DNA of 64,000 nucleotides, taken from the NCBI RefSeq assembly GCF_030811855.1, contig NZ_JAUSRN010000011.1:124001-188000 (forward strand), written 5' to 3'. The translations under genes were made by a program, and so were the position numbers. The stretch comes from Variovorax paradoxus (GTDB lineage: Bacteria; Pseudomonadota; Gammaproteobacteria; Burkholderiales; Burkholderiaceae_C). Numbering within the stretch: the stretch's first letter is position 1; the number at the start of each line of letters is the position of its first letter. Shown here in pieces: positions 1 to 64,000 of this stretch. The notes beneath the pieces were generated by a model that did no database searches, was not told where the DNA came from, and saw nothing but the letters and a program-made list of their open reading frames with translations.

Positions 1-162
1 ACGATTGCGGTACTGACCTTCCTGTATGGCCTGACCTCGACGCTGCTGACGCACTTTCTTGCGGAACGCATTCGCGCCAATCCACGAATTTCGGGTGCGC
101 TCGAAAAGCTGGCGGGCGTTTTCCTGATCGCCTTCGGCGTCAAGCTCGCCATTTCCCGCTGA
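1..162 (+). CDS. LysE/RhtB-family exporter, C-terminal end (partial)
   Basis: This frame is open from the first base and stops with TGA at 160-162, so only the last 53 residues are present. They contain a hydrophobic stretch, a basic loop (AERIRANPR) and a final membrane helix that ends LIAFGVKLAISR. This pattern of AG-x(n)-L-I-x-F-G-x-x-L-A at the C-terminus is typical of LysE/RhtB amino-acid exporters of the inner membrane. parA starts 7 bases downstream, so the two genes are probably co-transcribed. The family call rests on a short tail and could be wrong. Confidence 0.55.
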   Translation, partial: TIAVLTFLYGLTSTLLTHFLAERIRANPRISGALEKLAGVFLIAFGVKLAISR

Positions 163-169
163 TTTCCCT

Positions 170-1084
170 ATGGCCAAGATTTTCTGTATTGCCAACCAAA
201 AGGGCGGCGTCGGCAAGACCACCACCACCGTCAACCTGGCCGCCGGCTTGGCCAAGGTCGGCCAGCGGGTGCTGATGATCGACCTTGATCCCCAAGGCAA
301 TGCGACCATGGGTTCGGGCATCGACAAGCGCCAGCTGGAGCTCACGGTGTACGACGTGCTGCTCGAGTCGGCTTCGGTGGCCGAGGCGCGCGTGAAGGCC
401 GACAAGCTCGTGGAGGGCGGCTGCGGCTATGACGTGCTCGGCGCCAACCGGGAGCTGGCTGGTGCCGAGGTCGAAATGGTGGCGCTCGACCGCCGCGAAA
501 AGCGCCTGCGCACCGCGCTGGCCGCGGTGGGCGCCGAGTACGACTTCGTGCTGATCGACTGCCCGCCGAGCCTGAGCCTGCTGACGCTCAACGGGCTGTG
601 CGTCGCGCATGGCGTGATCGTGCCCATGCAATGCGAATACTTCGCGCTCGAGGGGCTGACGGACCTGGTCAACACCATCAAGCAGGTGCACGCCAACCTC
701 AACAAGAATCTGCAGATCATCGGCCTGCTGCGCGTGATGTTCGATCCGCGCATCACGCTGCAGCAGCAGGTGAGCGAGCAGCTCAAGGCCCACTTCGGCG
801 ACAAGGTGTTCGACACCGTCATTCCGCGCAACGTGCGGCTCGCCGAGGCGCCGAGCTACGGCCTGCCTGGCGTGGTGTTCGATCCGAACGCCCGCGGAAG
901 CCAGGCTTTTGTCGCCTTTGCCAAGGAGCTGGTCGAGAAGCTGCCGCCCGCCAGCGCCTTTGCATCGAATGCGGTGGCGCCGCCGATTGCGCCGGTCGCA
1001 GCCGGCGCGCCCAACCTGGCCATTCCCGAAGACGTGCTGGCCCCGGCGGCCGCACCCGATTCCACCAGCGAAAAAAGCCTCTGA
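170..1084 (+). CDS. parA: Chromosome partitioning ATPase ParA (Soj)
   Basis: This is a 304-residue P-loop ATPase that works with ParB at parS sites to segregate the replication origin. A deviant Walker A motif KGGVGKTTT lies at residues 11-19, the DLDPQGN motif at 38-44, and the DCPPSL Walker B region near residue 125. The last 40 or so residues are an Ala/Pro-rich tail absent from the minimal fold. The ATG at 170 is 7 bases after the upstream stop, and no clear ribosome site is visible, so translation may be coupled to the exporter gene. parB follows after one intervening hydrolase gene in the same direction. The assignment is secure. Confidence 0.96.
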   Translation: MAKIFCIANQKGGVGKTTTTVNLAAGLAKVGQRVLMIDLDPQGNATMGSGIDKRQLELTVYDVLLESASVAEARVKADKLVEGGCGYDVLGANRELAGAEVEMVALDRREKRLRTALAAVGAEYDFVLIDCPPSLSLLTLNGLCVAHGVIVPMQCEYFALEGLTDLVNTIKQVHANLNKNLQIIGLLRVMFDPRITLQQQVSEQLKAHFGDKVFDTVIPRNVRLAEAPSYGLPGVVFDPNARGSQAFVAFAKELVEKLPPASAFASNAVAPPIAPVAAGAPNLAIPEDVLAPAAAPDSTSEKSL

Positions 1085-1124
1085 CGCGGTCCATCATGGA
1101 CCTGCGCCAACAAGTTTCCAGCAG

Positions 1125-1676
1125 ATGACGACGACGACTCCCCGCATCCTCTTGCTGCCGGGCTGGCAGAACAGCGGCCCCGGCCATTGGCAGACGCGTT
1201 GGGAATCCGCGTACGGCGACCGCCGCGTCGAGCAGCATGAGTGGATGCGCCCACTTCGTGGCGACTGGTCTGCACGGCTCGAGGAAGAAGTGCTTGCCGC
1301 ACCCGGTCCGGTCGTGTTTGCCGCGCACAGCCTGGGCTGCATCCTCGTCGCCGCCTGGGCCGCACATTCGCGCAACACGCACAAGGTGCGAGGCGCGCTG
1401 CTGGTTGCGCCCGGTGACCTGGAGCGCAACGACCTGCGCCAGCTAATTCCTGGCTGGGGTCCCATCGTGCGCCAGCCCTTGCCATTTCCGGCGGTGCTGG
1501 TCGCCGCCAACGACGATCCCTATTGCGACGCCGCGCGCTCGCGCCAGCTGGCGGCCGACTGGCGCGCGCGCTTCGTTGACGCCGGACCGGGCGGCCACCT
1601 GAATGCCGAATCCGGCCTGGGCGATTGGCCCGAGGGCCGGAAACTATTGAACGAAATCTCGAAAGACAAGCACTGA
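1125..1676 (+). CDS. RBBP9/YdeN-family serine hydrolase between parA and parB
   Basis: A 183-residue alpha/beta hydrolase of the short RBBP9/YdeN type. The start LLLPGWQNSGPGHWQ carries the oxyanion-side motif of this family, the nucleophile elbow is AHSLG, and the catalytic His is probably in GGHLN near the C-terminus. The substrate is not known; family members are small cytoplasmic esterases. The ATG at 1125 is chosen because homology begins just after it, although the frame is open further upstream inside parA. Its stop overlaps the parB start (TGATG at 1674-1678), which implies translational coupling with the partition genes. A role in segregation is not implied by the sequence. Confidence 0.85.
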   Translation: MTTTTPRILLLPGWQNSGPGHWQTRWESAYGDRRVEQHEWMRPLRGDWSARLEEEVLAAPGPVVFAAHSLGCILVAAWAAHSRNTHKVRGALLVAPGDLERNDLRQLIPGWGPIVRQPLPFPAVLVAANDDPYCDAARSRQLAADWRARFVDAGPGGHLNAESGLGDWPEGRKLLNEISKDKH

Positions 1677-2623
1677 TGGCGACCAAGAAACCCAAGGGCC
1701 TCGGGCGCGGCCTCGAAGCATTGCTCGGCCCGACGGCAGGGCATTTCGTCGACAACGCAGGAACGGAAGAGGGCGCCGCCGCGCAGAACCCGACCACGCT
1801 GATGCTCGATCAGATGGTGGCGGGCGTCTACCAGCCGCGCACCCGCATGGACGAAGGCGCGCTGTACGAGCTTGCCGAGAGCATCAAGGCGCAGGGCATC
1901 ATGCAGCCGATCTTGGTGCGCCGTCTCGATGGCGAATCGGCCGAGGCCAAGAACGCCGAGTTTGAAATCATCGCTGGCGAGCGTCGCTTCCGTGCCGCCC
2001 GACTTGCGGGTCTCGACCGCGTGCCGGTGCTGGTGCGCGACGTGCCCAACGAGGCTGCGGCGGCCATGTCGCTGATCGAGAACATCCAGCGCGAAGATCT
2101 GAACCCACTCGAAGAAGCTCAGGGTTTGCAACGCCTGGTCTCGGAGTTTGGGCTCACTCACGAGGCGGCTGCCCAGGCCGTGGGCCGCTCACGCAGCGCC
2201 GCCAGCAACCTGCTGCGGCTGCTGAACCTGGCCGAACCGGCGCAGCAGATGCTGATGGCCGGCGACATCGACATGGGCCACGCCCGCGCGCTGCTGTCGC
2301 TGGACCGCGGCACGCAGATCACCGCCGCCAACCAGATCGCTGCCAAGAAGATGTCGGTGCGCGAAGCGGAGGCGCTGGTGAAGCGGCTCGCGGCGGAGTT
2401 CACGCTCACGCCCTCGCGCCGCAGCAACGACGGTGAGAAGTCGCGCGACCTGCAGCGGGTGGAAGAAGAACTGGCCGACCTGCTCACCGCCGAGGTCGAG
2501 GTGCGCATCAAGAAGCGCAGCAAGCGCGGCGGCAAGGTCGAGGAAAGTGGGGAACTCGCCATCCACTTTGGCTCCATCGAAGCCCTTAACGGATTGATCG
2601 AACGCATCCGCCGAACGGCTTAG
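1676..2623 (+). CDS. parB: Chromosome partitioning protein ParB (Spo0J)
   Basis: A 315-residue ParB that binds parS and spreads as a CTP-dependent clamp. The order is: a basic N-terminus with the ParA-contact-like segment KGLGRGLEALLG (residues 7-18), the N-terminal domain with the GERRFRAA nucleotide-binding box (101-108) and the conserved IENIQREDLNPLEEA segment (134-148), a helix-turn-helix (about 160-183), and a C-terminal dimerisation region. The ATG at 1676 overlaps the stop of the hydrolase gene. No canonical parS palindrome was found by eye within this window. Confidence 0.96.
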   Translation: MATKKPKGLGRGLEALLGPTAGHFVDNAGTEEGAAAQNPTTLMLDQMVAGVYQPRTRMDEGALYELAESIKAQGIMQPILVRRLDGESAEAKNAEFEIIAGERRFRAARLAGLDRVPVLVRDVPNEAAAAMSLIENIQREDLNPLEEAQGLQRLVSEFGLTHEAAAQAVGRSRSAASNLLRLLNLAEPAQQMLMAGDIDMGHARALLSLDRGTQITAANQIAAKKMSVREAEALVKRLAAEFTLTPSRRSNDGEKSRDLQRVEEELADLLTAEVEVRIKKRSKRGGKVEESGELAIHFGSIEALNGLIERIRRTA

Positions 2624-2726
2624 GCGCGGGCGGGCTCCCTCTGACATCCGTCTAATCGATCTTGCAATCTTTTACGGGTATCCTCGCCGGGCACATCGAC
2701 CCAAATATCAAGGAGAGGGAGTCATC

Positions 2727-3623
2727 ATGAGGTTCACTACAAAATTTCCATTCGCGGCCGTGGCTGTGGGTGCGCTGCTTTTGACCGGCTGCGCCACCAC
2801 GGACATGCAAATGGGCAGCCAGTCGGCCAAGACCATGGCAACGGGCAGCGCGGCCGGGTCCGCCACAGCCGGCGAGAGTGGCCAGCTGGAGCGCTGCGAA
2901 TCGCCGCTGGGTACCGTCTCGCTCATCGAGAACGTGAATTCCGGCTGGTACACCATCCTCACCGGCGAATATCGCCTTCCGCCCACCGCCAATCTGCTGC
3001 GCCTCCTGGTGCAGCAGTCGAACTGTTTCGTGGTGGTCGAGCGCGGTGCGGCCGGCATGAACGCCATGACGCGCGAGCGCGCACTGCAGCAGTCGGGTGA
3101 AATGCGCGGCGGCAGCAATTTCGGCCGCGGCCAGATGGTGGCGTCCGACTACGGCCTCTCACCCGAGATCGTGTTCAGCAACAGCGATGCCGGCGGCATC
3201 GGCGGCGCCTTGGGCGGCTTGGTCGGCGGCAACCGTGGGCGCGCCTTGGCTGCGGTCGGCGGCAGCATGCAGACCAAGGAAGCCAGCGCGCTGCTCACGC
3301 TCATCGACAACCGTTCGGGCGTGCAGGTCGCGGCTTCGGAAGGCAGCGCCTCCAAGACCGACTTCGGCGCCTTCGGCTCGGTGTTCGGCGCCCGCGCCGG
3401 CGGCAATCTCGGCGGCTATACCAATACGGCGCAAGGCAAAGTGATTGCCGCGGCGTTCATGGACGCCTTCAACCAGATGGTTCGCTCGCTGCGCAACTAC
3501 AAGGCGCAGACCGTGCGCGGCCAGGGCCTTGGCGGCGGTGGGCGGCTGGGCGTGGACGGTGGCGCGGCCCCGTCGCAAACCTACGTGCCGCCGGAACAGG
3601 CACCCGCCCGCCGCCGCAAGTAA
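2727..3623 (+). CDS. CsgG/HfaB-like outer-membrane lipoprotein
   Basis: A 298-residue predicted lipoprotein. The signal peptide (about residues 1-21) ends in the lipobox LTGC with Cys22. The following part contains the segment with GWYTILTGEYRLP, a hydrophobic QQSNCFVVVERG stretch and an Asn/Gly-rich loop, which resembles CsgG/HfaB secretion lipoproteins. The tail is Gly- and Pro-rich and ends in a basic cluster (ARRRK). A good ribosome site (GGAGAGGG) precedes the ATG. It stands alone: no curli or holdfast genes are nearby, so its cargo is unknown. A terminator follows. The family call is by motif style only. Confidence 0.7.
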   Translation: MRFTTKFPFAAVAVGALLLTGCATTDMQMGSQSAKTMATGSAAGSATAGESGQLERCESPLGTVSLIENVNSGWYTILTGEYRLPPTANLLRLLVQQSNCFVVVERGAAGMNAMTRERALQQSGEMRGGSNFGRGQMVASDYGLSPEIVFSNSDAGGIGGALGGLVGGNRGRALAAVGGSMQTKEASALLTLIDNRSGVQVAASEGSASKTDFGAFGSVFGARAGGNLGGYTNTAQGKVIAAAFMDAFNQMVRSLRNYKAQTVRGQGLGGGGRLGVDGGAAPSQTYVPPEQAPARRRK

Positions 3624-3644
3624 GCAAGACGCGCGGCCAACCGC

Positions 3645-3683
3645 AAAAAAAGCCCGGGGCTCTGGCGAGCCGCCGGGCATTTT
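3645..3683. terminator. Rho-independent terminator, probably bidirectional
   Basis: The stem GCCCGG (3652-3657) pairs with CCGGGC (3673-3678) and encloses a second stem GGCTC/GAGCC with a TGGC loop. An A-run lies on the left and an ATTTT run on the right, so it can serve both the lipoprotein gene and the convergent dehydrogenase gene. Confidence 0.8.
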
Positions 3684-3706
3684 CATGGGAGCTTGGAACG
3701 GTCAGA

Positions 3707-5131
3707 TCAGAGCGCGAAGATCTTGCCGGGATTCATGATGTTCTTCGGATCGAGCGCGCGCTTGATCGTGCGCATCATGTCGATCGCGCCCACGCCCGCT
3801 TCGGTCACAAGGAAATCCATCTTGTGCAGCCCCACACCGTGCTCGCCAGTGCAGGTGCCCTCCAGCGCCAGCGCGCGGCTTACGAGCGCGTGGTTCAGTT
3901 CCTCGGCCTTCACGCGTTCTTCGGGAATGTTCGGGTCCAGCAGATAGCCGAAGTGGAAATTGCCGTCGCCCACATGGCCGACCAGGAAGTAGGGGATGCC
4001 GCTGGCATCGGCCTCGGCCACGGAGTCGAGCAGGCAGTCGGCCAAGCGTGAAATGGGCACGCAGGTGTCGGTCGAGATCACCCGGCAGCCCGGGCGCGAC
4101 TGCACGGCCGCGAAGTAGCTGTTGTGCCGTGCGGTCCACAGGCGCGTGCGTTCTTCCGGCGTGCTGGCCCATTCGAAGGCGTTGCCGCCGTGGCCGCTTG
4201 CGAGTTCCTGCACGGTCTCGGCCTGCTCCTTCACGCCGGCGGGCGAGCCGTGGAATTCCATCAGCAGCATCGGCTCTTCGCGCAGGCCCAGCTTGGCATA
4301 GGCGTTCACCATGCGCACCGTATTCACGTCGATCAGCTCGACCCGCGCGATCGGCACGCCGAGCTGGATGGTCTCGATGGTGGTGCGCACCGCGGCCTCG
4401 ATGCTCGGGAACGAGCAGATCGCGGCCGACACTGCCTCGGGCAGCGGGTAGATGCGCAGCGTGACCTCGGTGACCACGCCCAGCGTGCCTTCGCTGCCCA
4501 CCATGAGGCGCGTGAGGTCGTAGCCTGCGGACGACTTCTTGGCGCGCGTGCCGGTGCGAATGACTTCGCCGGCGGCGGTCACGACTTCGAGCGCCAGCAC
4601 GTTCTCGCGCATGGTGCCGTAGCGCACGGCGTTCGTGCCGCTCGCGCGCGTGGCGGTCATGCCGCCGATGGAGGCGTCAGCGCCGGGATCGATGGGGAAG
4701 AACAGGCCCGTGCTCTTGATCTCGTCGTTGAGTTGCTTGCGCGTGACGCCAGGTTGCACCGTGACCGTGAGGTCGTCCGCATTGACCGAGAGCACCTTGT
4801 TCATGCGCGACACGTCGATGCTGATGCCGCCCTGCACCGCGAGCAGATGGCCTTCGAGCGATGAGCCCACGCCGAAGGGAATGACCGGCACGCTGTGCTC
4901 GCTCGCGAGCTTCACGGCGTCGGCCACGTCCTGTGTACTCTCGGCAAAGATCACGGCCGATGGCGGCGGGGCGTCGAACGAGGACTCGTCGCGCCCATGC
5001 TGCGTGCGCACCGCCATGGCCGTGGAGCAGTTGGCGCCAAAGCGTGCTTTCAGCCCTTCGATCAGGCTGTCGGGCACGTCGCGCAGATGAAGCTCCGGCA
5101 TCAGGTGCGAGGTTTGGGTCGGTGCGTTCAT
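3707..5131 (-). CDS. FAD-linked oxidase, D-lactate/glycolate dehydrogenase type
   Basis: A 474-residue flavoprotein of the VAO/GlcD family. The N-terminal FAD-binding_4 domain shows VPVIPFGVGSSLEGH and the DPGADASIGGM motif; the C-terminal FAD-oxidase cap includes the VGHVGDGNFH metal/substrate motif and the terminal GTCTGEHGVG segment. Such enzymes oxidise D-lactate, glycolate or related 2-hydroxy acids and pass electrons to quinone or cytochrome. The start at 5131 is preferred over an upstream in-frame codon because an AGGAGACG ribosome site lies just before it. It is monocistronic and faces the lipoprotein gene across a shared terminator. The exact substrate cannot be read from the sequence. 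Confidence 0.88.
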   Translation of the reverse strand: MNAPTQTSHLMPELHLRDVPDSLIEGLKARFGANCSTAMAVRTQHGRDESSFDAPPPSAVIFAESTQDVADAVKLASEHSVPVIPFGVGSSLEGHLLAVQGGISIDVSRMNKVLSVNADDLTVTVQPGVTRKQLNDEIKSTGLFFPIDPGADASIGGMTATRASGTNAVRYGTMRENVLALEVVTAAGEVIRTGTRAKKSSAGYDLTRLMVGSEGTLGVVTEVTLRIYPLPEAVSAAICSFPSIEAAVRTTIETIQLGVPIARVELIDVNTVRMVNAYAKLGLREEPMLLMEFHGSPAGVKEQAETVQELASGHGGNAFEWASTPEERTRLWTARHNSYFAAVQSRPGCRVISTDTCVPISRLADCLLDSVAEADASGIPYFLVGHVGDGNFHFGYLLDPNIPEERVKAEELNHALVSRALALEGTCTGEHGVGLHKMDFLVTEAGVGAIDMMRTIKRALDPKNIMNPGKIFAL

Positions 5132-5196
5132 CGGGCGTCTCCTGGAGAGGGTGAGGGCGGGGCTCTGTCCGGCCATTTTACGGAGCGAGCACCATA

Positions 5197-5715
5197 ATGC
5201 GCTTCGAAAGAACCATGAACCCTACGACCCTCAGTGCACTCGCGGCCTTTCCGTCGCAACTCGCCGCCCACTACGCGGCCATTCCCGATGCGTTCCGGCA
5301 TTGGGCGCCGACCTCGTGGGAGGGCGTTCCGAGCGAGGCCTTCACCGCCATCGAACAACTCTGCCATGTGCGCGACATCGAGATCGAGGGCTACCACGTC
5401 CGCTTTCGCCGCACGCTGGAAGAGCACAAACCGATGCTGGCTTCGATCGACAGCGAGCCGCTCGCCATTGCACGCGCTTACGGCATGGCCGACGCGGCCA
5501 AGGTGCTGGCCGAGTTCAAGACCGCGCGTGCGCAAACCATGGAAATCATCTCGAGCCTGAACGATGCGCAACTGGCGCGCACCGCCGTGTTCGAGGGCTA
5601 CGGACCGCTCACGATGCGCAGCCTCATCCATTACCTCTGCAGCCACGACCAGCAGCATCTGGCGGGCCTGCAATGGCTGGCCGGCAAGATCGACGCGTCG
5701 ACCATCCTGCGATAA
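5197..5715 (+). CDS. DinB-family metal-dependent protein
   Basis: A 172-residue four-helix DinB/YfiT-type protein. Candidate metal-binding histidines are in the first helices (QLCHVRDIEIEGYH) and in the C-terminal HDQQHLAGLQWL segment, the usual arrangement for this superfamily. Members include thiol-dependent transferases and hydrolases; the particular reaction is unknown. An alternative ATG six codons downstream (5215) would give a shorter N-terminus that starts MNPTTL. The next gene, the cobalamin adenosyltransferase, starts 22 bases after the stop with its own ribosome site, so the two may share a transcript. Confidence 0.8.
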   Translation: MRFERTMNPTTLSALAAFPSQLAAHYAAIPDAFRHWAPTSWEGVPSEAFTAIEQLCHVRDIEIEGYHVRFRRTLEEHKPMLASIDSEPLAIARAYGMADAAKVLAEFKTARAQTMEIISSLNDAQLARTAVFEGYGPLTMRSLIHYLCSHDQQHLAGLQWLAGKIDASTILR

Positions 5716-5737
5716 AACAGGCACAACAGGAGCGCCC

Positions 5738-6349
5738 ATGGGCAACCGACTTTCCCAGATCGCCACCCGCACCGGTGACGACGGCACCACCGGCCTTGGC
5801 GACAACACGCGCGTGCCAAAGGATCACTTGCGCGTGCACGCCATGGGCGACGTGGACGAGCTCAACTCGCAGATCGGCGTGCTGCTCTGCGAGCCCATGC
5901 CGGAGCCCGTGCGCGAGCTGCTCGTCGATGTGCAGCACCAGCTCTTCAACCTTGGCGGCGAGCTTTCGATGCCAGGCTACACGCTGCTGAAAGCCGACGC
6001 GCTGCTGCAGTTGGACAACGCGCTGGCCGAGCACAATGCCGCCTTGCCGCGCCTGGCCGAATTCATCCTGCCCGCGGGCACGCGGGCGGCCTCGCTCGCG
6101 CACGTGTGCCGCACGGTCGCGCGGCGGGCCGAGCGCGCCGTGGTGGCTCTCGGCGCGACGGTTGAACTCAACGATGCGCTGCGTCAATATCTCAACCGGC
6201 TCAGCGACCTGCTCTTTGTGCTTGCACGTGTGCTCAACCGGATGAACGGCGGCGACGACGTGTACTGGAAGAGCGAGCGCATGGCGCGCGCCGCCGCAGA
6301 AGCAGCAGATGCCGACCACCCTGACGACAAGGAAGGAAGTCCCTCATGA
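5738..6349 (+). CDS. Cob(I)yrinic acid a,c-diamide adenosyltransferase, PduO type
   Basis: A 203-residue ATP:cob(I)alamin adenosyltransferase that makes adenosylcobalamin from reduced corrinoid and ATP. The N-terminal ATP-binding motif TRTGDDGTTGLGD (residues 10-22) and the later RRAERAVVAL and NRLSDLLFVLAR helices are diagnostic of the PduO-type trimer. The ATG at 5738 follows an ACAGGAG ribosome site and begins just before the conserved block; the upstream open frame overlaps the DinB gene and is not used. Its stop overlaps the start of the next small secreted protein by four bases (ATGA). No cobalamin riboswitch is seen upstream. Confidence 0.95.
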   Translation: MGNRLSQIATRTGDDGTTGLGDNTRVPKDHLRVHAMGDVDELNSQIGVLLCEPMPEPVRELLVDVQHQLFNLGGELSMPGYTLLKADALLQLDNALAEHNAALPRLAEFILPAGTRAASLAHVCRTVARRAERAVVALGATVELNDALRQYLNRLSDLLFVLARVLNRMNGGDDVYWKSERMARAAAEAADADHPDDKEGSPS

Positions 6350-6711
6350 CCAAGAAGATGCCTGCTCATTCATTTGCACTGGCCGCTGCGAGCGCCGCGC
6401 TCCTGCTGCTGTCCGCCACTGCCGTTCACGCCCAGAGCGCCGACAACCCACCCAAGGTGCAGCCCGCGCACACGCTTCCGCCGCCTCCACGCGATAGCAA
6501 GGTCGTGAACAGCGTGCAGCGCGGCACCAACGCCGCGGGCCGCGGCATCGACCGCGCCGAAGACGCGACGCGGCGCGGTGTGAACAACGTGTCGGAAAAA
6601 GCCAGCCGGCCTGTTCGTCGGGTGGGCGAGTCGTTTGGCCGCAAGCTAGCGCCGGGCTCCAACGGGCGTGCTGCGCCACCGCCGGTCGGGCCGCAGGGCA
6701 GCGCGCCCTGA
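6346..6711 (+). CDS. Small secreted hypothetical protein
   Basis: A 121-residue protein with a clear signal peptide (basic start MTKKMPAHS, hydrophobic core, cleavage probably after AVHA near residue 28). The mature part is low-complexity, rich in Arg, Pro and Asn, with NAAGRGIDRAEDATRRG-like amphipathic stretches. No catalytic motif is visible and I do not recognise the family. It is translationally coupled to the adenosyltransferase by an ATGA overlap, which suggests co-expression rather than a shared biochemical role. Confidence 0.75.
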   Translation: MTKKMPAHSFALAAASAALLLLSATAVHAQSADNPPKVQPAHTLPPPPRDSKVVNSVQRGTNAAGRGIDRAEDATRRGVNNVSEKASRPVRRVGESFGRKLAPGSNGRAAPPPVGPQGSAP

Positions 6712-6740
6712 ACGAACTTTGTAAGGGTCAGACCAGGGGG

Positions 6741-6800
6741 CGAGCCGCCGCCGGGGGACATTCGCGGAGGGGAGTACCCGGTGTCCTGTGCACGCGCCCC
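6741..6800 (+). repeat. Dispersed structured repeat, family C, copy 1 (left-truncated)
   Basis: This stretch shares the core GGGGGACATTCGCGGAG and the arm GGGGAGTACCCGG with a copy at 61937-62032 (opposite strand), and the core with a copy at 62098-62190. It lacks the left half seen in the other copies. Weaker similarity to the 61880-61940 region continues to the downstream start codon (CCGAACACAAGC-AGCC-CAAC). It lies between the small secreted protein and the CYTH gene. Confidence 0.8.
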
Positions 6801-6837
6801 GAACACAAGCAAGCCACAACTCAAAGCACGACCCGAG

Positions 6838-7365
6838 ATGGCAAGAAACATAGAGATCAAGGCCCGCATCGACAGCGTGGAACGCGTGGCGCACATCGCC
6901 GCGAAGCTGGCCGATTCGGATCCGATCGAAATCGCGCAGGACGACACGTTCTTTCGCTGCGAGAACAGTGCCGATCGCCTCAAGCTGCGCACCTTCGCGC
7001 CCGACCATGCGGAACTGATCTTCTACCGCCGCGCGAACAGCAGCGGCCCGAAAGAGTCGTTCTATCTGATCTCGCCCACCACAACGCCCGACACCTTGCG
7101 CGAGTCGCTCACGCAGGCCTGGGGCCAGGCCGGCCGTGTGCGCAAGCAGCGTCGGCTCTTCATCGTGGGCCGCACGCGTGTGCACCTTGACCGGGTGGAG
7201 GGCCTGGGCGAGTTCCTCGAACTCGAGGTGGTGCTGCAAGAAGGTGAGCCCGCCGAAGACGGTGTGGCCGAAGCCCATGCGCTCATGGCGCAACTGGGCA
7301 TCGCGCCCGAGCAGCTGGTGCAGGGCGCCTACGTCGATCTGCTGCGCGCCGTTGCTGCTGTTTGA
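6838..7365 (+). CDS. CYTH-domain protein (class IV adenylate cyclase-like)
   Basis: A 175-residue CYTH/triphosphate-tunnel protein. The N-terminal signature NIEIKARI (residues 4-11) matches the ExExK element, and later charged strands (RLKLRTF, ELIFYRR, VHLDRVEGLGEFLELEVV) form the acidic/basic tunnel. Family members hydrolyse inorganic or nucleoside triphosphates or cyclise ATP; which applies here is unclear. The start at 6838 is chosen because homology starts directly after it; an upstream frame reads through repeat DNA. The leader of the gene consists of a dispersed repeat (family C). Confidence 0.85.
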   Translation: MARNIEIKARIDSVERVAHIAAKLADSDPIEIAQDDTFFRCENSADRLKLRTFAPDHAELIFYRRANSSGPKESFYLISPTTTPDTLRESLTQAWGQAGRVRKQRRLFIVGRTRVHLDRVEGLGEFLELEVVLQEGEPAEDGVAEAHALMAQLGIAPEQLVQGAYVDLLRAVAAV

Positions 7366-7447
7366 GTCTAGTCAGTGCGATCTCGTGGCCTTGAGCTGGC
7401 ATGCGAGCATCCGCGCGACTCTGGCATAGCGGGATATTCGGCCGGGC

Positions 7448-7876
7448 TCAGCCTTTGCGCGCAGCCGCATGCTCCTTGCGCAACTCTGCCTGCATCTGCT
7501 TCCAGAGCTCCGGCCCGCCTCTTTCCATGGCCGCCGCGGCTGACGCACTTTCGCGTGTGACCGGCAGGTGCTTGCGCCCCCAGATGCCGATCTGCGCCAC
7601 CACCGGCAGCAGGTCGATGCCCATCGGCGTGAGGCTGTAAATCGCTTTCTGCTTGTGCGTGGGATCGTCGCTCTTGCGGAGCACGCCTTGTTCCACGAGC
7701 TTGCCCAGCCGCTCGGTCAGGATGTTGGAGGAAATGCCTTCGTCGGACTGCAAGAACTCCCTGAAGTGCCGCTTGCCCGCAAACATCATGTCGCGAACGA
7801 TAAGCAGGCTCCAGCGATCGCCGAAGACTTCGAGCGACAGGTTGACGGGGCACTGGGATCTCTGCTGGTTCGCCAT
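7448..7876 (-). CDS. HxlR-family transcriptional regulator
   Basis: A 142-residue winged-helix regulator. The start CPVNLSLEVFGDRWSLLIVRD is the HxlR hallmark, with a conserved Cys at residue 9 that can be a redox or electrophile sensor, followed by REFLQSDEGISSNILTERL recognition helix and the YSLTPMG wing. It is divergent from a DHFR/RibD-like gene, with an inverted repeat in the shared control region, so it most likely controls that gene and itself. Confidence 0.92.
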   Translation of the reverse strand: MANQQRSQCPVNLSLEVFGDRWSLLIVRDMMFAGKRHFREFLQSDEGISSNILTERLGKLVEQGVLRKSDDPTHKQKAIYSLTPMGIDLLPVVAQIGIWGRKHLPVTRESASAAAAMERGGPELWKQMQAELRKEHAAARKG

Positions 7877-7896
7877 CGCAATACCGCTCTCGTTTT

Positions 7897-7962
7897 GAAA
7901 CTGCTTGCATTTTCGTACCAGTGCTCCAATACTTCAACTGATTGCAAATCAAGAGCAGTTTC
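7897..7962. promoter_or_regulatory. Inverted repeat in the HxlR/DHFR-like divergent control region
   Basis: GAAACTGCT at 7897-7905 is matched by its exact reverse complement AGCAGTTTC at 7954-7962, with 48 bases between. The arms bracket the middle of the intergenic region and could be paired binding sites for the HxlR protein. This is inference from position and symmetry. Confidence 0.4.
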
Positions 7963-7990
7963 CTGGCAAACGTCACCGTAGGAGAACCTC

Positions 7991-8629
7991 ATGAGAAAGC
8001 TCATTCTGCAAATGCAGATGTCTGTCGATGGATGCGTCGCAGCGTCCAATTCCGGGCTCGATTGGCAACTGTGGGGCTGGGGCGACCGCTGGAATTGGGA
8101 CGACGCGCTCAAGCAGTACTTCAACGAAGTCTTCGAGTCGGTCGACGCGATTCTTCTGAGCCGCAAGATCATCGAGGAAGGCTATCTCGACCACTGGGGC
8201 GGTGCTGCACGCAACCATGCGGCCGATCCGCACTACGCCTTCGCACAAAAGGTGGTCGATGCGCGCAAGGTCGTGCTCACGAACAAGCTCAAGGTATCGC
8301 GGTGGCCGCGCACCGAAATTGCAGCAGGGCGCATGGCCGACGAGGTGAATGCGCTCAAGCGGCAGTCGGGCGCCAACATTCTCTGCATTGGCGGCGTCGG
8401 GTTTGCGTCGTCTCTGGTGGCCGAGGGACTGGTCGACGAGTTCCAGTTCTTTATCAACCCTGTGGCCGTGGGCAGCGGTCGATCAGTGTTTCACGACCAG
8501 CGCAACGGTCACGAGCTTCGCCTGCTTGGCTCCAAAGCCTACGAATGCGGCCTGGTGGTCAACCGATACGCTCCCGCACTGCAGGACAAGGCGCCGCCCC
8601 GATACCAGCCTTTACCTGAATTCACCTGA
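7991..8629 (+). CDS. Dihydrofolate reductase-family (RibD C-terminal-like) protein
   Basis: A 212-residue protein of the RibD_C/DHFR-like fold. It starts RKLILQMQMSVDGCVA, has the DAILLSRKIIEEGYLDHW segment, the Gly-rich ANILCIGGVGFASSLVAEGLVDEF nucleotide-binding region near residue 140, and FFINPVAVGSG. Such proteins are NADPH-dependent reductases of unknown substrate, often next to HxlR or MarR regulators. It is divergent from hxlR, 114 bases away. Confidence 0.88.
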   Translation: MRKLILQMQMSVDGCVAASNSGLDWQLWGWGDRWNWDDALKQYFNEVFESVDAILLSRKIIEEGYLDHWGGAARNHAADPHYAFAQKVVDARKVVLTNKLKVSRWPRTEIAAGRMADEVNALKRQSGANILCIGGVGFASSLVAEGLVDEFQFFINPVAVGSGRSVFHDQRNGHELRLLGSKAYECGLVVNRYAPALQDKAPPRYQPLPEFT

Positions 8630-8704
8630 CCGCGACCTGATGTGCCCAGGGCAGACACAAGCGCCTCTGACAATGGACTCGTCATCAACACGAAGGAGTT
8701 CCAG

Positions 8705-9187
8705 ATGATCATCAATTCAAAGAGCATGGCCGTCGCTGCTGCAGCACTCGTAATGTGCATGGCGGCTGGAAGTGCCTTCGCGCAGGACCGTGGCCACAAC
8801 CCCAGCCATGAACGCGGCAACGATCAAGGCAACGGACGCTACGAACAAGGGAATGGCCGCTCCGACCAGGGCAACGGCCGCTATGAACAACAGGAGCGCC
8901 GATTCGACCGGCACGACAACCGCGGCGGCAACCACTATGGCCGCGAGGACTACCGTCCCGGCCGCCAGTTCGATCGCGGCGGCTACCCGCAGCCTCACGC
9001 AGAGTGGCGCCGTGGCGGCCGTGTACCGCACGAATACCGCGGTCGCAACTACGTGGTGAACGACTACCGGGCCTATCGCCTGCAGGCGCCGCCCCGCGGC
9101 TACCAGTGGGTGGGTGTCGGCGGCGACTACGTGCTCGCGGCCATTGCCACGGGTGTGATCGCGCAGATCATCGTCGGCAGCCAGTAA
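8705..9187 (+). CDS. RcnB-family periplasmic protein with Asn-Gly repeats
   Basis: A 160-residue exported protein. A signal peptide (MIINSKSMAV..., cleavage after AFA near residue 27) is followed by imperfect tandem GNGRYEQ/GNGRSDQ units, an Arg/His/Gly-rich linker, and the C-terminal domain (VPHEYRGRNYVVNDYRAYRL, then PPRGYQWVGVGGDYVLAAIATG), which matches the RcnB family of periplasmic proteins linked to nickel/cobalt homeostasis. The ATG at 8705 follows a GAAGGAG ribosome site. No metal exporter gene is next to it, so the metal role is by family only. Confidence 0.85.
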   Translation: MIINSKSMAVAAAALVMCMAAGSAFAQDRGHNPSHERGNDQGNGRYEQGNGRSDQGNGRYEQQERRFDRHDNRGGNHYGREDYRPGRQFDRGGYPQPHAEWRRGGRVPHEYRGRNYVVNDYRAYRLQAPPRGYQWVGVGGDYVLAAIATGVIAQIIVGSQ

Positions 9188-9225
9188 AGACCAAAGGCAG
9201 GGCGCGTCATGCGCCAAGCTTGGAG

Positions 9226-9256
9226 AACGCCGCAGCAATCCTGCGGCGTTTTTTTG
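9226..9256. terminator. Rho-independent terminator after the RcnB-like gene
   Basis: A perfect 10-bp stem AACGCCGCAG (9226-9235) / CTGCGGCGTT (9241-9250) with a CAATC loop is followed by a run of T residues. Confidence 0.9.
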
Positions 9257-9274
9257 CTCTAGCGCGCGAAGCGC

Positions 9275-9538
9275 TCAGGCCGCTACGGTAGGCAGCGACT
9301 GGGCGCACACATTGCGCCCCGTGATCGTGAGCCTCAAGCCGCCACCATGCCACTCGAGCCAGTTAAGGCTCACATACGCATCGATGTCGGCATCGTCGAT
9401 GCGATCCGCCTGGCGGCTTTGCAGCAGTTCGACGGTGGCGGGCAGTGCCCGTCTGAGCCGCTCGCGCCGTTCGGCGGCGTCGGCGGCCTTTTGGGCTGCC
9501 TTGGTTTGCTGCTGTCGCTGCTGCGGGGTCGATGCCAT
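9275..9538 (-). CDS. Hypothetical protein, Gln/Ala-rich N-terminus
   Basis: An 87-residue frame with a polar, coiled-coil-like start (STPQQRQQQTKAAQKAADAAERRERLRR) followed by a compact region DADIDAYVSLNWLEWHGGGLRLTITGRNVC. The second half reads like a real folded segment with a Trp pair, and the gene sits between a terminator and a divergent spacer. The ATG at 9538 has GGAACGG about ten bases upstream; a TTG at 9562 is possible. I do not recognise the family and know of no function. Confidence 0.5.
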   Translation of the reverse strand: MASTPQQRQQQTKAAQKAADAAERRERLRRALPATVELLQSRQADRIDDADIDAYVSLNWLEWHGGGLRLTITGRNVCAQSLPTVAA

Positions 9539-9652
9539 TGCTGATCCGTTCCGGGAAGCCAAGGAATTAACCCGAATGTACGCTGCCTGTGTGAAGCAGC
9601 CAGCTTCTTTTTTAATCCTGTGTCGGCAAGCGTTGAATCCGTTGCGCCGGCG

Positions 9653-10597
9653 CTAGATTTCGTAGTGCGAGCCCTTCGCTTCATCGCCCAGAGCCTTTTC
9701 GACCACGCTGCGCGTCAAGGTCGGTGCAAAAGACTCGATGAACGAGTAGACGTACTTGCGCAGGTAGTTGCCGCGCCGCACCGCCAGCTTGGTGAGGTTG
9801 ATTCCGAACAGCCGGCCCGCATCGAGCGCGCGCAACTGCGTGTCGCGCTCGGCCTCGTAGGCCACGCCGGCGACGATGCCCACGCCCATGCCCAGCTGCA
9901 CGTAGGTCTTGATCACGTCGGCGTCCATGGCCGCGAGCACGATGTGCGGTGTGAGCCCGCGTTGGGCAAAAGCCTCGTCGATGCGAGAGCGGCCGGTAAA
10001 GCCGGTGTCGTAGGTGATGAGCGGATGGCGCGTCAGCGCCTCGAGCGTCAGCGGCGCATCGAGTAGCGCATGGCCCGGCGGCACCACCACAGAGTGCGTC
10101 CAGCGATAGCAGGGCAGGGCCACCAGCTGCGGATAGTCGCCCAGCGCCTCGGTTGCAATGCCCACGTCGGCTTCACCGTCGATCAGCATCTGCGCGATTT
10201 GCTTGGGCGAACCCTGGTGCAGGTGCAGCTTCACGTTGGGAAACTGCGCGCGAAATTCCTGAACCGCCACCGGCATGGCGTAGCGCGCCTGCGAATGCGT
10301 GGCCGCCACCGAGAGCAGCCCGCTTTGCTGCGCCACGAACTCTTGTCCCGCCTGCCTCAGGTTGCTGCTTTCCATCAGCATGCGTTCGATGATCGGCAGC
10401 ACGTGGCCGCCTGGCTCGGTGAGCCCGGTGAGCCGCTTGCCGGCGCGCACAAAAAGCTCGATGCCGAGTTCCTCCTCCAGCTCGCGGATCTGCCGGCTCA
10501 CGCCCGGTTGGGACGTGTGCAGGGTGTGGGCGACCTCGGTCAGGTTGAAGCCGCAACGAACGGCCTCGCGTACCGAGCGCAGTTGTTGGAAGTTCAT
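9653..10597 (-). CDS. cysB: CysB-family LysR transcriptional regulator
   Basis: A 314-residue LysR protein. The DNA-binding domain starts NFQQLRSVREAVRCGFNLTEVA and includes HTSQPGVSRQIRELEEELG, which is the CysB/Cbl pattern, as is the effector domain with YAMPVAVQEFRAQFP and the C-terminal LAVRRGNYLRKYVYSF. CysB activates sulfate/sulfur-assimilation genes in response to N-acetylserine. The ATG at 10597 is chosen because the conserved domain starts there, although the frame stays open for a further 800 bases upstream over the tetR gene. No sulfur genes are in the window, so the regulon is remote. Confidence 0.88.
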   Translation of the reverse strand: MNFQQLRSVREAVRCGFNLTEVAHTLHTSQPGVSRQIRELEEELGIELFVRAGKRLTGLTEPGGHVLPIIERMLMESSNLRQAGQEFVAQQSGLLSVAATHSQARYAMPVAVQEFRAQFPNVKLHLHQGSPKQIAQMLIDGEADVGIATEALGDYPQLVALPCYRWTHSVVVPPGHALLDAPLTLEALTRHPLITYDTGFTGRSRIDEAFAQRGLTPHIVLAAMDADVIKTYVQLGMGVGIVAGVAYEAERDTQLRALDAGRLFGINLTKLAVRRGNYLRKYVYSFIESFAPTLTRSVVEKALGDEAKGSHYEI

Positions 10598-10750
10598 CTG
10601 GCGCGAAGGATCGGAAGGAAGGCCCGGACTGGCCGAGCGGCGATTCTCCGCAGAAGTGCTTATGCAGGGAACGATGCGTTTGTTGGTTTCACATGAGCAA
10701 ATCATCTGTGCGGCACCGACCAGAGTGCCTCTATTGGCGCATTTGCAATT

Positions 10751-10766
10751 TCGCACGACTGTGCTA
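10751..10766. promoter_or_regulatory. Candidate TetR operator upstream of tetR
   Basis: TCGCACGACTGTGCTA is a 6-4-6 imperfect palindrome (TCGCAC-N4-GTGCTA) lying 12 bases before the tetR start. The same half-sites recur as a perfect palindrome at 11426-11441, before the next operon. Shared sites on both sides of tetR suggest autoregulation and control of the downstream genes. Confidence 0.65.
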
Positions 10767-10777
10767 AAGTCTGGATC

Positions 10778-11380
10778 ATGGACGCCAAGACCCAGAAAAG
10801 CGAATTCACCCGCACCGCGATCATCGGTGCGGCGATGGACCTCGCGCTGACCGATGGCCTGGAAGCGATCACGCTCCAGGCCGTGGCCAGCCGCTTGGCG
10901 CTTTCCAAGAGTGGTGTGTTCTCGCGCGTCGGTTCGCGCGAGGCACTGCAGAAGGCCGTGATCGAAGAGTACGGCCGCCGCTTCCTCGCCGACGTTTTCG
11001 TGCCGGCCATGCAAAAGCCCAAGGGCTTGGCGCGGCTCGAGGACATCGTCGATCGCTGGATCGCGCGCACCCGCGACATCGAAGCCGAAACCGGCTGCAT
11101 CTACATGGCCGGCGCCTTCGAATACGACGACCGCGAAGGCGAGCTGCGCGACCTGCTGCTCGCCGAGATCACGCGCTGGCGCGCCGCCCTGCGCCGCACC
11201 GTGCTGCAGGCGGTGGAGACCGGCGAATTGCGCGCCGACACCGACGCCGCGCAAGTCGTCAGCGAAATCAACGGCCTCATCATGGGCCTGCTGCACGACG
11301 CGCGCTTCCTGCGCGACCCCCAAGCCGCCGACCGCGCCAAGCAGACCTGGCAGCGGATTCTTTCCAGCTATCGCGCCTGA
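10778..11380 (+). CDS. TetR/AcrR-family transcriptional regulator
   Basis: A 200-residue repressor-type protein. The N-terminal helix-turn-helix spans about residues 10-55 (AIIGAAMDLALTDGLEAITL, then VASRLALSKSGVFSRVGSRE), and the helical C-terminal ligand domain contains RWRAALRRTVLQAVETGELR, as in TetR_C-type domains. The ligand is unknown. Matching palindromes before this gene and before the small ORF/hydrolase unit downstream indicate the likely targets. Confidence 0.9.
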   Translation: MDAKTQKSEFTRTAIIGAAMDLALTDGLEAITLQAVASRLALSKSGVFSRVGSREALQKAVIEEYGRRFLADVFVPAMQKPKGLARLEDIVDRWIARTRDIEAETGCIYMAGAFEYDDREGELRDLLLAEITRWRAALRRTVLQAVETGELRADTDAAQVVSEINGLIMGLLHDARFLRDPQAADRAKQTWQRILSSYRA

Positions 11381-11425
11381 ACCAACGGCGCCACGCAGTT
11401 TCATTCGTCTTTCTGTATTCTAATT

Positions 11426-11441
11426 TCGCACAGTCGTGCGA
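11426..11441. promoter_or_regulatory. Candidate TetR operator upstream of the membrane peptide/hydrolase unit
   Basis: TCGCACAGTCGTGCGA is a perfect 6-4-6 palindrome, with a possible -10 element TATTCT just upstream (11415-11420) and the ribosome site AAAGGAG just downstream. A repressor here would block transcription of the 37-residue peptide and the hydrolase gene. The related site at 10751-10766 supports it. Confidence 0.7.
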
Positions 11442-11456
11442 TAAAGGAGAAGCACC

Positions 11457-11570
11457 ATGCTGATCATCGTCCTCTGCCTTGCCGTCTACCTGGCCGCCAT
11501 CGGCGCGGAAACCGCTCGGGAGGCACTGCGCAGCCTGCCGCGCAGCAACGAAGACTGGGTCTGGTACTGA
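11457..11570 (+). CDS. Small single-helix membrane peptide (37 residues)
   Basis: A short frame with a strong ribosome site (AAAGGAGAAG, spacing about 6) directly after a TetR operator. The product begins MLIIVLCLAVYLAAIGAE, a hydrophobic helix of about 15 residues, and ends in a polar tail (LPRSNEDWVWY). It is followed 17 bases later by the hydrolase gene with its own ribosome site. The function is unknown; the layout suggests a small membrane peptide made with the hydrolase. Confidence 0.6.
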   Translation: MLIIVLCLAVYLAAIGAETAREALRSLPRSNEDWVWY

Positions 11571-11587
11571 ATCGAAGGAGCCATTGC

Positions 11588-12510
11588 ATGACGAGCAGCA
11601 CCACCACCACTTCCGCGGCCACGCACACCGCGCAATCGAACTACTACCGCCCCAGCCGTGTCATGCGCACACTGCGTTTCGGCCTGACCACCGCGCAGCG
11701 CGTGTGGCCTGCACTGGGAGTGCAAGCCGCCTACCGGCTCTTCGGCACGCCGCTGCCGCCCAAGTGGCTCTACCGCGGGCAGGCGCCCGGCACCGAGTGG
11801 CGTCGCGAAGCTTGGGCTTTCGAAAACGCGAGCTCGGCCTCTATCACCTTGCCACGCAGGATTCAGGTGCGGAATCGGCGCCCATCGTGCTGCTGGTGCA
11901 CGGCTGGGGCGGGCATGCCGGTCAGATGCTGGCGTTGGCCAAGGTGTTGGCCGATGAAGGCCTTCGGCCCGTGCTGCTCGAGCTGCCGGCCCACGGCCGC
12001 AGCGCGGGCATCATGAGCAACTCGCCGCAGTTCGCCCGTGCCATCTCGTACGTGGTTGCAAGGCTCGTCGCAGACGGCCATACCCTCCGCGCAGCGGTCG
12101 CGCATTCGATGGGCGCCAACGCGCTGGGGTTGGCCGCCGCGCAGGGCCTGCGCGCCGAGCGGCTGGTGTTGCTCGCACCACCGGCTTCGGCGCGCGAATT
12201 CACGCGCTACTTCGCGCACACGTTCGGGCTGAGCGAAGCGACGCGGCTCGCAATGCAGCGGCTGTTCGAAGCGCGGGAAGGCCTCTTGATGGCGCAGCTG
12301 GAGCCGCCGGCTGTCGGCCCGCGCATCGTGCAGCCGACGCTGATCGTGCATGACCGAGACGATCGCGTGAACCGCTTTGCAGACGCGGAGGCCTACCGCG
12401 ATGCCATCAAGGGGGCGCGGCTCGTGGCCACGGAGGGGCTGGGACACCGCCGCATCCTCAAGGAAGAGGACGTGCTGCGGCAGGTGGCGCGCTTCGTGGC
12501 GCAGCCTTGA
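11588..12510 (+). pseudogene. Alpha/beta hydrolase interrupted by an apparent frameshift
   Basis: The N-terminal part (from ATG 11588, ribosome site AAGGAG) reads in one frame through RPSRVMRTLRFGL and LFGTPLPPKWLYR to about 11830. The catalytic part then continues in another frame: VLLVHGWGGHAGQ oxyanion motif, AVAHSMGANALG nucleophile elbow, IVHDRDDRVN acid and GLGHRRIL histidine, stopping at 12510. Joining the two needs a single -1/+2 shift between roughly 11800 and 11850. The joined product would be about 307 residues and a typical serine aminopeptidase S33-like hydrolase. Either the gene is broken, or the base call is wrong, or recoding occurs. It lies downstream of a TetR operator. Confidence 0.7.
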
Positions 12511-12561
12511 GCTGAGCCCTGAACTGAAACGGGAGGGCTGCGCCGCCCCCCGCGTGGTCGA

Positions 12562-12840
12562 TCAGCGTGCCGGCGAGGGCGTCGCGTCGGGCAGCTCGAT
12601 CTTGATGTCGAGCACTTCGAGGTCGTCCTGCTTTTCCAGGTGAACCTTGATGTCCTCGGCATTGATCTTCACGTACTTCGAGATCACCGCCATCAGCTCG
12701 CGCTGGAGGTCGGGCAGGTAGTCGGGGCGCTTCTTGCCGCTGAGGCTGGACCGCTCGTGCGCGAGGATGATCTGCAGCCGCTCTTTGGCGACGCTGGCCG
12801 TCTTCTTCTTTTCGCCGAGCAGGAACGAGAAAAAGGACAT
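12562..12840 (-). CDS. minE: Cell division topological specificity factor MinE
   Basis: A 92-residue MinE. The N-terminal amphipathic membrane-targeting segment [15 protein letters not shown] is followed by the MinD-stimulating region [15 protein letters not shown] and the C-terminal topological domain ([19 protein letters not shown]). It drives MinCD oscillation by stimulating MinD ATPase. It ends the leftward minC-minD-minE operon, starting 3 bases after the minD stop. Confidence 0.97.
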
Positions 12841-12843
12841 GGC

Positions 12844-13659
12844 CTATTTGCCTCCGAAAATTCGCTTGAAGAAGCCCGGCTTTTCCGCATCGACGAAGCG
12901 CATCGGCTTGTCTTCGCCCAGGAAGCGCGCCACCACGTCGCTGTAGGCCTTGGCCACGTCGGTTTCCTTGTCGTGGATGGCGGGCACGCCCTGGTTGGAC
13001 GCCTGCAGCACGCTTTCGGATTCCGGAATGACGCCGATCAGCTTGATGCGCAGGATGTCCTGGATGTCTTCCAGCGAGAGCATCTGGCCGCCGGCCACGC
13101 GGTTGGGGTTGTAGCGGGTGATCAGCAGGTGCTCCTTGATGGGGTCGCCGCCTTCCTTCGCCCGCTTGGTCTTGCTGCTCAGCATGCCCAGGATGCGATC
13201 GGAGTCGCGCACCGAGGATACCTCGGGGTTGGTCACCACGAGTGCCTCATCGGCAAAGTGCATGGCCATCATCGCGCCGGTCTCGATGCCCGCGGGCGAA
13301 TCGCACACGATGTAGTCGAAGTCCATGGCAGCCAGGTCGGTCAGCACCTTTTCGACGCCCTCTTGCGTCAGCGCTTCCTTGTCGCGCGTCTGCGAGGCCG
13401 CCAGCACGAAGAGGTTGTCGCACTGCTTGTCCTTGATGAGCGCCTGGCTCAGGTTGGCTTCGCCCTGGATCACGTTGATCAGGTCATACACCACGCGGCG
13501 TTCGCAGCCCATGATGAGGTCGAGGTTGCGCAGGCCCACGTCGAAGTCGATCACCGCCGTCTTCTTGCCGGCGAGCGCAAGGCCCGACGCGAAGCTGGCG
13601 CTCGTCGTGGTCTTTCCGACGCCGCCCTTGCCTGAGGTCACCACCACAATTTTGGCCAT
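12844..13659 (-). CDS. minD: Septum site-determining ATPase MinD
   Basis: A 271-residue ParA-family ATPase. The deviant Walker A KGGVGKTTT is at residues 11-19, followed by DFDVGLRNLDLIMGCERR and the DSPAGIE Walker B region. The C-terminal amphipathic helix (KPGFFKRIFGGK) anchors ATP-bound MinD to the membrane, where it recruits MinC. Two ATG codons occur two codons apart; 13659 is preferred because GAAGGA then has normal spacing, whereas it would abut the other. Flanked by minC upstream and minE downstream. Confidence 0.98.
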   Translation of the reverse strand: MAKIVVVTSGKGGVGKTTTSASFASGLALAGKKTAVIDFDVGLRNLDLIMGCERRVVYDLINVIQGEANLSQALIKDKQCDNLFVLAASQTRDKEALTQEGVEKVLTDLAAMDFDYIVCDSPAGIETGAMMAMHFADEALVVTNPEVSSVRDSDRILGMLSSKTKRAKEGGDPIKEHLLITRYNPNRVAGGQMLSLEDIQDILRIKLIGVIPESESVLQASNQGVPAIHDKETDVAKAYSDVVARFLGEDKPMRFVDAEKPGFFKRIFGGK

Positions 13660-13715
13660 TGCCATTCCTTCTTGTTTCGATTCGGTTGTTGGTTTTTCGG
13701 ATGCGCCGCGGCGCA

Positions 13716-14489
13716 TCAGATCGGATCGATCACTAATTTCTTGCCGTCCAGGCGTATCTGCGCCGGCTTGCCGAGCACCGGATCGGGCAGCGGCACTTCG
13801 TTGGTGCGATAGATGCCCGCAATGGCCACCAGCTGCGCTTCCATGCAGGTCGAGAAGATCCGCGCCTCGATATTGCCGCGCGCGCCGGCAATCGCCTTGC
13901 CTCGCAGAGGCGCATACACGTGCACGTTGCCGTCGGCGATCACTTCGGCACCAAAGCTCACCACCGCCGTCACCACCACGTCGCCACCACGCGCGTACAC
14001 CTGCTGGCCCGAACGCAGGGGCTTGTCGATCAAGAGCGTGCCATTGGCCGGCACCGGCACTTCGCGCACGATCTGCGGCGCTTCGCTGGCGGGTGCGGGC
14101 GATGCGGCGGGCGGCGCGGGCGAACGCGGAGCCGGAGCCACCGGCATGGCCGTGACCGAAAGGCCGGCCGCGCGGGCTGCTGCATTCTGGGCGTCGTTAC
14201 CCCCGCGCACCGCAATGGGCTGCGTCTGGTGGCGCGCCAGCAGGCCGCGCAGCGCCGCGAAGTCGAGCGCTGCGGGTTCCTCGCCGCCTTCGTCCTCCGG
14301 CTGCAGCTGCGAGAGGTCGATGACCACCGGCTCCTGCTCGAAGAAATCGGGCGAGTCAGCCAACTGGGCGTCGAGCGCGTCGGCCAGCACGGCCAGGTCG
14401 GCCGTCTTGAGGATCACTGCGATCAGCGGCAGCGTGGCGCTCTTGAATTCGAAAACCGCCTTGGTGCGCGCGGCGGAGACATCGGCCAT
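13716..14489 (-). CDS. minC: Septum site-determining protein MinC
   Basis: A 257-residue FtsZ-polymerisation inhibitor. The N-terminal MinC_N domain (FEFKSATLPLIAVILKT) is followed by an Ala/Pro-rich linker (about residues 115-145) and the C-terminal beta-helix domain with RSGQQVYARGGDVVV, YAPLRGKAIAGARGN and IFSTCMEAQLVAIAGIY, which binds MinD. The start at 14489 is chosen because it precedes the conserved domain directly; the longer frame is not supported. First gene of the min operon. Confidence 0.96.
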   Translation of the reverse strand: MADVSAARTKAVFEFKSATLPLIAVILKTADLAVLADALDAQLADSPDFFEQEPVVIDLSQLQPEDEGGEEPAALDFAALRGLLARHQTQPIAVRGGNDAQNAAARAAGLSVTAMPVAPAPRSPAPPAASPAPASEAPQIVREVPVPANGTLLIDKPLRSGQQVYARGGDVVVTAVVSFGAEVIADGNVHVYAPLRGKAIAGARGNIEARIFSTCMEAQLVAIAGIYRTNEVPLPDPVLGKPAQIRLDGKKLVIDPI

Positions 14490-14595
14490 TGGAAAACGTC
14501 GGTGCGAAAAGCGTTGAAGTCTAACGGGCGCGGGCTTCCGGCCAGCGACCGGGTCGCGCTTCAACCACTTGGCAGGACATTTTTTGCAAGGCGTT

Positions 14596-15897
14596 TCACT
14601 TTGGCAGGGCGGAGGCGTTGCGCGTTCGCCCCAGAAGTGCGTAAAGAATGATCGCGCCGAAAGTCGCGGTCCCAATGCCGCCCAGCGCGAATTGGCCGAA
14701 CTTCAAGGTGAAGTCGCCGGTGCCGATGATCAGTGTGATCGCGGCCACGATGAGGTTCTTGTTCTGCGAGAAATCGACCTTGTTGTCGACCCAGATCTTG
14801 GCGCCCGCAATCGCGATGAGGCCGAACACCACGATGCTCACGCCGCCCATCACCGGCAGCGGAATCGCCTGGATCAGCGCGCCGAACTTCGGGCTGAAGC
14901 CCAGCACCAGCGCAATGAGCGCCGCCACCACGAACACCGCCGTCGAATAGATGCGCGTGGCCGCCATCACGCCGATGTTTTCGGCATAAGTGGTCACACC
15001 CGTGCCGCCGGCGGCGCCGCTCACCACGGTGGCAATGCCGTCGCCGATGAAGGCGCGGCCGATGTAGGGGTCGAGGTTGCGGCCCGTCATGGCCGTGACC
15101 GCCTTCAGGTGGCCGAGGTTTTCCGCCACCAGGATGATGGCCACGGGGGCGATCAGCAGCATGGCGTTGGTTGTGAACACGGGTGCGGTGAAAGTCGGCA
15201 TGCCAATCCAGGCCGCATTGGCAATGCCGGACAGGTCGACCGGCTTGCCCATGCCGAAGAGATTGGTCAGCAGCGCATAGACCGCAGTAGCCAGGATGAG
15301 CCCGATCAGGATCAGCAGGCGCTGCATCATGCCGCGCGTGAACACCGCCACCAGCCCCACGCAGAGAAAGGTGACGGCTTGCATCCACGAGTCGAAATTG
15401 CTGGCCGCCATGTTCTTGATCGGCACGCTCGCCAGGTTGAGCCCGATCACCGCCACCACCGCGCCCGTGACCACCGGTGGCATGAAGCGTTCGATCCACC
15501 CGGTACCAATGGCCTGCACCAGCGCGCCGATCAGGATGTAGATCGCCCCGCAGGCCACGATGCCGCCCAGCGCCACAGCGATGTTGGCATTGGGCCCCTT
15601 GCCCGCATAGCCGGTGGCCGCGATCACCACGCCGATGAACGCGAAGCTCGAGCCCAGGTAGCTGGGCACTTTGCCGCCCGTCACCAAAAAGAAGATCAGC
15701 GTGCCGATGCCGCTCATCAAAATGGCGATGTTGGGGTTGAAGCCCATCAGGATGGGCGCCAGCACCGTGGCGCCGAACATCGCGATCACGTGCTGCACGC
15801 CCATGGCGCCGGTCTGCAGCCAGGGCAGGCGTTCGTCGGGCGCGACCACGCGGCCTTCGGTGGCGGCGACTTCGCGCCAGCTGAATAGGTTGCTCAT
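14596..15897 (-). CDS. Uracil/xanthine permease, NCS2 family (UraA-like)
   Basis: A 433-residue inner-membrane transporter with about 14 hydrophobic segments. Family landmarks are QHVIAMFGATVLAPILMG near the N-terminus, GYAGKGPNANIAVALGG, and the VVSGAAGGTGVTTYAENIGV motif that carries the conserved Glu of nucleobase transporters. It imports uracil, or a related nucleobase, with protons. The ATG at 15897 follows GAGGAGAAAG. No pyrimidine riboswitch or attenuator is obvious upstream. Confidence 0.93.
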   Translation of the reverse strand: MSNLFSWREVAATEGRVVAPDERLPWLQTGAMGVQHVIAMFGATVLAPILMGFNPNIAILMSGIGTLIFFLVTGGKVPSYLGSSFAFIGVVIAATGYAGKGPNANIAVALGGIVACGAIYILIGALVQAIGTGWIERFMPPVVTGAVVAVIGLNLASVPIKNMAASNFDSWMQAVTFLCVGLVAVFTRGMMQRLLILIGLILATAVYALLTNLFGMGKPVDLSGIANAAWIGMPTFTAPVFTTNAMLLIAPVAIILVAENLGHLKAVTAMTGRNLDPYIGRAFIGDGIATVVSGAAGGTGVTTYAENIGVMAATRIYSTAVFVVAALIALVLGFSPKFGALIQAIPLPVMGGVSIVVFGLIAIAGAKIWVDNKVDFSQNKNLIVAAITLIIGTGDFTLKFGQFALGGIGTATFGAIILYALLGRTRNASALPK

Positions 15898-15989
15898 GAG
15901 TTTGCTTTCTCCTCGTCTTGTGTTTTTGAGGGGCTTCGTCCGGCCCGCTGCCGCCCGTGTGTGTGTATCGGGCGGGTCTTCTTGCTTGC

Positions 15990-16412
15990 CTAGCGCGGCG
16001 GCAGCACCGCCATTGTGATGCGCGAGACGCAGGTCAAATCGCCGGCGTCGTTGGTCATGTCGATCTGCCACACCTGCGTGGTGCGCCCGCGGTGCACCGG
16101 CCGCGCAGTGCCCGTGACCCAGCCGCTGGTGGCCGAGCGGATGTGGTTGGCATTGATGTCCAGGCCCACGGCCCGGTCTCCCTCGGGGGCCGAGTAGTGC
16201 GCGCCGCAGGAGCCCAGCGTTTCGGCCAGCACCACCGACACGCCGCCGTGCAGGATGCCGTAGGGCTGGCGGGTGCGCTCGTCCACCGGCACGCGGGCGC
16301 GGATGAAGTCGTCGCCCACCTCCAGGAACTCCATGCCCAGCGTGGAAACGGCGGTGCCGACGTGGTTGCGGGTCAGCTCTTCGACCGAGATGTCTTTCTT
16401 CCAGATGCGCAT
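15990..16412 (-). CDS. PaaI-family hotdog thioesterase
   Basis: A 140-residue acyl-CoA thioesterase of the PaaI/COMB type. The YGILHGGVSVVLAETLGS segment holds the HGG motif and the catalytic acidic residue of the hotdog active site, with SGWVTGTARPVHRGRTTQVW after it. It would hydrolyse aryl- or acyl-CoA in the cytoplasm. The ATG at 16412 follows GGAGACAATCTC; the upstream frame extension is unsupported. It is divergent from the AsmA-like gene and upstream of the permease. Confidence 0.9.
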   Translation of the reverse strand: MRIWKKDISVEELTRNHVGTAVSTLGMEFLEVGDDFIRARVPVDERTRQPYGILHGGVSVVLAETLGSCGAHYSAPEGDRAVGLDINANHIRSATSGWVTGTARPVHRGRTTQVWQIDMTNDAGDLTCVSRITMAVLPPR

Positions 16413-16495
16413 GAGATTGTCTCCACTAAAAGTTTCGGAAACTATAGCGATGGCGGCTGACAACCGCAGTCGCCTTCGCGTGCTAAGTTGGGTCG

Positions 16496-17836
16496 ATGAA
16501 GCACCCCGTCCGACGCTGGCTCATCGGCATTGCCGTGGTGTTGCTGCTCGGCACCGGCGTGCTGGTGTGGGTGGCCAGCACCCGCTTGCCCAGCGACGAG
16601 GAAGTGGCCGCGCGGATTTCCGAAGCATTTGAAAAGCGCTTCGGCGTCGGTCTGAAGATCGGCGGCGCGCATTGGGCGCTGTGGCCCAGCCCGGTGCTGG
16701 TGCTGTCCCAGGTGGCCACCGATCAGGCGCGCCCCATCACCCTGCGCCGCATCACGCTCCAGCTCAAGCTCCGGAAGCTGCTGCAAAGGGTCGTCGCCAT
16801 CGACGAGGCCGAGATCGAAAGCCTGGTGCTGCCGCGCGAATCGGTGCGCGCCTTCCGCGGCAAGGGGCCCAAGCCGAAGGAGCCGGGCCACCTGTTCTCG
16901 CTGCCGGCGCCATGGGCGCTGGCGCCCATTCCGCTCGAGAAGGCGCGATGGCGCGACGTGGTCTGGATCGACCGGCGCGGCATTGCGCTCGCCTATGACG
17001 GCGACGTTGTTTTCGACACCGGCTGGCGACCGCGCCAGGCGCGCCTTGAACGCGCCGGCGCCTCGCCTCCCGCGCGGCTGCGCCTGGACCGCGAAGCAGG
17101 CCAGGACCGGTGGCGCACCCGCATCGAAGTGGGCGGCGGCACGTGGAACGGCGTCTCCCTCTTCGAGCTGCTGCCGAACGACACGATGCGCGTGTCGGCC
17201 GAACTCGAGCCCCGGCAGGTCGACATCGAAGGGCTGGTGCAGGCCTTCGGCCGGCGCACCGCCGTGGCGGGCAAGTTTTCGGGCCAGACCACGCTGGTGG
17301 CCCAAGCGGGCGAGCTCGGTGCGCTGATCCGCAGCCTGCACACGCGCACCACCTTCTCGGTGAAGCCCGCGACGCTCACCCGGCTCGACCTGGCCAAGGC
17401 CGTGACAACCGCGGGCATCAGCCGCGGCGGCACCACGCCGCTCGACGAACTCACGGGCACCCTCGACACGCAAGGCGGCGAAGACGGCATCGTGATGCGG
17501 TACACGGGGCTCAAGGCGCGCTCGGGCCTGCTCACGGCCAGCGGCAACCTGAAGCTCTTCAACCGCAAGCTGGACGGCGAAGTGGCGGTCGACCTTGTCG
17601 ATGGCGTGGTCGGCGTGCCGCTCAAGGTGGGTGGAAGCATGAGCGATCCCGAGGTGTCGCTGACGGGCGGTGCGCTGGCCGGTGCGGCGGTCGGTACCGC
17701 GGTGCTGCCGGGCGTGGGCACGGCCCTCGGGGCGCGCATCGGGCAGCAGGTGGAAAAGCTGTTCGGCGAGGAGGAGCCTGCGAAGAAGAAGGCGGTGCCG
17801 GCTCAGCCGCAAAGATCGCCGGGCGTTTCCCGCTGA
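16496..17836 (+). CDS. AsmA-family inner-membrane-anchored protein
   Basis: A 446-residue protein with an N-terminal transmembrane helix (RWLIGIAVVLLLGTGVLVWVAS, about residues 7-28) followed by a large periplasmic part. ISEAFEKRFGVGLKIGGAHWALWPSPVLVLSQV is the AsmA N-terminal pattern, and repeated beta-strand sections with LTGTLDTQGGEDG and RSGLLTASGNLKLFNRKLDG match the AsmA C-terminal repeat. AsmA-like proteins are implicated in lipid transport and outer-membrane integrity. The C-terminal KKKAVPAQPQRSPG tail is polar. The gene is monocistronic. Confidence 0.85.
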   Translation: MKHPVRRWLIGIAVVLLLGTGVLVWVASTRLPSDEEVAARISEAFEKRFGVGLKIGGAHWALWPSPVLVLSQVATDQARPITLRRITLQLKLRKLLQRVVAIDEAEIESLVLPRESVRAFRGKGPKPKEPGHLFSLPAPWALAPIPLEKARWRDVVWIDRRGIALAYDGDVVFDTGWRPRQARLERAGASPPARLRLDREAGQDRWRTRIEVGGGTWNGVSLFELLPNDTMRVSAELEPRQVDIEGLVQAFGRRTAVAGKFSGQTTLVAQAGELGALIRSLHTRTTFSVKPATLTRLDLAKAVTTAGISRGGTTPLDELTGTLDTQGGEDGIVMRYTGLKARSGLLTASGNLKLFNRKLDGEVAVDLVDGVVGVPLKVGGSMSDPEVSLTGGALAGAAVGTAVLPGVGTALGARIGQQVEKLFGEEEPAKKKAVPAQPQRSPGVSR

Positions 17837-17857
17837 CCGCCTTCTTCTTTCAGCGGT

Positions 17858-19708
17858 TCAACTGCGCAACTGGATGATCTGCAGGTCGTGGTGCGCGCCG
17901 GCGTGCAGCCGCGCGACTTCGGCCGCGCGCCGCGTGAGCACCGCGCGCTGGTTGATGTAGCCCTTGTCGGTGATCTCTCCTGCGTCCAGGCTCGGCGGCT
18001 CCGTCAGCACCAGCGCGCGCGTGGGGCACTGGGAAGAACCCGCGCCTTCCTCGCGCAGCGTTCGCAGCACCTCGGCGATGCGCGCGGCCAGTGCCTGCGG
18101 TTCGGCCTGTGGCGCGGGGAACACCAGCATGCCGATCTCGTCGCTGTCATGGCCTGTGAGCACCACGTCTTGCACATGGGGCGCCAACATCGACACCAGC
18201 TTGACGCGCAAGGTGCCCACCGACACCCAGGTGCCGCTGGAGAGCTTGAAGTCTTCGGCCACGCGGCCGTTGAAAATCACGCCGCGTTCGGCACGCTCGG
18301 GGTCGGCCAGGTAGCCCGCATCGCCGATGCGGTAGTAGCCCTCTTCGTCGAAGGCTTCGGAGGTTTCGCGCGGTGCATGGCGGTAGCCCGGAAACACCGA
18401 GACGCCCTTGACACGCATCTCGAGCTTCTGGCCGTTGGGCACGAACTTGAGTTCGAGCCCTGGCAGCGGTGCGCCGATGCAGCCCGCGCCGTCGAGCTTC
18501 CAGTGCGCCGAGGTGATGGCCGGTGAAGTCTCCGTCGCGCCCCACGAGGTGGTGAGCCACAGCGGCCGCTCGGGCCGCACGCGCTTGGCGACCGCTTCGA
18601 GCCGCTGCCAGGTCGAGGGCGCGAGCGCCGCGGCCGCGTAAAAGGCGAGCCGCAGGCGCGAGAACACCTCGGCAGCCAGCGCGTCGTCGACTTCGAGAAA
18701 CGGCAGCAGCATGTCGAAGCCGCGCGGCACGTTGAACAGCAACGTGGGCTTCACCTCGCGCAGGTTACGCACGGTCTTTTCGATCAGACCCGGCGCAGGC
18801 CGGCCCTCGTCGATGTAGAGCGCACCGCCGTGGCACAGCACCATGTTCAGGTTGTGGTTGGCGCCGAAGGTATGGCTCCAGGGCAGCCAGTCGACCAGCA
18901 CGGGTTTCTCGTGCGTCGGCGCCGGGCCGCCCCAAGCCGCCAGGGGGCCGTCATCTCCGAGGAAGCGCCAGGTCTGCGCCATCATCTGCTGGTTGGCGCA
19001 CAGCATGCGGTGCGTGTTGATCACCACCTTGGGCTTGCCGGTGGAACCCGAAGTCAGCAGGTACTTGGCGTGGGTGTCGGGCAGCACGGCTTCGTAGGCC
19101 CGCATCACGGCCGGCGTTTCGCTGGCCTGCAGCAGCTGCGCGAAGGGCAGGGCGCCGGCGTGCGCATCGGCATTGCGGCTGAACACCGCCACCGCCTCCA
19201 CGCCGGAGCCCGCGAGCGCAACGCCATACACCTTGGCGTCCGACGCGTAGATCAACGCCGGCTGCAGCGCCTGCAGCATGCCGTGCAGCCGCGACGGATC
19301 CTTTGCCATGCGCGAATACGCGCTCGAGAGCGAGCAGGCCGTGCGGCCGACGTGCATTGCGGCGAGCATCAGCACGGCATGGTCGATCGCGTTGTCCGAG
19401 AGGATCGCGATGGGCTTGCCCTCAGGCAGCTTCATGTCTAGCAGCGCTTGCGCCACCGCGCCCACGGCTTGGCGCAGCGCGCGGTAGTCGAGCTTGCGCC
19501 AGCCTTCGCCGCTCTCATCGCGCTCCGCGAAAGCCAGCGCATCGGGCGTTTCGCGCGCCCAGCGTTCGATCCATTCGCCGATGCAGCGCGCATAGGGCTT
19601 GAGCGCCACCGGCGAACGCAGCGCGAAGGAGCCGTCGTCGAAGTCGATGCGCACCGTGCGCGGGGGGGCGATCTGGCTCTCGTCCAGGAGGAAGTCGTCT
19701 TCTATCAT
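17858..19708 (-). CDS. Feruloyl-CoA synthase-like AMP-forming ligase
   Basis: A 616-residue adenylate-forming acyl-CoA ligase. The P-loop-like AMP motif LLTSGSTGKPKVV is at about residues 217-229, with WLPWSHTFGANHNLN, SWGATETSP and the GYYRIGDAGYLAD motif after it. Length and these blocks match feruloyl-CoA synthases, which activate hydroxycinnamates, but no enoyl-CoA hydratase/aldolase or vanillin dehydrogenase is nearby, so the substrate may be another aryl or branched acid. It is the last gene of a leftward operon, 1 base after the dehydrogenase gene, and so probably esterifies an intermediate made by that cluster. Confidence 0.85.
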   Translation of the reverse strand: MIEDDFLLDESQIAPPRTVRIDFDDGSFALRSPVALKPYARCIGEWIERWARETPDALAFAERDESGEGWRKLDYRALRQAVGAVAQALLDMKLPEGKPIAILSDNAIDHAVLMLAAMHVGRTACSLSSAYSRMAKDPSRLHGMLQALQPALIYASDAKVYGVALAGSGVEAVAVFSRNADAHAGALPFAQLLQASETPAVMRAYEAVLPDTHAKYLLTSGSTGKPKVVINTHRMLCANQQMMAQTWRFLGDDGPLAAWGGPAPTHEKPVLVDWLPWSHTFGANHNLNMVLCHGGALYIDEGRPAPGLIEKTVRNLREVKPTLLFNVPRGFDMLLPFLEVDDALAAEVFSRLRLAFYAAAALAPSTWQRLEAVAKRVRPERPLWLTTSWGATETSPAITSAHWKLDGAGCIGAPLPGLELKFVPNGQKLEMRVKGVSVFPGYRHAPRETSEAFDEEGYYRIGDAGYLADPERAERGVIFNGRVAEDFKLSSGTWVSVGTLRVKLVSMLAPHVQDVVLTGHDSDEIGMLVFPAPQAEPQALAARIAEVLRTLREEGAGSSQCPTRALVLTEPPSLDAGEITDKGYINQRAVLTRRAAEVARLHAGAHHDLQIIQLRS

Positions 19709-19709
19709 T

Positions 19710-20657
19710 TCAATCGAGTCTGCCGGTGTCGGCTTTGGCGCGAATCAGGTTTAACAGCAGGATGTCGCGGGCGGACTCGAGTTCGGCCACGCGCCGCGCG
19801 CCCAGTTCTTCAGCCACGCCCTCGGTCACCTTCGCTTTGAGTTCTTCCGTCATCGAAGGCGCTCCGAGATCCTTCCACCAGTCTTCGATCGGCCCGCCCA
19901 GGTGTGCGAGCACATGCGCGATGCCGCCTGCGCCTCCCGAGAGATGCAGGTTCATGAAGGGCCCCATCACTGCCCAGCGCAGGCCCGGGCCATGCGCAAT
20001 GGCGGTGTCGATGTCGGCCACGCTGGCCACGCCTTCGTCGACCAGGTGAAAGGCTTCGCGCCACAGGGCGGCCTGCAGCCGGTTTGCGATGTGCCCCTTG
20101 ACCTCGCGCTTCACGTGGATCGGCCGCTTGCCGATGGCGGCGTAGAACGCCATGGTGCGTTCGATGGTCTCGGCCGAAGTGCGCTCGCCACCCACCACTT
20201 CCACCAGCGGAATCAGGTGCGGCGGGTTGAACGGGTGGCCCAGCACCACGCGTTCCGGATGCCGGCATTCGGCCTGCACCGCGCTGATGGCCAGCCCCGA
20301 AGAGCTCGATGCCAGGATCGCGCGGGCCGGCGCGGCCTCGTCCATGCGGCGGAACAGGTCAATCTTGAAATCCAGCCGCTCGGGGCCGCTCTCCTGGACG
20401 AAGTCGGCCTCGGCTACCGCGTCTTCGAGCCGCGCGTGAAAGCGCAGCCGCGCAGCCGAGGCGCCTACAGCCAACCCGAAGCGTTCCAGCGTCGGCCAGT
20501 GCGCGGCCACCGCCGCGCGCAGCCGCGCTTCGGCGTCGGGCGAGGGGTCGGTGGCGTCCACGTCGAGGCCCCGCGCCAGGAAGAAGGCGGCCCAGCTGGC
20601 GCCGATGACGCCGGTGGCGACCACCGCCACGCGTTTCGGGTTCGGTTCCATCCGCAT
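19710..20657 (-). CDS. 3-hydroxyacyl-CoA dehydrogenase / L-carnitine dehydrogenase-like
   Basis: A 315-residue NAD-dependent dehydrogenase. The Rossmann start is VAVVATGVIGASW (residues 10-22), where the first Gly of the usual GxGxxG is Ala14. The SSSSGLAIS segment, the HPFNPPHLIPLVEVVGG motif and the HIANRLQAALWREAFHLVDEGVA helix match the 3-hydroxyacyl-CoA/carnitine dehydrogenase family. Together with the BKACE enzyme upstream it resembles carnitine-type pathways (hydroxy acid to keto acid, then cleavage). It starts 4 bases after the Bug gene stop. Confidence 0.87.
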   Translation of the reverse strand: MRMEPNPKRVAVVATGVIGASWAAFFLARGLDVDATDPSPDAEARLRAAVAAHWPTLERFGLAVGASAARLRFHARLEDAVAEADFVQESGPERLDFKIDLFRRMDEAAPARAILASSSSGLAISAVQAECRHPERVVLGHPFNPPHLIPLVEVVGGERTSAETIERTMAFYAAIGKRPIHVKREVKGHIANRLQAALWREAFHLVDEGVASVADIDTAIAHGPGLRWAVMGPFMNLHLSGGAGGIAHVLAHLGGPIEDWWKDLGAPSMTEELKAKVTEGVAEELGARRVAELESARDILLLNLIRAKADTGRLD

Positions 20658-20661
20658 CGCT

Positions 20662-21654
20662 TCAGGATTCCGCCGTGAAGCCGATCTTCTTGACCAGCGG
20701 CCCCCAGCGATCGGCCTCGGCCTTTTGCGAGCGCGCCATCTCCTCGGCCGTGGAGCCCTGGGCGATCAAGCCGACCACGGCCAGGCTGTCCGTCACCACC
20801 TTTTCCTTGATGGCCGCGTTGATCGCGGCATTGGCCGTAGCCACCACGCTGGCCGGCGTCCTGGCCGGGGCGTAGAAGCCGAACCACTCCTCGGTGGTCA
20901 GTTCCGCAAAGCCCTGTTCGGCAAAGGTCGGTACCTCCGGCGAGAACGGCGAGCGCGCCTTGCCCGAGGTGGCGAGCAGCCGCAGCTTGCCGGCCTTGTG
21001 GTTGGGGATGAAGTCTCCGCTGGGGGTGACCATGGCCGCGATCTGTCCGCCCACCACGTCGGTCACACCGGGAATCGAGCCGCGGTAGGGCACGTGCTTC
21101 AGATCGACCCCGTTGTTCAGGCCCAGCAGCGCGCCGATGAAGTGCGGCGTGGAGCCGGCCGCCGGCGAGCCATAGCTGGCCTGGTTCGGGTTGGCCTTGG
21201 CCCAGGCGAGAAAGTCTTTCACCGTACGCACCTCGGGCGGCACCAGGGGGCCGACCGCCAGGCCGTGGTGCATGACCGCGGCAATCGACACCGGCACGAA
21301 ATCCTTGCTTGGGTCGTAGCTGAGCTTGCTGTAGATGTGCGGGTAGATCGACGTGCACGAGAAAGGCGACAGCGCCAGCACGCTGCCGTCGGCCGGTGCG
21401 TTCTTGAGGCTTTCCAGCGCGATGCGGCCGCCCGCGCCCGGCTTGTTTTCAACGACGGCCGCATTGCGCGTGTAGGCCGAGCCGGCGAGCTTTTCACCCA
21501 CGCGGCGCGCCACGCTGTCGCCGGCGCTGCCGGCCGGAAAGCCGTAATAGATCTTGACCTGCTCGAGCGCCTGGGCGAATGCGGCCAGCGGCGAGAGGGT
21601 ACCCAGCGCAGTGGCTGCGCCCAGGGTGTGGAGGAAGTGGCGTCGGGTGTTCAT
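20662..21654 (-). CDS. Bug-family (TctC-like) periplasmic binding protein
   Basis: A 330-residue tripartite-tricarboxylate-transporter receptor. The signal peptide has a twin-arginine-like start (NTRRHFLHTLGAATALG) and cleavage after AFA. The mature start VKIYYGFPAGSAGDSVARRVGEKL and the later NKPGAGGRIALESLKNAPADGSVL are classic Bug motifs for carboxylate binding. No TctA/TctB membrane partners are nearby, as is usual for the expanded Bug sets of this group. It probably captures the substrate of the surrounding BKACE operon. Confidence 0.92.
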   Translation of the reverse strand: MNTRRHFLHTLGAATALGTLSPLAAFAQALEQVKIYYGFPAGSAGDSVARRVGEKLAGSAYTRNAAVVENKPGAGGRIALESLKNAPADGSVLALSPFSCTSIYPHIYSKLSYDPSKDFVPVSIAAVMHHGLAVGPLVPPEVRTVKDFLAWAKANPNQASYGSPAAGSTPHFIGALLGLNNGVDLKHVPYRGSIPGVTDVVGGQIAAMVTPSGDFIPNHKAGKLRLLATSGKARSPFSPEVPTFAEQGFAELTTEEWFGFYAPARTPASVVATANAAINAAIKEKVVTDSLAVVGLIAQGSTAEEMARSQKAEADRWGPLVKKIGFTAES

Positions 21655-21709
21655 GAAATGTCTCCTACTAATATCTTCAAAGCGGTTTCTGGCGGGATCA
21701 ACGGCCGCT

Positions 21710-22633
21710 TCAATGCGGCGCGAATTCGGGGCGCGGCCCGCCTCTGCGCGGCAGTCCCATCATCTGCCTTGCTTCGGCCGGCGTGGCCACTTCCATGTCG
21801 AGCTCATGGATAACGCGCACGATCCGCTCGGTGAGCTGCACGTTGGTGGCGAGCTCGCCCTGGCGGAAATACAGGTTGTCTTCCAGCCCCACGCGGGCAT
21901 GCCCGCCCAGCAGCAGCGCCGCCACGTTGGCCTCGAGCTGCGAAGGGCCGATGCCGCTCACGCAGAAGATGCTGCCTTTGGGCAGGGTGTCGACCATCAT
22001 CTGCAGGAAGCGCGGCGAATACGGCATCGCGTTCTGGAAGTTGCGGTGCACGTTCATCACCAGGTTGACGAAGTAGGGCTCGTCGTCATGGCCCTCTTCG
22101 ATCAGCGTGGTCGTGTCCTGCAGGATGTGCGTGGGGCTGAACACCTCCCATTCGGGCTTGATGCCGCGCGCCTTCATGCCGGCGGCCAGCTCGCGGCCCT
22201 TGGTGATCGGCGTGTCCATCAGGATCTGCTTGCCCTCGAAGCTCAGGTTCAGCGTGGTTGCGTCCAGCGTGCACATCTCGGCGCCCGCGTCCATGCCCTT
22301 GATGCGCTCTTCCCACGCAATTTCCCAGCGATCGCCCGCCAGCGGCTTCACCATGTCGCCGTGCACGCCGCCGCCGGTGGAGTTGTTGATGACGATGTCG
22401 CAGCCTCCCGCGCGGATCCGGCTGTTGATGTCGCGGTACACGTCTGCGTTGCAGGTGGCGCCGTCGTCCGGCCTGCGCGCGTGGATCGCCACCACGCTGG
22501 CGCCGGCGTTCCAGCAGCGCAGCACGTCGGCCGCAATTTCGGCCGGCTGGGTGGGAAGGTGGGGGTTCTGCGACTTGTGCGCCATGCCGCCGGTGGGGGC
22601 GATGGTCACGATCACTTTGCGCTTCGACGACAT
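21710..22633 (-). CDS. BKACE-family beta-keto acid cleavage enzyme (DUF849), variant metal site
   Basis: A 307-residue TIM-barrel protein of the 3-keto-5-aminohexanoate cleavage family, which transfers acetyl units between beta-keto acids and acetyl-CoA using Zn. [46 protein letters not shown] and a C-terminal [11 protein letters not shown] segment match the family. In the metal motif the sequence is VAIHARRP: Ala49 stands where the second BKACE of this window has His (VHIHVRHP), while His51 is kept. The ATG at 22633 is preferred to an upstream in-frame start. It is the first gene of the leftward operon, divergent from a Crp/Fnr regulator. Confidence 0.9.
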
Positions 22634-22777
22634 GCTCCGGAGTCTCCTGGTGTCTTCTTTCATGAGGGGCGCGCTATTATTTTTGGAGGCGCAGGCACAC
22701 TCAGTCATCGCGACGACATTTAGGCTCAGGGTTTACGCGGCGCGGGCCGCGCCCATGCCATCAGGAGCATTCTTTTC

Positions 22778-23485
22778 ATGCCTACGACGAAGCCGGCCAT
22801 CAAGGCGGCATCGCTGACCGTTGCGCAACTGCTTGAGCGCTCGGCTTGGTTTCCGCTGCTCGACGAAGCCGCGCGCGAACGCGTGCGCGACGAGATCCGC
22901 GAGGTCGAGGTAGCGGCCGGCGCCGCCCTGTGCCGGCGCGGTGATACGCCGCTGCACTGGTACGGCACGCTCGAGGGGCTTCTGAAGTGGTCGACCACCT
23001 CGAGCGATGGCCGCTCCGTCACCTTCGGCGGGCTCTCCGTCGGCAGCTGGTTCGGCGAAGGCACGCTGCTGCGCGGCGCTCCGCGCTCGGCCGACGTCAT
23101 TGCGCTGCGGCCGAGCCGCGTGGCCCAGCTGCCGGTGGAGACTTTCGAGTGGCTTCACCGCACGCAGCGCGGCTTCGATCACTTTTTGCTGCAGCAGCTC
23201 AACGAGCGGCTGCACTGGTTCATGGGCAACTACGCAGCGCACCGGCTGCTCGACGCCGACAGCCAGGTGGCCCGTGCGCTGGCGGGGCTGTTCCATCCGT
23301 GGCTGTATCCGGGCAGCGAGCCGCATCTGCAGACCTCGCAGGAGGAGATCGCCAACCTGTCGGGTGTTTCGCGCCAGCGCTGCAATGCGGCGCTGAACCG
23401 GCTGAAGGACGCGGGGTTTCTGCGGATCGAGTACGGGGGCATCACCGTTATTGATCTGGAAGGGCTGCGGCGCTTCATCGAATAG
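22778..23485 (+). CDS. Crp/Fnr-family transcriptional regulator
   Basis: A 235-residue regulator with an N-terminal cyclic-nucleotide-binding-like beta-roll (PLHWYGTLEGLLKWSTTSSDGRSV, then GGLSVGSWFGEGTLL) and a C-terminal winged helix-turn-helix (TSQEEIANLSGVSRQRCNAALNRLKDAGFL, about residues 188-217). The four-Cys Fe-S signature of Fnr is absent, so oxygen sensing is unlikely. It is divergent from the BKACE operon (144 bases between) and is the obvious candidate to regulate it. Confidence 0.9.
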   Translation: MPTTKPAIKAASLTVAQLLERSAWFPLLDEAARERVRDEIREVEVAAGAALCRRGDTPLHWYGTLEGLLKWSTTSSDGRSVTFGGLSVGSWFGEGTLLRGAPRSADVIALRPSRVAQLPVETFEWLHRTQRGFDHFLLQQLNERLHWFMGNYAAHRLLDADSQVARALAGLFHPWLYPGSEPHLQTSQEEIANLSGVSRQRCNAALNRLKDAGFLRIEYGGITVIDLEGLRRFIE

Positions 23486-23504
23486 GCGGCCCGCGCCCAT
23501 CACC

Positions 23505-23729
23505 TCACTGCGCCGATTTCGCCTTGTCCGCCAGCCGCTTGCGGTACTCCGTCGTCGTCAGGCCCGCGAAGCCCCAGTCGTCGGTGTCGATTTCCTCGAT
23601 CACGATGTGTGTCCATTCCGGCGGCTTGTTCAGCACGCGTTCCAGGGTTTCCGTGAACTCGGCGATGACCTGGGTTTTCTGCTCGCGGGTGGCGCCGTCG
23701 CGGGTGATCTTCAGATTGATGAAAGGCAT
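23505..23729 (-). CDS. 4-oxalocrotonate tautomerase-family enzyme
   Basis: A 74-residue tautomerase. After removal of Met, Pro1 is the catalytic base (MPFINLKITRDGATREQK). The hexamer/trimer fold, helix LERVLNKPPEWTHIVIEEI and the C-terminal DDWGFAGLTTTEYRK fit the short tautomerase family. It lies 40 bases after the SDR gene in the same direction and so probably belongs to its operon, under control of the divergent LysR. The substrate is unknown. Confidence 0.88.
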   Translation of the reverse strand: MPFINLKITRDGATREQKTQVIAEFTETLERVLNKPPEWTHIVIEEIDTDDWGFAGLTTTEYRKRLADKAKSAQ

Positions 23730-23769
23730 AGTGCGCTCCTTGGAGTGGATGGATGAATGAACGAGACGA

Positions 23770-24516
23770 TTACCACTTGCCCGTGCTCATGCCGCCGTCC
23801 ACCGGCAGCACCACGCCCGTCGTGAAATCGGCGCTCGTGAGGTAGAGCACGGCGTCGGCGATCTCGCGCACGGTTGCGATGCGGCCGGCGGGCGAGAGGC
23901 CGTTCAGGAAGCCGTGCTGCTCGGGCGTGTACAGCGGCGTGTCGACGATGCCGGGCGCTACCGCATTCACCTTGACGTTGTGCGGTGCGAGTTCGAGTGC
24001 CAGCGCCCGCGTCGCGGCGTTGATGCCGCCCTTGATGAGCACTGGCAAGGCGGCCGGCACCTGCTGGTTCGGCTGCAGCGCAATGCTCGCGGTGATGTTC
24101 ACGATGTGGCCCTGGCGGCGCGCCACCATGTGCTTTGCCGCGGCCTGCGAGGCGTAGACAAAACCCTTGAGGTTCGTGGCCACCAGCTGGTCGAGTTCTT
24201 CCTCGGTGTAGTCGACAAACGGCTTGGCGTTGAAGATGCCCGCGTTGTTGACGAGCACGTCGACCTTGCCGAAGCGCTCCACGGCGCGGTTGACGAGTTG
24301 CTGCGCGGTGTCGCGGCGACCGATGTCGCCGGCCACGCCGAAAAAGCGCGCGGGGTTGCCGAGCTGCTTGGCCGCGGCCGCGAGCCGCTCTTCGGTGCGC
24401 GCATTCGCGACCACGTTGAAGCCACGTTCCAGATAAGCCTGCGCGAGGCCCAGGCCGATGCCGCTCGAGGCACCGGTGATGACGACCGTGGACCGGGTAT
24501 TGAGGGTGTCTTCCAT
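23770..24516 (-). CDS. SDR-family oxidoreductase-like protein lacking the catalytic Tyr
   Basis: A 248-residue short-chain dehydrogenase fold. The NAD(P) motif TGASSGIG (residues 14-21), NNAG (90-93) and the catalytic-region Ser144 and Lys162 are present, but the usual Tyr four residues before Lys is Pro158 (LPVLIKGG). The protein may be a catalytically altered or non-oxidoreductase member. The tail VLPVDGGMSTGKW is standard. The start at 24516 precedes the conserved block; upstream codons read into the LysR control region. It is divergent from a LysR gene. Confidence 0.85.
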   Translation of the reverse strand: MEDTLNTRSTVVITGASSGIGLGLAQAYLERGFNVVANARTEERLAAAAKQLGNPARFFGVAGDIGRRDTAQQLVNRAVERFGKVDVLVNNAGIFNAKPFVDYTEEELDQLVATNLKGFVYASQAAAKHMVARRQGHIVNITASIALQPNQQVPAALPVLIKGGINAATRALALELAPHNVKVNAVAPGIVDTPLYTPEQHGFLNGLSPAGRIATVREIADAVLYLTSADFTTGVVLPVDGGMSTGKW

Positions 24517-24621
24517 GTCGGTACTCCAAAGAGTTGAGGGGATGGACGAACTGTATTGATGACGCCGTAAGGAATAAATCACTAGACTTGCACTTCACTT
24601 GATACGCGAGGTAATCAATCC

Positions 24622-25533
24622 ATGCAGCGGCAGTTCGGCGACATCCTTCTCGGCAGCATCGAACTCTTCTGCCTGGCGGCGGAAACCGGCGGCTTCACCT
24701 CGGCCGCGCTGGCCGCGGGCGTCACGCCGGCGGCCGTCAGCCGCTCGATCTCGCGGCTCGAAAAACGGCTGGGTTTGCGCCTCTTCGTGCGCACCACGCG
24801 CAGCGTGCGGCTGACCGACGCGGGCCGCTCCTACTTCGCGCAATGCCGGCAGGCGCTCACGCAGTTGGCCGAAGCCGAGCGCGAGGTCATGGGACAGCAG
24901 GCGCAGCCTTCCGGCACGCTGCGCATCAGCGTGCCCACCACCTACGGCCACCACCGCCTGCTGCCGCTGCTGCCGGTGTTTCGCGAACGCTTTCCCGACA
25001 TCCGGCTGCACGTGCACCTGAGCAACCGCAACATCGATTTCGTGGAAGAGGGCTACGACATGGCCGTGCGTGTGCGCGCCCAGCCCGACTCCACGCTGAT
25101 CGCGCGGCATTTGGAAGATGCGCAGCTGGTGGTGGTGGCCAGCCGCAAATACCTCAAGAAGGCCGGCACGCCCCGCACGCTGGACGATCTGTCCGCGCAC
25201 GAGTGCATCCAGTTCGAGCTGCCCAGCAGCGGCCGCCGCATCTCATGGCTTTTCAGGGAGAACGGCAGGGACCGCGAAGTCTTCGCGGACAGCGCCTACA
25301 GCTGCTCCGACGACGTGCTGGGCGGCGTCACGCTGGCCAAGAGCGACGCCGGGCTCTTCCAGGCCTATCGCTTCGTGGTGGAAAAAGAGCTGGCCGACGG
25401 CTCGCTCGTCGAAGTGCTGAAGCCGTTCGCCGGCCGCTCGCGGCCTTACACGCTGCTGTACCCCGACGGGCGGCACGTGCCGCTGCGCATGCGGGTGTTC
25501 ATCGACTTCCTGATGGCGCAGCGGGCCGCGTGA
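24622..25533 (+). CDS. LysR-family transcriptional regulator
   Basis: A 303-residue LysR protein. The helix-turn-helix FTSAALAAGVTPAAVSRSISRLEKRLGLRLFVR lies at about residues 25-57, and the effector-binding domain carries PSGTLRISVPTTYGHHRLLPLLPVF. It is divergent from the SDR/tautomerase pair with about 105 bases between, so it probably activates that unit with a ligand that is not known. Effector domains of this type occur in the DsdC/CrgA-like group of LysR proteins. Confidence 0.92.
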   Translation: MQRQFGDILLGSIELFCLAAETGGFTSAALAAGVTPAAVSRSISRLEKRLGLRLFVRTTRSVRLTDAGRSYFAQCRQALTQLAEAEREVMGQQAQPSGTLRISVPTTYGHHRLLPLLPVFRERFPDIRLHVHLSNRNIDFVEEGYDMAVRVRAQPDSTLIARHLEDAQLVVVASRKYLKKAGTPRTLDDLSAHECIQFELPSSGRRISWLFRENGRDREVFADSAYSCSDDVLGGVTLAKSDAGLFQAYRFVVEKELADGSLVEVLKPFAGRSRPYTLLYPDGRHVPLRMRVFIDFLMAQRAA

Positions 25534-25540
25534 GCCGGGC

Positions 25541-26242
25541 TCACACGCCGAGCAATTCTTCCAGCGCCTGCGGCTCTGCCAGCAAGTCGGCCGACGCGCC
25601 GTGCCGCACGATCTGCCCCTTCTCCATCACCATCGCCAGGTCGGTGTGCGCAAGCACCTTGCGGTAGTCGCGATCGACGATCAGCGTGGCGATGCCGGTC
25701 GCGCGGATCTCGCCGATCACACGCCAGATCTCGGCCACGATCAGCGGCGCCAAGCCTTCGGTGGCTTCGTCGAGGATCAGCAGGCGCGGGTTGGTCATCA
25801 GCGCGCGGCCGATGGAGAGCATTTGCTGCTCGCCCCCCGAAAGTTGCTGGCCGCCATGCGACAGCCGCTCGGCGAGGCGCGGAAAGGTGGCCATCACGCG
25901 GTCGAAGGTCCAGGCGCGGTGTCCGTCGATGCCCGCGCGCTCGCTCATCACGAGGTTCTCGCGCACCGAGAGGTTCGGAAAAATGCCGCGGCCTTCGGGC
26001 ACGTAGCCGATGCCCAGGCGCGCCATTTTCTCTGGTGGCCAGCCGGTGACCGTGCGGCCATCGACCTGCACTTCGCCCGAGGCGGGGCGCACGTAGCCCA
26101 TCATGCTGCGGATCAGCGTGGTCTTGCCCATGCCGTTGCGCCCGAGCAGGCCCACCGACGTGGCGGCCGGGATGCCGGCATGCACACCGCGCAGGATGTG
26201 GCTGTTGCCGTAGTAGGTGTTGAGATCGCGGACGACGAGCAT
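25541..26242 (-). CDS. livF: Branched-chain-type ABC transporter ATPase (LivF-like)
   Basis: A 233-residue ATPase. Walker A GRNGMGKTTL is at about residues 35-44, the signature LSGGEQQMLSIGRAL near 133, and Walker B RLLILDEATEGLAP. The usual VEQN of the H-loop region reads VDRDYRKVL here, as in a subset of aromatic-acid importers. With LivG, LivM, LivH and the binding protein it forms a HAAT-type importer that belongs to the benzoate (box) cluster, and the likely cargo is benzoate. It is the last gene of the leftward operon. Confidence 0.93.
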   Translation of the reverse strand: MLVVRDLNTYYGNSHILRGVHAGIPAATSVGLLGRNGMGKTTLIRSMMGYVRPASGEVQVDGRTVTGWPPEKMARLGIGYVPEGRGIFPNLSVRENLVMSERAGIDGHRAWTFDRVMATFPRLAERLSHGGQQLSGGEQQMLSIGRALMTNPRLLILDEATEGLAPLIVAEIWRVIGEIRATGIATLIVDRDYRKVLAHTDLAMVMEKGQIVRHGASADLLAEPQALEELLGV

Positions 26243-26243
26243 G

Positions 26244-26990
26244 TCAGTGGTCTTCTCCGAGGTAGGCGGTTCGCACTTCGGGGTTTTCGCGGATCGAGGC
26301 CGGGTCGCCGGTGGCGATGACCGTGCCGTTCACCATCACCGTGATGCGGTCGGCAATGCGGAACACCGCATCCATGTCGTGCTCGACCAGCAGGATCGCA
26401 TGGGTCGATTTCAGCCGTGCGAGCAGCGTGAGCATGCGGTCGGTTTCCTCGGCGCCCATGCCCGCGAGCGGCTCGTCGAGCAGCAGCACGCGCGGCTTGG
26501 TGGCCAGGCACATCGCCACTTCGAGTTGGCGCTGCGCACCATGGCTCAGCGTGCCGGCCACGCGGCGGGCATCATTCGAAAGGCCTGCAGCTTCGAGCGC
26601 TGCATCGGCCGCCGCATTGCTGGCCGCGCAGCGCTGCGACGACTCCCACACGGTCCAGGGCCGCGCGGTGGCGGCCTGCGCCGCGAGCCGACAGTTCTCG
26701 TGCACGCTGAACTCCGGGAAGATGGTCGTGCGCTGGTAGCTGCGGCCCACGCCCGCACGCGCGCGTCGCCATTGCGCGCGCTGTGTCACGTCGATGCCGT
26801 CGAGCGCAATGCGGCCTTCGGAGGCGTCGATTTCGCCCGAGAGCATGTTGATGAGCGTCGACTTGCCCGCGCCGTTGGTGCCGATCACCGCATGCACTTC
26901 GCCGACGTGCAGGTCGAGCGTGACGGCGTTCACCGCAGTGAGGCCGCCGAAGCGGCGCGTGAGTCGTTCGACAGAAAGCAGTGCGTTCAT
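26244..26990 (-). CDS. livG: Branched-chain-type ABC transporter ATPase (LivG-like)
   Basis: A 248-residue ATPase. LTRRFGGLTAVNAVTLDL, Walker A GTNGAGKSTL (about residues 36-45), the signature LSHGAQRQLEVAMCL and the Walker B RVLLLDEPLAGMG, followed by LVEHDMD with the canonical switch His, are all present. It pairs with LivF at the membrane domain. The gene starts just after a dispersed palindromic repeat that separates it from livM. Confidence 0.93.
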   Translation of the reverse strand: MNALLSVERLTRRFGGLTAVNAVTLDLHVGEVHAVIGTNGAGKSTLINMLSGEIDASEGRIALDGIDVTQRAQWRRARAGVGRSYQRTTIFPEFSVHENCRLAAQAATARPWTVWESSQRCAASNAAADAALEAAGLSNDARRVAGTLSHGAQRQLEVAMCLATKPRVLLLDEPLAGMGAEETDRMLTLLARLKSTHAILLVEHDMDAVFRIADRITVMVNGTVIATGDPASIRENPEVRTAYLGEDH

Positions 26991-26997
26991 GGTTTTG

Positions 26998-27100
26998 CTC
27001 CTTCCCCTTCCGGGGGAAGGTTGGGATGGGGGCAGGCAGGGCGCTCGATGGTGGCGCCGTGTGCCCCCACCCCTGCCCTCCCCCGGAAGGGGAGGAAGAA
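26998..27100. repeat. Palindromic repeat family A, copy 1
   Basis: Hairpin CCTTCC...GGGGGAAGG, then TTGGGATGGGGGC, a variable centre and the complementary GCCCCCACCC, then hairpin CTCCCCC...GGGGAGG. Two other copies lie at 31125-31238 and 39274-39374. This copy sits between livM and livG. Confidence 0.85.
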
Positions 27101-27114
27101 ATACGGGTAGCCGG

Positions 27115-28101
27115 TCATGCGGCCTCCTTCGGCGACAAGCGCTTCACCAGGCCAATCAGACCCTTCGGCAACAGCGCCACGAAAACGATGATCGCAATGC
27201 CCAGCGTCAGCTGCCAGTGGTCCGCAAGCGGCCCCATCACCGCATGCGTCGAGAAGATTTCCTTCAGCAGCGTGAACGCAATCGCGCCGATGACGGCCCC
27301 GCGCAAGTGGCCGAGGCCGCCGAGGATCACCATCAGCAGCACCTCGCCCGAGTTGTGCCATGCCATGAGCTCGGGGTTGACCACGCCGTCGCGCGAGGCC
27401 AGCAGAAAGCCCGCGAGCCCGGCCAGCGCGCCCGCCAGCACGAAGGCCGCGAGCTTGTAGCCGTAAACCGGGAAACCCGCCGCACGCATGCGCTGCTCGT
27501 TCACGCGGATGCCTGCCAGCGCCGCGCCGAAGCGCGAGCGACGCACCAGCGCCAACAGCCCGTAGGTGAACACCAGCGACGCGAGCACCACGTAGAACAG
27601 CACCATGCGGTTCTCCAGGTCGAGCTTGCCGATGGCCGGCCGCACGTACATGTAGATGCCGTCGCTGCCGCCGCCCACCTTGGTGTCGTGGAACACGAAG
27701 AAGGCCATCTGCGCGAAGGCCAGCGTCACCATGATGAAGTACACGCCGCGCGTGCGCAGGCTCAGCGCGCCGACGAACAACGCATAGAGCGCGGCCGCAC
27801 CCATGGCCGCCGGCAGCAGCAGCGCGAGGTTGCCGCCCTCGTTGCCCGAGGCGAGCACCGTGACGTAGGCACCGATGCCGTAGAACGCCGCATGGCCCAG
27901 GCTCACGAGCCCGGTCATGCCGACCAGCAGTTCGAGGCTCAGCGCGAAGATCGACAGGATCATCACCTTGACGACGAAGTCCGAAACGTAGTTGCCCATG
28001 AGCGGGCCGAGCACGCCGATGGCAATGGCGCAGGCCACTGGCACGGCGAACGCGCCAAGCCGCATGGAGGTGGTGCGCATGGAGGTGGTGGCTTCGGTCA
28101 T
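27115..28101 (-). CDS. livM: Branched-chain-type ABC transporter permease (LivM-like)
   Basis: A 328-residue inner-membrane permease with about ten hydrophobic segments. LVGMTGLVSLGHAAFYGIGAYV is the LivM hallmark near residue 60, and GIRVNEQRMRAAGFPVYGYKLAAFVLAG is the ATPase-contact loop. The ATG at 28101 overlaps the livH stop by four bases. It forms the translocation path with LivH. A family A repeat follows its 3' end. Confidence 0.93.
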   Translation of the reverse strand: MTEATTSMRTTSMRLGAFAVPVACAIAIGVLGPLMGNYVSDFVVKVMILSIFALSLELLVGMTGLVSLGHAAFYGIGAYVTVLASGNEGGNLALLLPAAMGAAALYALFVGALSLRTRGVYFIMVTLAFAQMAFFVFHDTKVGGGSDGIYMYVRPAIGKLDLENRMVLFYVVLASLVFTYGLLALVRRSRFGAALAGIRVNEQRMRAAGFPVYGYKLAAFVLAGALAGLAGFLLASRDGVVNPELMAWHNSGEVLLMVILGGLGHLRGAVIGAIAFTLLKEIFSTHAVMGPLADHWQLTLGIAIIVFVALLPKGLIGLVKRLSPKEAA

Positions 28102-28970
28102 GGCCGCCTCCCCATCAGCCCTTCGGGCTTCCATATCAGCACGATGGCCATCAACAGGTAGATGCCGATGCCGCTCAGGTCCGCGAAGAACACCTTGCCG
28201 AAGGTGTCGACGAAGCCCACCAGCAGCGACGCCAGCAGCGCGCCGGTGATCGAGCCGATGCCGCCGATCACCACCAGCACGAAGCAGATGATGAGCACGC
28301 TCGCGCCCATGTTCGGATACACCGAGGACATCGGCGCCGCGATCATTCCGGCCAATGCCGCGAGCGCCACGCCGGCTGCAAACACGATGCGGTAGAGCCG
28401 CTTCACGTCGATGCCCAGGCCACGCACCATGTCACGGTTGCTCGCACCCGCGCGGATCATCATGCCCAGCCGTGTGCGGTTGACCACCCAGTACAGCCCC
28501 ACCGCAAGCACGATGCACGCGGCGGAGGCAAAGAGCCGGTACCACGGATAGCTCATGACTTTGCCGAGCGCAAAGCTGCCGTCCAGCCATGCCGGCACCT
28601 TGACGCCGTGCACGTCGTTGCCAACGAGGATGGAGCGCAACTCCTCGAACACCAGGATGAGCCCGTAGGTCATGAGTACCTGCTGCAGATGGTCCCGCTG
28701 GTATAGGTAGCTGAAGAAGGCCCATTCGAGCAGATAGCCGAACACGGCCGCCAGCACCACGCCGGCCACCAGCATCAACAGGAACTGGTCGCCGAACAGC
28801 GGTGCGAGCGCGAACGCCATGTACGCGCCGATCATGTAGAAACTGCCGTGCGCCAGGTTGATCACGCCCATGATCCCGAAGATCAGCGTGAGCCCCGAGG
28901 CCACGAGGAAGAGAAGGAGTCCGTACTGAACCGAGTTCAGGCACTGGACGAGAAAGGTGCCGAAGTCCAC
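28098..28970 (-). CDS. livH: Branched-chain-type ABC transporter permease (LivH-like)
   Basis: A 290-residue permease with eight to nine predicted membrane helices. SGLTLIFGIMGVINLAHGSFYMIGAYM is the LivH N-terminal pattern, and NRTRLGMMIRAGASNRDMVRGLGIDVKRLYRIVFA is the conserved cytoplasmic loop. Its stop overlaps the livM start (ATGA). Together with LivM it would import the aromatic substrate of the box cluster. Confidence 0.93.
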   Translation of the reverse strand: MDFGTFLVQCLNSVQYGLLLFLVASGLTLIFGIMGVINLAHGSFYMIGAYMAFALAPLFGDQFLLMLVAGVVLAAVFGYLLEWAFFSYLYQRDHLQQVLMTYGLILVFEELRSILVGNDVHGVKVPAWLDGSFALGKVMSYPWYRLFASAACIVLAVGLYWVVNRTRLGMMIRAGASNRDMVRGLGIDVKRLYRIVFAAGVALAALAGMIAAPMSSVYPNMGASVLIICFVLVVIGGIGSITGALLASLLVGFVDTFGKVFFADLSGIGIYLLMAIVLIWKPEGLMGRRP

Positions 28971-29032
28971 GTTAGGTCATACCGGTAGGGGCTTGGAGAG
29001 CGTGGCGCAAAGCGCCCGCGATTGTTCGTGAG

Positions 29033-29122
29033 ACACCGCGGATCCGGCTCTGCCGGTCCGCTGGTGTCGCCCCCTTGAGGGGGGAGTCGAGCTACACGAA
29101 GTGAGCGAGGGACGGGGGTGGG
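29033..29122. repeat. Dispersed repeat family B, copy 1
   Basis: CACCGCGGATCCGGCTCTGC is followed by CCGGTCCGCTGGTGTCGCCC, then a CCCCCTTGAGGGGG hairpin and CACGAAGTGAGCGAGGGACGGGGGTG. A second copy is at 45842-45932. Nested complementary stretches can fold into several hairpins. It fills the spacer between livH and the binding protein gene. Confidence 0.85.
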
Positions 29123-29126
29123 TCGA

Positions 29127-30299
29127 TCACATCCTGCAGCCGCGGGCCGGATCGGCCAGCCCCTTGATCGCCGTGCTTACCAGCTTGTTCTCCTTGCCGT
29201 CCACCTTGCGCAGGTAGATGTCCTGCACCGGGTTGTGCGCCTTGCTGATGGTGAACGTGCCGCGCGGGCTGTCGATCTTGGCTTTCTCGATGGCGGCCGT
29301 GAACTCGGCCTTCTTGCCGATGTCGCCCTTGGTGGCGGCCAGGCCCACGCCCAGCATCTGCGCTGCGTCGTAGCCCTGCACGGCGTACACGTCGGGCTGC
29401 AGTTTGAAGGCCTTGGCATAACCGACGCGGAAGGCGTTGTCGCGCGCGGTGTTGAGGCCGTCGGCGTAATGCAGCGTGGTCAGCATGCCTTGGGCGGCAT
29501 CGCCCTGCGCATCGAGCGTGCCGTCGGTCAGGAAGCCCGGGCCATACAGCGGAATGGTCTTGTTGAGACCCGCCGCCTGGTAGTCCTTGACGAACTTCAC
29601 CGCGCCGCCGCCTGCGAAGAAGGCGTACACGGCATCGGGCTTGGCCGCAGCGATCTCGGTCAGGAGCGCCTGGAATTCGACGTTGGGAAACGGCAGCGTG
29701 AGCTGCTTCTCGACCTTGCCGCCGTTCTTCTCGAAGCCTTCCTTGAAGCCATTGACCGACTCGTCGCCGGCTGCGTACTTCCAGGTGATGGTCATCGCCT
29801 TCTTCTTGCCCTGCTGCTTGGCCGCGACCTCGCCCATGGCGAAGGCGGGCTGCCAATTGCTGAACGAGCTGCGGAAGATGTTGGGCGCGCACATCGGGCC
29901 CGTGACCGCGTCGGCGCCCGCGTTCGGCACGATCAGCACGGTGCCGCTTTCCTTCGCCGCCTTGGCCATGGCCATGGCGACGCCGGAGTGCACGGTGCCG
30001 ACGATCACGTCGACGTTGTCACGCTTGATGAGTTTGTTGACGTTGTCGGTCGCCTTGGCGGGATCGGACTCGTCGTCGACCTTGAAGTATTCGATCTCGC
30101 GGCCGGCGAGCTTGCCGCCGTGTTCGTCGACATAGAGCTTGAAGCCGTTCTCGATGGCCACGCCCAGTGCGGTGTAGGTGCCGCTGTACGGCAGCATCAG
30201 GCCGACCTTGAGCTTGCCGGTGCCCTGGGCGCCGGCGGCGGATGCCAGTGCGGCGAATGCGATCGCCGTGAGCGCGAGGCGGGCGGTGCGGATGGTCAT
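29127..30299 (-). CDS. livK: Periplasmic binding protein of the benzoate-cluster ABC importer
   Basis: A 390-residue Leu/Ile/Val-type binding protein. The signal peptide ends after AGA-Q near residue 25, and the mature part starts LKVGLMLPYSGTYTALGVAIENGF. Later blocks (NVDVIVGTVHSGVAMAMAK, LIVPNAGADAVTGPMCAPNIFR and ALLTEIAAAKPDAVYAFFAGGG) match type I aromatic-acid binding proteins. The ATG at 30299 follows CAGGAGATAG. It lies between the alpha/beta hydrolase and a family B repeat. Confidence 0.92.
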   Translation of the reverse strand: MTIRTARLALTAIAFAALASAAGAQGTGKLKVGLMLPYSGTYTALGVAIENGFKLYVDEHGGKLAGREIEYFKVDDESDPAKATDNVNKLIKRDNVDVIVGTVHSGVAMAMAKAAKESGTVLIVPNAGADAVTGPMCAPNIFRSSFSNWQPAFAMGEVAAKQQGKKKAMTITWKYAAGDESVNGFKEGFEKNGGKVEKQLTLPFPNVEFQALLTEIAAAKPDAVYAFFAGGGAVKFVKDYQAAGLNKTIPLYGPGFLTDGTLDAQGDAAQGMLTTLHYADGLNTARDNAFRVGYAKAFKLQPDVYAVQGYDAAQMLGVGLAATKGDIGKKAEFTAAIEKAKIDSPRGTFTISKAHNPVQDIYLRKVDGKENKLVSTAIKGLADPARGCRM

Positions 30300-30304
30300 G
30301 ATGG

Positions 30305-31105
30305 CTATCTCCTGTTTTTGCCAATGAAAGAAGTGGTCGCGACGATGACACGATCCGGCTGATCGCGATGCGGGGAATGCCCGCATTCCGGGATTTCCAC
30401 CAGTTCGCAGCCGGGCACGCGCGCCGCGATGCCGCGGATTTGCGCCATCGTGCCGTACTCGTCGCCCGTGCCCTGGATGGCGAGCACCGGGCAGCGGATG
30501 GTGTCGAGCTCGGCCTCGATGTTCCATTCACGGAAGGGCGGATGGAGCCAGATACGGTTCCAGCCCCAGAAGGCCGAGTCGGCATTGTCGTGGTAGCGGC
30601 CGAGCTTTTTCGGCAGGTCCGTGCCGAGATAGGCGCTGCGCGCCTGTTCGATGTTCTCGACCGTCACGTCTTCCACGAAGATGTGCGGTGCGAGGACCAC
30701 GAGGCCTTGCACGCGGTCCGAAAAACGCGAGGCATAGAGCAGCGAGATCGAGCCGCCGTCGCTGTGGCCGAAGAGCCAAGGTTTGTCATCGTCGCCGATG
30801 TTCAATGCTTCAAACAGCGCGGGCACTACCTCGTGCGCCTGGCGGTGCATGAAGTCGACGTCCCATATCTCGTTTTCTTCACGCGGCGTGGAGCGGCCAT
30901 AGCCGGGGCGAGAGAACACGAGGCCGCGCGCGCCAGCGGCTTCGCAGAGCTGCGCGGGAAAGTCCTTCCACATGGCAACGGAACCGAGGCCTTCGTGGAG
31001 GAAGACGATGAGCGGGGCGTTCTTCCGCTCGGGTGCGATCCACTGGCACTCGATGCGCACGGGGCGGCCGCGCCAGTCAATGGTGGCGAAGTCGGGGGAG
31101 GTCAC
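30305..31105 (-). CDS. Alpha/beta hydrolase of the benzoate (box) operon
   Basis: A 266-residue hydrolase. VFLHEGLGSVAMWKDFP holds the oxyanion region, FGHSDGGSISLLYA the nucleophile Ser, and IPECGHSPHRDQP the catalytic His; DEYGTMAQI may supply the acid. A GTG start at 31105 is preferred because CAGGAG lies eight bases upstream and the next upstream sequence is a dispersed repeat. Its position between benzoate-CoA ligase and the importer suggests hydrolysis of an aromatic ester or of a misformed CoA intermediate; the true substrate is unknown. Confidence 0.85.
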   Translation of the reverse strand: MTSPDFATIDWRGRPVRIECQWIAPERKNAPLIVFLHEGLGSVAMWKDFPAQLCEAAGARGLVFSRPGYGRSTPREENEIWDVDFMHRQAHEVVPALFEALNIGDDDKPWLFGHSDGGSISLLYASRFSDRVQGLVVLAPHIFVEDVTVENIEQARSAYLGTDLPKKLGRYHDNADSAFWGWNRIWLHPPFREWNIEAELDTIRCPVLAIQGTGDEYGTMAQIRGIAARVPGCELVEIPECGHSPHRDQPDRVIVATTSFIGKNRR

Positions 31106-31124
31106 AGTCCAGCTCCTGGCTGTT

Positions 31125-31238
31125 GCCCCTTCCCTCTCCGGGGGAAGGCTGGGATGGGGGCTCGCGGCACTGGCAAGAGCTGTGCGCATGCAAACGCCGA
31201 TGCCCCCACCCCAACCCTCCCCCGGGAGGGGAGGGAGC
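31125..31238. repeat. Palindromic repeat family A, copy 2
   Basis: CCCCTTCCCTCTCCGGGGGA, AAGGCTGGGATGGGGGC, a variable centre, then TGCCCCCACCCCAACCCTCC and CCCGGGAGGGGAGGG. It has the same order of hairpins as the copies at 26998-27100 and 39274-39374. It separates benzoate-CoA ligase from the hydrolase. Confidence 0.85.
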
Positions 31239-31253
31239 AAGACAGGGAACCGC

Positions 31254-32804
31254 TCATGCCTGCTTCTCCCTCTCCCGCAACCTGAACCGCTGGATCTTCC
31301 CCGTCGCCGTCTTCGGCAGCTCCTGCACGAACTCCAGGAACCGCGGGTACTTGTACGGCGCAAGCCGCTCCTTCACGAAAGCCTTCAGTTCGTCGTCCGT
31401 GATCGAGTGGCCGTCCTTCAGCACGACGAAAGCCTTGGTCTTGGTGAGGCCGTCCGAATCTTCCTTGCCGATCACCGCAGCCTCGAGCACGGAGGGATGC
31501 TGCATCAACGTGGCCTCGACCTCGAAGGGCGACACGTAGATGCCGCTGACCTTCAGCATGTCGTCGCTGCGGCCGGCATAGGTGTAGTAGCCGTCGGTAT
31601 CGCGCGTGTACTTGTCGCCGCTCTTGGTCCAGCCGCCCTGGAAAGTCTCGCGCGACTTCTCGCGGTTGCACCAGTACATGAGCGCCGCGCTGGGGCCGCG
31701 GATGTAGAGGTCACCCACTTCGCCGTCGGGCACCGGGCGGCCGTCTTCGCCGCGCAGTTCGACCTCGTAGCCTTCCACCGGCTTGCCGGTAGTGCCGTAG
31801 CGCACGTCGCCCGGGCGGTTGGAAAGAAAGATGTGCAGCATCTCGGTGGAGCCGATGCCATCGATGATTTCGCAGCCGAAGTGCGCCTTGAAGCGCTGTG
31901 CGATCTCGCCGGGCAGGGCCTCACCGGCGGAAGAGCACATGCGCAGCGCCACCTGCTCGCGCGCCGGCAGTTTCGGCGAGGCCAGCATGCCGGCAAAGCC
32001 CGTGGGCGCGCCGAAGAACACCGTGGGTTTGTGCTCCACCCAGCGACGGAAGGTGGCGTCGGGTGTCGGGCGTTCGGCCATTAGTACGACGGTCGCACCG
32101 ACCGACAGCGGAAAGGTCAGCGCATTGCCGAGCCCATACGCAAAGTACATCTTGGCGGCCGAGAAGCACACGTCGTTCTCGGTGAGGCCGAGCACCGGCT
32201 TGCCGTAGAGCTCGGCCGTCCACCACAGGTTGGCGTGCGTGTGGACCGTACCCTTGGGCTTGCCGGTGGAGCCGGAGGAATAGAGCCAGAAGCCGGGGTC
32301 GTCGGAGGCCGTGGCCACGGCAGATGCCATCGGCTCGGCAGCGGCGAGCGCAGCTTCGAATTCCTGCGCGCCCTCGGGCAGCGCACCCGTCGGCTGCGAA
32401 ACCATCAGCGTGTGCACCTCATGCGCGCCGCGGCCCATTGCCTCCTGCAGCGTGGGCAGCAGCGCGCCCGACACCAGCACGGCCTGCGCGCGGCTGTGGT
32501 CGAGCATGTAGGCGTAGTCGTCGGGCGTGAGCAGCGTGTTGACGGCGACGGGAACCACACCCGCATACAGGCAGCCCAGGAAGCTCACGGGCCAGTCGTT
32601 GGTGTCGAGCATCAGCAGCAGCACGCGTTCTTCGCGGCGCAGGCCGGCGGCCTTCAGCGCGGCGGCCAAGCGGCGCGCGCGCTCCTCCAGCTGGCCGTAA
32701 CTCAGCGTGCCGCGGTCATCGATGTAGGCAATGCGATCGGCGCGGCCGCGGTTGAGGGCGAACAGGTGTTCGGCAAAATTGAATCGTGCGGGCGGGCTCG
32801 TCAT
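31254..32804 (-). CDS. bclA: Benzoate-CoA ligase
   Basis: A 516-residue AMP-forming aryl-CoA ligase. The nucleotide motif YSSGSTGKPKGTVH is at residues 175-188, with GAPTGFAGML, the CSSAGEALP block, GIGSTEMLHIFLSN and the GYYTYAGRSDDMLKVSG hinge. These are characteristic of benzoate-CoA ligases. It makes benzoyl-CoA, the substrate of BoxBA. The ATG at 32804 follows AAGGAGATCCC. The neighbours boxD, boxC, boxB and boxA fix the assignment. Confidence 0.95.
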   Translation of the reverse strand: MTSPPARFNFAEHLFALNRGRADRIAYIDDRGTLSYGQLEERARRLAAALKAAGLRREERVLLLMLDTNDWPVSFLGCLYAGVVPVAVNTLLTPDDYAYMLDHSRAQAVLVSGALLPTLQEAMGRGAHEVHTLMVSQPTGALPEGAQEFEAALAAAEPMASAVATASDDPGFWLYSSGSTGKPKGTVHTHANLWWTAELYGKPVLGLTENDVCFSAAKMYFAYGLGNALTFPLSVGATVVLMAERPTPDATFRRWVEHKPTVFFGAPTGFAGMLASPKLPAREQVALRMCSSAGEALPGEIAQRFKAHFGCEIIDGIGSTEMLHIFLSNRPGDVRYGTTGKPVEGYEVELRGEDGRPVPDGEVGDLYIRGPSAALMYWCNREKSRETFQGGWTKSGDKYTRDTDGYYTYAGRSDDMLKVSGIYVSPFEVEATLMQHPSVLEAAVIGKEDSDGLTKTKAFVVLKDGHSITDDELKAFVKERLAPYKYPRFLEFVQELPKTATGKIQRFRLREREKQA

Positions 32805-32832
32805 GGGATCTCCTTGGGCCGTGTTCTTTTTT

Positions 32833-34383
32833 CTAGAGACCGAGCTGCGCGAGCACGCCGGGGCTCGCTTGCACGGCGCTGCGGCGATGGTAGAAGTCCA
32901 GCGCGCGCAGTCCGCCGAGTTCGGCGCCGCCGCCTGCACGGCCCGGGCCACCGTGCAGCGACATCGGCATCACGTTGCCGTGGCCGGTGTGGGCCTGTGC
33001 CACTTCGGGCGTGACCACGTGCACGCGGCCGTGGCTCGGAGCGAGGGCCAGCGCGGCCTGTGCAAGCGCTGCGTCATCGCTGCCGTAGAGCGAAGTCACC
33101 AGCGAACCCTGCCCGCGGTGCGCGAGCGCGATGCCGTGCGCAAGGTCGCGGTAGGGCAGCAGCGTGGCGACCGGGCCGAACACTTCCACGTCGTGCACGT
33201 GCCCTGCCGCATCGGCATCGCGCGCACCCAGCAGCACCGGGCCGATGCAGGCTGCCACGGCCGGGTCGGCGTCGATCAGCGGCGTATTGCGGCCGTCGTA
33301 CAGCACGGTGGTTTGCGCGGACAGAGCTTCCAGGCCTTCGTTCACGGCGTGGAGCTGGGCGCGGCTGACGAGCGCGCCCATGCGCACGCTCTCGTTGCGC
33401 GGATTGCCGACCGTCACGCCTTTGAGCTTGGCGCCAATGGCTTCGGCCGCGGCGTCGTACACCTCGGCCGGCACCAGGATGCGGCGGATGGCGGTGCATT
33501 TCTGGCCCGACTTCACCGTCATCTCACGCACCACTTCGCGCACCAGCAGGTTGAAGGCGTCGCTGCCGGGCGCAGCGCCGGGCATCAGAAAGGCGCTATT
33601 GAGGCTGTCGGCCTCGATGTTCACGCGCACCGAGCGCTCGGCCACGGCCGGGTGCGAGCGGATCAGCGCCGCCGTTTCGGCCGAGCCGGTGAAAGAGACC
33701 ACGTCGAAGGGCTGCAGCGCATCCATTAAACCGGCGGAACTGCCGCAGACCACCGACAGCGCGCCAGCGGGCAGCACGCCCGCATCGACCACGTCTTTCA
33801 CCATGCGCTGCGTGAGCCAGGCGGTGGCCGTGGCGGGCTTCACGATCACGGGCACGCCCGAAAGCAGCGCGGGCGCGGCCTTTTCCCACAGTCCCCACGA
33901 CGGGAAGTTGAAAGCGTTGATGAACAGCGCCACGCCCTGCGTCGGCACTTGCAGGTGCTGCGACTGAAACACAGGCTCCTTGCCGAGCCTGGCCGCATCG
34001 CCGTCGCGCAGCGCACGCACGTCGCCAAGGCTGTCGCCCCACTTGGCGTACTGGCCGAGCGTGAAGATCGCGCCATCGATGTCGACGGCCGAGTCGTTCT
34101 TCACCGTGCCCGAGTTGGCCGTGGCAATTTCGTAATAGTCATCGCGGTTGGCTTGGAGCACCTTCACGATGGCGCCGAGCAGTGCCGCGCGCTGGCGGTA
34201 CGTGAGCGCGCGCAACGCGCTGCCGCCCTGTTCGCGCGCAAAGGCAAAGGCCGCGGGCAGGTCCAGGCCTGTGGCGTCGACGCGCACGAGCTCGGTGCCC
34301 AGCACCGGGTCGAACAAGGGCGTGCCGGCGCCCGATCCGCTTTGCCAGCGGCCGGCGACGTAGTTGGGTAGGAGCTCGGTCAT
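32833..34383 (-). CDS. boxD: 3,4-dehydroadipyl-CoA semialdehyde dehydrogenase (BoxD)
   Basis: A 516-residue NADP-dependent aldehyde dehydrogenase. The fold shows INAFNFPSWGLWEKAAPALL, FTGSAETAAL, Glu257 in NIEADSLNSAFL and the catalytic Cys296 in KSGQKCTAIRR. It resembles PaaZ-type ring-opened aldehyde dehydrogenases and in box clusters oxidises the semialdehyde from BoxC. The start at 34383 overlaps the DUF4863 gene by four bases; the longer frame through that gene is not used. Confidence 0.93.
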   Translation of the reverse strand: MTELLPNYVAGRWQSGSGAGTPLFDPVLGTELVRVDATGLDLPAAFAFAREQGGSALRALTYRQRAALLGAIVKVLQANRDDYYEIATANSGTVKNDSAVDIDGAIFTLGQYAKWGDSLGDVRALRDGDAARLGKEPVFQSQHLQVPTQGVALFINAFNFPSWGLWEKAAPALLSGVPVIVKPATATAWLTQRMVKDVVDAGVLPAGALSVVCGSSAGLMDALQPFDVVSFTGSAETAALIRSHPAVAERSVRVNIEADSLNSAFLMPGAAPGSDAFNLLVREVVREMTVKSGQKCTAIRRILVPAEVYDAAAEAIGAKLKGVTVGNPRNESVRMGALVSRAQLHAVNEGLEALSAQTTVLYDGRNTPLIDADPAVAACIGPVLLGARDADAAGHVHDVEVFGPVATLLPYRDLAHGIALAHRGQGSLVTSLYGSDDAALAQAALALAPSHGRVHVVTPEVAQAHTGHGNVMPMSLHGGPGRAGGGAELGGLRALDFYHRRSAVQASPGVLAQLGL

Positions 34384-34853
34384 TGGGTGAATTTGATCTG
34401 CCCTTCGGGCAAGAGATAGAGAACCAGCGCGCGGCCTTGCGCCACGGTCGGACGGTGTGCGGTACCTGGCCCGTAGACGCACCAGCCCGCGGGCCGTCCG
34501 TCGAAGGTAGCGTCGGCGCTGCCCTCGAGCGGCATGATCAAGTCGATCTCGCCGTTGGGATGGGTGTGATGCGGCCCCGCGATGTCCTGCATGTCGACCA
34601 CGTCGACCGAGAACCGGTGCAGCGCATCTTCGGCCTTGAACACGCGGCCAAACTTGATGCCGCCGCCTTCGCGCTCGCACAGCCAGCCTTCGGCCACGCC
34701 GCCGATGCAGGCTTGGCGCAGCTGCTCGAAACGCGGGCTGCCCGCGCCATGGTTGGCGTTGAGCCACTGGTCGAGCTGTCCGTCTAGCGGCCTGCCGGCG
34801 ATCTCGGCGGTCAGGCCGGCGATCAACTGATGAAATGCTTCCTGGCTGGACAT
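34380..34853 (-). CDS. DUF4863 protein (4-hydroxylaminobenzoate lyase-like) of the box operon
   Basis: A 157-residue protein with a cupin-like core: GPHHTHPNGEIDLIMPLEG provides the metal-binding His/Glu set and GWCVYGPGTAHRPTV the second motif. DUF4863 includes 4-hydroxylaminobenzoate lyase, yet the protein recurs in benzoyl-CoA oxidation operons where its function is not settled. It is the first gene of the leftward box operon and overlaps boxD by ATGA, so it is made together with BoxD, BclA and the importer. Confidence 0.85.
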   Translation of the reverse strand: MSSQEAFHQLIAGLTAEIAGRPLDGQLDQWLNANHGAGSPRFEQLRQACIGGVAEGWLCEREGGGIKFGRVFKAEDALHRFSVDVVDMQDIAGPHHTHPNGEIDLIMPLEGSADATFDGRPAGWCVYGPGTAHRPTVAQGRALVLYLLPEGQIKFTQ

Positions 34854-34943
34854 TGGCGGGCTTCCTTTGGGAGGCTGGCTGGCTGTGGCGGCGCCACAGC
34901 GAACTTACGATCTACCTTGCAGGATTCGTGCGCGTGCAGTATC

Positions 34944-34990
34944 TTGCTTGTGATCGAACAATAAGCACCGAGACATTGGGTGTCAAGCAA
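34944..34990. promoter_or_regulatory. Inverted repeat in the box divergent control region
   Basis: TTGCTTG (34944-34950) and CAAGCAA (34984-34990) are exact reverse complements 33 bases apart. They flank the -10 region of the leftward promoter and touch its -35 box. TGCA tetramers also occur at 34918, 34935 and 34996. Candidate BoxR-contact region. Confidence 0.45.
34958..34986 (-). promoter_or_regulatory. Sigma70-like promoter of the leftward box operon
   Basis: On the minus strand TTGACA (34986-34981) is followed after exactly 17 bases by TATTGT (34963-34958). The -35 is a perfect consensus and the -10 matches four of six. It would start transcription about 100 bases before the DUF4863 gene. 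Confidence 0.7.
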
Positions 34991-35052
34991 TATAGTGCAT
35001 ATATGGTGTTTACCCTGAGCGCGCACAATCCCGGCCAAGAACGAGGACTTGC

Positions 35053-35997
35053 ATGAACGAGCATGTAGACGCGGTGCTGCCCGCCGCGCGCGACGGCAAC
35101 CACGCCAACAACGCCACACCGCCGGGAGAAGCCAGGAATCCATTGCTGGCCGCTTTGGGCGACCGCGTGCGCAACCTGCGCGCGCAGCGCGGCCTCACGC
35201 GCAAGGCGGTGGCGGTGGCGGCCGGCGTCTCGGAGCGGCACCTTGCCAACCTCGAATACGGCATCGGCAATGCGTCGATCCTGGTGCTGCAGCAGGTGGC
35301 CGGCGCGCTGCACTGCTCGCTGGCCGAATTGGTCGGCGACGTGACCACCAGCTCACCCGAATGGCTGCTGATCCGCGAGCTGCTCGAGCATCGCAGCGAG
35401 GCCGACCTGCGCCGCGTGCGCGTGGCGCTGGGCGAGCTGCTGGGCACCGCCTCGGTCGATCCGGCGCGGCATCGGCGCATCGCGCTCGTGGGCCTGCGCG
35501 GCGCGGGCAAATCGACTCTCGGGCAGATGCTGGCCGAAGACCTCGACGTGCCCTTCATCGAACTGAGCCGAGAAATCGAGACGTTGGCGGGCTGCAGCGT
35601 GCGCGAGATCCACGACCTCTACGGCACCAACGCCTACCGTCGCTATGAGCGCCGCGCGCTCGAAGAGGCCGTCCAGATCTACAGCGAGGTGGTCATTGCC
35701 ACGCCGGGCGGCATCGTGTCCGACCCCGCCACTTTCAACGAGCTGCTCGCGCATTGCACCACCGTGTGGCTGCAGGCCGCACCCGAGGAGCACATGGGCC
35801 GCGTCGCCGCTCAGGGCGACACCCGCCCAATGGCCGCCAGCAAGGAGGCCATGGAAGACCTGCGCCGCATCCTGAACGGCCGCGCGGCCTTCTATTCGAA
35901 GGCCGACCTGTCGGTCGATACCAGTGGCAAGACGCTGGCGCAAAGCTTCCAGGCGCTGCGCGCCGTCGCCCATCAGTCCATGCGCCCGGGCGCCTGA
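35053..35997 (+). CDS. boxR: BoxR/BzdR-type regulator: helix-turn-helix fused to shikimate kinase-like domain
   Basis: A 314-residue repressor-type regulator of benzoate catabolism. The XRE helix-turn-helix spans about residues 37-95 (RNLRAQRGLTRKAVAVAAGVS). After a linker, the C-terminal part is a shikimate kinase-like domain with P-loop GLRGAGKST (147-155), the effector (benzoyl-CoA) module in this family. Divergent from the leftward operon and upstream of boxC, it is in the ideal place to control both. The fused kinase domain has lost its biosynthetic role in known homologues. Confidence 0.95.
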   Translation: MNEHVDAVLPAARDGNHANNATPPGEARNPLLAALGDRVRNLRAQRGLTRKAVAVAAGVSERHLANLEYGIGNASILVLQQVAGALHCSLAELVGDVTTSSPEWLLIRELLEHRSEADLRRVRVALGELLGTASVDPARHRRIALVGLRGAGKSTLGQMLAEDLDVPFIELSREIETLAGCSVREIHDLYGTNAYRRYERRALEEAVQIYSEVVIATPGGIVSDPATFNELLAHCTTVWLQAAPEEHMGRVAAQGDTRPMAASKEAMEDLRRILNGRAAFYSKADLSVDTSGKTLAQSFQALRAVAHQSMRPGA

Positions 35998-36028
35998 TCT
36001 GCTGATTTGAAAAAAAGCGATTCAGGCA

Positions 36029-36060
36029 TTGACTTGCCTGTTCGCATGCAGCATGATGCA
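36029..36060 (+). promoter_or_regulatory. boxC promoter with overlapping TGCA-N6-TGCA operator
   Basis: TTGACT (36029-36034) is a -35 box, and CATGAT (36052-36057) a -10 box at 17-base spacing. TGCA at 36047-36050 and 36057-36060 are separated by exactly six bases and cover the -10. Further TGCA motifs are at 36080-36083 and 36098-36101. TGCA repeats are the recognised element of BzdR/BoxR-type repressors, so this is the likely operator. Confidence 0.65.
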
Positions 36061-36124
36061 TGTCATCGGAACCAGAAGATGCATTATTCTTCCGGTTTGC
36101 ATCTGGCCCACAGGAGACTTCCGT

Positions 36125-37801
36125 ATGACCGAGAACACGACCCTTCAGGCGCCTCCGCGCGTCGACTACCGCATCGAACCCACGCAATACAAGCACTGGA
36201 AGCTCAGCTTCGAAGGCTCGGTGGCGCGCCTCGTGCTCGACATTGCGGAAGACGGCGGCATCCGCCCCGGCTACAAGCTCAAGCTCAACAGCTACGACCT
36301 GGGCGTGGATATCGAGCTGAACGACGCGCTCAACCGCGTGCGCTTCGAGCACCCCGAAGTGCGCAGCGTGATCGTCACCAGCGGCAAGGACCGCATCTTC
36401 TGTTCGGGCGCCAACATCTTCATGCTGGGCGTGTCGAGCCATGCCTGGAAGGTGAACTTCTGCAAGTTCACCAATGAGACGCGCAACGGCATCGAAGACA
36501 CGTCGAAGCACTCGGGCCTGAAGTTCATTGCGGCTGTGAACGGCGCCTGCGCCGGCGGTGGCTACGAGCTGGCGCTGGCCTGCGACGAAATCCTGCTGGT
36601 GGACGACCGCTCCTCGGCCGTGTCGCTCCCCGAAGTGCCACTGCTCGGCGTGCTGCCCGGCACCGGCGGCCTCACCCGCGTGACCGACAAGCGCCATGTG
36701 CGCCATGACCTCGCCGACATCTTCTGCACCAGCGTCGAAGGCGTGCGCGGCCAGCGCGCGGTCGAGTGGCGACTGGTCGATGCGGTGGCCAAGCCGGCGC
36801 AATTTGCCGCCGCCGTGCAGGAGCGCGCCGCGCAGCTCGCCGCCGGCAGCGACCGCCCCGCGAATGGCAAGGGCGTGGCGCTGATCCGCCTCGAGCGCAA
36901 CGAGACCGCTGACAGCCTCAGCTATTCGCACGTCGACATCCAGATCGACCGCAGCAAGCGCACCGCGACCATCACCATCAAGGCGCCCACCGGCGCACAG
37001 CCCGCGGACATCGCCGCCATCGAAGCTGCGGGCGCCGCCTGGTGGCCGCTCGCGATGTGCCGCCAGCTCGACGACGCCATCCTGAACCTGCGCACCAACG
37101 AGCTCGACATCGGCACCTGGCTGCTCAAGACCGAAGGCGACGCAGAGGCCGTGCTCGCATCGGATGCCGTGATGCTCGCCAACAAGGACCACTGGCTGGT
37201 GCGCGAAACCATCGGCGCGCTGCGCCGCACGCTGGCGCGCCTGGACGTGTCGTCGCGCAGCCTGTTCGCGCTGGTCGAAGCTGGTTCGTGCTTTGCCGGC
37301 ACGCTGGCCGAGGTCGCATTTGCGGCCGACCGAACCTACATGCTGGCACTGCCCGACGATGCCGCGCGCGCACCGAAGCTCGTGCTGAATGAATTCAACT
37401 TCGGCTTCTACCCGATGGTGAACGACCAGAGCCGCCTGCAGCGCCGCTTCTATGAAGAAGCCGCGCCGCTCGACGCCGCACGCGCCGCGGCCGGCAAGCC
37501 GCTCGACGCCGACGAGGCGCTGAAGCTCGGCCTCGTCACCGCCGCGCCAGACGACATCGACTGGGAAGACGAGATCCGCATCGCCATCGAAGAGCGCGCC
37601 GCCATGTCGCCCGATGCGCTCACCGGCCTCGAAGCCAACCTGCGCTTCGCCAGCAAGGAGAACATGGCCACCCGCATCTTCGGCCGGCTCACCGCCTGGC
37701 AGAACTGGATCTTCAACCGCCCCAACGCCGTCGGCGAAAAGGGTGCGCTGAAGGTCTACGGCACCGGCGAGAAAGCCGGCTTCGATTTGAACCGCGTCTG
37801 A
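36125..37801 (+). CDS. boxC: 2,3-epoxybenzoyl-CoA dihydrolase (BoxC)
   Basis: A 558-residue enzyme with two crotonase-like halves. It cleaves the non-aromatic epoxide made by BoxBA and yields 3,4-dehydroadipyl-CoA semialdehyde plus formate. The N-terminal part includes CSGANIFMLGVSSHAWKVN and NGACAGGGYELALACDEI; the second half contains EAGSCFAGTLAEVAFAADRTYM. The ATG at 36125 lies after GGAGACTTCCGT. It is the first gene of the rightward box operon and is followed 35 bases later by boxB. Confidence 0.97.
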   Translation: MTENTTLQAPPRVDYRIEPTQYKHWKLSFEGSVARLVLDIAEDGGIRPGYKLKLNSYDLGVDIELNDALNRVRFEHPEVRSVIVTSGKDRIFCSGANIFMLGVSSHAWKVNFCKFTNETRNGIEDTSKHSGLKFIAAVNGACAGGGYELALACDEILLVDDRSSAVSLPEVPLLGVLPGTGGLTRVTDKRHVRHDLADIFCTSVEGVRGQRAVEWRLVDAVAKPAQFAAAVQERAAQLAAGSDRPANGKGVALIRLERNETADSLSYSHVDIQIDRSKRTATITIKAPTGAQPADIAAIEAAGAAWWPLAMCRQLDDAILNLRTNELDIGTWLLKTEGDAEAVLASDAVMLANKDHWLVRETIGALRRTLARLDVSSRSLFALVEAGSCFAGTLAEVAFAADRTYMLALPDDAARAPKLVLNEFNFGFYPMVNDQSRLQRRFYEEAAPLDAARAAAGKPLDADEALKLGLVTAAPDDIDWEDEIRIAIEERAAMSPDALTGLEANLRFASKENMATRIFGRLTAWQNWIFNRPNAVGEKGALKVYGTGEKAGFDLNRV

Positions 37802-37836
37802 CGAAACCGCAGTCCCGCACAACCCAAGGAACAACG

Positions 37837-39264
37837 ATGAGCACGATCAACTACAGCGAGAAGATCCCCAACAACGTCAACCTCGGCGAGGACCGCACGC
37901 TGCAGCGCGCGCTCGAAGGCTGGCAGCCCAACTTCATCAATTGGTGGGACGACGTGGGCCCCGAGGGCTCGACCAACCACGAGGTGTACCTGCGCACGGC
38001 GGTGAGCGTCGATCCGCAGGGCTGGGCGCAGTTCGGCCACGTGAAGATGCGCGACTACCGCTGGGGCATTTTCCTGAACCCGGGCGATGCCAACCGCGAA
38101 ATTCACTTCGGCGACCACAAGGGCGAGAAGGCCTGGCAGGACGTGCCCGGCGAACACCGCGCCAATCTGCGTCGCATCATCGTGACGCAGGGCGACACCG
38201 AACCCGCTTCGGTCGAGCAGCAGCGCCACCTGGGCCTGACTGCGCCGAGCATGTACGACCTGCGCAACCTGTTCCAGATCAACGTGGAAGAAGGCCGCCA
38301 CCTGTGGGCCATGGTCTACCTGCTGCACAAGCACTTCGGCCGCGATGGCCGTGAGGAAGCCGAGGCGCTGTTGCAGCGCACCTCGGGCGACGTGGACAAC
38401 CCGCGCATCCTGGGCGCCTTCAACGAGAAGACACCCGACTGGCTTGCGTTCTTCATGTTCACCTACTTCACGGACCGCGACGGCAAGTTCCAGCTGGCCG
38501 CGCTGGCCGAGAGCGCGTTCGATCCGCTCGCGCGCACCACGAAGTTCATGCTGACCGAAGAAGCGCACCACATGTTCGTGGGCGAGAGCGGCGTTTCGCG
38601 TGTGCTCGCACGCACCGCACAGGTCATGAACGAGCTCAAGACCGACGATGCGCAGAAGGTGCGCGCGGCCGGCGCCATCGACCTGGGCACGATCCAGCGC
38701 TACCTGAACTTCCACTACAGCGTGACCATCGACCTGTTCGGCGCCGACCAGTCGAGCAACGCCGCCATCTTCTACAGCTCGGGCCTGAAGGGCCGATACG
38801 AAGAAGGCAAGCGCGGCGACGACCACGTGCTCAAGGGCCAGACCTACAAGGTGCTCGAGGTGAAGGACGGCCAGCTCCTGGAGAAGGAAGTGCCGATGCT
38901 CAACGCGCTCAACGAAGTGCTGCGCGACGACTTCATCAAGGACTCCGTGGCCGGCGTGGGCCGCTGGAACAAGGTGCTCGAGAAGGCCGGCATCCCGACC
39001 CGCCTGACGGTGCCGCACAAGGCCTTCAACCGCCAGATCGGCGCGCTCGCCGGCATCAAGATGTCGCCTGAAGGCCGCGTGGTGAACGAGGTTGAATGGG
39101 CCGCCAAGAGGGATGAATGGCTGCCGAGCGCCGAAGACTTCGCTTTCGTGGCATCGTTGATGGGCCGCGTGGTGGAGCCGGGCAAGTTCGCAGGCTGGAT
39201 CTCGCCGCCGGTGATGGGCATCAACCGCCAGCCGGTCGATTTCGAGTACGTGCGTTTCGGTTGA
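37837..39264 (+). CDS. boxB: Benzoyl-CoA 2,3-epoxidase, oxygenase subunit BoxB
   Basis: A 475-residue di-iron oxygenase that epoxidises benzoyl-CoA with electrons from BoxA. Iron-ligand segments are QINVEEGRHLWAMVYLLHKHF near residue 150 and LTEEAHHMFVGESG near residue 240. The C-terminal INRQPVDFEYVRFG is typical. The ATG follows AAGGAACAACG. A family A repeat lies between it and boxA. Confidence 0.97.
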   Translation: MSTINYSEKIPNNVNLGEDRTLQRALEGWQPNFINWWDDVGPEGSTNHEVYLRTAVSVDPQGWAQFGHVKMRDYRWGIFLNPGDANREIHFGDHKGEKAWQDVPGEHRANLRRIIVTQGDTEPASVEQQRHLGLTAPSMYDLRNLFQINVEEGRHLWAMVYLLHKHFGRDGREEAEALLQRTSGDVDNPRILGAFNEKTPDWLAFFMFTYFTDRDGKFQLAALAESAFDPLARTTKFMLTEEAHHMFVGESGVSRVLARTAQVMNELKTDDAQKVRAAGAIDLGTIQRYLNFHYSVTIDLFGADQSSNAAIFYSSGLKGRYEEGKRGDDHVLKGQTYKVLEVKDGQLLEKEVPMLNALNEVLRDDFIKDSVAGVGRWNKVLEKAGIPTRLTVPHKAFNRQIGALAGIKMSPEGRVVNEVEWAAKRDEWLPSAEDFAFVASLMGRVVEPGKFAGWISPPVMGINRQPVDFEYVRFG

Positions 39265-39273
39265 ATTGGTATT

Positions 39274-39374
39274 GCTCCTTCCCCCACTGGGGGAAGGCTG
39301 GGATGGGGGCACAGCGGCGTGACCACGACAAGCGCCGCGTGCCCCCACCCAACCCTCCCCCAGAGGGGGAGGGC
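39274..39374. repeat. Palindromic repeat family A, copy 3
   Basis: CCTTCCCCCACTGGGGGAAG, CTGGGATGGGGGC, a variable centre that itself contains GCGGCGTG...CGCCGC, then GCCCCCACCCAACCCTCCCC and AGAGGGGGAGGG. It lies between boxB and boxA and ends about ten bases before the boxA ribosome site. Confidence 0.85.
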
Positions 39375-39388
39375 TCTAGGAGAACATC

Positions 39389-40681
39389 ATGGACATGGCC
39401 GTTGAAGCCGGAGTGATCAAGCAGCACCTGATCGACCCCGAGATCTGCATTCGCTGCAATACCTGCGAGGCCACCTGCCCCGTCAACGCGATCACGCACG
39501 ACGACAACAACTACGTCGTGCGGGCCGACGTCTGCAATGGCTGCATGGCCTGCATCTCGCCGTGCCCCACGGGCTCGATCGACAACTGGCGCACGATGCC
39601 CCTGGTGCGCGCCTACTCGATCGAAGAGCAGCTCACCTGGGAGTCGCTGCCCGCAGAGCTCTCGCCCGAAGAGCTCGAAGCCGCTGGCGTGTCCGCCGAA
39701 GCGGCCGGCGATGCGGCGGCCGCCGTGCCTGAGCAGACCCAGGCGCAAGCCCAGGCCGCGGTCGAAACGGTAGAGCCGGTTTTCAACTCCGCGCAATACG
39801 GCGCCACCGTGCCGCCCTGGTCGGCCGCGCACGCCTACACCAACCTCTTTCCGCCCAAGTCGCCGACGACCGCCACCGTGGTCGGCAACTTCAACTGCAC
39901 CGAGGCGGGCTTCGACAGCGAGACGCACCACATCGTGCTGGACTTTGGCGTGGTGCCGTTCCCGGTGCTTGAAGGCCAATCGATCGGCATCGTTCCGCCG
40001 GGTGTCGATGCCATCGGCAAGCGCCACCATGCGCGCCAGTATTCGGTCGCCAGCCCTCGCAATGGCGAGCGGCCGGGCTACAACAACGTCTCGCTCACCG
40101 TGAAGCGCGTCACCGAAGACCATCAAGGCCAGGCGGTGCGCGGCCTGTGCTCCAACTACGTCTGCGACCTGAAGGTGGGCGACACCGTGCAGGTGGTCGG
40201 GCCTTTCGGTTCGTCGTTCCTGATGCCGAATCATCCCAAGTCGCACATCGTGATGATCTGCACGGGCACCGGCAGCGCACCGATGCGCGCCATGACCGAA
40301 TGGCGCCGGCGCCTGCGCAAGAGCGGCAAGTTCGAAGGCGGCAAGCTCATGCTGTTCTTCGGCGCGCGCACCCAGCAAGAGCTGCCGTACTTCGGCCCGC
40401 TGCAGTCGCTGCCCAAAGACTTCATCGACATCAACCTCGCGTTCTCGCGAACGCCGGGACAGCCCAAGCGCTACGTGCAGGACCTCATGCGCGAACGTGC
40501 CGCCGACCTGGCCGCGCTGCTGAAAGACGGCGCAAGCCACTTCTACGTGTGCGGCCTCAAGAGCATGGAAGAAGGCGTGGTGCTCGCTTTGCGCGACGTT
40601 GCCAAGGAAGCCGGGCTCGACTGGGACACAGTTGGTGCCGCATTGAAGCGCGAAGGCCGCCTGCACCTCGAAACGTACTAA
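39389..40681 (+). CDS. boxA: Benzoyl-CoA 2,3-epoxidase reductase subunit BoxA
   Basis: A 430-residue reductase. The N-terminal ferredoxin domain has two CxxCxxCxxxCP motifs (Cys20, 23, 26, 30 and Cys49, 52, 55, 59), followed by an acidic Ala-rich linker (about residues 85-130) and an FNR-like domain with [12 protein letters not shown] for FAD and [12 protein letters not shown] for NADPH. It feeds electrons to BoxB. The ATG follows CTAGGAGAAC. The MaoC-type gene follows 10 bases later. Confidence 0.97.
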
Positions 40682-40691
40682 GCTGCGGCGA

Positions 40692-41135
40692 ATGAAGTTC
40701 GCCGACTTCCATGAGGGCCAGGTCATCGAGGCCGGGCCCTATGTCGTTTCCGAAACGGAACTGATCGGCTTCGCGCAAGCCTACGACCCGCAGTGGTTCC
40801 ATACCGATCCTGTGGCCGCTGCGGACAGCGCCTTTGGCGGACTCATCGCGAGTGGCTGGCACACCTGTTCGATCGCGATGCGCCTCGTGGTCGAGGCCGC
40901 GCTCGAAGGCTCCGAATCGTTCGCGTCGCCGGGGCTCGAGCATGTGCGCTGGCCCCATCCGGTGCGGCCAGGCGATGCCTTGCGGCTGGTGGCCGACGTG
41001 ATCGAGGCGCGGCGTTCCGAGAAGCGTCCCACGCTCGGCATCCTGCGCTGGCGCTGGCGGCTCTTCAATCAGCGCGAACTCATGGTGCTCGATGTGGAAG
41101 TCACGAGCCTGTTCAGGCTCGAGCCGCCTGGCTGA
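40692..41135 (+). CDS. MaoC-family dehydratase/hydratase of the box operon
   Basis: A 147-residue hotdog protein. AYDPQWFHTDPVAAADSAFGGLIASGWHTC is the R-specific enoyl-CoA hydratase motif with conserved Asp and His, followed by RWPHPVRPGDALRLV. A single MaoC domain acts on an enoyl-CoA, here possibly a step after BoxD. It is the last gene of the rightward box operon, with a terminator 15 bases past the stop. Confidence 0.9.
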   Translation: MKFADFHEGQVIEAGPYVVSETELIGFAQAYDPQWFHTDPVAAADSAFGGLIASGWHTCSIAMRLVVEAALEGSESFASPGLEHVRWPHPVRPGDALRLVADVIEARRSEKRPTLGILRWRWRLFNQRELMVLDVEVTSLFRLEPPG

Positions 41136-41145
41136 TCCGCCAAAC

Positions 41146-41186
41146 AAAAAGAAGCCCGCAACGCGCGGGCGCTGCGGGCTTCATGG
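41146..41186. terminator. Rho-independent terminator after the box operon
   Basis: A perfect 10-bp stem GAAGCCCGCA (41151-41160) / TGCGGGCTTC (41173-41182), preceded by an A-run, so it also works for leftward transcription. It ends the rightward box operon and faces the convergent repeat-protein gene. Confidence 0.8.
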
Positions 41187-41206
41187 GGCTTTACGGCCCA
41201 AGCGTG

Positions 41207-41731
41207 TTACTTCGTGACGTCGACGGCGCCCGAGCCCTTCGCCTTGCCGCTGGCCTTCACGCCGGCACCTGAAGGTTTCACCGCCCCACCCGCCGAGCCC
41301 ACGGCGCCGGTCGCGCCGTTCAGCGTGCCGCCCACGGTGTTCGTGACGCCGCCTGCCGCATTGGTGGCGCCGCCGACGGCGCCCGTCGCACCGCTCACAG
41401 CCCCGGTGGCACCGCCGACCGTATCGGTCGCTTTGCCCACGGCACCCGTTGCACCGCCCACCACGCCGCCAAGCGTGTTGCCCAGGCCGCCCGCTGCACC
41501 GCCGGCATTTCCGCCAGTGGAGGTGGAGGTGCCGGCCGTTGCGGCGGTTCCCGCCCCTGCGCCTGCACTGCCCTGGGCCGGTGCGGTCTTGACAGCACCT
41601 GAGGTGTTGACGTCGGCATTCACGCCCACGCCGACGCCCACACCTTGTGCCTGTGCGAAGCCGCTCATGGCGAGAAGGCCTGCGAGCAAGGCGCCGACGA
41701 CGATGGACTTGTGTTGTTGTTGCTGCTTCAT
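41207..41731 (-). CDS. Secreted low-complexity Gly/Ala/Thr repeat protein
   Basis: A 174-residue exported protein. The start MKQQQQHKSIVVGALLAG and cleavage after AQA (about residue 28) give a signal peptide. The mature part is built from GGATGAVG-like units with Gly, Ala, Thr, Val and few charges, and a short basic end (KASGKAKGSGAVDVTK). The repetition looks structural or surface-like; no motif identifies a function. Gly-coding bias fits its position beside tRNA-Gly only by chance. Confidence 0.7.
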   Translation of the reverse strand: MKQQQQHKSIVVGALLAGLLAMSGFAQAQGVGVGVGVNADVNTSGAVKTAPAQGSAGAGAGTAATAGTSTSTGGNAGGAAGGLGNTLGGVVGGATGAVGKATDTVGGATGAVSGATGAVGGATNAAGGVTNTVGGTLNGATGAVGSAGGAVKPSGAGVKASGKAKGSGAVDVTK

Positions 41732-41958
41732 AGGTGACTTTTCCTTTCGTTTGAAGATGGCCGGGTGATCGGCCCGAACCGGCTTGGGGCCAGTTCGGTC
41801 GCTACCGTCGCGGGCCGCTCCTATGTCGCCATGTGCGAGATGGCCGCTCGCTCGTGTGGGACCTCTCCGTCGTCGGAAATCGGGGTTCGTGCGTTAGGGC
41901 CGCGGCTCTCGATGACGTTCGAAACCCGACCCGGTCAAAACAGCCCCAAAAATCCCTC

Positions 41959-41964
41959 TATAAT
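41959..41964 (+). promoter_or_regulatory. -10 element of the tRNA-Gly gene
   Basis: A perfect TATAAT lies 15 bases before the tRNA. No good -35 is seen at the right spacing; the rest of the 41732-41978 spacer shows no other recognisable feature. Confidence 0.7.
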
Positions 41965-41978
41965 TCGACTCCTGAAAT

Positions 41979-42054
41979 GCGGGAATAGCTCAGTTGGTAG
42001 AGCGCAACCTTGCCAAGGTTGAGGTCGAGAGTTCGAGACTCTTTTCCCGCTCCA
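41979..42054 (+). tRNA. tRNA-Gly (anticodon GCC)
   Basis: A 76-base cloverleaf. The acceptor GCGGGAA pairs with TTCCCGC, the D-arm is GCTCAGTTGGTAGAGC, the anticodon stem CAACC/GGTTG carries TTGCCAA with anticodon GCC, and the T-arm is GAGAG-TTCGAGA-CTCTT (one G-U pair). The CCA end is encoded. No duplicated 3' end that would mark an integrated element is visible downstream. Confidence 0.97.
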
Positions 42055-42064
42055 CATCTCATGC

Positions 42065-42096
42065 AAAAGGCCACCTCACCGGTGGCCTTTTCTTTT
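42065..42096 (+). terminator. Rho-independent terminator after tRNA-Gly
   Basis: AAAAGGCCACC / GGTGGCCTTTT forms an 11-bp stem with a TCACC loop, followed by CTTTT. The left A-run lets it also end the convergent fumarylacetoacetase transcript. Confidence 0.9.
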
Positions 42097-42110
42097 GGGC
42101 GCTGCGAATT

Positions 42111-43433
42111 TCAACCTCTTGCGAGCAGCACCGTCCCACGGCTTTCGCCGAACCCGATGCGCGCATGGCCCGGCTTCTCGCACCAGCCGCGCAGCAGCAC
42201 CGCATCTCCGTCTTCCAGGAACCCGCGCTCTTCACCGTTGGCAAGAGTGACCGGGCTTTGCGCGGCACGCGTCAGTTCGATGATGGCGCCGGCCTCTCCC
42301 GGACCTGGCCCCGAGATGGTCCCGCTGCCGAACAGGTCGCCCGGATTCAGGTTGCAGCCGCCCACCGTGTGGTGCGCCACCATCTGCGCCACGCTCCAGT
42401 ACTGGTGCTTGAAGCTCGTGCGTGAAAGGCGCGAAGGCCCGCTGCTGTCATTGCGCGCCTTCTCGCTTTCGAGCCATACCTCGAGGCGGATGTCGATGGC
42501 GCCGCTTTCGCGGTTCGACGGGCCTTCGAGATAGTCGAGCGGCTGCGGCTCGTTAGCCGGCCGAGTCCAGGCTTGGCGATACGGCGCAAGCGCCTCCATC
42601 GTCACGATCCACGGCGAGATGGTGGTCGCGAAGTTCTTCGCAAGAAAGGGCCCGAGCGGTGCCATCTCCCAGAATTGGATGTCGCGCGCCGACCAGTCGT
42701 TGAGCAGGCAGATGCCGAAGATGTGTTCTTCCGCGCGTTCGAGCGGAATGGGCTCGCCCGCCGCGTTGCCTTCGCCGATCCACACGCCCAGCTCCAGTTC
42801 GTAGTCGAGCCGCGCACAGGCGCGGTACGTGGGCGCCTTTGCGCCCGGCGCCATCGTCTGGCCCATGGGCCGATGAAAGCGCTGGCCGCTGACGCCGATG
42901 GTCGATACGCGCCCGTGGTAGGCCGTGGGAATCCAGCGGAAGTTGGGCGTCACATCGCCATCGGGATTCATCAGCCGGCTGATGTTCAGCGCATGGTCGA
43001 TCGAGGTGTAGAAGTCGGTGTAGTCGCCGATGCGCGCGGGCACCGTGTATTCGACCTCGGCCTGCGGCACCAGGCACTCGCGCACGGCATGCACCGTGGC
43101 GGCAGGTGCATCACTTCGCAGCAATGCGAACACCGCGTGCCGCAACGCACGCCATGCGGTACCGCCAAGCGCGAAGAAATCGTTCAGCGCCGGCAGCGCG
43201 GCGGCGCGGGCCGCATCGAGCGCGAGACCATCGAGCAATTGGCGTGCGGAGAGCGCCGCCATGTCGAGCACCTGGTCGCCAATGGCGATGCCGCCGCGAA
43301 ACGGCTCGGGGCTGCCTGTACGGCGAAACACCGCATACGGCAGGTTCTGGATCGGGAAATCGGTTCCTTCGATATTCGCTGTGTCGACCCAGCTCTTTGC
43401 GCCGGCATCGTGCGTGTGGTTGAGCGCAATCAT
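42111..43433 (-). CDS. fahA: Fumarylacetoacetase
   Basis: A 440-residue FAH. The N-terminal SH3-like domain (IALNHTHDAGAKSWVDTAN) leads to the catalytic domain with DYTDFYTSIDHALNISRLM, the metal ligands in CARLDYELELGVWIGEGN and DWSARDIQFWEMAPLGPF, and FGSGTISGPGPGEAGA. It hydrolyses fumarylacetoacetate in the homogentisate route. It is the last gene of a leftward operon with a cyclase-family hydrolase and an ABC importer, but no homogentisate dioxygenase is in the window. Confidence 0.95.
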   Translation of the reverse strand: MIALNHTHDAGAKSWVDTANIEGTDFPIQNLPYAVFRRTGSPEPFRGGIAIGDQVLDMAALSARQLLDGLALDAARAAALPALNDFFALGGTAWRALRHAVFALLRSDAPAATVHAVRECLVPQAEVEYTVPARIGDYTDFYTSIDHALNISRLMNPDGDVTPNFRWIPTAYHGRVSTIGVSGQRFHRPMGQTMAPGAKAPTYRACARLDYELELGVWIGEGNAAGEPIPLERAEEHIFGICLLNDWSARDIQFWEMAPLGPFLAKNFATTISPWIVTMEALAPYRQAWTRPANEPQPLDYLEGPSNRESGAIDIRLEVWLESEKARNDSSGPSRLSRTSFKHQYWSVAQMVAHHTVGGCNLNPGDLFGSGTISGPGPGEAGAIIELTRAAQSPVTLANGEERGFLEDGDAVLLRGWCEKPGHARIGFGESRGTVLLARG

Positions 43434-43452
43434 CTGTCCATGCCTCCCTCTT

Positions 43453-44259
43453 TCAGACCGACGCCATCAGCGCGTCGTCGAAGATCGCCACCGCGCGCGT
43501 CCACCCTGCCGACGCACCGCGGATCTTGTGCGGAAAGCAGCTGATGAAGAATCCTGTCGGCGGCAGCACTTCGAGGTTGTGCAGCTTCTCGATGTGGCAG
43601 TAGCCGATGTCGCGACCGGCCTTGTGGCCTTCCCAGATCAGCGAAGCGTCCTGCGTCTCGCCATACTTCTTGGCGGTATGCACGAAGGGCGCATCCCAGC
43701 TCCATGCATCGGTGCCCGTGAGGCGCACGCCGCGCTCCAGCAGGTACATGGTCGCTTCATAGCCCATGCCCGCGCCGGCCGATACGTAGTCGGGGTGGCC
43801 GTAGCGCGAGCCCGCGCGCGTGTTCACCACCACGATTTCCAACGGGCTCAGCGTGTGGCCGATGCGCTTGAGTTCTGCCTCCACGTCATCGGCGGTCACC
43901 ACGTAGCCATCGGCGAAATGCCGGAAGTCGAGCTTCACGCCGGGCTGGAAGCACCATTCGAGCGGCACCTCGTGAATGGCGATGGCGGGCTTCTTCTCGC
44001 CCAGCGCCTTGTCCATGGTCGAGTGGAAGTGATAGGGCGCATCGAGGTGCGTGCCGTTGTGCGTGGAAAGCTGCACCAGCTCCACGGCCCAGCCTTCGCC
44101 ATCGGGCAGGTCTTCTTTCTTCAAGCCCGGGAAGAACGGCTCGATCTGCTCGTAGGTCTGCTCGTGCGTGAAGTACTGGATCTTCGGCGCGAAGGCCGGT
44201 GGGTCGGACAGCACATCGTTTTCGAGAAAGATCGAGAGGTCGACAAATTTGCGTGGCAT
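43453..44259 (-). CDS. Cyclase-family metal-dependent hydrolase
   Basis: A 268-residue protein of the cyclase/kynurenine formamidase family. The metal motif HNGTHLDAPYH lies at residues 67-77, and KFVDLSIFLENDVLSDPPAFAPKI is the usual N-terminus. Family members hydrolyse amides, lactones or formyl groups. The ATG at 44259 follows AAGGAGCCCCC. It lies between the ABC permeases and fahA, so a ring- or amide-opening step upstream of FAH is an inference. Confidence 0.88.
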   Translation of the reverse strand: MPRKFVDLSIFLENDVLSDPPAFAPKIQYFTHEQTYEQIEPFFPGLKKEDLPDGEGWAVELVQLSTHNGTHLDAPYHFHSTMDKALGEKKPAIAIHEVPLEWCFQPGVKLDFRHFADGYVVTADDVEAELKRIGHTLSPLEIVVVNTRAGSRYGHPDYVSAGAGMGYEATMYLLERGVRLTGTDAWSWDAPFVHTAKKYGETQDASLIWEGHKAGRDIGYCHIEKLHNLEVLPPTGFFISCFPHKIRGASAGWTRAVAIFDDALMASV

Positions 44260-44303
44260 GGGGGCTCCTTGTGCAATGTTGGTATTGATTGGGCGTGAAG
44301 AGT

Positions 44304-45092
44304 TCAGGGCTGCTGCCAGCGCAGCAGGCGCTTCTCGGCAAAGGCCAGCAGCGCGTTGCTCACGAAGCCGATGAGCCCGAGCAGCACGATCCCGGCGAAC
44401 AGGTCGCTGGCGCGAAACGCGCGCGCCGCAAGAAGAATGGCCTGACCCAGTCCGCTTTGCGAGGCAATCATTTCGCCCACCACTGCAACGATCAGCGCAA
44501 TGGTCAGCGCGAGCCGCATGCCGGCCAGGATGTCGGGCATCGCGTTGGGCAGGCCCATCTTCCAGACGAAAGCCGCACGCGACATCTGCAGGCATCGCGC
44601 CACCTCCGACAGCCGCGGCTCCACCGCCGCAAAGCCGTGCACCGTGGCCAGCAGCACCGGCCACATTGCGCCGAACGCCACCACGAACAGCACCATGCCG
44701 GGGTTCAGCCCGAAGATCGAAATGGCCAGCGGCAGCAGCGCCGAAGCGGGCAGGGGGCGGATGAATTCGAGCGTCGGCTGCACCCACGCGCGCACCGCGG
44801 GCGACACGCTGATGGCCGCGCCCAGCAGCACGCCGAAGAGCGAGGCCAAAAGCCAGCCCTGCACCATGCGGCCGACCGTGGCCTGCGTGAAGGCGAGCAG
44901 CTCGCCGTTGCCCGAACCGCCTGAGAGATTGAGCCCTTCGAGCAGGCTTGCGAAAGTGGCTTGCGGCGTCGGCAGGAACACGCGGCTTACCCAGCCTGCA
45001 TTGCTTGCCGTCCACCACAGCGCAATGAATGCGCACAGCACGGCGAACGAACCGAGCCAGTTCATCACACCAACGCGGCTGCGGGCGTTCAT
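44304..45092 (-). CDS. ABC transporter permease, nitrate/taurine type
   Basis: A 262-residue inner-membrane permease of the SsuC/TauC type. Six or so hydrophobic helices and the ATPase-contact EAA-like loop ARCLQMSRAAFVWKMGLPNAMPDILAGMRL are clear. The start at 45092 overlaps the upstream permease by four bases. It pairs with the second permease, the ATPase and the binding protein in this operon. Confidence 0.9.
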   Translation of the reverse strand: MNARSRVGVMNWLGSFAVLCAFIALWWTASNAGWVSRVFLPTPQATFASLLEGLNLSGGSGNGELLAFTQATVGRMVQGWLLASLFGVLLGAAISVSPAVRAWVQPTLEFIRPLPASALLPLAISIFGLNPGMVLFVVAFGAMWPVLLATVHGFAAVEPRLSEVARCLQMSRAAFVWKMGLPNAMPDILAGMRLALTIALIVAVVGEMIASQSGLGQAILLAARAFRASDLFAGIVLLGLIGFVSNALLAFAEKRLLRWQQP

Positions 45093-45943
45093 GGCTGCAC
45101 CCCCATGCGCCGCGCGACCACGCGCTGCAGCAGCAGCATGCCCGCGTTGACCGCAAAGCCAACCACGCCGATCCAGCCCAGCCATGCGAGCATCAGCGCG
45201 GGGTCGAAGCTCTGCTGCGCGATCATCATCGCGTAGCCCATGCCGTTGGGGTTGGCCGCGATTTCCACCGTGACTGCCACCACCAGCGCCACCGCCACGC
45301 CGAGCCGCAGCGCAACGAACAGGCGCGGCACGATGGCCGGCAGCACGATCTTGAAAGCCCGCTCTCGCGCCGAGAGGCCCAGTACGCGGCTCACCTCGAG
45401 AAGCCGAGGCTCGATCTGCTGCACCGCAGACTGCACCAGCACCAGCAGCGGCCAGAAGGTGGCGAAGGCGACGATGGCCAACTCCATGCGCACGCCGAAT
45501 CCGAAGGTCAGCATCGCGAGCGGAATCAGCGCCACGGAAGGCACGGGCCGCAGCACCTCGATCGACATTGAGCCCAGCTGCGCCGCGCGGCGCGAGAGCC
45601 CGAGCACCAGCCCGAGTGCGATGCCGAGCACCGCGCCCAGCAGCAGGCCGAGCGCGGCTGTGCCCAGCGTGAAGCCGGTGGCCTGCCAGAGCGAGCCGTC
45701 GAGCACGGCACCGACAAAAGCCTTGGCGGCCGCACTCGGCGGTGCGAGCGCATCGCTGCCCAATGCGGACGCGCGGCGCGCGTACCACTCGAACAGGGCC
45801 AGCAGAGCCAGCGGCAATGCAAAGGGACGGACCATGCCAGGAACACCGCGGAACCGGCTTTGCCGGGCCGCTGGTGTTGCCCCCGGCGAGGGGGTTGGCG
45901 AAGCGACACGAAGTGCGCGAAGACTGGGGGTGTGCCTATTCAT
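45089..45943 (-). CDS. ABC transporter permease, nitrate/taurine type, with repeat-derived N-terminus
   Basis: A permease whose conserved body begins MVRPFALPLALLALFEWYAR and includes the EAA-like loop SRVLGLSARERAFKIVLPAIVPRL. The ATG at 45943 overlaps the ATPase stop (ATGA), which suggests coupling, but the next 30 or so codons are a family B repeat (45842-45932) read in frame. The start could instead be the ATG at 45835, though no ribosome site precedes it. With the long start it is 284 residues, with the short 248. Confidence 0.85.
   Translation of the reverse strand: MNRHTPSLRALRVASPTPSPGATPAARQSRFRGVPGMVRPFALPLALLALFEWYARRASALGSDALAPPSAAAKAFVGAVLDGSLWQATGFTLGTAALGLLLGAVLGIALGLVLGLSRRAAQLGSMSIEVLRPVPSVALIPLAMLTFGFGVRMELAIVAFATFWPLLVLVQSAVQQIEPRLLEVSRVLGLSARERAFKIVLPAIVPRLFVALRLGVAVALVVAVTVEIAANPNGMGYAMMIAQQSFDPALMLAWLGWIGVVGFAVNAGMLLLQRVVARRMGVQP
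45842..45932. repeat. Dispersed repeat family B, copy 2, inside the permease 5' end
   Basis: AACACCGCGGAACCGGCTTT, GCCGGGCCGCTGGTGTTGCC, a CCCCC-GGCG-AGGGGG hairpin, then GACACGAAGTGCGCGAAGAC and GGGGGTG. It matches the 29033-29122 copy in order and in most bases. On the minus strand it is open in the permease frame. Confidence 0.85.
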
Positions 45944-46718
45944 GACCCTGCTCGATGAAAGCGAACAGCTCACGCCGCAACTGCAGATACTCCGGATGCT
46001 CCTTCGTCGTGAGCTGGTCGCGCGGGCGCGGAATCTTCACGTCAATCATCCGCGCGAGGCTCGGCCGGCCCGGCCCCGGATTGGCCTGCAGCGCGATCAC
46101 GCGGTCGCCGAGGTAGATGGCTTCTTCCAGGTCGTGCGTGACGAACAGCACCGTCAGCCCGTCGTCGCGCACCAGCCGCGCGAGTTCGTCCTGCAGGCTC
46201 TGGCGCGTGAGTGCATCGAGCGCGCCGAAGGGTTCGTCCATCATCATCAACTCTGGCTTCTGCGCCAGGCAGCGGGCAATCTGCGCGCGCTGCTGCATGC
46301 CGCCCGAAAGCTGCACCGGAAACTTCTGCGCGTGCTTCGAAAGACCCACCTTGCCCAGCACTTCGGCAATGCGCGGCGCGCGCTCGGCAGCGGGCACGCC
46401 GGCCGCTTCGAGCGCGAGGCTCACGTTGCCTTCGACCGTGCGCCAGGGCAGCAGCGCGCGGCCGTAATCCTGGAACACGAAGGCCACTTCGCGCGAGGGC
46501 TCCGTCATCTTCACGCCGTTGCGCCGCACCTCGCCTGCACTCGCGGTCACGAGCCCGCTGGCGGCGCGCAGCAGCGTGGTCTTGCCGCAGCCGCTCGGGC
46601 CGACGATGCAGACGAACTCGCCGCGCGCCACATCGAATGACGTGGGCGACAAGATCTCGCGCCCGCCGAGCCGGATCGCGACACCGTCGAAGCGAAGGAA
46701 GTCGTCTGCAGCGTTCAC
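45936..46718 (-). CDS. ABC transporter ATPase, nitrate/taurine type
   Basis: A 260-residue ATPase of the SsuB/TauB type. Walker A GPSGCGKTTLLRAASGL is near residue 38, the signature QLSGGMQQRAQIARCL near 140, the Walker B LMMDEPFGALDALTR after it, and VTHDLEEAIYLGDRV has the switch His. It energises the two permeases downstream. Its start overlaps the binding-protein stop by four bases. Confidence 0.93.
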   Translation of the reverse strand: MNAADDFLRFDGVAIRLGGREILSPTSFDVARGEFVCIVGPSGCGKTTLLRAASGLVTASAGEVRRNGVKMTEPSREVAFVFQDYGRALLPWRTVEGNVSLALEAAGVPAAERAPRIAEVLGKVGLSKHAQKFPVQLSGGMQQRAQIARCLAQKPELMMMDEPFGALDALTRQSLQDELARLVRDDGLTVLFVTHDLEEAIYLGDRVIALQANPGPGRPSLARMIDVKIPRPRDQLTTKEHPEYLQLRRELFAFIEQGHE

Positions 46719-47659
46719 TTGGCGATCAACTTCGCAACGTCGATTGGGGTCTTCAGCATGTCCTGGTCCTTCATGAGGCCCACCCAGTAGCCCAGCTGCT
46801 TCTCGTTCACCATCGCGCCGGGCGGCGAGATCTGGATCTTCGCAAGCACCTCGGGCGGCAGCTTGATGTACTTGCCGATGGCCGAGCGCACCTTGGCGTC
46901 GTTCTTCGGCTGCTGCATGAAGGCGGCGGCCTCGACCAACGACTCACGGAACGCGCGCGCGGCGGCCGGGTTCTTCACCACCCATTCGCGCTTGGCCGCA
47001 TGCACGATGGTCTGGTTGTTCTCCGGCAGGAAGGTGGAGTAATACGAGGCCACGTAGCCCGCGCCGCTCTCGGTGATGCGGCTCATGAACGGGTCCGCCG
47101 ACACGACCGCATCGACCGAGCCGCCGCGCAGCAGGTCGGCATGCTGCGGGAACGAGGCCTCGACGAAGTTGACCTTGCGGTAGTCCACGCCGCTGTCCTT
47201 GAGCCAGGCTCGGAAGGTCACGTGCAGGAACGCGCCGAGCCCGGGCACGCCGATCTTCTTGCCCACGCAATCCTGCGGGTTCTTGATGCCCGAGCCCGCG
47301 CGCGCCACCAGGCCGAAGCCCGTGATGGTCTTCGACGTGAGCCCACCGCCGGCCACCAGCACCAGGTCGAGCCCGCCGTCCACCGCCTGCAGGAACACCG
47401 AAGGCGTGGGCCCGCCGATCTGCAGCGAGTCGGACTGCAGCGCCGCGGGAATGGTGGAGTTGAGCGGAATGAACTTCAGCTCCACGTCGAGGTTGCGCTT
47501 CTTGAAGTAGCCCTCTTCGGCCGCCAGGAAGACCGAGGCGAAGTCGGACACGGCCGTGTAGCCGAACACGATTTTCGGATTCGATTGCGCGCGCGAAGGC
47601 AGCGCCGCGGCGGCCGATGCGGCGGCCAGCGCCGACAGCAGGGTGCGTCTTTTCATCAT
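46715..47659 (-). CDS. ABC transporter periplasmic binding protein, NMT1/nitrate-taurine type
   Basis: A 314-residue binding protein. The signal peptide (MMKRRTLLSALAAASAAAAL, cleavage after SRA) precedes FGYTAVSDFASVFLAAEEGYFKKRNLDVELKF, the NMT1 fold start. VDAVVSADPFMSRITESG and the GKKIGVPGLGAFLHVTFR stretch are further family marks. The ligand is not identifiable. Its start overlaps the tetR stop (ATGA), and GGAG lies about ten bases upstream. Confidence 0.9.
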   Translation of the reverse strand: MMKRRTLLSALAAASAAAALPSRAQSNPKIVFGYTAVSDFASVFLAAEEGYFKKRNLDVELKFIPLNSTIPAALQSDSLQIGGPTPSVFLQAVDGGLDLVLVAGGGLTSKTITGFGLVARAGSGIKNPQDCVGKKIGVPGLGAFLHVTFRAWLKDSGVDYRKVNFVEASFPQHADLLRGGSVDAVVSADPFMSRITESGAGYVASYYSTFLPENNQTIVHAAKREWVVKNPAAARAFRESLVEAAAFMQQPKNDAKVRSAIGKYIKLPPEVLAKIQISPPGAMVNEKQLGYWVGLMKDQDMLKTPIDVAKLIAK

Positions 47660-48384
47660 GTCTTTTGTCTCCTGGAGGTGGTTTTCTTTGGCGGTGCCTT
47701 GGGCCGAGGCAGCGCAGCGCGCAGCCCGCCGACGATGAAGTTCACGAGCATCGGCGCCGCGGCCGGATCGCTGCGCCGGTTCTCGCCGTGCGAGAGCCGT
47801 TCGATGCGGCTGTCGGTCAGGTGATGCAGCAGCGCCCCGAGCGAGAACTGGTAGCACCAGGCGGCCTGCCCGCGTGTGGCATGCGGCAGTGCGACGTGCA
47901 GCGCGTCGATGTAGGCCTCGGCCAGCGGGTCGAAGTAGCCGCGCAGCACGCGGTCGGCTTCCTCGGTGGCGTGGTAGAGCTCGCGCGCCACCAGGAGCGC
48001 GTAGTACTCGCCCTCGGCGCTCGCACGCAGTGCCAGCACCGGCCCGGTGAAGGCCTCGATGATGCGCGGCAGCGTGCGCGCATCGTCGGGGTCGTTGTTC
48101 ACCGCCTTGAGGCCCGCGAGCCGCTCCTCGATGCTGTGGCTCCAGTGCTCGAAGATCGCGTGAAAGAGCTCATGCTTGGGGCCGTAGTAGTAGCCCACCA
48201 GCGCCAGCGGCACGGCGGCTTCCTCGGCAATCTGCCGGATGGTGACCGCGTGGTAGCCGTGCTGCGCAAAGAGTTTCTCCGCTGCCAACAGGATCGCGTG
48301 GCGCCGGTCGGGCCGGGCCGCTTCGGCGGTGGCGGCCGCGGCACGGTGGGCGCTTCGTTTGACGGTCGGAGTGCGGGCATTCAT
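47656..48384 (-). CDS. TetR-family regulator heading the ABC-cyclase-fahA operon
   Basis: A 242-residue regulator. The N-terminal extension is Ala-rich, the helix-turn-helix spans about residues 28-75 (AILLAAEKLFAQHGYHAVTI and QIAEEAAVPLALVGYYYGPK), and the C-terminal domain ends in a basic KAPPKKTTSRRQKT tail. It is the first gene of the operon, overlapping the binding-protein gene, so autoregulation by the tandem palindromes directly upstream is likely. Confidence 0.9.
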   Translation of the reverse strand: MNARTPTVKRSAHRAAAATAEAARPDRRHAILLAAEKLFAQHGYHAVTIRQIAEEAAVPLALVGYYYGPKHELFHAIFEHWSHSIEERLAGLKAVNNDPDDARTLPRIIEAFTGPVLALRASAEGEYYALLVARELYHATEEADRVLRGYFDPLAEAYIDALHVALPHATRGQAAWCYQFSLGALLHHLTDSRIERLSHGENRRSDPAAAPMLVNFIVGGLRAALPRPKAPPKKTTSRRQKT

Positions 48385-48391
48385 GGGGCTG

Positions 48392-48431
48392 TATTGAACG
48401 TCTGTACAAAACTATTGAACACACGTACAAA
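48392..48431. promoter_or_regulatory. Tandem palindromic operator upstream of tetR
   Basis: TATTGAAC-GTCT-GTACAAA (48392-48410) and TATTGAAC-ACAC-GTACAAA (48413-48431) are direct repeats with a 21-base period, about two helical turns. Each unit is itself a near-palindrome TTGAAC-N4-GTACAA. The site lies 8 bases before the tetR start and 54 bases before the divergent acetoacetyl-CoA synthetase gene. Confidence 0.65.
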
Positions 48432-48484
48432 CCCTGAGGTCAACCCCGATTGAGCAGCGCGTGGCGCGGCATTACGCTTTACGC

Positions 48485-50479
48485 ATGTCAGCCCCCAACA
48501 TCCCCCAGATTCGCATCTACCAGGACTGGCTGCGCGAGAAGCGCGGCCTGTCGTTCGACACCTACGACGCGCTGTGGCGCTGGTCCGTGACCGACCTCGA
48601 CGCCTTCTGGCAGAGCATCTGGGACTACGTCGGCATGCGCTCGCCCACGCCGCACACGGCGGTGCTGGCCGATGCGCGCATGCCCGGCGCCAAGTGGTTC
48701 CCCGGTGCGCAGGTCAACTACGCGCGCGAGGTGCTGCGCCACGCCGATGCGGCCCATGCGGCCGGCATGCCCGCCATCGTGAGCGACAACGAGCTCGGCG
48801 AAGTGCGCGAGCTGTCCTGGCCCGAGCTGCGCCGCCAGGTGGCCTCGGTTGCGCTCACGCTGCGTTCCCTGGGTGTGCAGCGCGGCGACCGCGTGGCGGC
48901 CTACATGCCCAACGTGCCCGAAACCATGGTGGCGTTTCTCGCGTGCACGAGCATTGGCGCGGTGTGGAGCGTGTGCGCCCCCGACATGGGCACGGCCGCC
49001 GTGGTCGACCGCTTCCGCCAGATCGAACCCACGCTGCTGATTGCCGCCGACGGTGTGTATTACGGTGCCAAGCCTGTCGACCGCAGTGCCGTGGTGCAGG
49101 AGCTGCGCGGCGCGCTGCCCAGCGTGCAGAAGCTGCTGCTGCTCCGCACGCCGCATGCCGCGCAGCAGCTTGCCGCCGATGCCGACTGGGATGACGCCAT
49201 TGCGCGGGACGACGCCGAGGTGGCCGCCTTCGAACCCGAATGGCTGCCCTTCGACCATCCGATCTGGATCGTCTATTCGAGCGGCACCACCGGCCTGCCC
49301 AAGCCCATCGTGCACGGGCAGGGCGGCATCATCATGACGATGTATGCCTGCGGCATGCACAACGACGTCGGCGCGAGCTACGGCGCCAACAACTTCGGCG
49401 AACGCTTTCACTGGTACAGCTCGACCGGCTGGGTCATGTGGAACTGCCAGCTCTCGGGCCTGGCCTTCGGCAGCACCATCGTCATCTACGACGGCCATCC
49501 GGCCGGCAGCAAGGAGAAGCCCGACTGGGCCGTGCTGTGGCGCTTCGTCGCCAAGCACCGCATCACCTTCTTCGGCGCCGGCGCGGCCTACTTCACCAAC
49601 TGCATGAAAGCCGGCGTGGTGGCGTCCGAATGCGGCGACCTGTCGCGCGTGCGCGCGCTCGGCAGCACCGGCTCGCCGCTGTCCGAAGACGTGCAGCGCT
49701 GGGGCACGGCGCAGTTGCAGGCTGCCGGCGCCAGCGACGTGTGGTGGTGCAACATCTCGGGAGGCACTGACTTCTGCGGTGCCTTCGTCGGCGGCAACCG
49801 CGAGCTGCCCGAGGTGCCCGGCCAGATGCAATGCCGTCAGCTCGGCCACTCCGTCGAGGCATGGAACGAAAACGGCCAGCCCGTCATCGGCGAAGTGGGC
49901 GAGCTGGTCTGCACGCGGCCCATTCCATCGATGCCGCTGTACTTCTGGGGCGACGAAGGCAATGCGCGCTACCTGTCGAGCTACTTCGACACCTACCCCG
50001 GCATCTGGCGCCACGGCGACTGGATCAAGATCGGCGAAGACGGCGGCTGCGTCATCTACGGCCGCAGCGACGCGACCATCAACCGCCAGGGCCTGCGCAT
50101 GGGCACCAGCGAGATCTACAGCGCCGTGGAGGCCCTGCCCGAAGTGCTCGACTCGATGGTGGTCGATCTCGAATACCTCGGCCGCGAAAGCTACATGCCG
50201 CTCTTCGTGGTGCTGCGCCCCGGCGTGGCGCTCGACGATGCCATGCGCGCGAAGATCAATGGCGCCATCAAGACATCGCTCTCGCCACGCTTTCTGCCCA
50301 ACGACATCTTCCAGGTGGACGAGATTCCGCGCACGCTCACCGGCAAGAAGCAGGAGCTGCCGATCAAGAAGCTGCTGCTGGGCCAGCCGCTCGAGAAGGT
50401 GGTCAACCGTGAAGCCATGGCCAACCCTGCTTCGCTCGCCTGGTACGTGGATTTTGCGGCGCGGCGCGGGGCCTCGTAA
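48485..50479 (+). CDS. Acetoacetate-CoA ligase
   Basis: A 664-residue AMP-forming ligase. The N-terminal YQDWLREKRGLSFDTYDALWRWSV and WFPGAQVNYAREVLRHAD match acetoacetyl-CoA synthetases, and the AMP motif VYSSGTTGLPKPIVHGQGG is near residue 265. WYSSTGWVMWNCQLSGLAFG and the C-terminal PRTLTGKKQELPIKKLL complete the family pattern. It activates acetoacetate, for example from fumarylacetoacetase in the neighbouring operon. A GTG eight codons upstream (48461) is an alternative start. Confidence 0.92.
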   Translation: MSAPNIPQIRIYQDWLREKRGLSFDTYDALWRWSVTDLDAFWQSIWDYVGMRSPTPHTAVLADARMPGAKWFPGAQVNYAREVLRHADAAHAAGMPAIVSDNELGEVRELSWPELRRQVASVALTLRSLGVQRGDRVAAYMPNVPETMVAFLACTSIGAVWSVCAPDMGTAAVVDRFRQIEPTLLIAADGVYYGAKPVDRSAVVQELRGALPSVQKLLLLRTPHAAQQLAADADWDDAIARDDAEVAAFEPEWLPFDHPIWIVYSSGTTGLPKPIVHGQGGIIMTMYACGMHNDVGASYGANNFGERFHWYSSTGWVMWNCQLSGLAFGSTIVIYDGHPAGSKEKPDWAVLWRFVAKHRITFFGAGAAYFTNCMKAGVVASECGDLSRVRALGSTGSPLSEDVQRWGTAQLQAAGASDVWWCNISGGTDFCGAFVGGNRELPEVPGQMQCRQLGHSVEAWNENGQPVIGEVGELVCTRPIPSMPLYFWGDEGNARYLSSYFDTYPGIWRHGDWIKIGEDGGCVIYGRSDATINRQGLRMGTSEIYSAVEALPEVLDSMVVDLEYLGRESYMPLFVVLRPGVALDDAMRAKINGAIKTSLSPRFLPNDIFQVDEIPRTLTGKKQELPIKKLLLGQPLEKVVNREAMANPASLAWYVDFAARRGAS

Positions 50480-50483
50480 GCCC

Positions 50484-51200
50484 CTAGCGCGCGTCGTGGA
50501 AGATGATGCCCAGCGTATGCCGCCGCCCCGAGCGCACGCGGCTCACGCCATGGCGCATCGTCACGCGGTAGCTGCCGCGCGTGCCCGCCACCGGCCGCTG
50601 GTTGACCGCGAAGATCACCGCTTCGCCCTGCGCGAGCGCCACCACCTCGGCGCGCGACTGCATGCGCGGCCGCTGCTCGGTGAGCACGAATTCGCCGCCG
50701 GTGAAATCGTCGCCCGGCCGGCTCAGCAGCACCGTGAGCTGCAGCGGAAACTGCAGGTCGCCATACAGGTCCTGATGCAGGCAGTTGTAGTCGCCCTCGC
50801 CGTAGCGCAGCAGCAGCGGCGTGGGGCGCAGCTGCCCCGCCGCATGGCAGCGCGCGAGGTAGGCGGCATGGTCCGGCGGATAGTCGGCCGGCTGGCCCAT
50901 CGCGGCGGCCCACGCATTGGCAAGCGGCGCCAGGCGCTCGTACAGCGCGCTGCGCCATGAGGCCACGACCGGCGGCAGCGGGTTGGCGAAGTACTGGTAC
51001 TCCCCTTGCCCGAAGCCGTGCCGCTGCATCACCACGCGGCTGCGGAAACGGTCCGGTTCGTCATAGAGAGCAGCCAGCGCGCTGCATTCCTCCGGGCTGA
51101 AGATCACACCCGTGGTTGCACAGCCGCGCGTCGCAAGGTCGGTATCAATGCGGGGCCAGTCGAGAGCGGCGACGGATTTTTCGGGAGAGAGGGTCGGCAT
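50484..51200 (-). CDS. 2OG-Fe(II) oxygenase
   Basis: A 238-residue dioxygenase of the prolyl-hydroxylase-like/AlkB-like fold. NCLHQDLYGDLQFPLQLTVLL supplies the HxD metal ligands, RHTLGIIFHDAR and TMRHGVSRV the distal His and the Arg that binds 2-oxoglutarate. Its substrate is unknown. It converges on the acetoacetyl-CoA synthetase gene and has no operon partner. Confidence 0.87.
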   Translation of the reverse strand: MPTLSPEKSVAALDWPRIDTDLATRGCATTGVIFSPEECSALAALYDEPDRFRSRVVMQRHGFGQGEYQYFANPLPPVVASWRSALYERLAPLANAWAAAMGQPADYPPDHAAYLARCHAAGQLRPTPLLLRYGEGDYNCLHQDLYGDLQFPLQLTVLLSRPGDDFTGGEFVLTEQRPRMQSRAEVVALAQGEAVIFAVNQRPVAGTRGSYRVTMRHGVSRVRSGRRHTLGIIFHDAR

Positions 51201-51265
51201 GCCGGCAGTGTGCGTCCGGCGCGGTTCAGGCGCTCGCTGTTTCCGGACGTGGGTGCAGCCCTACT

Positions 51266-51289
51266 GCCCTAGAGCCCTAGAGCCCTACA
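51266..51289. repeat. Short tandem octamer repeat
   Basis: Three units GCCCTAGA, GCCCTAGA, GCCCTACA lie head to tail at the 3' end of the phage-holin-like gene, whose stop falls in the third unit. On the minus strand they give TAG in successive frames. Confidence 0.6.
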
Positions 51290-51689
51290 GCCACTTGCCG
51301 CTGCCCGTCGGCATCTGGATGGTCGTTGCCGGGTCGCCGCTGTTCACCAGCGAGTCGATGCCGATACTCAATAGCGAGATGAAGATGCTCGCGAAGAACG
51401 CGGTCCAGAAGCCCGAGAGCTTGAACCCGCGCACCATCGCGGCCACCAGCATGATCATCAGCGCATTGATCACCAGCAGGAAGAGGCCGAGCGTCAGAAG
51501 TGTCAGCGGCAGCGTGAGCACGATCAGTAGCGGCTTGACGATGGCATTGGCAAGGCCCAGCAACAGGGCCGAGATCACAAGCGCGGAAGTGCTCTCGAAC
51601 TTGATGCCGCGAAAGATCAGGCTGGCCACCCACAGCGACAGCGCGGTGATGGCCCAGTGCACGAGAAAGGGAGCGAGGTTGTTCAGCAT
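51285..51689 (-). CDS. Phage holin family 4-like membrane protein
   Basis: A 134-residue protein with four hydrophobic segments (ALSLWVASLIFRGIKFES, LPLTLLTLGLFLLVINALMIML and a C-terminal FASIFISLLSIGI). This is the widespread Phage_holin_4_2/YvlD family of bacterial membrane proteins; no other phage gene is near, so it is a chromosomal gene of unknown role. The ATG at 51689 is preferred because the family starts there. Confidence 0.85.
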   Translation of the reverse strand: MLNNLAPFLVHWAITALSLWVASLIFRGIKFESTSALVISALLLGLANAIVKPLLIVLTLPLTLLTLGLFLLVINALMIMLVAAMVRGFKLSGFWTAFFASIFISLLSIGIDSLVNSGDPATTIQMPTGSGKWL

Positions 51690-51751
51690 GGTGTGTGTGA
51701 GGGGCGGAAGACGGTCCGCGGGGCGATGCGGACCATCATATCGGCAGCCTC

Positions 51752-52672
51752 TTACGGCGAGCCGCGCCGGGCCTCGCCCAGCAGCCAGTCGCTGAAGAAC
51801 TTCAGCAGCGGACGCTGGTCGGCGCGCTCGGGCGTCACGAGGTAGTAGTTGCGCTCGCCCGACAGCGGCCGCGCGCAGGCCACCACCAGCTCGCCGCGCG
51901 CGAGTTCGTCGGCCACCAGCATGGTGGGCATCAGCGCCACGCCGAGCCCGTGCGACGCGGCCGCGGCCAATATGGAAAACAGCTCGTAGCGCGGCCCGCC
52001 GCGCGCATTGGGCGCATCGATCTGCTGCGCATCGAACCACTGGCGCCAGCCGTCGGGCCGCGTGCTCTGCTGCAAGAGCGGCATCTGCGCGATGGCCGCG
52101 GGCGACACGGCGTTGCCCTTGCGCCCGGATGACGGCAGCAGCGAAGGACTGCACACCGGCACCACGTCTTCATGCATCAGCAGAAGCGCCCGCGTGCCGG
52201 CCCAGTTCTCGACCTGCGCGGGCGTGCCGGCGTACAGCGCGGCGTCGAATTCCGCATCGGCAAAGAGAAAAGGGCGCGTGCGTGTCTCGATGTGCACCAC
52301 CACGTCGGGCTGCAGCGCCGCAAAGCCCTTCAGGCGCGGCATCAGCCAGCGGGTGGCAAAGGTGGGCACGGCCGCCAGCGAGAGCGAACCGCCTTCGCCC
52401 TGGTGCGCCATGGCATCGAGCGTGTCGCGCTCCATCGCTTCGAGCCGCTTGGTGATCTGCCGCGCATAGGCAGCGCCGCTGGCCGTGAGCGCCACGCCAT
52501 GGCGGGTGCGACGGAACAGCGCCACGCCCAGGAAGGCTTCGAGCGTACCGATCTGGCGCGACACGGCGCTTTGCGTGAGCGCGAGTTCTTGCGCGGCGCG
52601 GGTGTAGCTCTCATGCCGCGCGGCCGCGTCGAAGCACACGAGGGTCTGCAGGGGCGGGATCTTGCGGCGCAT
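51752..52672 (-). CDS. GcvA-type LysR regulator divergent from gcdH
   Basis: A 306-residue LysR protein. The start RKIPPLQTLVCFDAAARHESYTRAAQEL and SQSAVSRQIGTLEAFLGVALF-like helix-turn-helix are the GcvA subgroup pattern; the effector domain includes SLAAVPTFATRWLMPRLKGF. It is divergent from glutaryl-CoA dehydrogenase with 186 bases between, an arrangement that recurs in Burkholderiales and suggests it regulates the glutarate genes. Confidence 0.92.
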   Translation of the reverse strand: MRRKIPPLQTLVCFDAAARHESYTRAAQELALTQSAVSRQIGTLEAFLGVALFRRTRHGVALTASGAAYARQITKRLEAMERDTLDAMAHQGEGGSLSLAAVPTFATRWLMPRLKGFAALQPDVVVHIETRTRPFLFADAEFDAALYAGTPAQVENWAGTRALLLMHEDVVPVCSPSLLPSSGRKGNAVSPAAIAQMPLLQQSTRPDGWRQWFDAQQIDAPNARGGPRYELFSILAAAASHGLGVALMPTMLVADELARGELVVACARPLSGERNYYLVTPERADQRPLLKFFSDWLLGEARRGSP

Positions 52673-52858
52673 GTATGCCGGTAGTGTATGACTGGAGTGG
52701 TGCTGCCACCAATGGAAACGTCTTTACGAGCCCATGCGAGATGTGCGTTCAGTGCATATCTGGGTGAGGATTCATCGTTTGCGCCCGGCCCGTTGCATGG
52801 CTAGGATCGACCCCATTCCCCCTCTTTTTCGTTTTTCCCCAATACCGGAGACAGCCAC

Positions 52859-54058
52859 ATGGCCGCCAAAGCGCAATTCCACTGGGACGACCCCCTTCTT
52901 CTCGACCAGCAACTGACCGACGAAGAACGCATGATCCGCGACGCGGCCAATGCCTACTGCCAGGAGCGCCTCGCGCCCCGCGTCATCGAAGCCTTCCGCA
53001 CGGGCGAAACCGACCCGGCCATCTTTCGCGAAATGGGCGCGCTCGGCCTGCTGGGCCCGACCATTCCCGAACAGTACGGCGGCCCCGGCCTCAATTACGT
53101 GGCCTACGGTCTGATCGCCCGCGAAGTCGAGCGCGTGGATTCGGGCTACCGCTCGATGGCCAGCGTGCAGAGCTCGCTCGTGATGGTGCCGATCTTCGAA
53201 TTCGGCACCGAGGCGCAAAAGCAGAAGTACCTGCCCAAGCTCGCCACCGGCGAATGGATCGGCTGTTTCGGCCTGACCGAACCCGACCACGGCTCCGACC
53301 CCGGCAGCATGGTCACGCGTGCCAAGAAGGTGCCGGGCGGCTATTCGCTCAGCGGCGCCAAGATGTGGATCAGCAACTCGCCCATCGCCGACGTGTTCGT
53401 GGTGTGGGCCAAGGAAGTCAGCGAAAGCGGCACCGTGGGTCCGATCCGCGGCTTCGTGCTCGAGAAGGGCATGAAGGGTCTCTCGGCCCCCGCCATTCAC
53501 GGCAAGGTCGGCCTGCGCGCCAGCATCACCGGCGAGATCGTGATGGACGGCGTGTTCTGCCCCGAGGAAAACGCGTTCCCTGAAGTGCAAGGCCTGAAGG
53601 GCCCGTTCACCTGCCTCAACAGCGCGCGCTACGGCATCTCGTGGGGCGCAATCGGCGCCGCCGAAGACTGCTGGCACCGCGCCCGCCAGTACACGCTGGA
53701 CCGCAAGCAGTTCGGCCGCCCGCTCGCCGCCAACCAGCTCATCCAGAAGAAGCTGGCCGACATGCAGACCGAAATCACGCTGGGCCTGCAAGGCAGCCTG
53801 CGCCTGGGCCGCATGAAGGACGAGGGCACGGCCTCGGTCGAGATCACCTCGATCATGAAGCGCAACAACTGCGGCAAGGCCCTCGATATCGCCCGCCTGG
53901 CGCGCGACATGATGGGCGGAAACGGCATCAGCGACGAGTTCGGCGTGGCCCGCCACCTCGTGAACCTGGAAGTGGTCAACACGTACGAAGGCACGCACGA
54001 CATCCATGCTTTGATCCTCGGCCGCGCCATCACCGGCATCGCCGCCTTCGCCAACTGA
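52859..54058 (+). CDS. gcdH: Glutaryl-CoA dehydrogenase
   Basis: A 399-residue acyl-CoA dehydrogenase that converts glutaryl-CoA to crotonyl-CoA plus CO2 with [18 protein letters not shown], the [32 protein letters not shown] block and [16 protein letters not shown], with the catalytic base Glu at about residue 377, are the GCDH signatures. The CaiB-type transferase follows 11 bases later, and a LysR gene lies divergent. Confidence 0.95.
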
Positions 54059-54069
54059 TCCGAGAGCGC

Positions 54070-55308
54070 ATGACAGCCAAGCCCGCAGCACTCGACGGCA
54101 TCAAGGTCCTCGATCTGTCCCGCGTGCTCGCGGGCCCGTGGTGCACTCAGATCCTCGCGGACCTGGGCGCCGACGTCATCAAGATCGAGCGCCCCGGCGT
54201 GGGCGACGACACGCGCACCTGGGGCCCGCCGTTCATCAAGGACGCGAACGGCAACGACACCGACCAGGCGAGCTACTTCACCGCGTGCAACCGCAACAAG
54301 CGCTCGGTCACGGTCGACATGGCCACGGCCGATGGGCAAGCGCTGCTCAAGCAGATGGCGGCGCAGGCCGACATCGTGGTGGAGAACTTCAAGACCGGCG
54401 GCCTCAAGCAATACGGCCTCGATCAGCAAAGCCTGCGCGCGGCCAACCCGCGGCTCATCTACTGCAGCGTGACCGGCTTCGGCCACGACGGCCCCTACGC
54501 CGAGCGCGCGGGCTACGACCTGATGATCCAGGCCATGACCGGCATGATGAGCATCACCGGCCGTCCCGACGACGTGCCCGGCGGCGGCCCGCTGCGCGTG
54601 GGCGTGGCGCTCACCGACCTGTTCACCGGCGTCTATGCGAGCACCGCCATCCTCGCGGCGCTGCAGGTGCGCGACCGCACCGGCGAAGGCCAGCACATCG
54701 ACATGGCGCTGCTCGACGTGGGCATGGCCATCCTCGCGAACCAGGCCAGCGCATTTCTCAACACCGGCAAGGCGCCCGAGCGCCAGGGCAACACGCACCC
54801 GAGCCTGGCGCCTTATCAAGATTTTCCGACGCTGGACGGCTCGATGCTGCTGGCCATCGGCAACAACGGCCAGTTCGCACGCTTCTGCGAAGCGGCCGGC
54901 CACGCGGAGTGGGCGGCCGACGCGCGCTTTGCCAGCAACACGCTGCGCGTGAAGCACCGCGGCGTTCTCATTCCGATGATGGAAGAGCTCACGCGCACGC
55001 GCACCACCGTCGACTGGGTCACGCTGCTCGAGGACAAGGCCGTGCCCTGCGGGCCGATCAACGACATCGCGCAGGCCTTCGACGACGCGCAGGTCAAGTC
55101 GCGCGGCCTGGCGGTCACGCTGCCGCGTGATGCGGGCGACGGCATCGAAAGCATCACCGGCGTGGCGAGCCCGCTGCGCCTCACGGCCACGCCGCCCGTG
55201 CTGCGCCACGCGCCGCCGGCGCTCGGGCAGCACACGCGCGAGGTGCTGGCCGAGTTCGGCATCGATGCCGCGCGCTTCGATGCGCTGCGCTCGGCGGGCG
55301 TGGTCTGA
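54070..55308 (+). CDS. CaiB/BaiF-family CoA-transferase, probably for glutarate
   Basis: A 412-residue formyl-CoA-transferase-type enzyme. LDLSRVLAGPWCTQILADLGADVIKIE is the family start, and YCSVTGFGHDGPYAERAGYD carries the catalytic Asp150. Placed directly after gcdH it would make glutaryl-CoA by CoA transfer, as the human homologue SUGCT does; this is inferred from the neighbour. The VOC gene follows 16 bases later. Confidence 0.92.
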   Translation: MTAKPAALDGIKVLDLSRVLAGPWCTQILADLGADVIKIERPGVGDDTRTWGPPFIKDANGNDTDQASYFTACNRNKRSVTVDMATADGQALLKQMAAQADIVVENFKTGGLKQYGLDQQSLRAANPRLIYCSVTGFGHDGPYAERAGYDLMIQAMTGMMSITGRPDDVPGGGPLRVGVALTDLFTGVYASTAILAALQVRDRTGEGQHIDMALLDVGMAILANQASAFLNTGKAPERQGNTHPSLAPYQDFPTLDGSMLLAIGNNGQFARFCEAAGHAEWAADARFASNTLRVKHRGVLIPMMEELTRTRTTVDWVTLLEDKAVPCGPINDIAQAFDDAQVKSRGLAVTLPRDAGDGIESITGVASPLRLTATPPVLRHAPPALGQHTREVLAEFGIDAARFDALRSAGVV

Positions 55309-55324
55309 GAAAGGAACGCAGGCC

Positions 55325-55765
55325 ATGACGGAGCCGATGCACAGCCCACCCTTCTCGGTGCTGCGCATCGACCACATCGTGCTGCGCGTGAAGGACGTGG
55401 AGCGCGCCATCGCCTTCTATCGCGACGTGCTGGGCTGCGAAATTGAAAAGCGCCGCGACGACCTGGGGCTTGTCCATTTGCGTGCCGGCTCGAGTCTCAT
55501 CGATCTCGTCACGCACGAAGGCCCGCTCGGCCGCCAGGGCGGCGCGCTTGCCGGCAAGGAAGGGCGCAACGTCGATCACTTCTGCCTGCGCATCCAGCCT
55601 TTCGATGAAGCAGCAATTCGCGCCTTGATGGCACAGCATGGCGTGCCGGTGCACGGCGAGGTGCAGAATAATTTTGGCGCCGAGGGCAATGGGCCTTCGA
55701 TCTACATCGCCGATCCCGACGGCAATGGCGTGGAGCTGAAAGGCCCGACCGGCAGCAGCGTCTAG
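55325..55765 (+). CDS. VOC-family (glyoxalase-like) protein
   Basis: A 146-residue vicinal-oxygen-chelate protein. LRIDHIVLRVKDVERAIAFYRDVLGCE is the first beta-alpha-beta module with a His metal ligand, VDHFCLRIQPFD the second, and IADPDGNGVELKGP supplies the Glu ligand. It ends the gcdH-CaiB operon. The reaction is unknown. The ATG at 55325 precedes the conserved block. Confidence 0.87.
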   Translation: MTEPMHSPPFSVLRIDHIVLRVKDVERAIAFYRDVLGCEIEKRRDDLGLVHLRAGSSLIDLVTHEGPLGRQGGALAGKEGRNVDHFCLRIQPFDEAAIRALMAQHGVPVHGEVQNNFGAEGNGPSIYIADPDGNGVELKGPTGSSV

Positions 55766-55770
55766 CTGGT

Positions 55771-56229
55771 CTAGCCGGCGCGCCCCAGGATCGCCACGCC
55801 GAACACCACCACGCCGAGCGCGAGGTTCAGGCTCACCAGCTTACGGATCATGTCGAGCCGCCCTGCTGCAACGGGCCACGCGCTTTCATCCACCGCGCGC
55901 CGCAGGGCCTTGAACACCGAGGCGCGGATGTACACATAAATTCCGGCCATCACGATGGCGATGCTCATCATGGCCTCCACGCGCCAGTGCACCGTGCGAA
56001 AACCGCCCGCGAGCAGGATCATCGCCACGCCCGTCACGAACAGCAGCGTGACGGCCGCATCCACGCCGATGAAGAAGCGCCGCAGCGCCGCCGCCATGGT
56101 TCGCAGGCGCAGCGGCGGCTCCAGCGTGGACACGGCGGCGGGGCGCACCGCGAAGTGCAGGGTGGCCATGCCGCCGACCCAGAAGGCGGCGGCGAGAAGA
56201 TGGACGAAGAGAAGGATGACGTGAGGCAT
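55771..56229 (-). CDS. CopD-like inner-membrane protein
   Basis: A 152-residue membrane protein with four predicted helices (VILLFVHLLAAAFWVGGMATLHF, ALRRFFIGVDAAVTLLFVTGVAMILLAGG, VEAMMSIAIVMAGIYVYIRA, VSLNLALGVVVFGVAIL). The N-terminal His/Trp/Gly pattern and length match CopD/DUF2269-like proteins, possibly haem or copper related. The gene is solitary and converges on the VOC gene. Confidence 0.78.
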   Translation of the reverse strand: MPHVILLFVHLLAAAFWVGGMATLHFAVRPAAVSTLEPPLRLRTMAAALRRFFIGVDAAVTLLFVTGVAMILLAGGFRTVHWRVEAMMSIAIVMAGIYVYIRASVFKALRRAVDESAWPVAAGRLDMIRKLVSLNLALGVVVFGVAILGRAG

Positions 56230-56324
56230 GGGGACCGATCAGAACACCGAAAGGTGCAGGCGCGCAATGTCTGCGGCGTTGCGTTAAAAACGGATGCTTT
56301 GCACGCAAGAAAGACGAGGCTTTC

Positions 56325-57173
56325 ATGACCCGTACCACCGCGCAGAAGCGCGCCGAGTTCCGCGCGCTTCACGCGCAAGGCTGTTTCGCCGTCCCCAATC
56401 CCTGGGACACGGGCAGCGCACGCTACCTTCAGGGCCTGGGCTTCAAGGCGCTGGCCACCACGAGCTCGGGCCATGCGTGGTCGCAGGGCCTGTCCGACGG
56501 CGCCCAGTCGCGCGACGTCGTGCTGGCGCACCTGCGCGACATCGTCGCCGCGACCGACCTGCCCGTGAACGCGGACTTCGAAAATGGCTTCGGGGCTGGG
56601 CCGCAAGAAGTGGCCGAGAGCGTGCGGCTCGCCATCGACACCGGCGTGGCCGGCCTGTCGATCGAGGACTCGACCGGCAATCCGGCGGATCCGCTCTTCG
56701 AGATCGATGTCGCGGTCGAACGTTTGTGCGCGGCGCGCGGTGCCATCGATGCGGCCGGCGGCGACACGCTGCTGGTGGGCCGAGCAGAAAATTTCTTCGT
56801 CGGCCGGTCCAACCTCGACGACGCCATCGCGCGCCTCAAGGCCTATGCCGAGGCCGGTGCCGACTGCCTCTACGCACCGGGCATCCGCACGCGCGAGCAG
56901 ATCGCGGCAGTGGTCGCCGCGGTGGCGCCCAAGCCCGTCAACCTGCTGATCGGCTGGGCCAGCGAGCTCACCATGCAGGACATTGCAGAACTCGGCGTGC
57001 GGCGGGTCAGCGTGGGAGGCGCGCTCGCACGCGCGGCCTGGGGCGGCTTCGACCGCGCCGCGCGCGCACTCGCCGAGCAGGGACGTTTCGACGGTTTTGC
57101 GGGTGCTGCGGTGGGTGCGGACCTCGACGGATTCTTCAGGCCGTTCTCCGCGTCCGCTGCGTCGTCCAAGTAA
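56325..57173 (+). CDS. Isocitrate lyase/PEP mutase-family protein
   Basis: A 282-residue TIM-barrel protein. FAVPNPWDTGSARYLQGLGFKALATTSSG is the family N-terminus, and VNADFENGFG and GLSIEDSTGN carry the metal/substrate acidic residues. The reaction could be a C-C or C-P lyase on an oxalacetate-like acid; the family has diverse substrates. It is followed by the glycosylase gene 16 bases on. Confidence 0.88.
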   Translation: MTRTTAQKRAEFRALHAQGCFAVPNPWDTGSARYLQGLGFKALATTSSGHAWSQGLSDGAQSRDVVLAHLRDIVAATDLPVNADFENGFGAGPQEVAESVRLAIDTGVAGLSIEDSTGNPADPLFEIDVAVERLCAARGAIDAAGGDTLLVGRAENFFVGRSNLDDAIARLKAYAEAGADCLYAPGIRTREQIAAVVAAVAPKPVNLLIGWASELTMQDIAELGVRRVSVGGALARAAWGGFDRAARALAEQGRFDGFAGAAVGADLDGFFRPFSASAASSK

Positions 57174-57189
57174 CGCGTTGGCTGGTGCC

Positions 57190-57819
57190 ATGGACGCGCT
57201 CCTCGCGGAAATCCGCAACTGCCGAGCCTGCGCCGCGCACCTGCCGCTCGGTCCGCGGCCGGTGGTGCAGGCCAGCGCCAGCGCGCGTCTGCTCATCGTC
57301 GGCCAGGCGCCCAGCATGACCGTGCACGCCACCGGCCTGCCATGGAACGACAAGAGCGGCGAGCAATTGCGCCGCTGGCTCGGCATCGAGCGCGAGGTGT
57401 TCTACGACGCCACGCAGGTCGCGATCATGCCGATGGGCTATTGCTATCCGGGCCGCGGCAGCAGCGGCGACCTGCCGCCGCGCAGGGAATGCGCCGAGCT
57501 GTGGCACGGGCGCCTGCTAGCGCAGATGAAGAACATCGAGTTGACGCTCTTGATCGGCCAATATGCGCAGCGCCATTTCCTGGGCACTGCGCGCAAGAGC
57601 AACGTGACCGAGACCGTCGAGGCCTTTGCAGAGTACGCGCCGCGCTTCGTGCCGCTGCCGCATCCGTCGCCGCGCAACACCGGCTGGTTCAAGCACCATC
57701 CGTGGTTCGAAAGCGATGTGCTGCCGGTGCTGCGCGAGCGCGTGCGGCGGGCGCTCGCTCAACCCTATGGCGCCACGGCGACCGAGGCGCCCGCTGCATC
57801 GAAGGGCCGCGCGGCATAG
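57190..57819 (+). CDS. Uracil-DNA glycosylase, Fe-S (family 4-like)
   Basis: A 209-residue glycosylase. LIVGQAPSMTVHATGLPWND is motif 1 and PLPHPSPRNTGWF motif 2. Cysteines at 11, 14, 85 and 101 have the CxxC...C-x15-C spacing of family 4 enzymes with a 4Fe-4S cluster. It removes uracil or a related base from DNA. The last 55 bases overlap the end of the convergent amidohydrolase gene. Confidence 0.88.
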   Translation: MDALLAEIRNCRACAAHLPLGPRPVVQASASARLLIVGQAPSMTVHATGLPWNDKSGEQLRRWLGIEREVFYDATQVAIMPMGYCYPGRGSSGDLPPRRECAELWHGRLLAQMKNIELTLLIGQYAQRHFLGTARKSNVTETVEAFAEYAPRFVPLPHPSPRNTGWFKHHPWFESDVLPVLRERVRRALAQPYGATATEAPAASKGRAA

Positions 57820-59438
57820 ACCACGCGACCACCCACCACCGTCATCAGCGACACCGTCTTGCCGATGCGCTCCGCCGGCACGGTGAAGAAGTCCTGGTCG
57901 AGGATCGCGAAGTCCGCGAGCTTGCCCACTTCGAGCGTGCCGCGTTTCGCCTCGTCGAAGCTGAACCATGCGCTGCCCGCCGTGTAGAGCCGCAGCGCCT
58001 GTTCGCGCGTCGGTGTTTCGTCGGCGCCGCGCATGGCCTTGCCGCTCACGGTCTTGCCATCGAGCATCCATTGCAGCGCGACAAAGGGGTTGTACGACGC
58101 CACACGGTGCGCATCGGTGCCGGCGCCCACGTTCACGCCCGCGCGCAATGCGCTGCCGATCGGCGGCATGCGGCGCGCCGCCTCGCCGCGCACGGTGAGC
58201 GCGCGATCGCCCTGGAAGTACATCGCGTCCTGCATCGTCCAGCCGATGCCCAGCGCTTTCATGCGCGCCAGGGTTTCCGGCGAGGCGTCGTCGAGATGGG
58301 CGATCGACCAGCGCAGCTCCTTGATCGGAACCTCGGCATTGAGCTTTTCGTACAGCCCGAGCAGATGGTCGATCGATCCGTTCTCCTGCCAGTGGATGGT
58401 GACGGCCAGCTTGCGCGTCGCCGCCCACTTGACCAGTTCGTAAAACTCTTCCTTCGCCGCCGCGTCGGGAAAATTGTTGTTGTACATCGCGAGCGTCACG
58501 CGTTCGCCAAGGCCGTTGAATTTCAGCATGTCGTCGCCAAAACCCATCGGCAGCATCTGCGTCAGCTCGCGAAACTCCTGCAGCTCGGCGCCGGGCTTCT
58601 GCGCGAACACGCTGTAGGCCACCCGCAGCGTCAGCGCCTTTTCGCGCCACAGCTCGAACAGCGCCGCGTACTGCGAAGGCGCGATGCTGAAGCCGCCCGG
58701 GTCCACCAGGCCGGTGATGCCGAGGCGGTTCAGCTCGCTGAAGAAGGCGCGCGTGCCGGCCGCGTTGTCGGCGTAGGTCGGCTTGGGCAGTTTGTCGAAC
58801 AGGGCCGAGATGCCGACGATATCGCCCGTCATCCAGCCCGGTGCGCCGTCGGCCGCGGGCTTCATGCCGGCCGGCAGCGTGCCCGCGGGAACCCCGAGCG
58901 CTTCGAGCGCCTTCGGCGTCATCACCACCGCTTCATAGAAGAGCTGCACATACACCGGGTGCTCCGGCGCGGCCTCTTGCAGTTCGGCCATGGTGGGACG
59001 GCGGCGCTCGGCAAACTGCTGCTCGGTCCAGCCGCCCGCGACGATGAGCCAGCCGCCGGGCCGCGCACGCGAGGCCGCGGTGCGGATGCGCGCCATGGCT
59101 TCGGCGATGGTGCCGGCGCCAATCCAGTTGACCTCGGTCGAGTAGCTCAGCGCCGCGCGCACCGCATGCATGTGCGAGTCGATGAGGCCGGGGATCACCG
59201 TGCGGCCGCCGGCATCGACGGTGCGAGTGTTGGGTCCCGAGAACGCGCGCATCTCGCCGGCTCCGCCGACGGCCACGATGCGGCCTTCGCGCACGGCCAG
59301 TGCCTGCGCGGTGGTCGAGGCGGCGTCGAGCGTCGCGATCTTCGCGTTGCTGACGATGAGATCGGCCGGCTGTGCCTGCGTGCCGATCGGCAGCAGCAAT
59401 GCGGTGGCCGCAGCCATCGCCAAAAAGGTGCGCAGCAT
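57765..59438 (-). CDS. Exported YtcJ-like amidohydrolase
   Basis: A 557-residue amidohydrolase with a signal peptide (LRTFLAMAAATALLLPIG, cleavage after AQA). VIPGLIDSHMHAV holds the HxH metal ligands, IHWQENGSIDHLLG and WSIAHLDDASPE further His, and GAGTDAHRVASYNP the Asp. Family members act on amides or cyclic ureas; the substrate is unknown. It overlaps the glycosylase gene by 55 bases and follows the Bug gene after 2 bases, so the operon probably feeds it. Confidence 0.88.
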   Translation of the reverse strand: MLRTFLAMAAATALLLPIGTQAQPADLIVSNAKIATLDAASTTAQALAVREGRIVAVGGAGEMRAFSGPNTRTVDAGGRTVIPGLIDSHMHAVRAALSYSTEVNWIGAGTIAEAMARIRTAASRARPGGWLIVAGGWTEQQFAERRRPTMAELQEAAPEHPVYVQLFYEAVVMTPKALEALGVPAGTLPAGMKPAADGAPGWMTGDIVGISALFDKLPKPTYADNAAGTRAFFSELNRLGITGLVDPGGFSIAPSQYAALFELWREKALTLRVAYSVFAQKPGAELQEFRELTQMLPMGFGDDMLKFNGLGERVTLAMYNNNFPDAAAKEEFYELVKWAATRKLAVTIHWQENGSIDHLLGLYEKLNAEVPIKELRWSIAHLDDASPETLARMKALGIGWTMQDAMYFQGDRALTVRGEAARRMPPIGSALRAGVNVGAGTDAHRVASYNPFVALQWMLDGKTVSGKAMRGADETPTREQALRLYTAGSAWFSFDEAKRGTLEVGKLADFAILDQDFFTVPAERIGKTVSLMTVVGGRVVYAARPFDAAGASVAVAP

Positions 59439-59440
59439 GC

Positions 59441-60430
59441 TCAATCCACCTTGATGCTGGCTGCCTTGACCACCTGCTGCGCCTTGGCTGTTTCGTCGGC
59501 GATGAACTTGTTGAACTGCGCCGAGGGCATGGTGAAGGGCTCCGCGCCGAGCTTGTCGAGTCGCTCCTTGAGTTCGGGCGAGGCCATGATCTTCGCGACC
59601 TCGGCCTGCAGGCGGTCCACCACCGGTTGCGGCGTCTTCCCGGGGGCGAAGAGCCCGACCCAGAACAAATACTCGGAGCCCGGCACGCCGGCTTCCACAG
59701 TGGTGGGCGCATCCGGTAGTGCCGGCGAGCGCTTGGCCGTGCCAACCGCCAGCGCCTGCAGCTTGCCGCTCTTGATGAGCGGCAGGGCCGACACCATCGG
59801 CGCGAAGAACCAGTCGACGCGGCCGGCCATCACCTCGGTCATGGCTTCGGGCGTGCCGCGGAAGGGCACGTGCTGCGCGTCGACCCCGGCCGCGAGGCGG
59901 AACACTTCGGCGTTCATGTGCGTGGCCGAGCCGTTGCCCGCGGAGCCGTAGTTGAAGCTGCCCGGCTTGGCCTTCGCCTTGGCGACAAGGTCTTGCACGT
60001 TCGCGAAGTGCGAAGGCGCGGTGACCAGCACGTTGGGCAGGCTCGCCATCGGCGTGATGCCCGTGAAGTCCTTGATGGTGTCGTACGACAAACCCTTGTA
60101 GATCCACGGGTTGACGAGGTGCCCCGCCGAATGCACCAGCAGCGTGTAGCCATCGGCCGGCGCCTTGGCTGCAATGGCCGCGCCGAGCGTGCCGCCCGCA
60201 CCGGGCTTGTTGTCGACCACCACGCTGGTGCCCAGCGCGGGACCGAGCTTCTCGGCCACCAGCCGCGCGACGATGTCGGTGCCGCTGCCTGCGGTGAAGG
60301 GCACGACCAGCTTGATGGGTTGTGTGCCCGGCCATGCGCCCTGCGCGTGGGCGCCGCCGAGTGTGCAGGCCGCGAGTGCCGCGGCCATCGCGAGCGCCTG
60401 CCGGCGGCTCGGGTTGAATGTCTTCTTCAT
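59441..60430 (-). CDS. Bug-family periplasmic binding protein
   Basis: A 329-residue carboxylate-binding receptor. The signal peptide starts MKKTFNPSRRQALAMAAALA and ends after AHA; the mature part begins KLVVPFTAGSGTDIVARLVAEKL with NKPGAGGTLGAAIAAKAPADG further on. It captures a solute for the second BKACE operon. TctAB partners are not in the window. Confidence 0.92.
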   Translation of the reverse strand: MKKTFNPSRRQALAMAAALAACTLGGAHAQGAWPGTQPIKLVVPFTAGSGTDIVARLVAEKLGPALGTSVVVDNKPGAGGTLGAAIAAKAPADGYTLLVHSAGHLVNPWIYKGLSYDTIKDFTGITPMASLPNVLVTAPSHFANVQDLVAKAKAKPGSFNYGSAGNGSATHMNAEVFRLAAGVDAQHVPFRGTPEAMTEVMAGRVDWFFAPMVSALPLIKSGKLQALAVGTAKRSPALPDAPTTVEAGVPGSEYLFWVGLFAPGKTPQPVVDRLQAEVAKIMASPELKERLDKLGAEPFTMPSAQFNKFIADETAKAQQVVKAASIKVD

Positions 60431-60490
60431 GCGTCTTGTCTCCGTTGATTTGTTTGGGTGAGCGATGAATGACGGGGAAAGAGGAGGGCG

Positions 60491-60850
60491 CTAAGCGGCC
60501 GGCGGCGCGTTCGGCATCACCAGCGCCACCAACACCGGCCGGTTCCCGCGGTTTTCCAACTGGCGCTTTTCGCCAGGCGCGAAGCGGCAGCTGTCGTAGG
60601 GGCCGAGCACTTCGTCCTGGTGCGCGCCGTCGAGCTCGCCGATCACGTGGAGCTGGCCTTCGAGCACGAGATAAAGTTTTTCCATCGGCGAACCATCCAG
60701 GCCCGTGTGGCCGCCGGGCAGGATCTGGCTCATGCCCATCCACATCTGCGTCGAGGGCCCGGCCTCCTTGCCCTGCAGGCGCAGGCAGCGCATGTCGAAA
60801 TGGTTGGGCGCTTCGTAGTGCGGCGCTTCGCTGAAACGAGTCACATGCAT
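60491..60850 (-). CDS. Cupin-domain protein
   Basis: A 119-residue single-cupin protein. GPSTQMWMGMSQILPGGHTG and the PMEKLYLVLEGQLHVIGE strand give the first motif (with a substituted His), and DSCRFAPGEKRQLENRGNRPVLVAL the second. Such small cupins can be enzymes or sensors. It belongs to the leftward operon between the dehydrogenase and Bug genes. Confidence 0.82.
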   Translation of the reverse strand: MHVTRFSEAPHYEAPNHFDMRCLRLQGKEAGPSTQMWMGMSQILPGGHTGLDGSPMEKLYLVLEGQLHVIGELDGAHQDEVLGPYDSCRFAPGEKRQLENRGNRPVLVALVMPNAPPAA

Positions 60851-60871
60851 GGCGGTGTTCCTTTCAGTCGT

Positions 60872-61879
60872 TCAGGGCCGCAGCACGACGCGGTCGGTGC
60901 TGCCCGAAAGCACCAGCTGGTAGGCGTCCATGGCTTCGTCGAGAGTGAAGTGCCGTGCCACGGGAAAGGGTTTGAGCGTGCCGCGCTCGAAGCCTTCGCG
61001 CATCGCATCGAGCTGTGCGGTGGAGGCGACGCAGTCCATCGCGAGCGAGTCGATGCCCACGAAGGTGTGCATGCCGCGGTAGAACGCGAAGATGTCGAAG
61101 GGCACGGCACGTTCGTGCGTGGCAATGAAGATCTGCGTCGCGCCCTTGGCCATCGCCTTGTTGGCGGCCTCGAAGTAGGCGCTGCCCACGGTGTTGTAGA
61201 CGATGTTCGCGCCGCGCCCGTCGGTGAGTTCACGCACCTGCGCGCCCACGTCGGCATGCTGGCGCGCATCGATCACATCGACAGGCCCGCTCGCAAAGCC
61301 TTCGAAGGGTCCGGCGCGGCGCTGTACCGCGATGACGCGCGCACCGGCCTGCGAGGCCAGCTGCACCGCCGCCTGGCCGACCTTGCCGTTGGCGCCGAGC
61401 ACCAGCACGGTCTGCCCGGCCTGCGGCATGCCGCTGCGCCGGAAGCCTTCATACGCGGTGACGAAGGGCACGCCCACTGCCCCGGCCTCGTCCATCGAGA
61501 TGCCCTGGGGCTTGGCGCGCAGCGCTGCTTCGGGCAGCACGAGGAAGCGTGCATGCGAACCGTCGCGCGTGATGCCGATGTCGCCGCCCGAGCCGTAGAC
61601 CTCGCGGCCGATCCATTCGACGGGACCACCCACCACGGTGCCCGCAAAGTCGCGCCCCGGGGTGCGCGGCCACACGGCCTGCGGCATGATGCCCAGGGTG
61701 GCTTTCACGTCGCTCGGGTTCACGGCTGCGGCCGCGACTTGCACCACGGCATGGCCGGGGGGGGCGGTGGGTTCTGGCTGCGATGCGGCTTCGAGTTGCA
61801 GCGCGTCGAGGTTGACGGCTTTTTCGTTTACGCGCAGTGCGCGGGAGGTGTTTGGGGTGTGCATTGGGGCGAGGCTCAT
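60872..61879 (-). CDS. Zinc-free alcohol dehydrogenase/quinone-oxidoreductase-like MDR protein
   Basis: A 335-residue medium-chain dehydrogenase. VVQVAAAAVNPSDVKATLG is the GroES-like N-terminus, PGRDFAGTV follows, and VLVLGANGKVGQAAVQLASQAGA is the NADPH-binding motif. No structural-zinc cysteine cluster is visible, which fits the quinone-reductase group. The ATG at 61879 is chosen by homology; a second ATG lies at 61864. The leader is a structured repeat (family C). Confidence 0.85.
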   Translation of the reverse strand: MSLAPMHTPNTSRALRVNEKAVNLDALQLEAASQPEPTAPPGHAVVQVAAAAVNPSDVKATLGIMPQAVWPRTPGRDFAGTVVGGPVEWIGREVYGSGGDIGITRDGSHARFLVLPEAALRAKPQGISMDEAGAVGVPFVTAYEGFRRSGMPQAGQTVLVLGANGKVGQAAVQLASQAGARVIAVQRRAGPFEGFASGPVDVIDARQHADVGAQVRELTDGRGANIVYNTVGSAYFEAANKAMAKGATQIFIATHERAVPFDIFAFYRGMHTFVGIDSLAMDCVASTAQLDAMREGFERGTLKPFPVARHFTLDEAMDAYQLVLSGSTDRVVLRP

Positions 61880-61936
61880 CTCAGTGTTCGACCGCGTGTT
61901 GTGTTGCGGCTCGCTTGTGTTCCGGTGTCGTTCGTT

Positions 61937-62032
61937 CAGGGCGCGTGCAAAGGCCACCGGGTACTCCCCTCCGCGAATGTCCCCCGCCTTCGGCTCCTCC
62001 TTTATTTCGCTGCGGGGAGCACCCGGCGCCCT
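61937..62032 (-). repeat. Dispersed structured repeat, family C, copy 2
   Basis: On the minus strand the arm CCGGGTGCTCCCC (62026-62014) is followed by CGCAGCGAAATAAAGGAGG, the core GGGGGACATTCGCGGAG and the other arm GGGGAGTACCCGG (61969-61957). The terminal arms pair over 13 bases with one mismatch. It overlaps the upstream region of the dehydrogenase gene. Confidence 0.85.
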
Positions 62033-62097
62033 GTGCACACCAAGCGCTGCGGTTGTTCCGCTCGATCAACGACCGCTCTTTGCAACGCTCGCGCTGG

Positions 62098-62190
62098 CGG
62101 GGTGCCTTGCGCAGCGAAATAAAGGAGGAGGCCGCAGGCCGGGGGACATTCGCGGAGCAAGGTACCCCGTCGGCGGGAGCGCGCCCTGAA
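62098..62190 (+). repeat. Dispersed structured repeat, family C, copy 3
   Basis: Arms CGGGGTGCCTTG (62098-62109) and CAAGGTACCCCG (62158-62169) enclose GCAGCGAAATAAAGGAGGAG and the core GGGGGACATTCGCGGAG. It faces copy 2 in inverted orientation. The arms differ from copy 2 but keep pairing. The 66 bases between the two copies hold nothing I recognise. Confidence 0.85.
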
Positions 62191-62225
62191 CAGCTCACCT
62201 CAAGAACAGAACAAGACGTCATCTC

Positions 62226-63116
62226 CTAGCTCCCCACACCAGGCAATGCCAGCATCGCGCGCGCCTCGCGCGGGTTGGCAATCTCGCCGCCCAGGCTCAG
62301 CAGGATGTCGCGTGCCTTCGCCACGAGTTGTGCGTTGCTTTCGGCAAGCACGCCTTTCTCGAGGTAGATGTTGTCTTCCATGCCCACGCGCACGTGGCCG
62401 CCCAGAAGCCACGCCTGCGCGACGATCGGAAACTCCATGCGGCCGATGCCGAAGGCGCTCCAGAAGGCACCGCGCGGCAGCATGTTGCGGGCATATAGCA
62501 GTGTCTCGGGCGTGGGCGCAAAGCCGTATTTCACGCCGAGCACGAAGGTCCACATCGCGGGGCCGTCGAGCGTGCCGTCCGCAATCAGGTCGAGCGCGAG
62601 GTTGATGTCGCCCGAATCGAAGATCTCCAACTCTGGCTTCACGCCCGCCTCGCGGATTACCTTGGCCATGCGGCGCACATTCTTCGGCGTGTTCATCACC
62701 ACGTCCGGGCCCGAGTTCATGGTGTTGAGATCGAGCGAGCACACGTCGGGCCTGATGAGCGCGATGTGCTCCACGCGCTTCTCCGGCGGCAGCAGCGTGG
62801 TGCCGGGCGCGGCGATCTTCGGATCGTCCTCGCTCGGTATGTAGCGCCCGCCGGGTCCGGTCGTAAGGTTGATGATCAGCTCGCGGTTTTTGCGGCGGAT
62901 GCGGTCGACCACCTCGCGGTAGAGCTCGACCTCCATCGACGGCTTTCCGGTTTCGGGATGGCGCACGTGGATGTGCACTTGCGCCGCGCCGGCTTCCGCG
63001 GCGGCCAGGCATTCGTCGGCGATCTGCACCGGCGTGATCGGCAGGTGCGGCGTCTGCTCGGGCTTCACGAGGTTGCCCGTGACGGCGCAGGTGATGAGGG
63101 TCTTGGCGGCGCTCAC
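62226..63116 (-). CDS. BKACE-family beta-keto acid cleavage enzyme (DUF849)
   Basis: A 296-residue Zn-dependent enzyme that condenses a beta-keto acid with acetyl-CoA and releases acetoacetate. The metal motif VHIHVRHPETGKP has both histidines (48 and 50), INLTTGPGG lies in the active site, and VRVGMEDNIYL supplies the Glu ligand. It differs from the first BKACE of the window (21710-22633), where one of these His is Ala. The SDR gene overlaps its start by four bases. Confidence 0.92.
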   Translation of the reverse strand: MSAAKTLITCAVTGNLVKPEQTPHLPITPVQIADECLAAAEAGAAQVHIHVRHPETGKPSMEVELYREVVDRIRRKNRELIINLTTGPGGRYIPSEDDPKIAAPGTTLLPPEKRVEHIALIRPDVCSLDLNTMNSGPDVVMNTPKNVRRMAKVIREAGVKPELEIFDSGDINLALDLIADGTLDGPAMWTFVLGVKYGFAPTPETLLYARNMLPRGAFWSAFGIGRMEFPIVAQAWLLGGHVRVGMEDNIYLEKGVLAESNAQLVAKARDILLSLGGEIANPREARAMLALPGVGS

Positions 63117-63877
63117 AGATGGCGCCCTCCGTCGACCACGATGCGCGTGCCGGTGACGAAGCGCATCGTCGTTGCCAGCGCCTCTACCGCGGCGGCCACG
63201 TCGTCGGGCTTGCCGATCCGCCCGAGTGGCGTGGTGCTCGCCATCTTGCCGGCAAACTCGGCGCCGCGGCCCGGCACGAAGCCCGACTCGACCGCACCCG
63301 GCGATACCGACACCACGCGAACGGCCGGTGCCATCGCCTTGGCCAGCGCATCGCCCACCACGTCGAGGCCCGCCTTGGCCGCGACGTACGCCAGGTTGCT
63401 GCCCACACCCGTGAAGCCCGCGATCGACGAGATGTTGGCAACGAGTCCGTCGCCGCTCTGCTTCAGCATCGGCGCGAAGGCGCGGATGGTCGCGAACACG
63501 CCGCGGAAGTTGGCGCGCACGATGTCGTCGATGAGCTCGTCGGTCAGCGCGTCGAGGTCCCCGGCCGGCACGGGCTGCGTGTGCCCCGCGCTGTTGACCA
63601 GGATGTCGCAGCGGCCATGAGTGGCTTCTACCTCTGCGGCTGCGGCTTGCAGGCTCGGTGTATCGACGATGTCTGCGCGGATCGCACAGTGGCGTTGTCC
63701 TTGCGCGGAGGGCAGGGCGGCAGCACGCGCAGCCGCTTCGTCGCCCTTGCGGTGCAGCAGCACGCAGGTGGCGCCGAGCGCGGCGAGCCGCACGGCCGTG
63801 GCATAACCGATGGCGCCGAGGCCGCCGGTGATCACGGCAACCTTGCCGTCGAGTCTGGAAACAGGGTCGAAGCTCAT
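63113..63877 (-). CDS. SDR-family oxidoreductase
   Basis: A 254-residue short-chain dehydrogenase. TGGLGAIG is the cofactor motif, NSAG the second, and ISSIAGFTGVGSNLAYVAAK has catalytic Ser, Tyr and Lys at standard spacing. It probably forms the beta-keto acid for the BKACE enzyme encoded next. It overlaps that gene by four bases. Confidence 0.93.
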   Translation of the reverse strand: MSFDPVSRLDGKVAVITGGLGAIGYATAVRLAALGATCVLLHRKGDEAAARAAALPSAQGQRHCAIRADIVDTPSLQAAAAEVEATHGRCDILVNSAGHTQPVPAGDLDALTDELIDDIVRANFRGVFATIRAFAPMLKQSGDGLVANISSIAGFTGVGSNLAYVAAKAGLDVVGDALAKAMAPAVRVVSVSPGAVESGFVPGRGAEFAGKMASTTPLGRIGKPDDVAAAVEALATTMRFVTGTRIVVDGGRHL

Positions 63878-63899
63878 GGGATGAAGAGGAGTTGTGGAA

Positions 63900-64000
63900 T
63901 CAGGGGATCGGCGGACGAGGGAACTTCATCTCGCCGGGCTCGAGCTGGAAGTCGTACTGCAGCGTGGCGGTCTTGCCATCGGGTGCCAGCGCGAAGCGGC
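63900..64000 (-). CDS. C-terminal end of an unidentified protein (partial)
   Basis: On the minus strand this reads to the window edge and stops with TGA at 63900-63902. The last 32 residues include LAPDGKTATLQYDFQLEPGE and end MKFPRPPIP. I do not recognise the family. The gene lies 22 bases before the SDR gene and is probably part of the same operon. Confidence 0.6.
   Translation of the reverse strand, partial: RFALAPDGKTATLQYDFQLEPGEMKFPRPPIP

Follow-up and report, generated by a model that had tools for sequence, protein, structure and literature searches.

Between two minus-strand genes of Variovorax paradoxus, one for a beta-keto acid cleavage enzyme (BKACE) and one for a zinc-type alcohol dehydrogenase, lies a short structured sequence, which raises the question of what kind of element it is and which of its features selection acts upon. 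The locus is part of a stretch of 64,000 nucleotides, here called the window (Table 1). A first-pass annotation, made from the letters of the window, had described two copies of a repeat whose outer arms differ while staying paired, and had proposed selection on a fold in RNA or single-stranded DNA rather than on sequence. The element spans 258 bp (61934-62191) and consists of two hairpins of ~95 nt, placed head to head and 47 nt apart, within 12-bp terminal inverted repeats. The 20-base sequence reported as shared between the copies, GCAGCGAAATAAAGGAGGAG, indeed occurs at exactly two sites in the window (61994-62013 on the minus strand and 62111-62130 on the plus strand), and at none in 100 shuffles. 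The outer arms are present and paired as described, and are not fully Watson-Crick, each arm pair containing one G·T wobble (GTGC/GTAC). The core, reported as identical, is not wholly so, since the apical hairpins differ (CCGAAGG versus GGCCGCAGGCC) and covary across the family. The ribosome-site-like AAGGAGG is present, but it lies in an internal loop, and we saw nothing that points to a ribosome-site function.

Table 1. Positions of the element, its parts and the flanking genes in the window
Feature	Position	Strand	Evidence or remark
Left terminal inverted repeat GTTCAGGGCGCG	61934..61945	+	Flank conservation among the genome's copies starts at this end
Right terminal inverted repeat (CGCGCCCTGAAC on plus strand)	62180..62191	-	Flank conservation and exact-site counts
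Hairpin unit A, core on minus strand, apical loop C-GAA-G	61945..62038	-	Covariance model R1, 89.3 bits, E 2.6e-20
Hairpin unit B, core on plus strand, apical loop C-GCA-G	62086..62181	+	Covariance model R1, 91.3 bits, E 8.3e-21
Linker, 47 nt, between the bases of both hairpins	62039..62085	.	In the family, length roughly kept, without general structure
Unit A conserved core (AAATAAAGGAGG...GGGACATTC)	61975..62007	-	
Unit B conserved core	62117..62151	+	
Third copy, truncated	6689..6793	+	Model 15.1 bits, E 0.17; recognisable only from ~6751 (right half)
BKACE gene, transcriptionally upstream	62226..63116	-	PF05853, E 1.1e-99
Zinc-type alcohol dehydrogenase gene, transcriptionally downstream	60872..61888	-	PF00107, E 1.1e-13

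Among the copies in this genome, conservation begins at the two ends of the element (23 left and 16 right flanks), with the exception of a weak conserved extension of ~20 nt on the A side. The 12-bp end occurs exactly at 30 sites in the genome, about 7 of which are chance sites in other sequence, versus 0 for the reversed pattern. At 7 of the exact-end sites, no related sequence was found within the 360 bases read at each, and no longer element with the same exact 12-bp ends was seen among the exact-end sites of this genome.

Both window units fold strongly (-40.9 kcal/mol, z -5.4, for the 75-nt plus-strand unit; -42.0 kcal/mol, z -5.2, for the 74-nt minus-strand unit). Covariation, which the annotation had drawn from two copies, cannot be established from two copies alone and is seen in the family-wide alignment. 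Units for the statistics were gathered by core sequence alone, so that the pairing of their arms is independent of the search. Because the shuffle control ignores relatedness among units, these were first thinned by arm identity, leaving an alignment of 50 units with arms at most 70% alike. In this alignment, 87.8% of cells pair versus 60.2% after shuffling, both-side changes occur in 37 of 42 pairs versus 33.3 (1 of 500 shuffles), and both-side-change cells number 516 versus 168 (0 of 500 shuffles). Sliding the partner by 1-3 columns left 138-173 both-side cells and destroyed the signal, and RNAalifold, run unguided, recovered the same main helices. Together, these observations support selection on the folded shape, and not just on the sequence. 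The annotation's "rather than on sequence" was half right, as the core sequence is conserved too, with an invariance that the search pattern partly imposed on the collected set. Furthermore, the arms covary in other genomes and no known transposon end was found; failure of the arms to covary, or a transposon end explaining the pairing, had been named beforehand as contrary outcomes.

The limits of the fold can be read from the pairing at each position. Pairing is far above expectation at positions 7-29 from the core (258 unique units; 51 arm clusters at most 70% alike), drops at positions 30-32 (32, 28 and 24 of the 51 clusters, versus an expected 23, 20 and 19) and equals expectation from position 33 outward, which gives a basal helix of ~23-25 bp. 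Closer to the core, 39 of the 51 clusters have an A·G mismatch at position 4, and 39 have a G·A mismatch at position 6. The unit consists of this basal helix, of free sequence, followed by an A·G / C-G / G·A step and a GCGAA/TTCGC helix, and is topped by an internal loop of purines (AUAAAGGAGGA / GGGGGACA) and an apical stem. The apical stem is free in sequence, with covarying pairs, as well as in length, and it often ends in a C-GNA-G cap. In two model matches with other cores (L327 and L330), GCGGC with GCTGC or GCCGC replaces the usual inner helix.

Wobble pairs in the basal stems identify the strand that folds. After rejection of 12 of 317 units for poor arms, the 305 accepted units contain 683 G·T and 75 A·C cells at positions 7-29; keeping a single unit from each of 72 arm clusters, in which 1521 of 1656 cells are paired, gives 152 versus 43, and the 51-cluster set gives 127 versus 39. 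Since a neutral palindrome would equalise the two, the core-bearing strand is the folding strand. When the window units are folded as DNA, the core strand is ~10 kcal/mol more stable than its complement (-35.5 versus -25.0 kcal/mol for unit B, and -31.5 versus -22.1 kcal/mol for unit A).

The letters of the internal loop are coupled across its two strands. When the search pattern placed no constraint on the middle letters of GGxGG and GGyGG, 150 listed rows, which come from other genera and do not include Variovorax, gave A/G 99, G/A 41, A/A 6, G/G 1 and C/G 3 (Fisher p 9e-29, the rows being mutually non-independent). Among the matches listed, 12 genomes from 8 genera have the G/A loop and 6 genomes from 5 genera have A/A; a separate fetched set (A/G 64, G/A 11, A/A 3, G/G 0) is biased, its pattern having largely fixed A and G. 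Such coupling would point to a non-Watson-Crick contact, either an A·G pair or a two-layer G-quartet, and the quartet is disfavoured as the sole form of the loop by a few units that hold only four Gs on its second strand. The apical loops, in 111 distinct sequences, comprise 53 GNA triloops, 5 GNRA, 2 UNCG and otherwise other small loops. C-GNA-G is an exceptionally stable mini-hairpin in DNA, and this makes us lean to single-stranded DNA as the folded species. Loop type and doublet geometry are the only two features that tip us towards DNA over RNA; GNA accounts for no more than about half of the distinct apical loops, and the tolerance of G·U fits RNA equally well.

The arrangement of the units in pairs is similarly regular. 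Taking cores within 400 bp of each other in fetched loci as close pairs, 108 of 111 distinct pairs are head to head ('-+', the 5' sides of the cores facing), and the core-to-core gap is 105-114 bp in 92 of these 108, in Variovorax, Pseudorhodoferax, Ramlibacter, Hydrogenophaga and others. Lysobacter pairs have core gaps of 97 and 127, and single units occur as well as pairs. Across 24 clusters from 96 doublets, there is no general hairpin in the linker (mean z -0.2) and no general closing stem at the outer ends (runs of 3.6 versus 3.0 shuffled, the highest shuffle being 3.9). Nor are terminal repeats like those of Variovorax a general feature of these clusters, other genera keeping the hairpins and not the ends. 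Individual loci show further variations: the linker of one doublet (L136) holds a strong palindrome of its own (z -3.2), a third hairpin that is not general to the family, and at another locus (L126, genome G182), two head-to-head doublets follow one another in tandem, the strict cores on one strand being separated by 336 bp.

The family is dispersed through many bacteria of soil and water and is unevenly distributed. In this genome, the exact core was counted at 45 sites (21 forward and 24 reverse; 0 for the reversed control), and whole-element BLAST finds 20 places with at least 244 of 276 bases (L031-L050), in addition to partial ones. Among 101 genomes searched, the strict core is present in 43 of 61 of the genus, the window's own included, at 0 to 137 copies per genome, and in 0 of 40 of other families. 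A survey of 399 genomes of the family found the strict core in 38 (15 of 141 genera) and a relaxed core in 55 (23 of 141 genera), with 0 reversed-core controls among the matches listed. A scan of named genomes gave at least 118 stretches, and those that were folded give the same kind of hairpin. The carriers among 80 listed stretches are Variovorax, Ramlibacter, Rhodoferax, Hydrogenophaga, Pseudorhodoferax, Xylophilus, Lysobacter, Pseudoxanthomonas and Stagnimonas, the last three of which we take to belong to other orders than the remainder. The covariance model, run under strict filters that scored 10 candidates in each genome, has matches in 5 of 369 class-level genomes. The window's own genome is among the five, as is G848, whose match showed no core on inspection and is not counted as real. 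Low copy numbers outside Variovorax could reflect inheritance instead of movement.

Phage records gave no match to the repeat, and the plasmid matches are four records, every one from Variovorax. The single pattern match in viral contigs (L180), with 11 of 25 positions paired, was taken as chance; it was dropped before the 50-unit alignment and remains one of the 51 arm clusters. Six contigs of the window's own genome (C6, C9, C18, C20, C21 and C22) start within tens of bases of a core, from which we conclude that the repeat breaks assembly. The Rfam search that the annotation had suggested was run and gave no credible match for the element, with nothing above the gathering score and eukaryotic miRNA and snoRNA models only, the best being MIR918 (50.3 bits versus 268). 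A literature search confined to PMC papers found no description of the repeat, and the family is seemingly undescribed so far.

Orthologous BKACE/dehydrogenase junctions, of which 30 were fetched out of 41 strong matches, carry the doublet in 10 cases (the window's included), remnants in 2 and nothing in 18, the two genes almost touching in many of the empty junctions. The remnants are at L158 (genome G029) and L174 (genome G010). At L158, both hairpins were deleted between short direct repeats, as slippage predicts, which suggests that the hairpins fold in vivo. The losses seen (L158 and L174) all resemble slippage or deletion, and no insertion was caught in the act. Copies at different places are up to 98% alike (L031 and L032) and differ in their right flanks. 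In the 18 copies of this genome for which both flanks were available, no target duplication was seen next to the 12-bp ends; the direct repeats that the flanks do contain proved to be mostly chance 6-8-mers. Farther out, a 7-bp TCATCTC repeat lies on both sides of the window site, and likewise at several of its orthologues, among them L152, L153, L157 and L163. Gene orientation, taken from a rough GC3 heuristic that scored 22 of 24 loci, places 16 sites between tandem genes, 6 between convergent and 0 between divergent ones.

A Y1 transposase gene is present in 58 of the 61 genus genomes, and yet no repeat unit lies within ~1.5 kb of Y1/RAYT at any of 69 fetched loci, which represent 30 of 59 genus places together with 21 of 21 and 18 of 18 further ones, at least one genome being included twice. 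Instead, the gene has a GGGGTCAGA or GGGTCAGA repeat as its neighbour at 27 of the 30 fetched genus loci, like the arrangement described for TIRYTs in excerpts of two papers (PMC3733652, PMC6006769). At these 27 loci, and in some other genera, the repeats that accompany Y1 are of the GGGGTCAGATTCC type and often also of the AATTGGGGACA type. The TIRYT-like Y1 genes (L091-L120 in the genus, and several of L302-L311) are nearly always one per genome, and the gene is perhaps domesticated. The truncated third copy in the window is of the unit A type, its left half having given way to other sequence, in which AAGGGTCAGACC is similar to the GGGGTCAG repeat found with the resident Y1 gene.

From the side of the repeat, a Y1 ORF was found at 1 of 238 core loci, 4.7 kb away. 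A Y1 search of the carriers G120 and G399 (both of completeness 100%, with 14 and 9 relaxed cores) gave no match, nor did 6 of 20 other carriers, some of these being draft bins. Y1/RAYT as an adjacent partner is not supported by the 69 loci and the Y1-free carriers. All-against-all BLAST of ORFs near cores at 52 loci revealed no shared transposase when the clusters were read; by eye, these looked like GC-rich ORFs, translations of the repeat and orthologous loci of one genus. None of the copies examined seems to encode the enzyme. Given the absence of Y1 near the units and in some carriers, the partner enzyme may have been lost, may belong to another family or may still have to be named.

The family thus described has a defined fold, folding strand, coupling of loop letters and doublet geometry. 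On balance, we lean slightly towards the element being a copy of a dispersed non-coding family of miniature mobile DNA, REPIN-like but built differently, that is recognised as single-stranded DNA by an enzyme in trans. The unit would be recognised as a single-stranded core strand, either during replication or as a cruciform; the trans-acting enzyme would read the internal loop and need the helix but not its letters; and the doublet would be the moving unit. The main rival is a function in RNA, which we consider rather unlikely: a transcript of the core strand, made downstream of genes, would fold into a hairpin bound by a protein or the ribosome, the head-to-head pair giving one correctly oriented copy whichever side is transcribed. 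The strong RNA fold of both window units, the favoured G·U-type wobbles, the AAGGAGG within the purine loop and the tandem or convergent, never divergent, setting of the 22 scored sites (by rough gene calls) would all suit such a role. It is harder to reconcile with the lack of an Rfam match at gathering score and with GNA triloops outnumbering GNRA, and an RNA role alone leaves unexplained both the near-constant opposite-strand spacing across genera and copy numbers as patchy as 0-137.

Mobilisation of a REP or TIR repeat by the resident Y1 (RAYT/TIRYT) transposase would account for inverted doublets as in REPINs, for the prevalence of Y1 in the genus and for the resemblance of GGGGACAT in the core to GGGGWSAS, the motif given for TIRYT inverted repeats in the published excerpts. 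We nevertheless judge it improbable, in view of the near-complete separation of units and Y1 genes in both directions of search, the different repeat that stands beside Y1, the carriers that gave no Y1 match and the GGAGGACA variants, which break the GGGG motif. The element might otherwise be an ordinary MITE of a DDE transposon, whose transposase cuts the 12-bp inverted ends and for which the hairpins are incidental cargo. The ends are perfect inverted repeats in the window copy and conserved in the genome, and the TCATCTC repeat lies farther out at the window site and several orthologues, but the absence of an observed target-site duplication next to the ends, the 7 exact-end sites devoid of related sequence and the retention of hairpins and not ends in other genera make this highly improbable. 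We give equally little credence to the absence of any selected function, long palindromes staying complementary through template switching during replication. Quasi-palindrome correction is an established mechanism, and hairpin loss by slippage is seen at L158; correction should, however, erase the A·G and G·A mismatches, the coupling of loop letters and the strand-biased excess of G·T relative to A·C, and under it the core would not persist across many genera.

Returning to recognition of a single strand in trans, the family could tentatively be placed in a class of its own among mobile or regulatory nucleic acids, a possibility that we hold to be real if the less probable outcome. The mark of such a class would be a conserved purine loop with a non-Watson-Crick contact, held by a helix whose length is set and whose sequence is free. 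A conserved partner other than RAYT would read this structured single strand across beta- and gammaproteobacterial lineages, and the units would be paired on opposite strands at a distance of about ten DNA turns. Short palindromic repeats usually owe their recognition to a conserved stem sequence. Here, the helices vary freely under strict pairing while a small internal loop is conserved across genera, so that the fold itself would be the heritable signal. The partner, once found, would reveal either a new route of single-stranded-DNA mobilisation or an RNA-binding system. The family is large, with up to 137 strict cores per genome, and suited to biochemistry, and the coupled loop letters offer a direct structural test.

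ERIC, BOX and NEMIS-type repeats are small and intergenic, with strong folds, and are conserved along their length; they do not have the conserved-loop, free-helix design of the present family. ERIC and NEMIS are named as MITEs in an excerpt of PMC3733652. CGTC-tagged REPs, as described there, share the palindromic form, the predominance of head-to-head dimers and the lack of a dedicated transposase (PMC3733652), and differ in having 8-9-bp stems and the CGTC tag, as opposed to a ~25-bp stem and an internal-loop core. The TIR repeats of TIRYT Y1 transposases likewise form inverted-repeat families with many dimers and clusters, according to excerpts of the two papers (PMC3733652, PMC6006769), but they flank their own Y1 gene, which the present unit does not at the 69 fetched loci. 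The GGGGACAT of the core matches 7 of the 8 letters of the TIRYT motif GGGGWSAS in these excerpts (PMC3733652, PMC6006769), whereas the GGAGGACA and GGAGGACAT variants break its G run and GGAGG variants lose the motif. The closest likeness is with REPINs, or REP doublets with RAYT, which are also short, dispersed and intergenic, occur as inverted pairs with a spacer and form single-strand hairpins; compensatory changes are reported for REPs in an excerpt of PMC3116915. REPs are, however, genome-specific, tagged short sequences that often lie beside a RAYT, whereas here one internal-loop core is common to many genera, the helix sequence is free, no conserved foot tag was seen and no adjacent RAYT was found. 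The bases just beyond the foot of the hairpin (positions 32-45, 51 clusters) have no strong consensus, and so no GTAG or CGTC tag. In its behaviour the family is REPIN-like, and by two tested features, the tag and the adjacent RAYT, it stands outside the REPINs.
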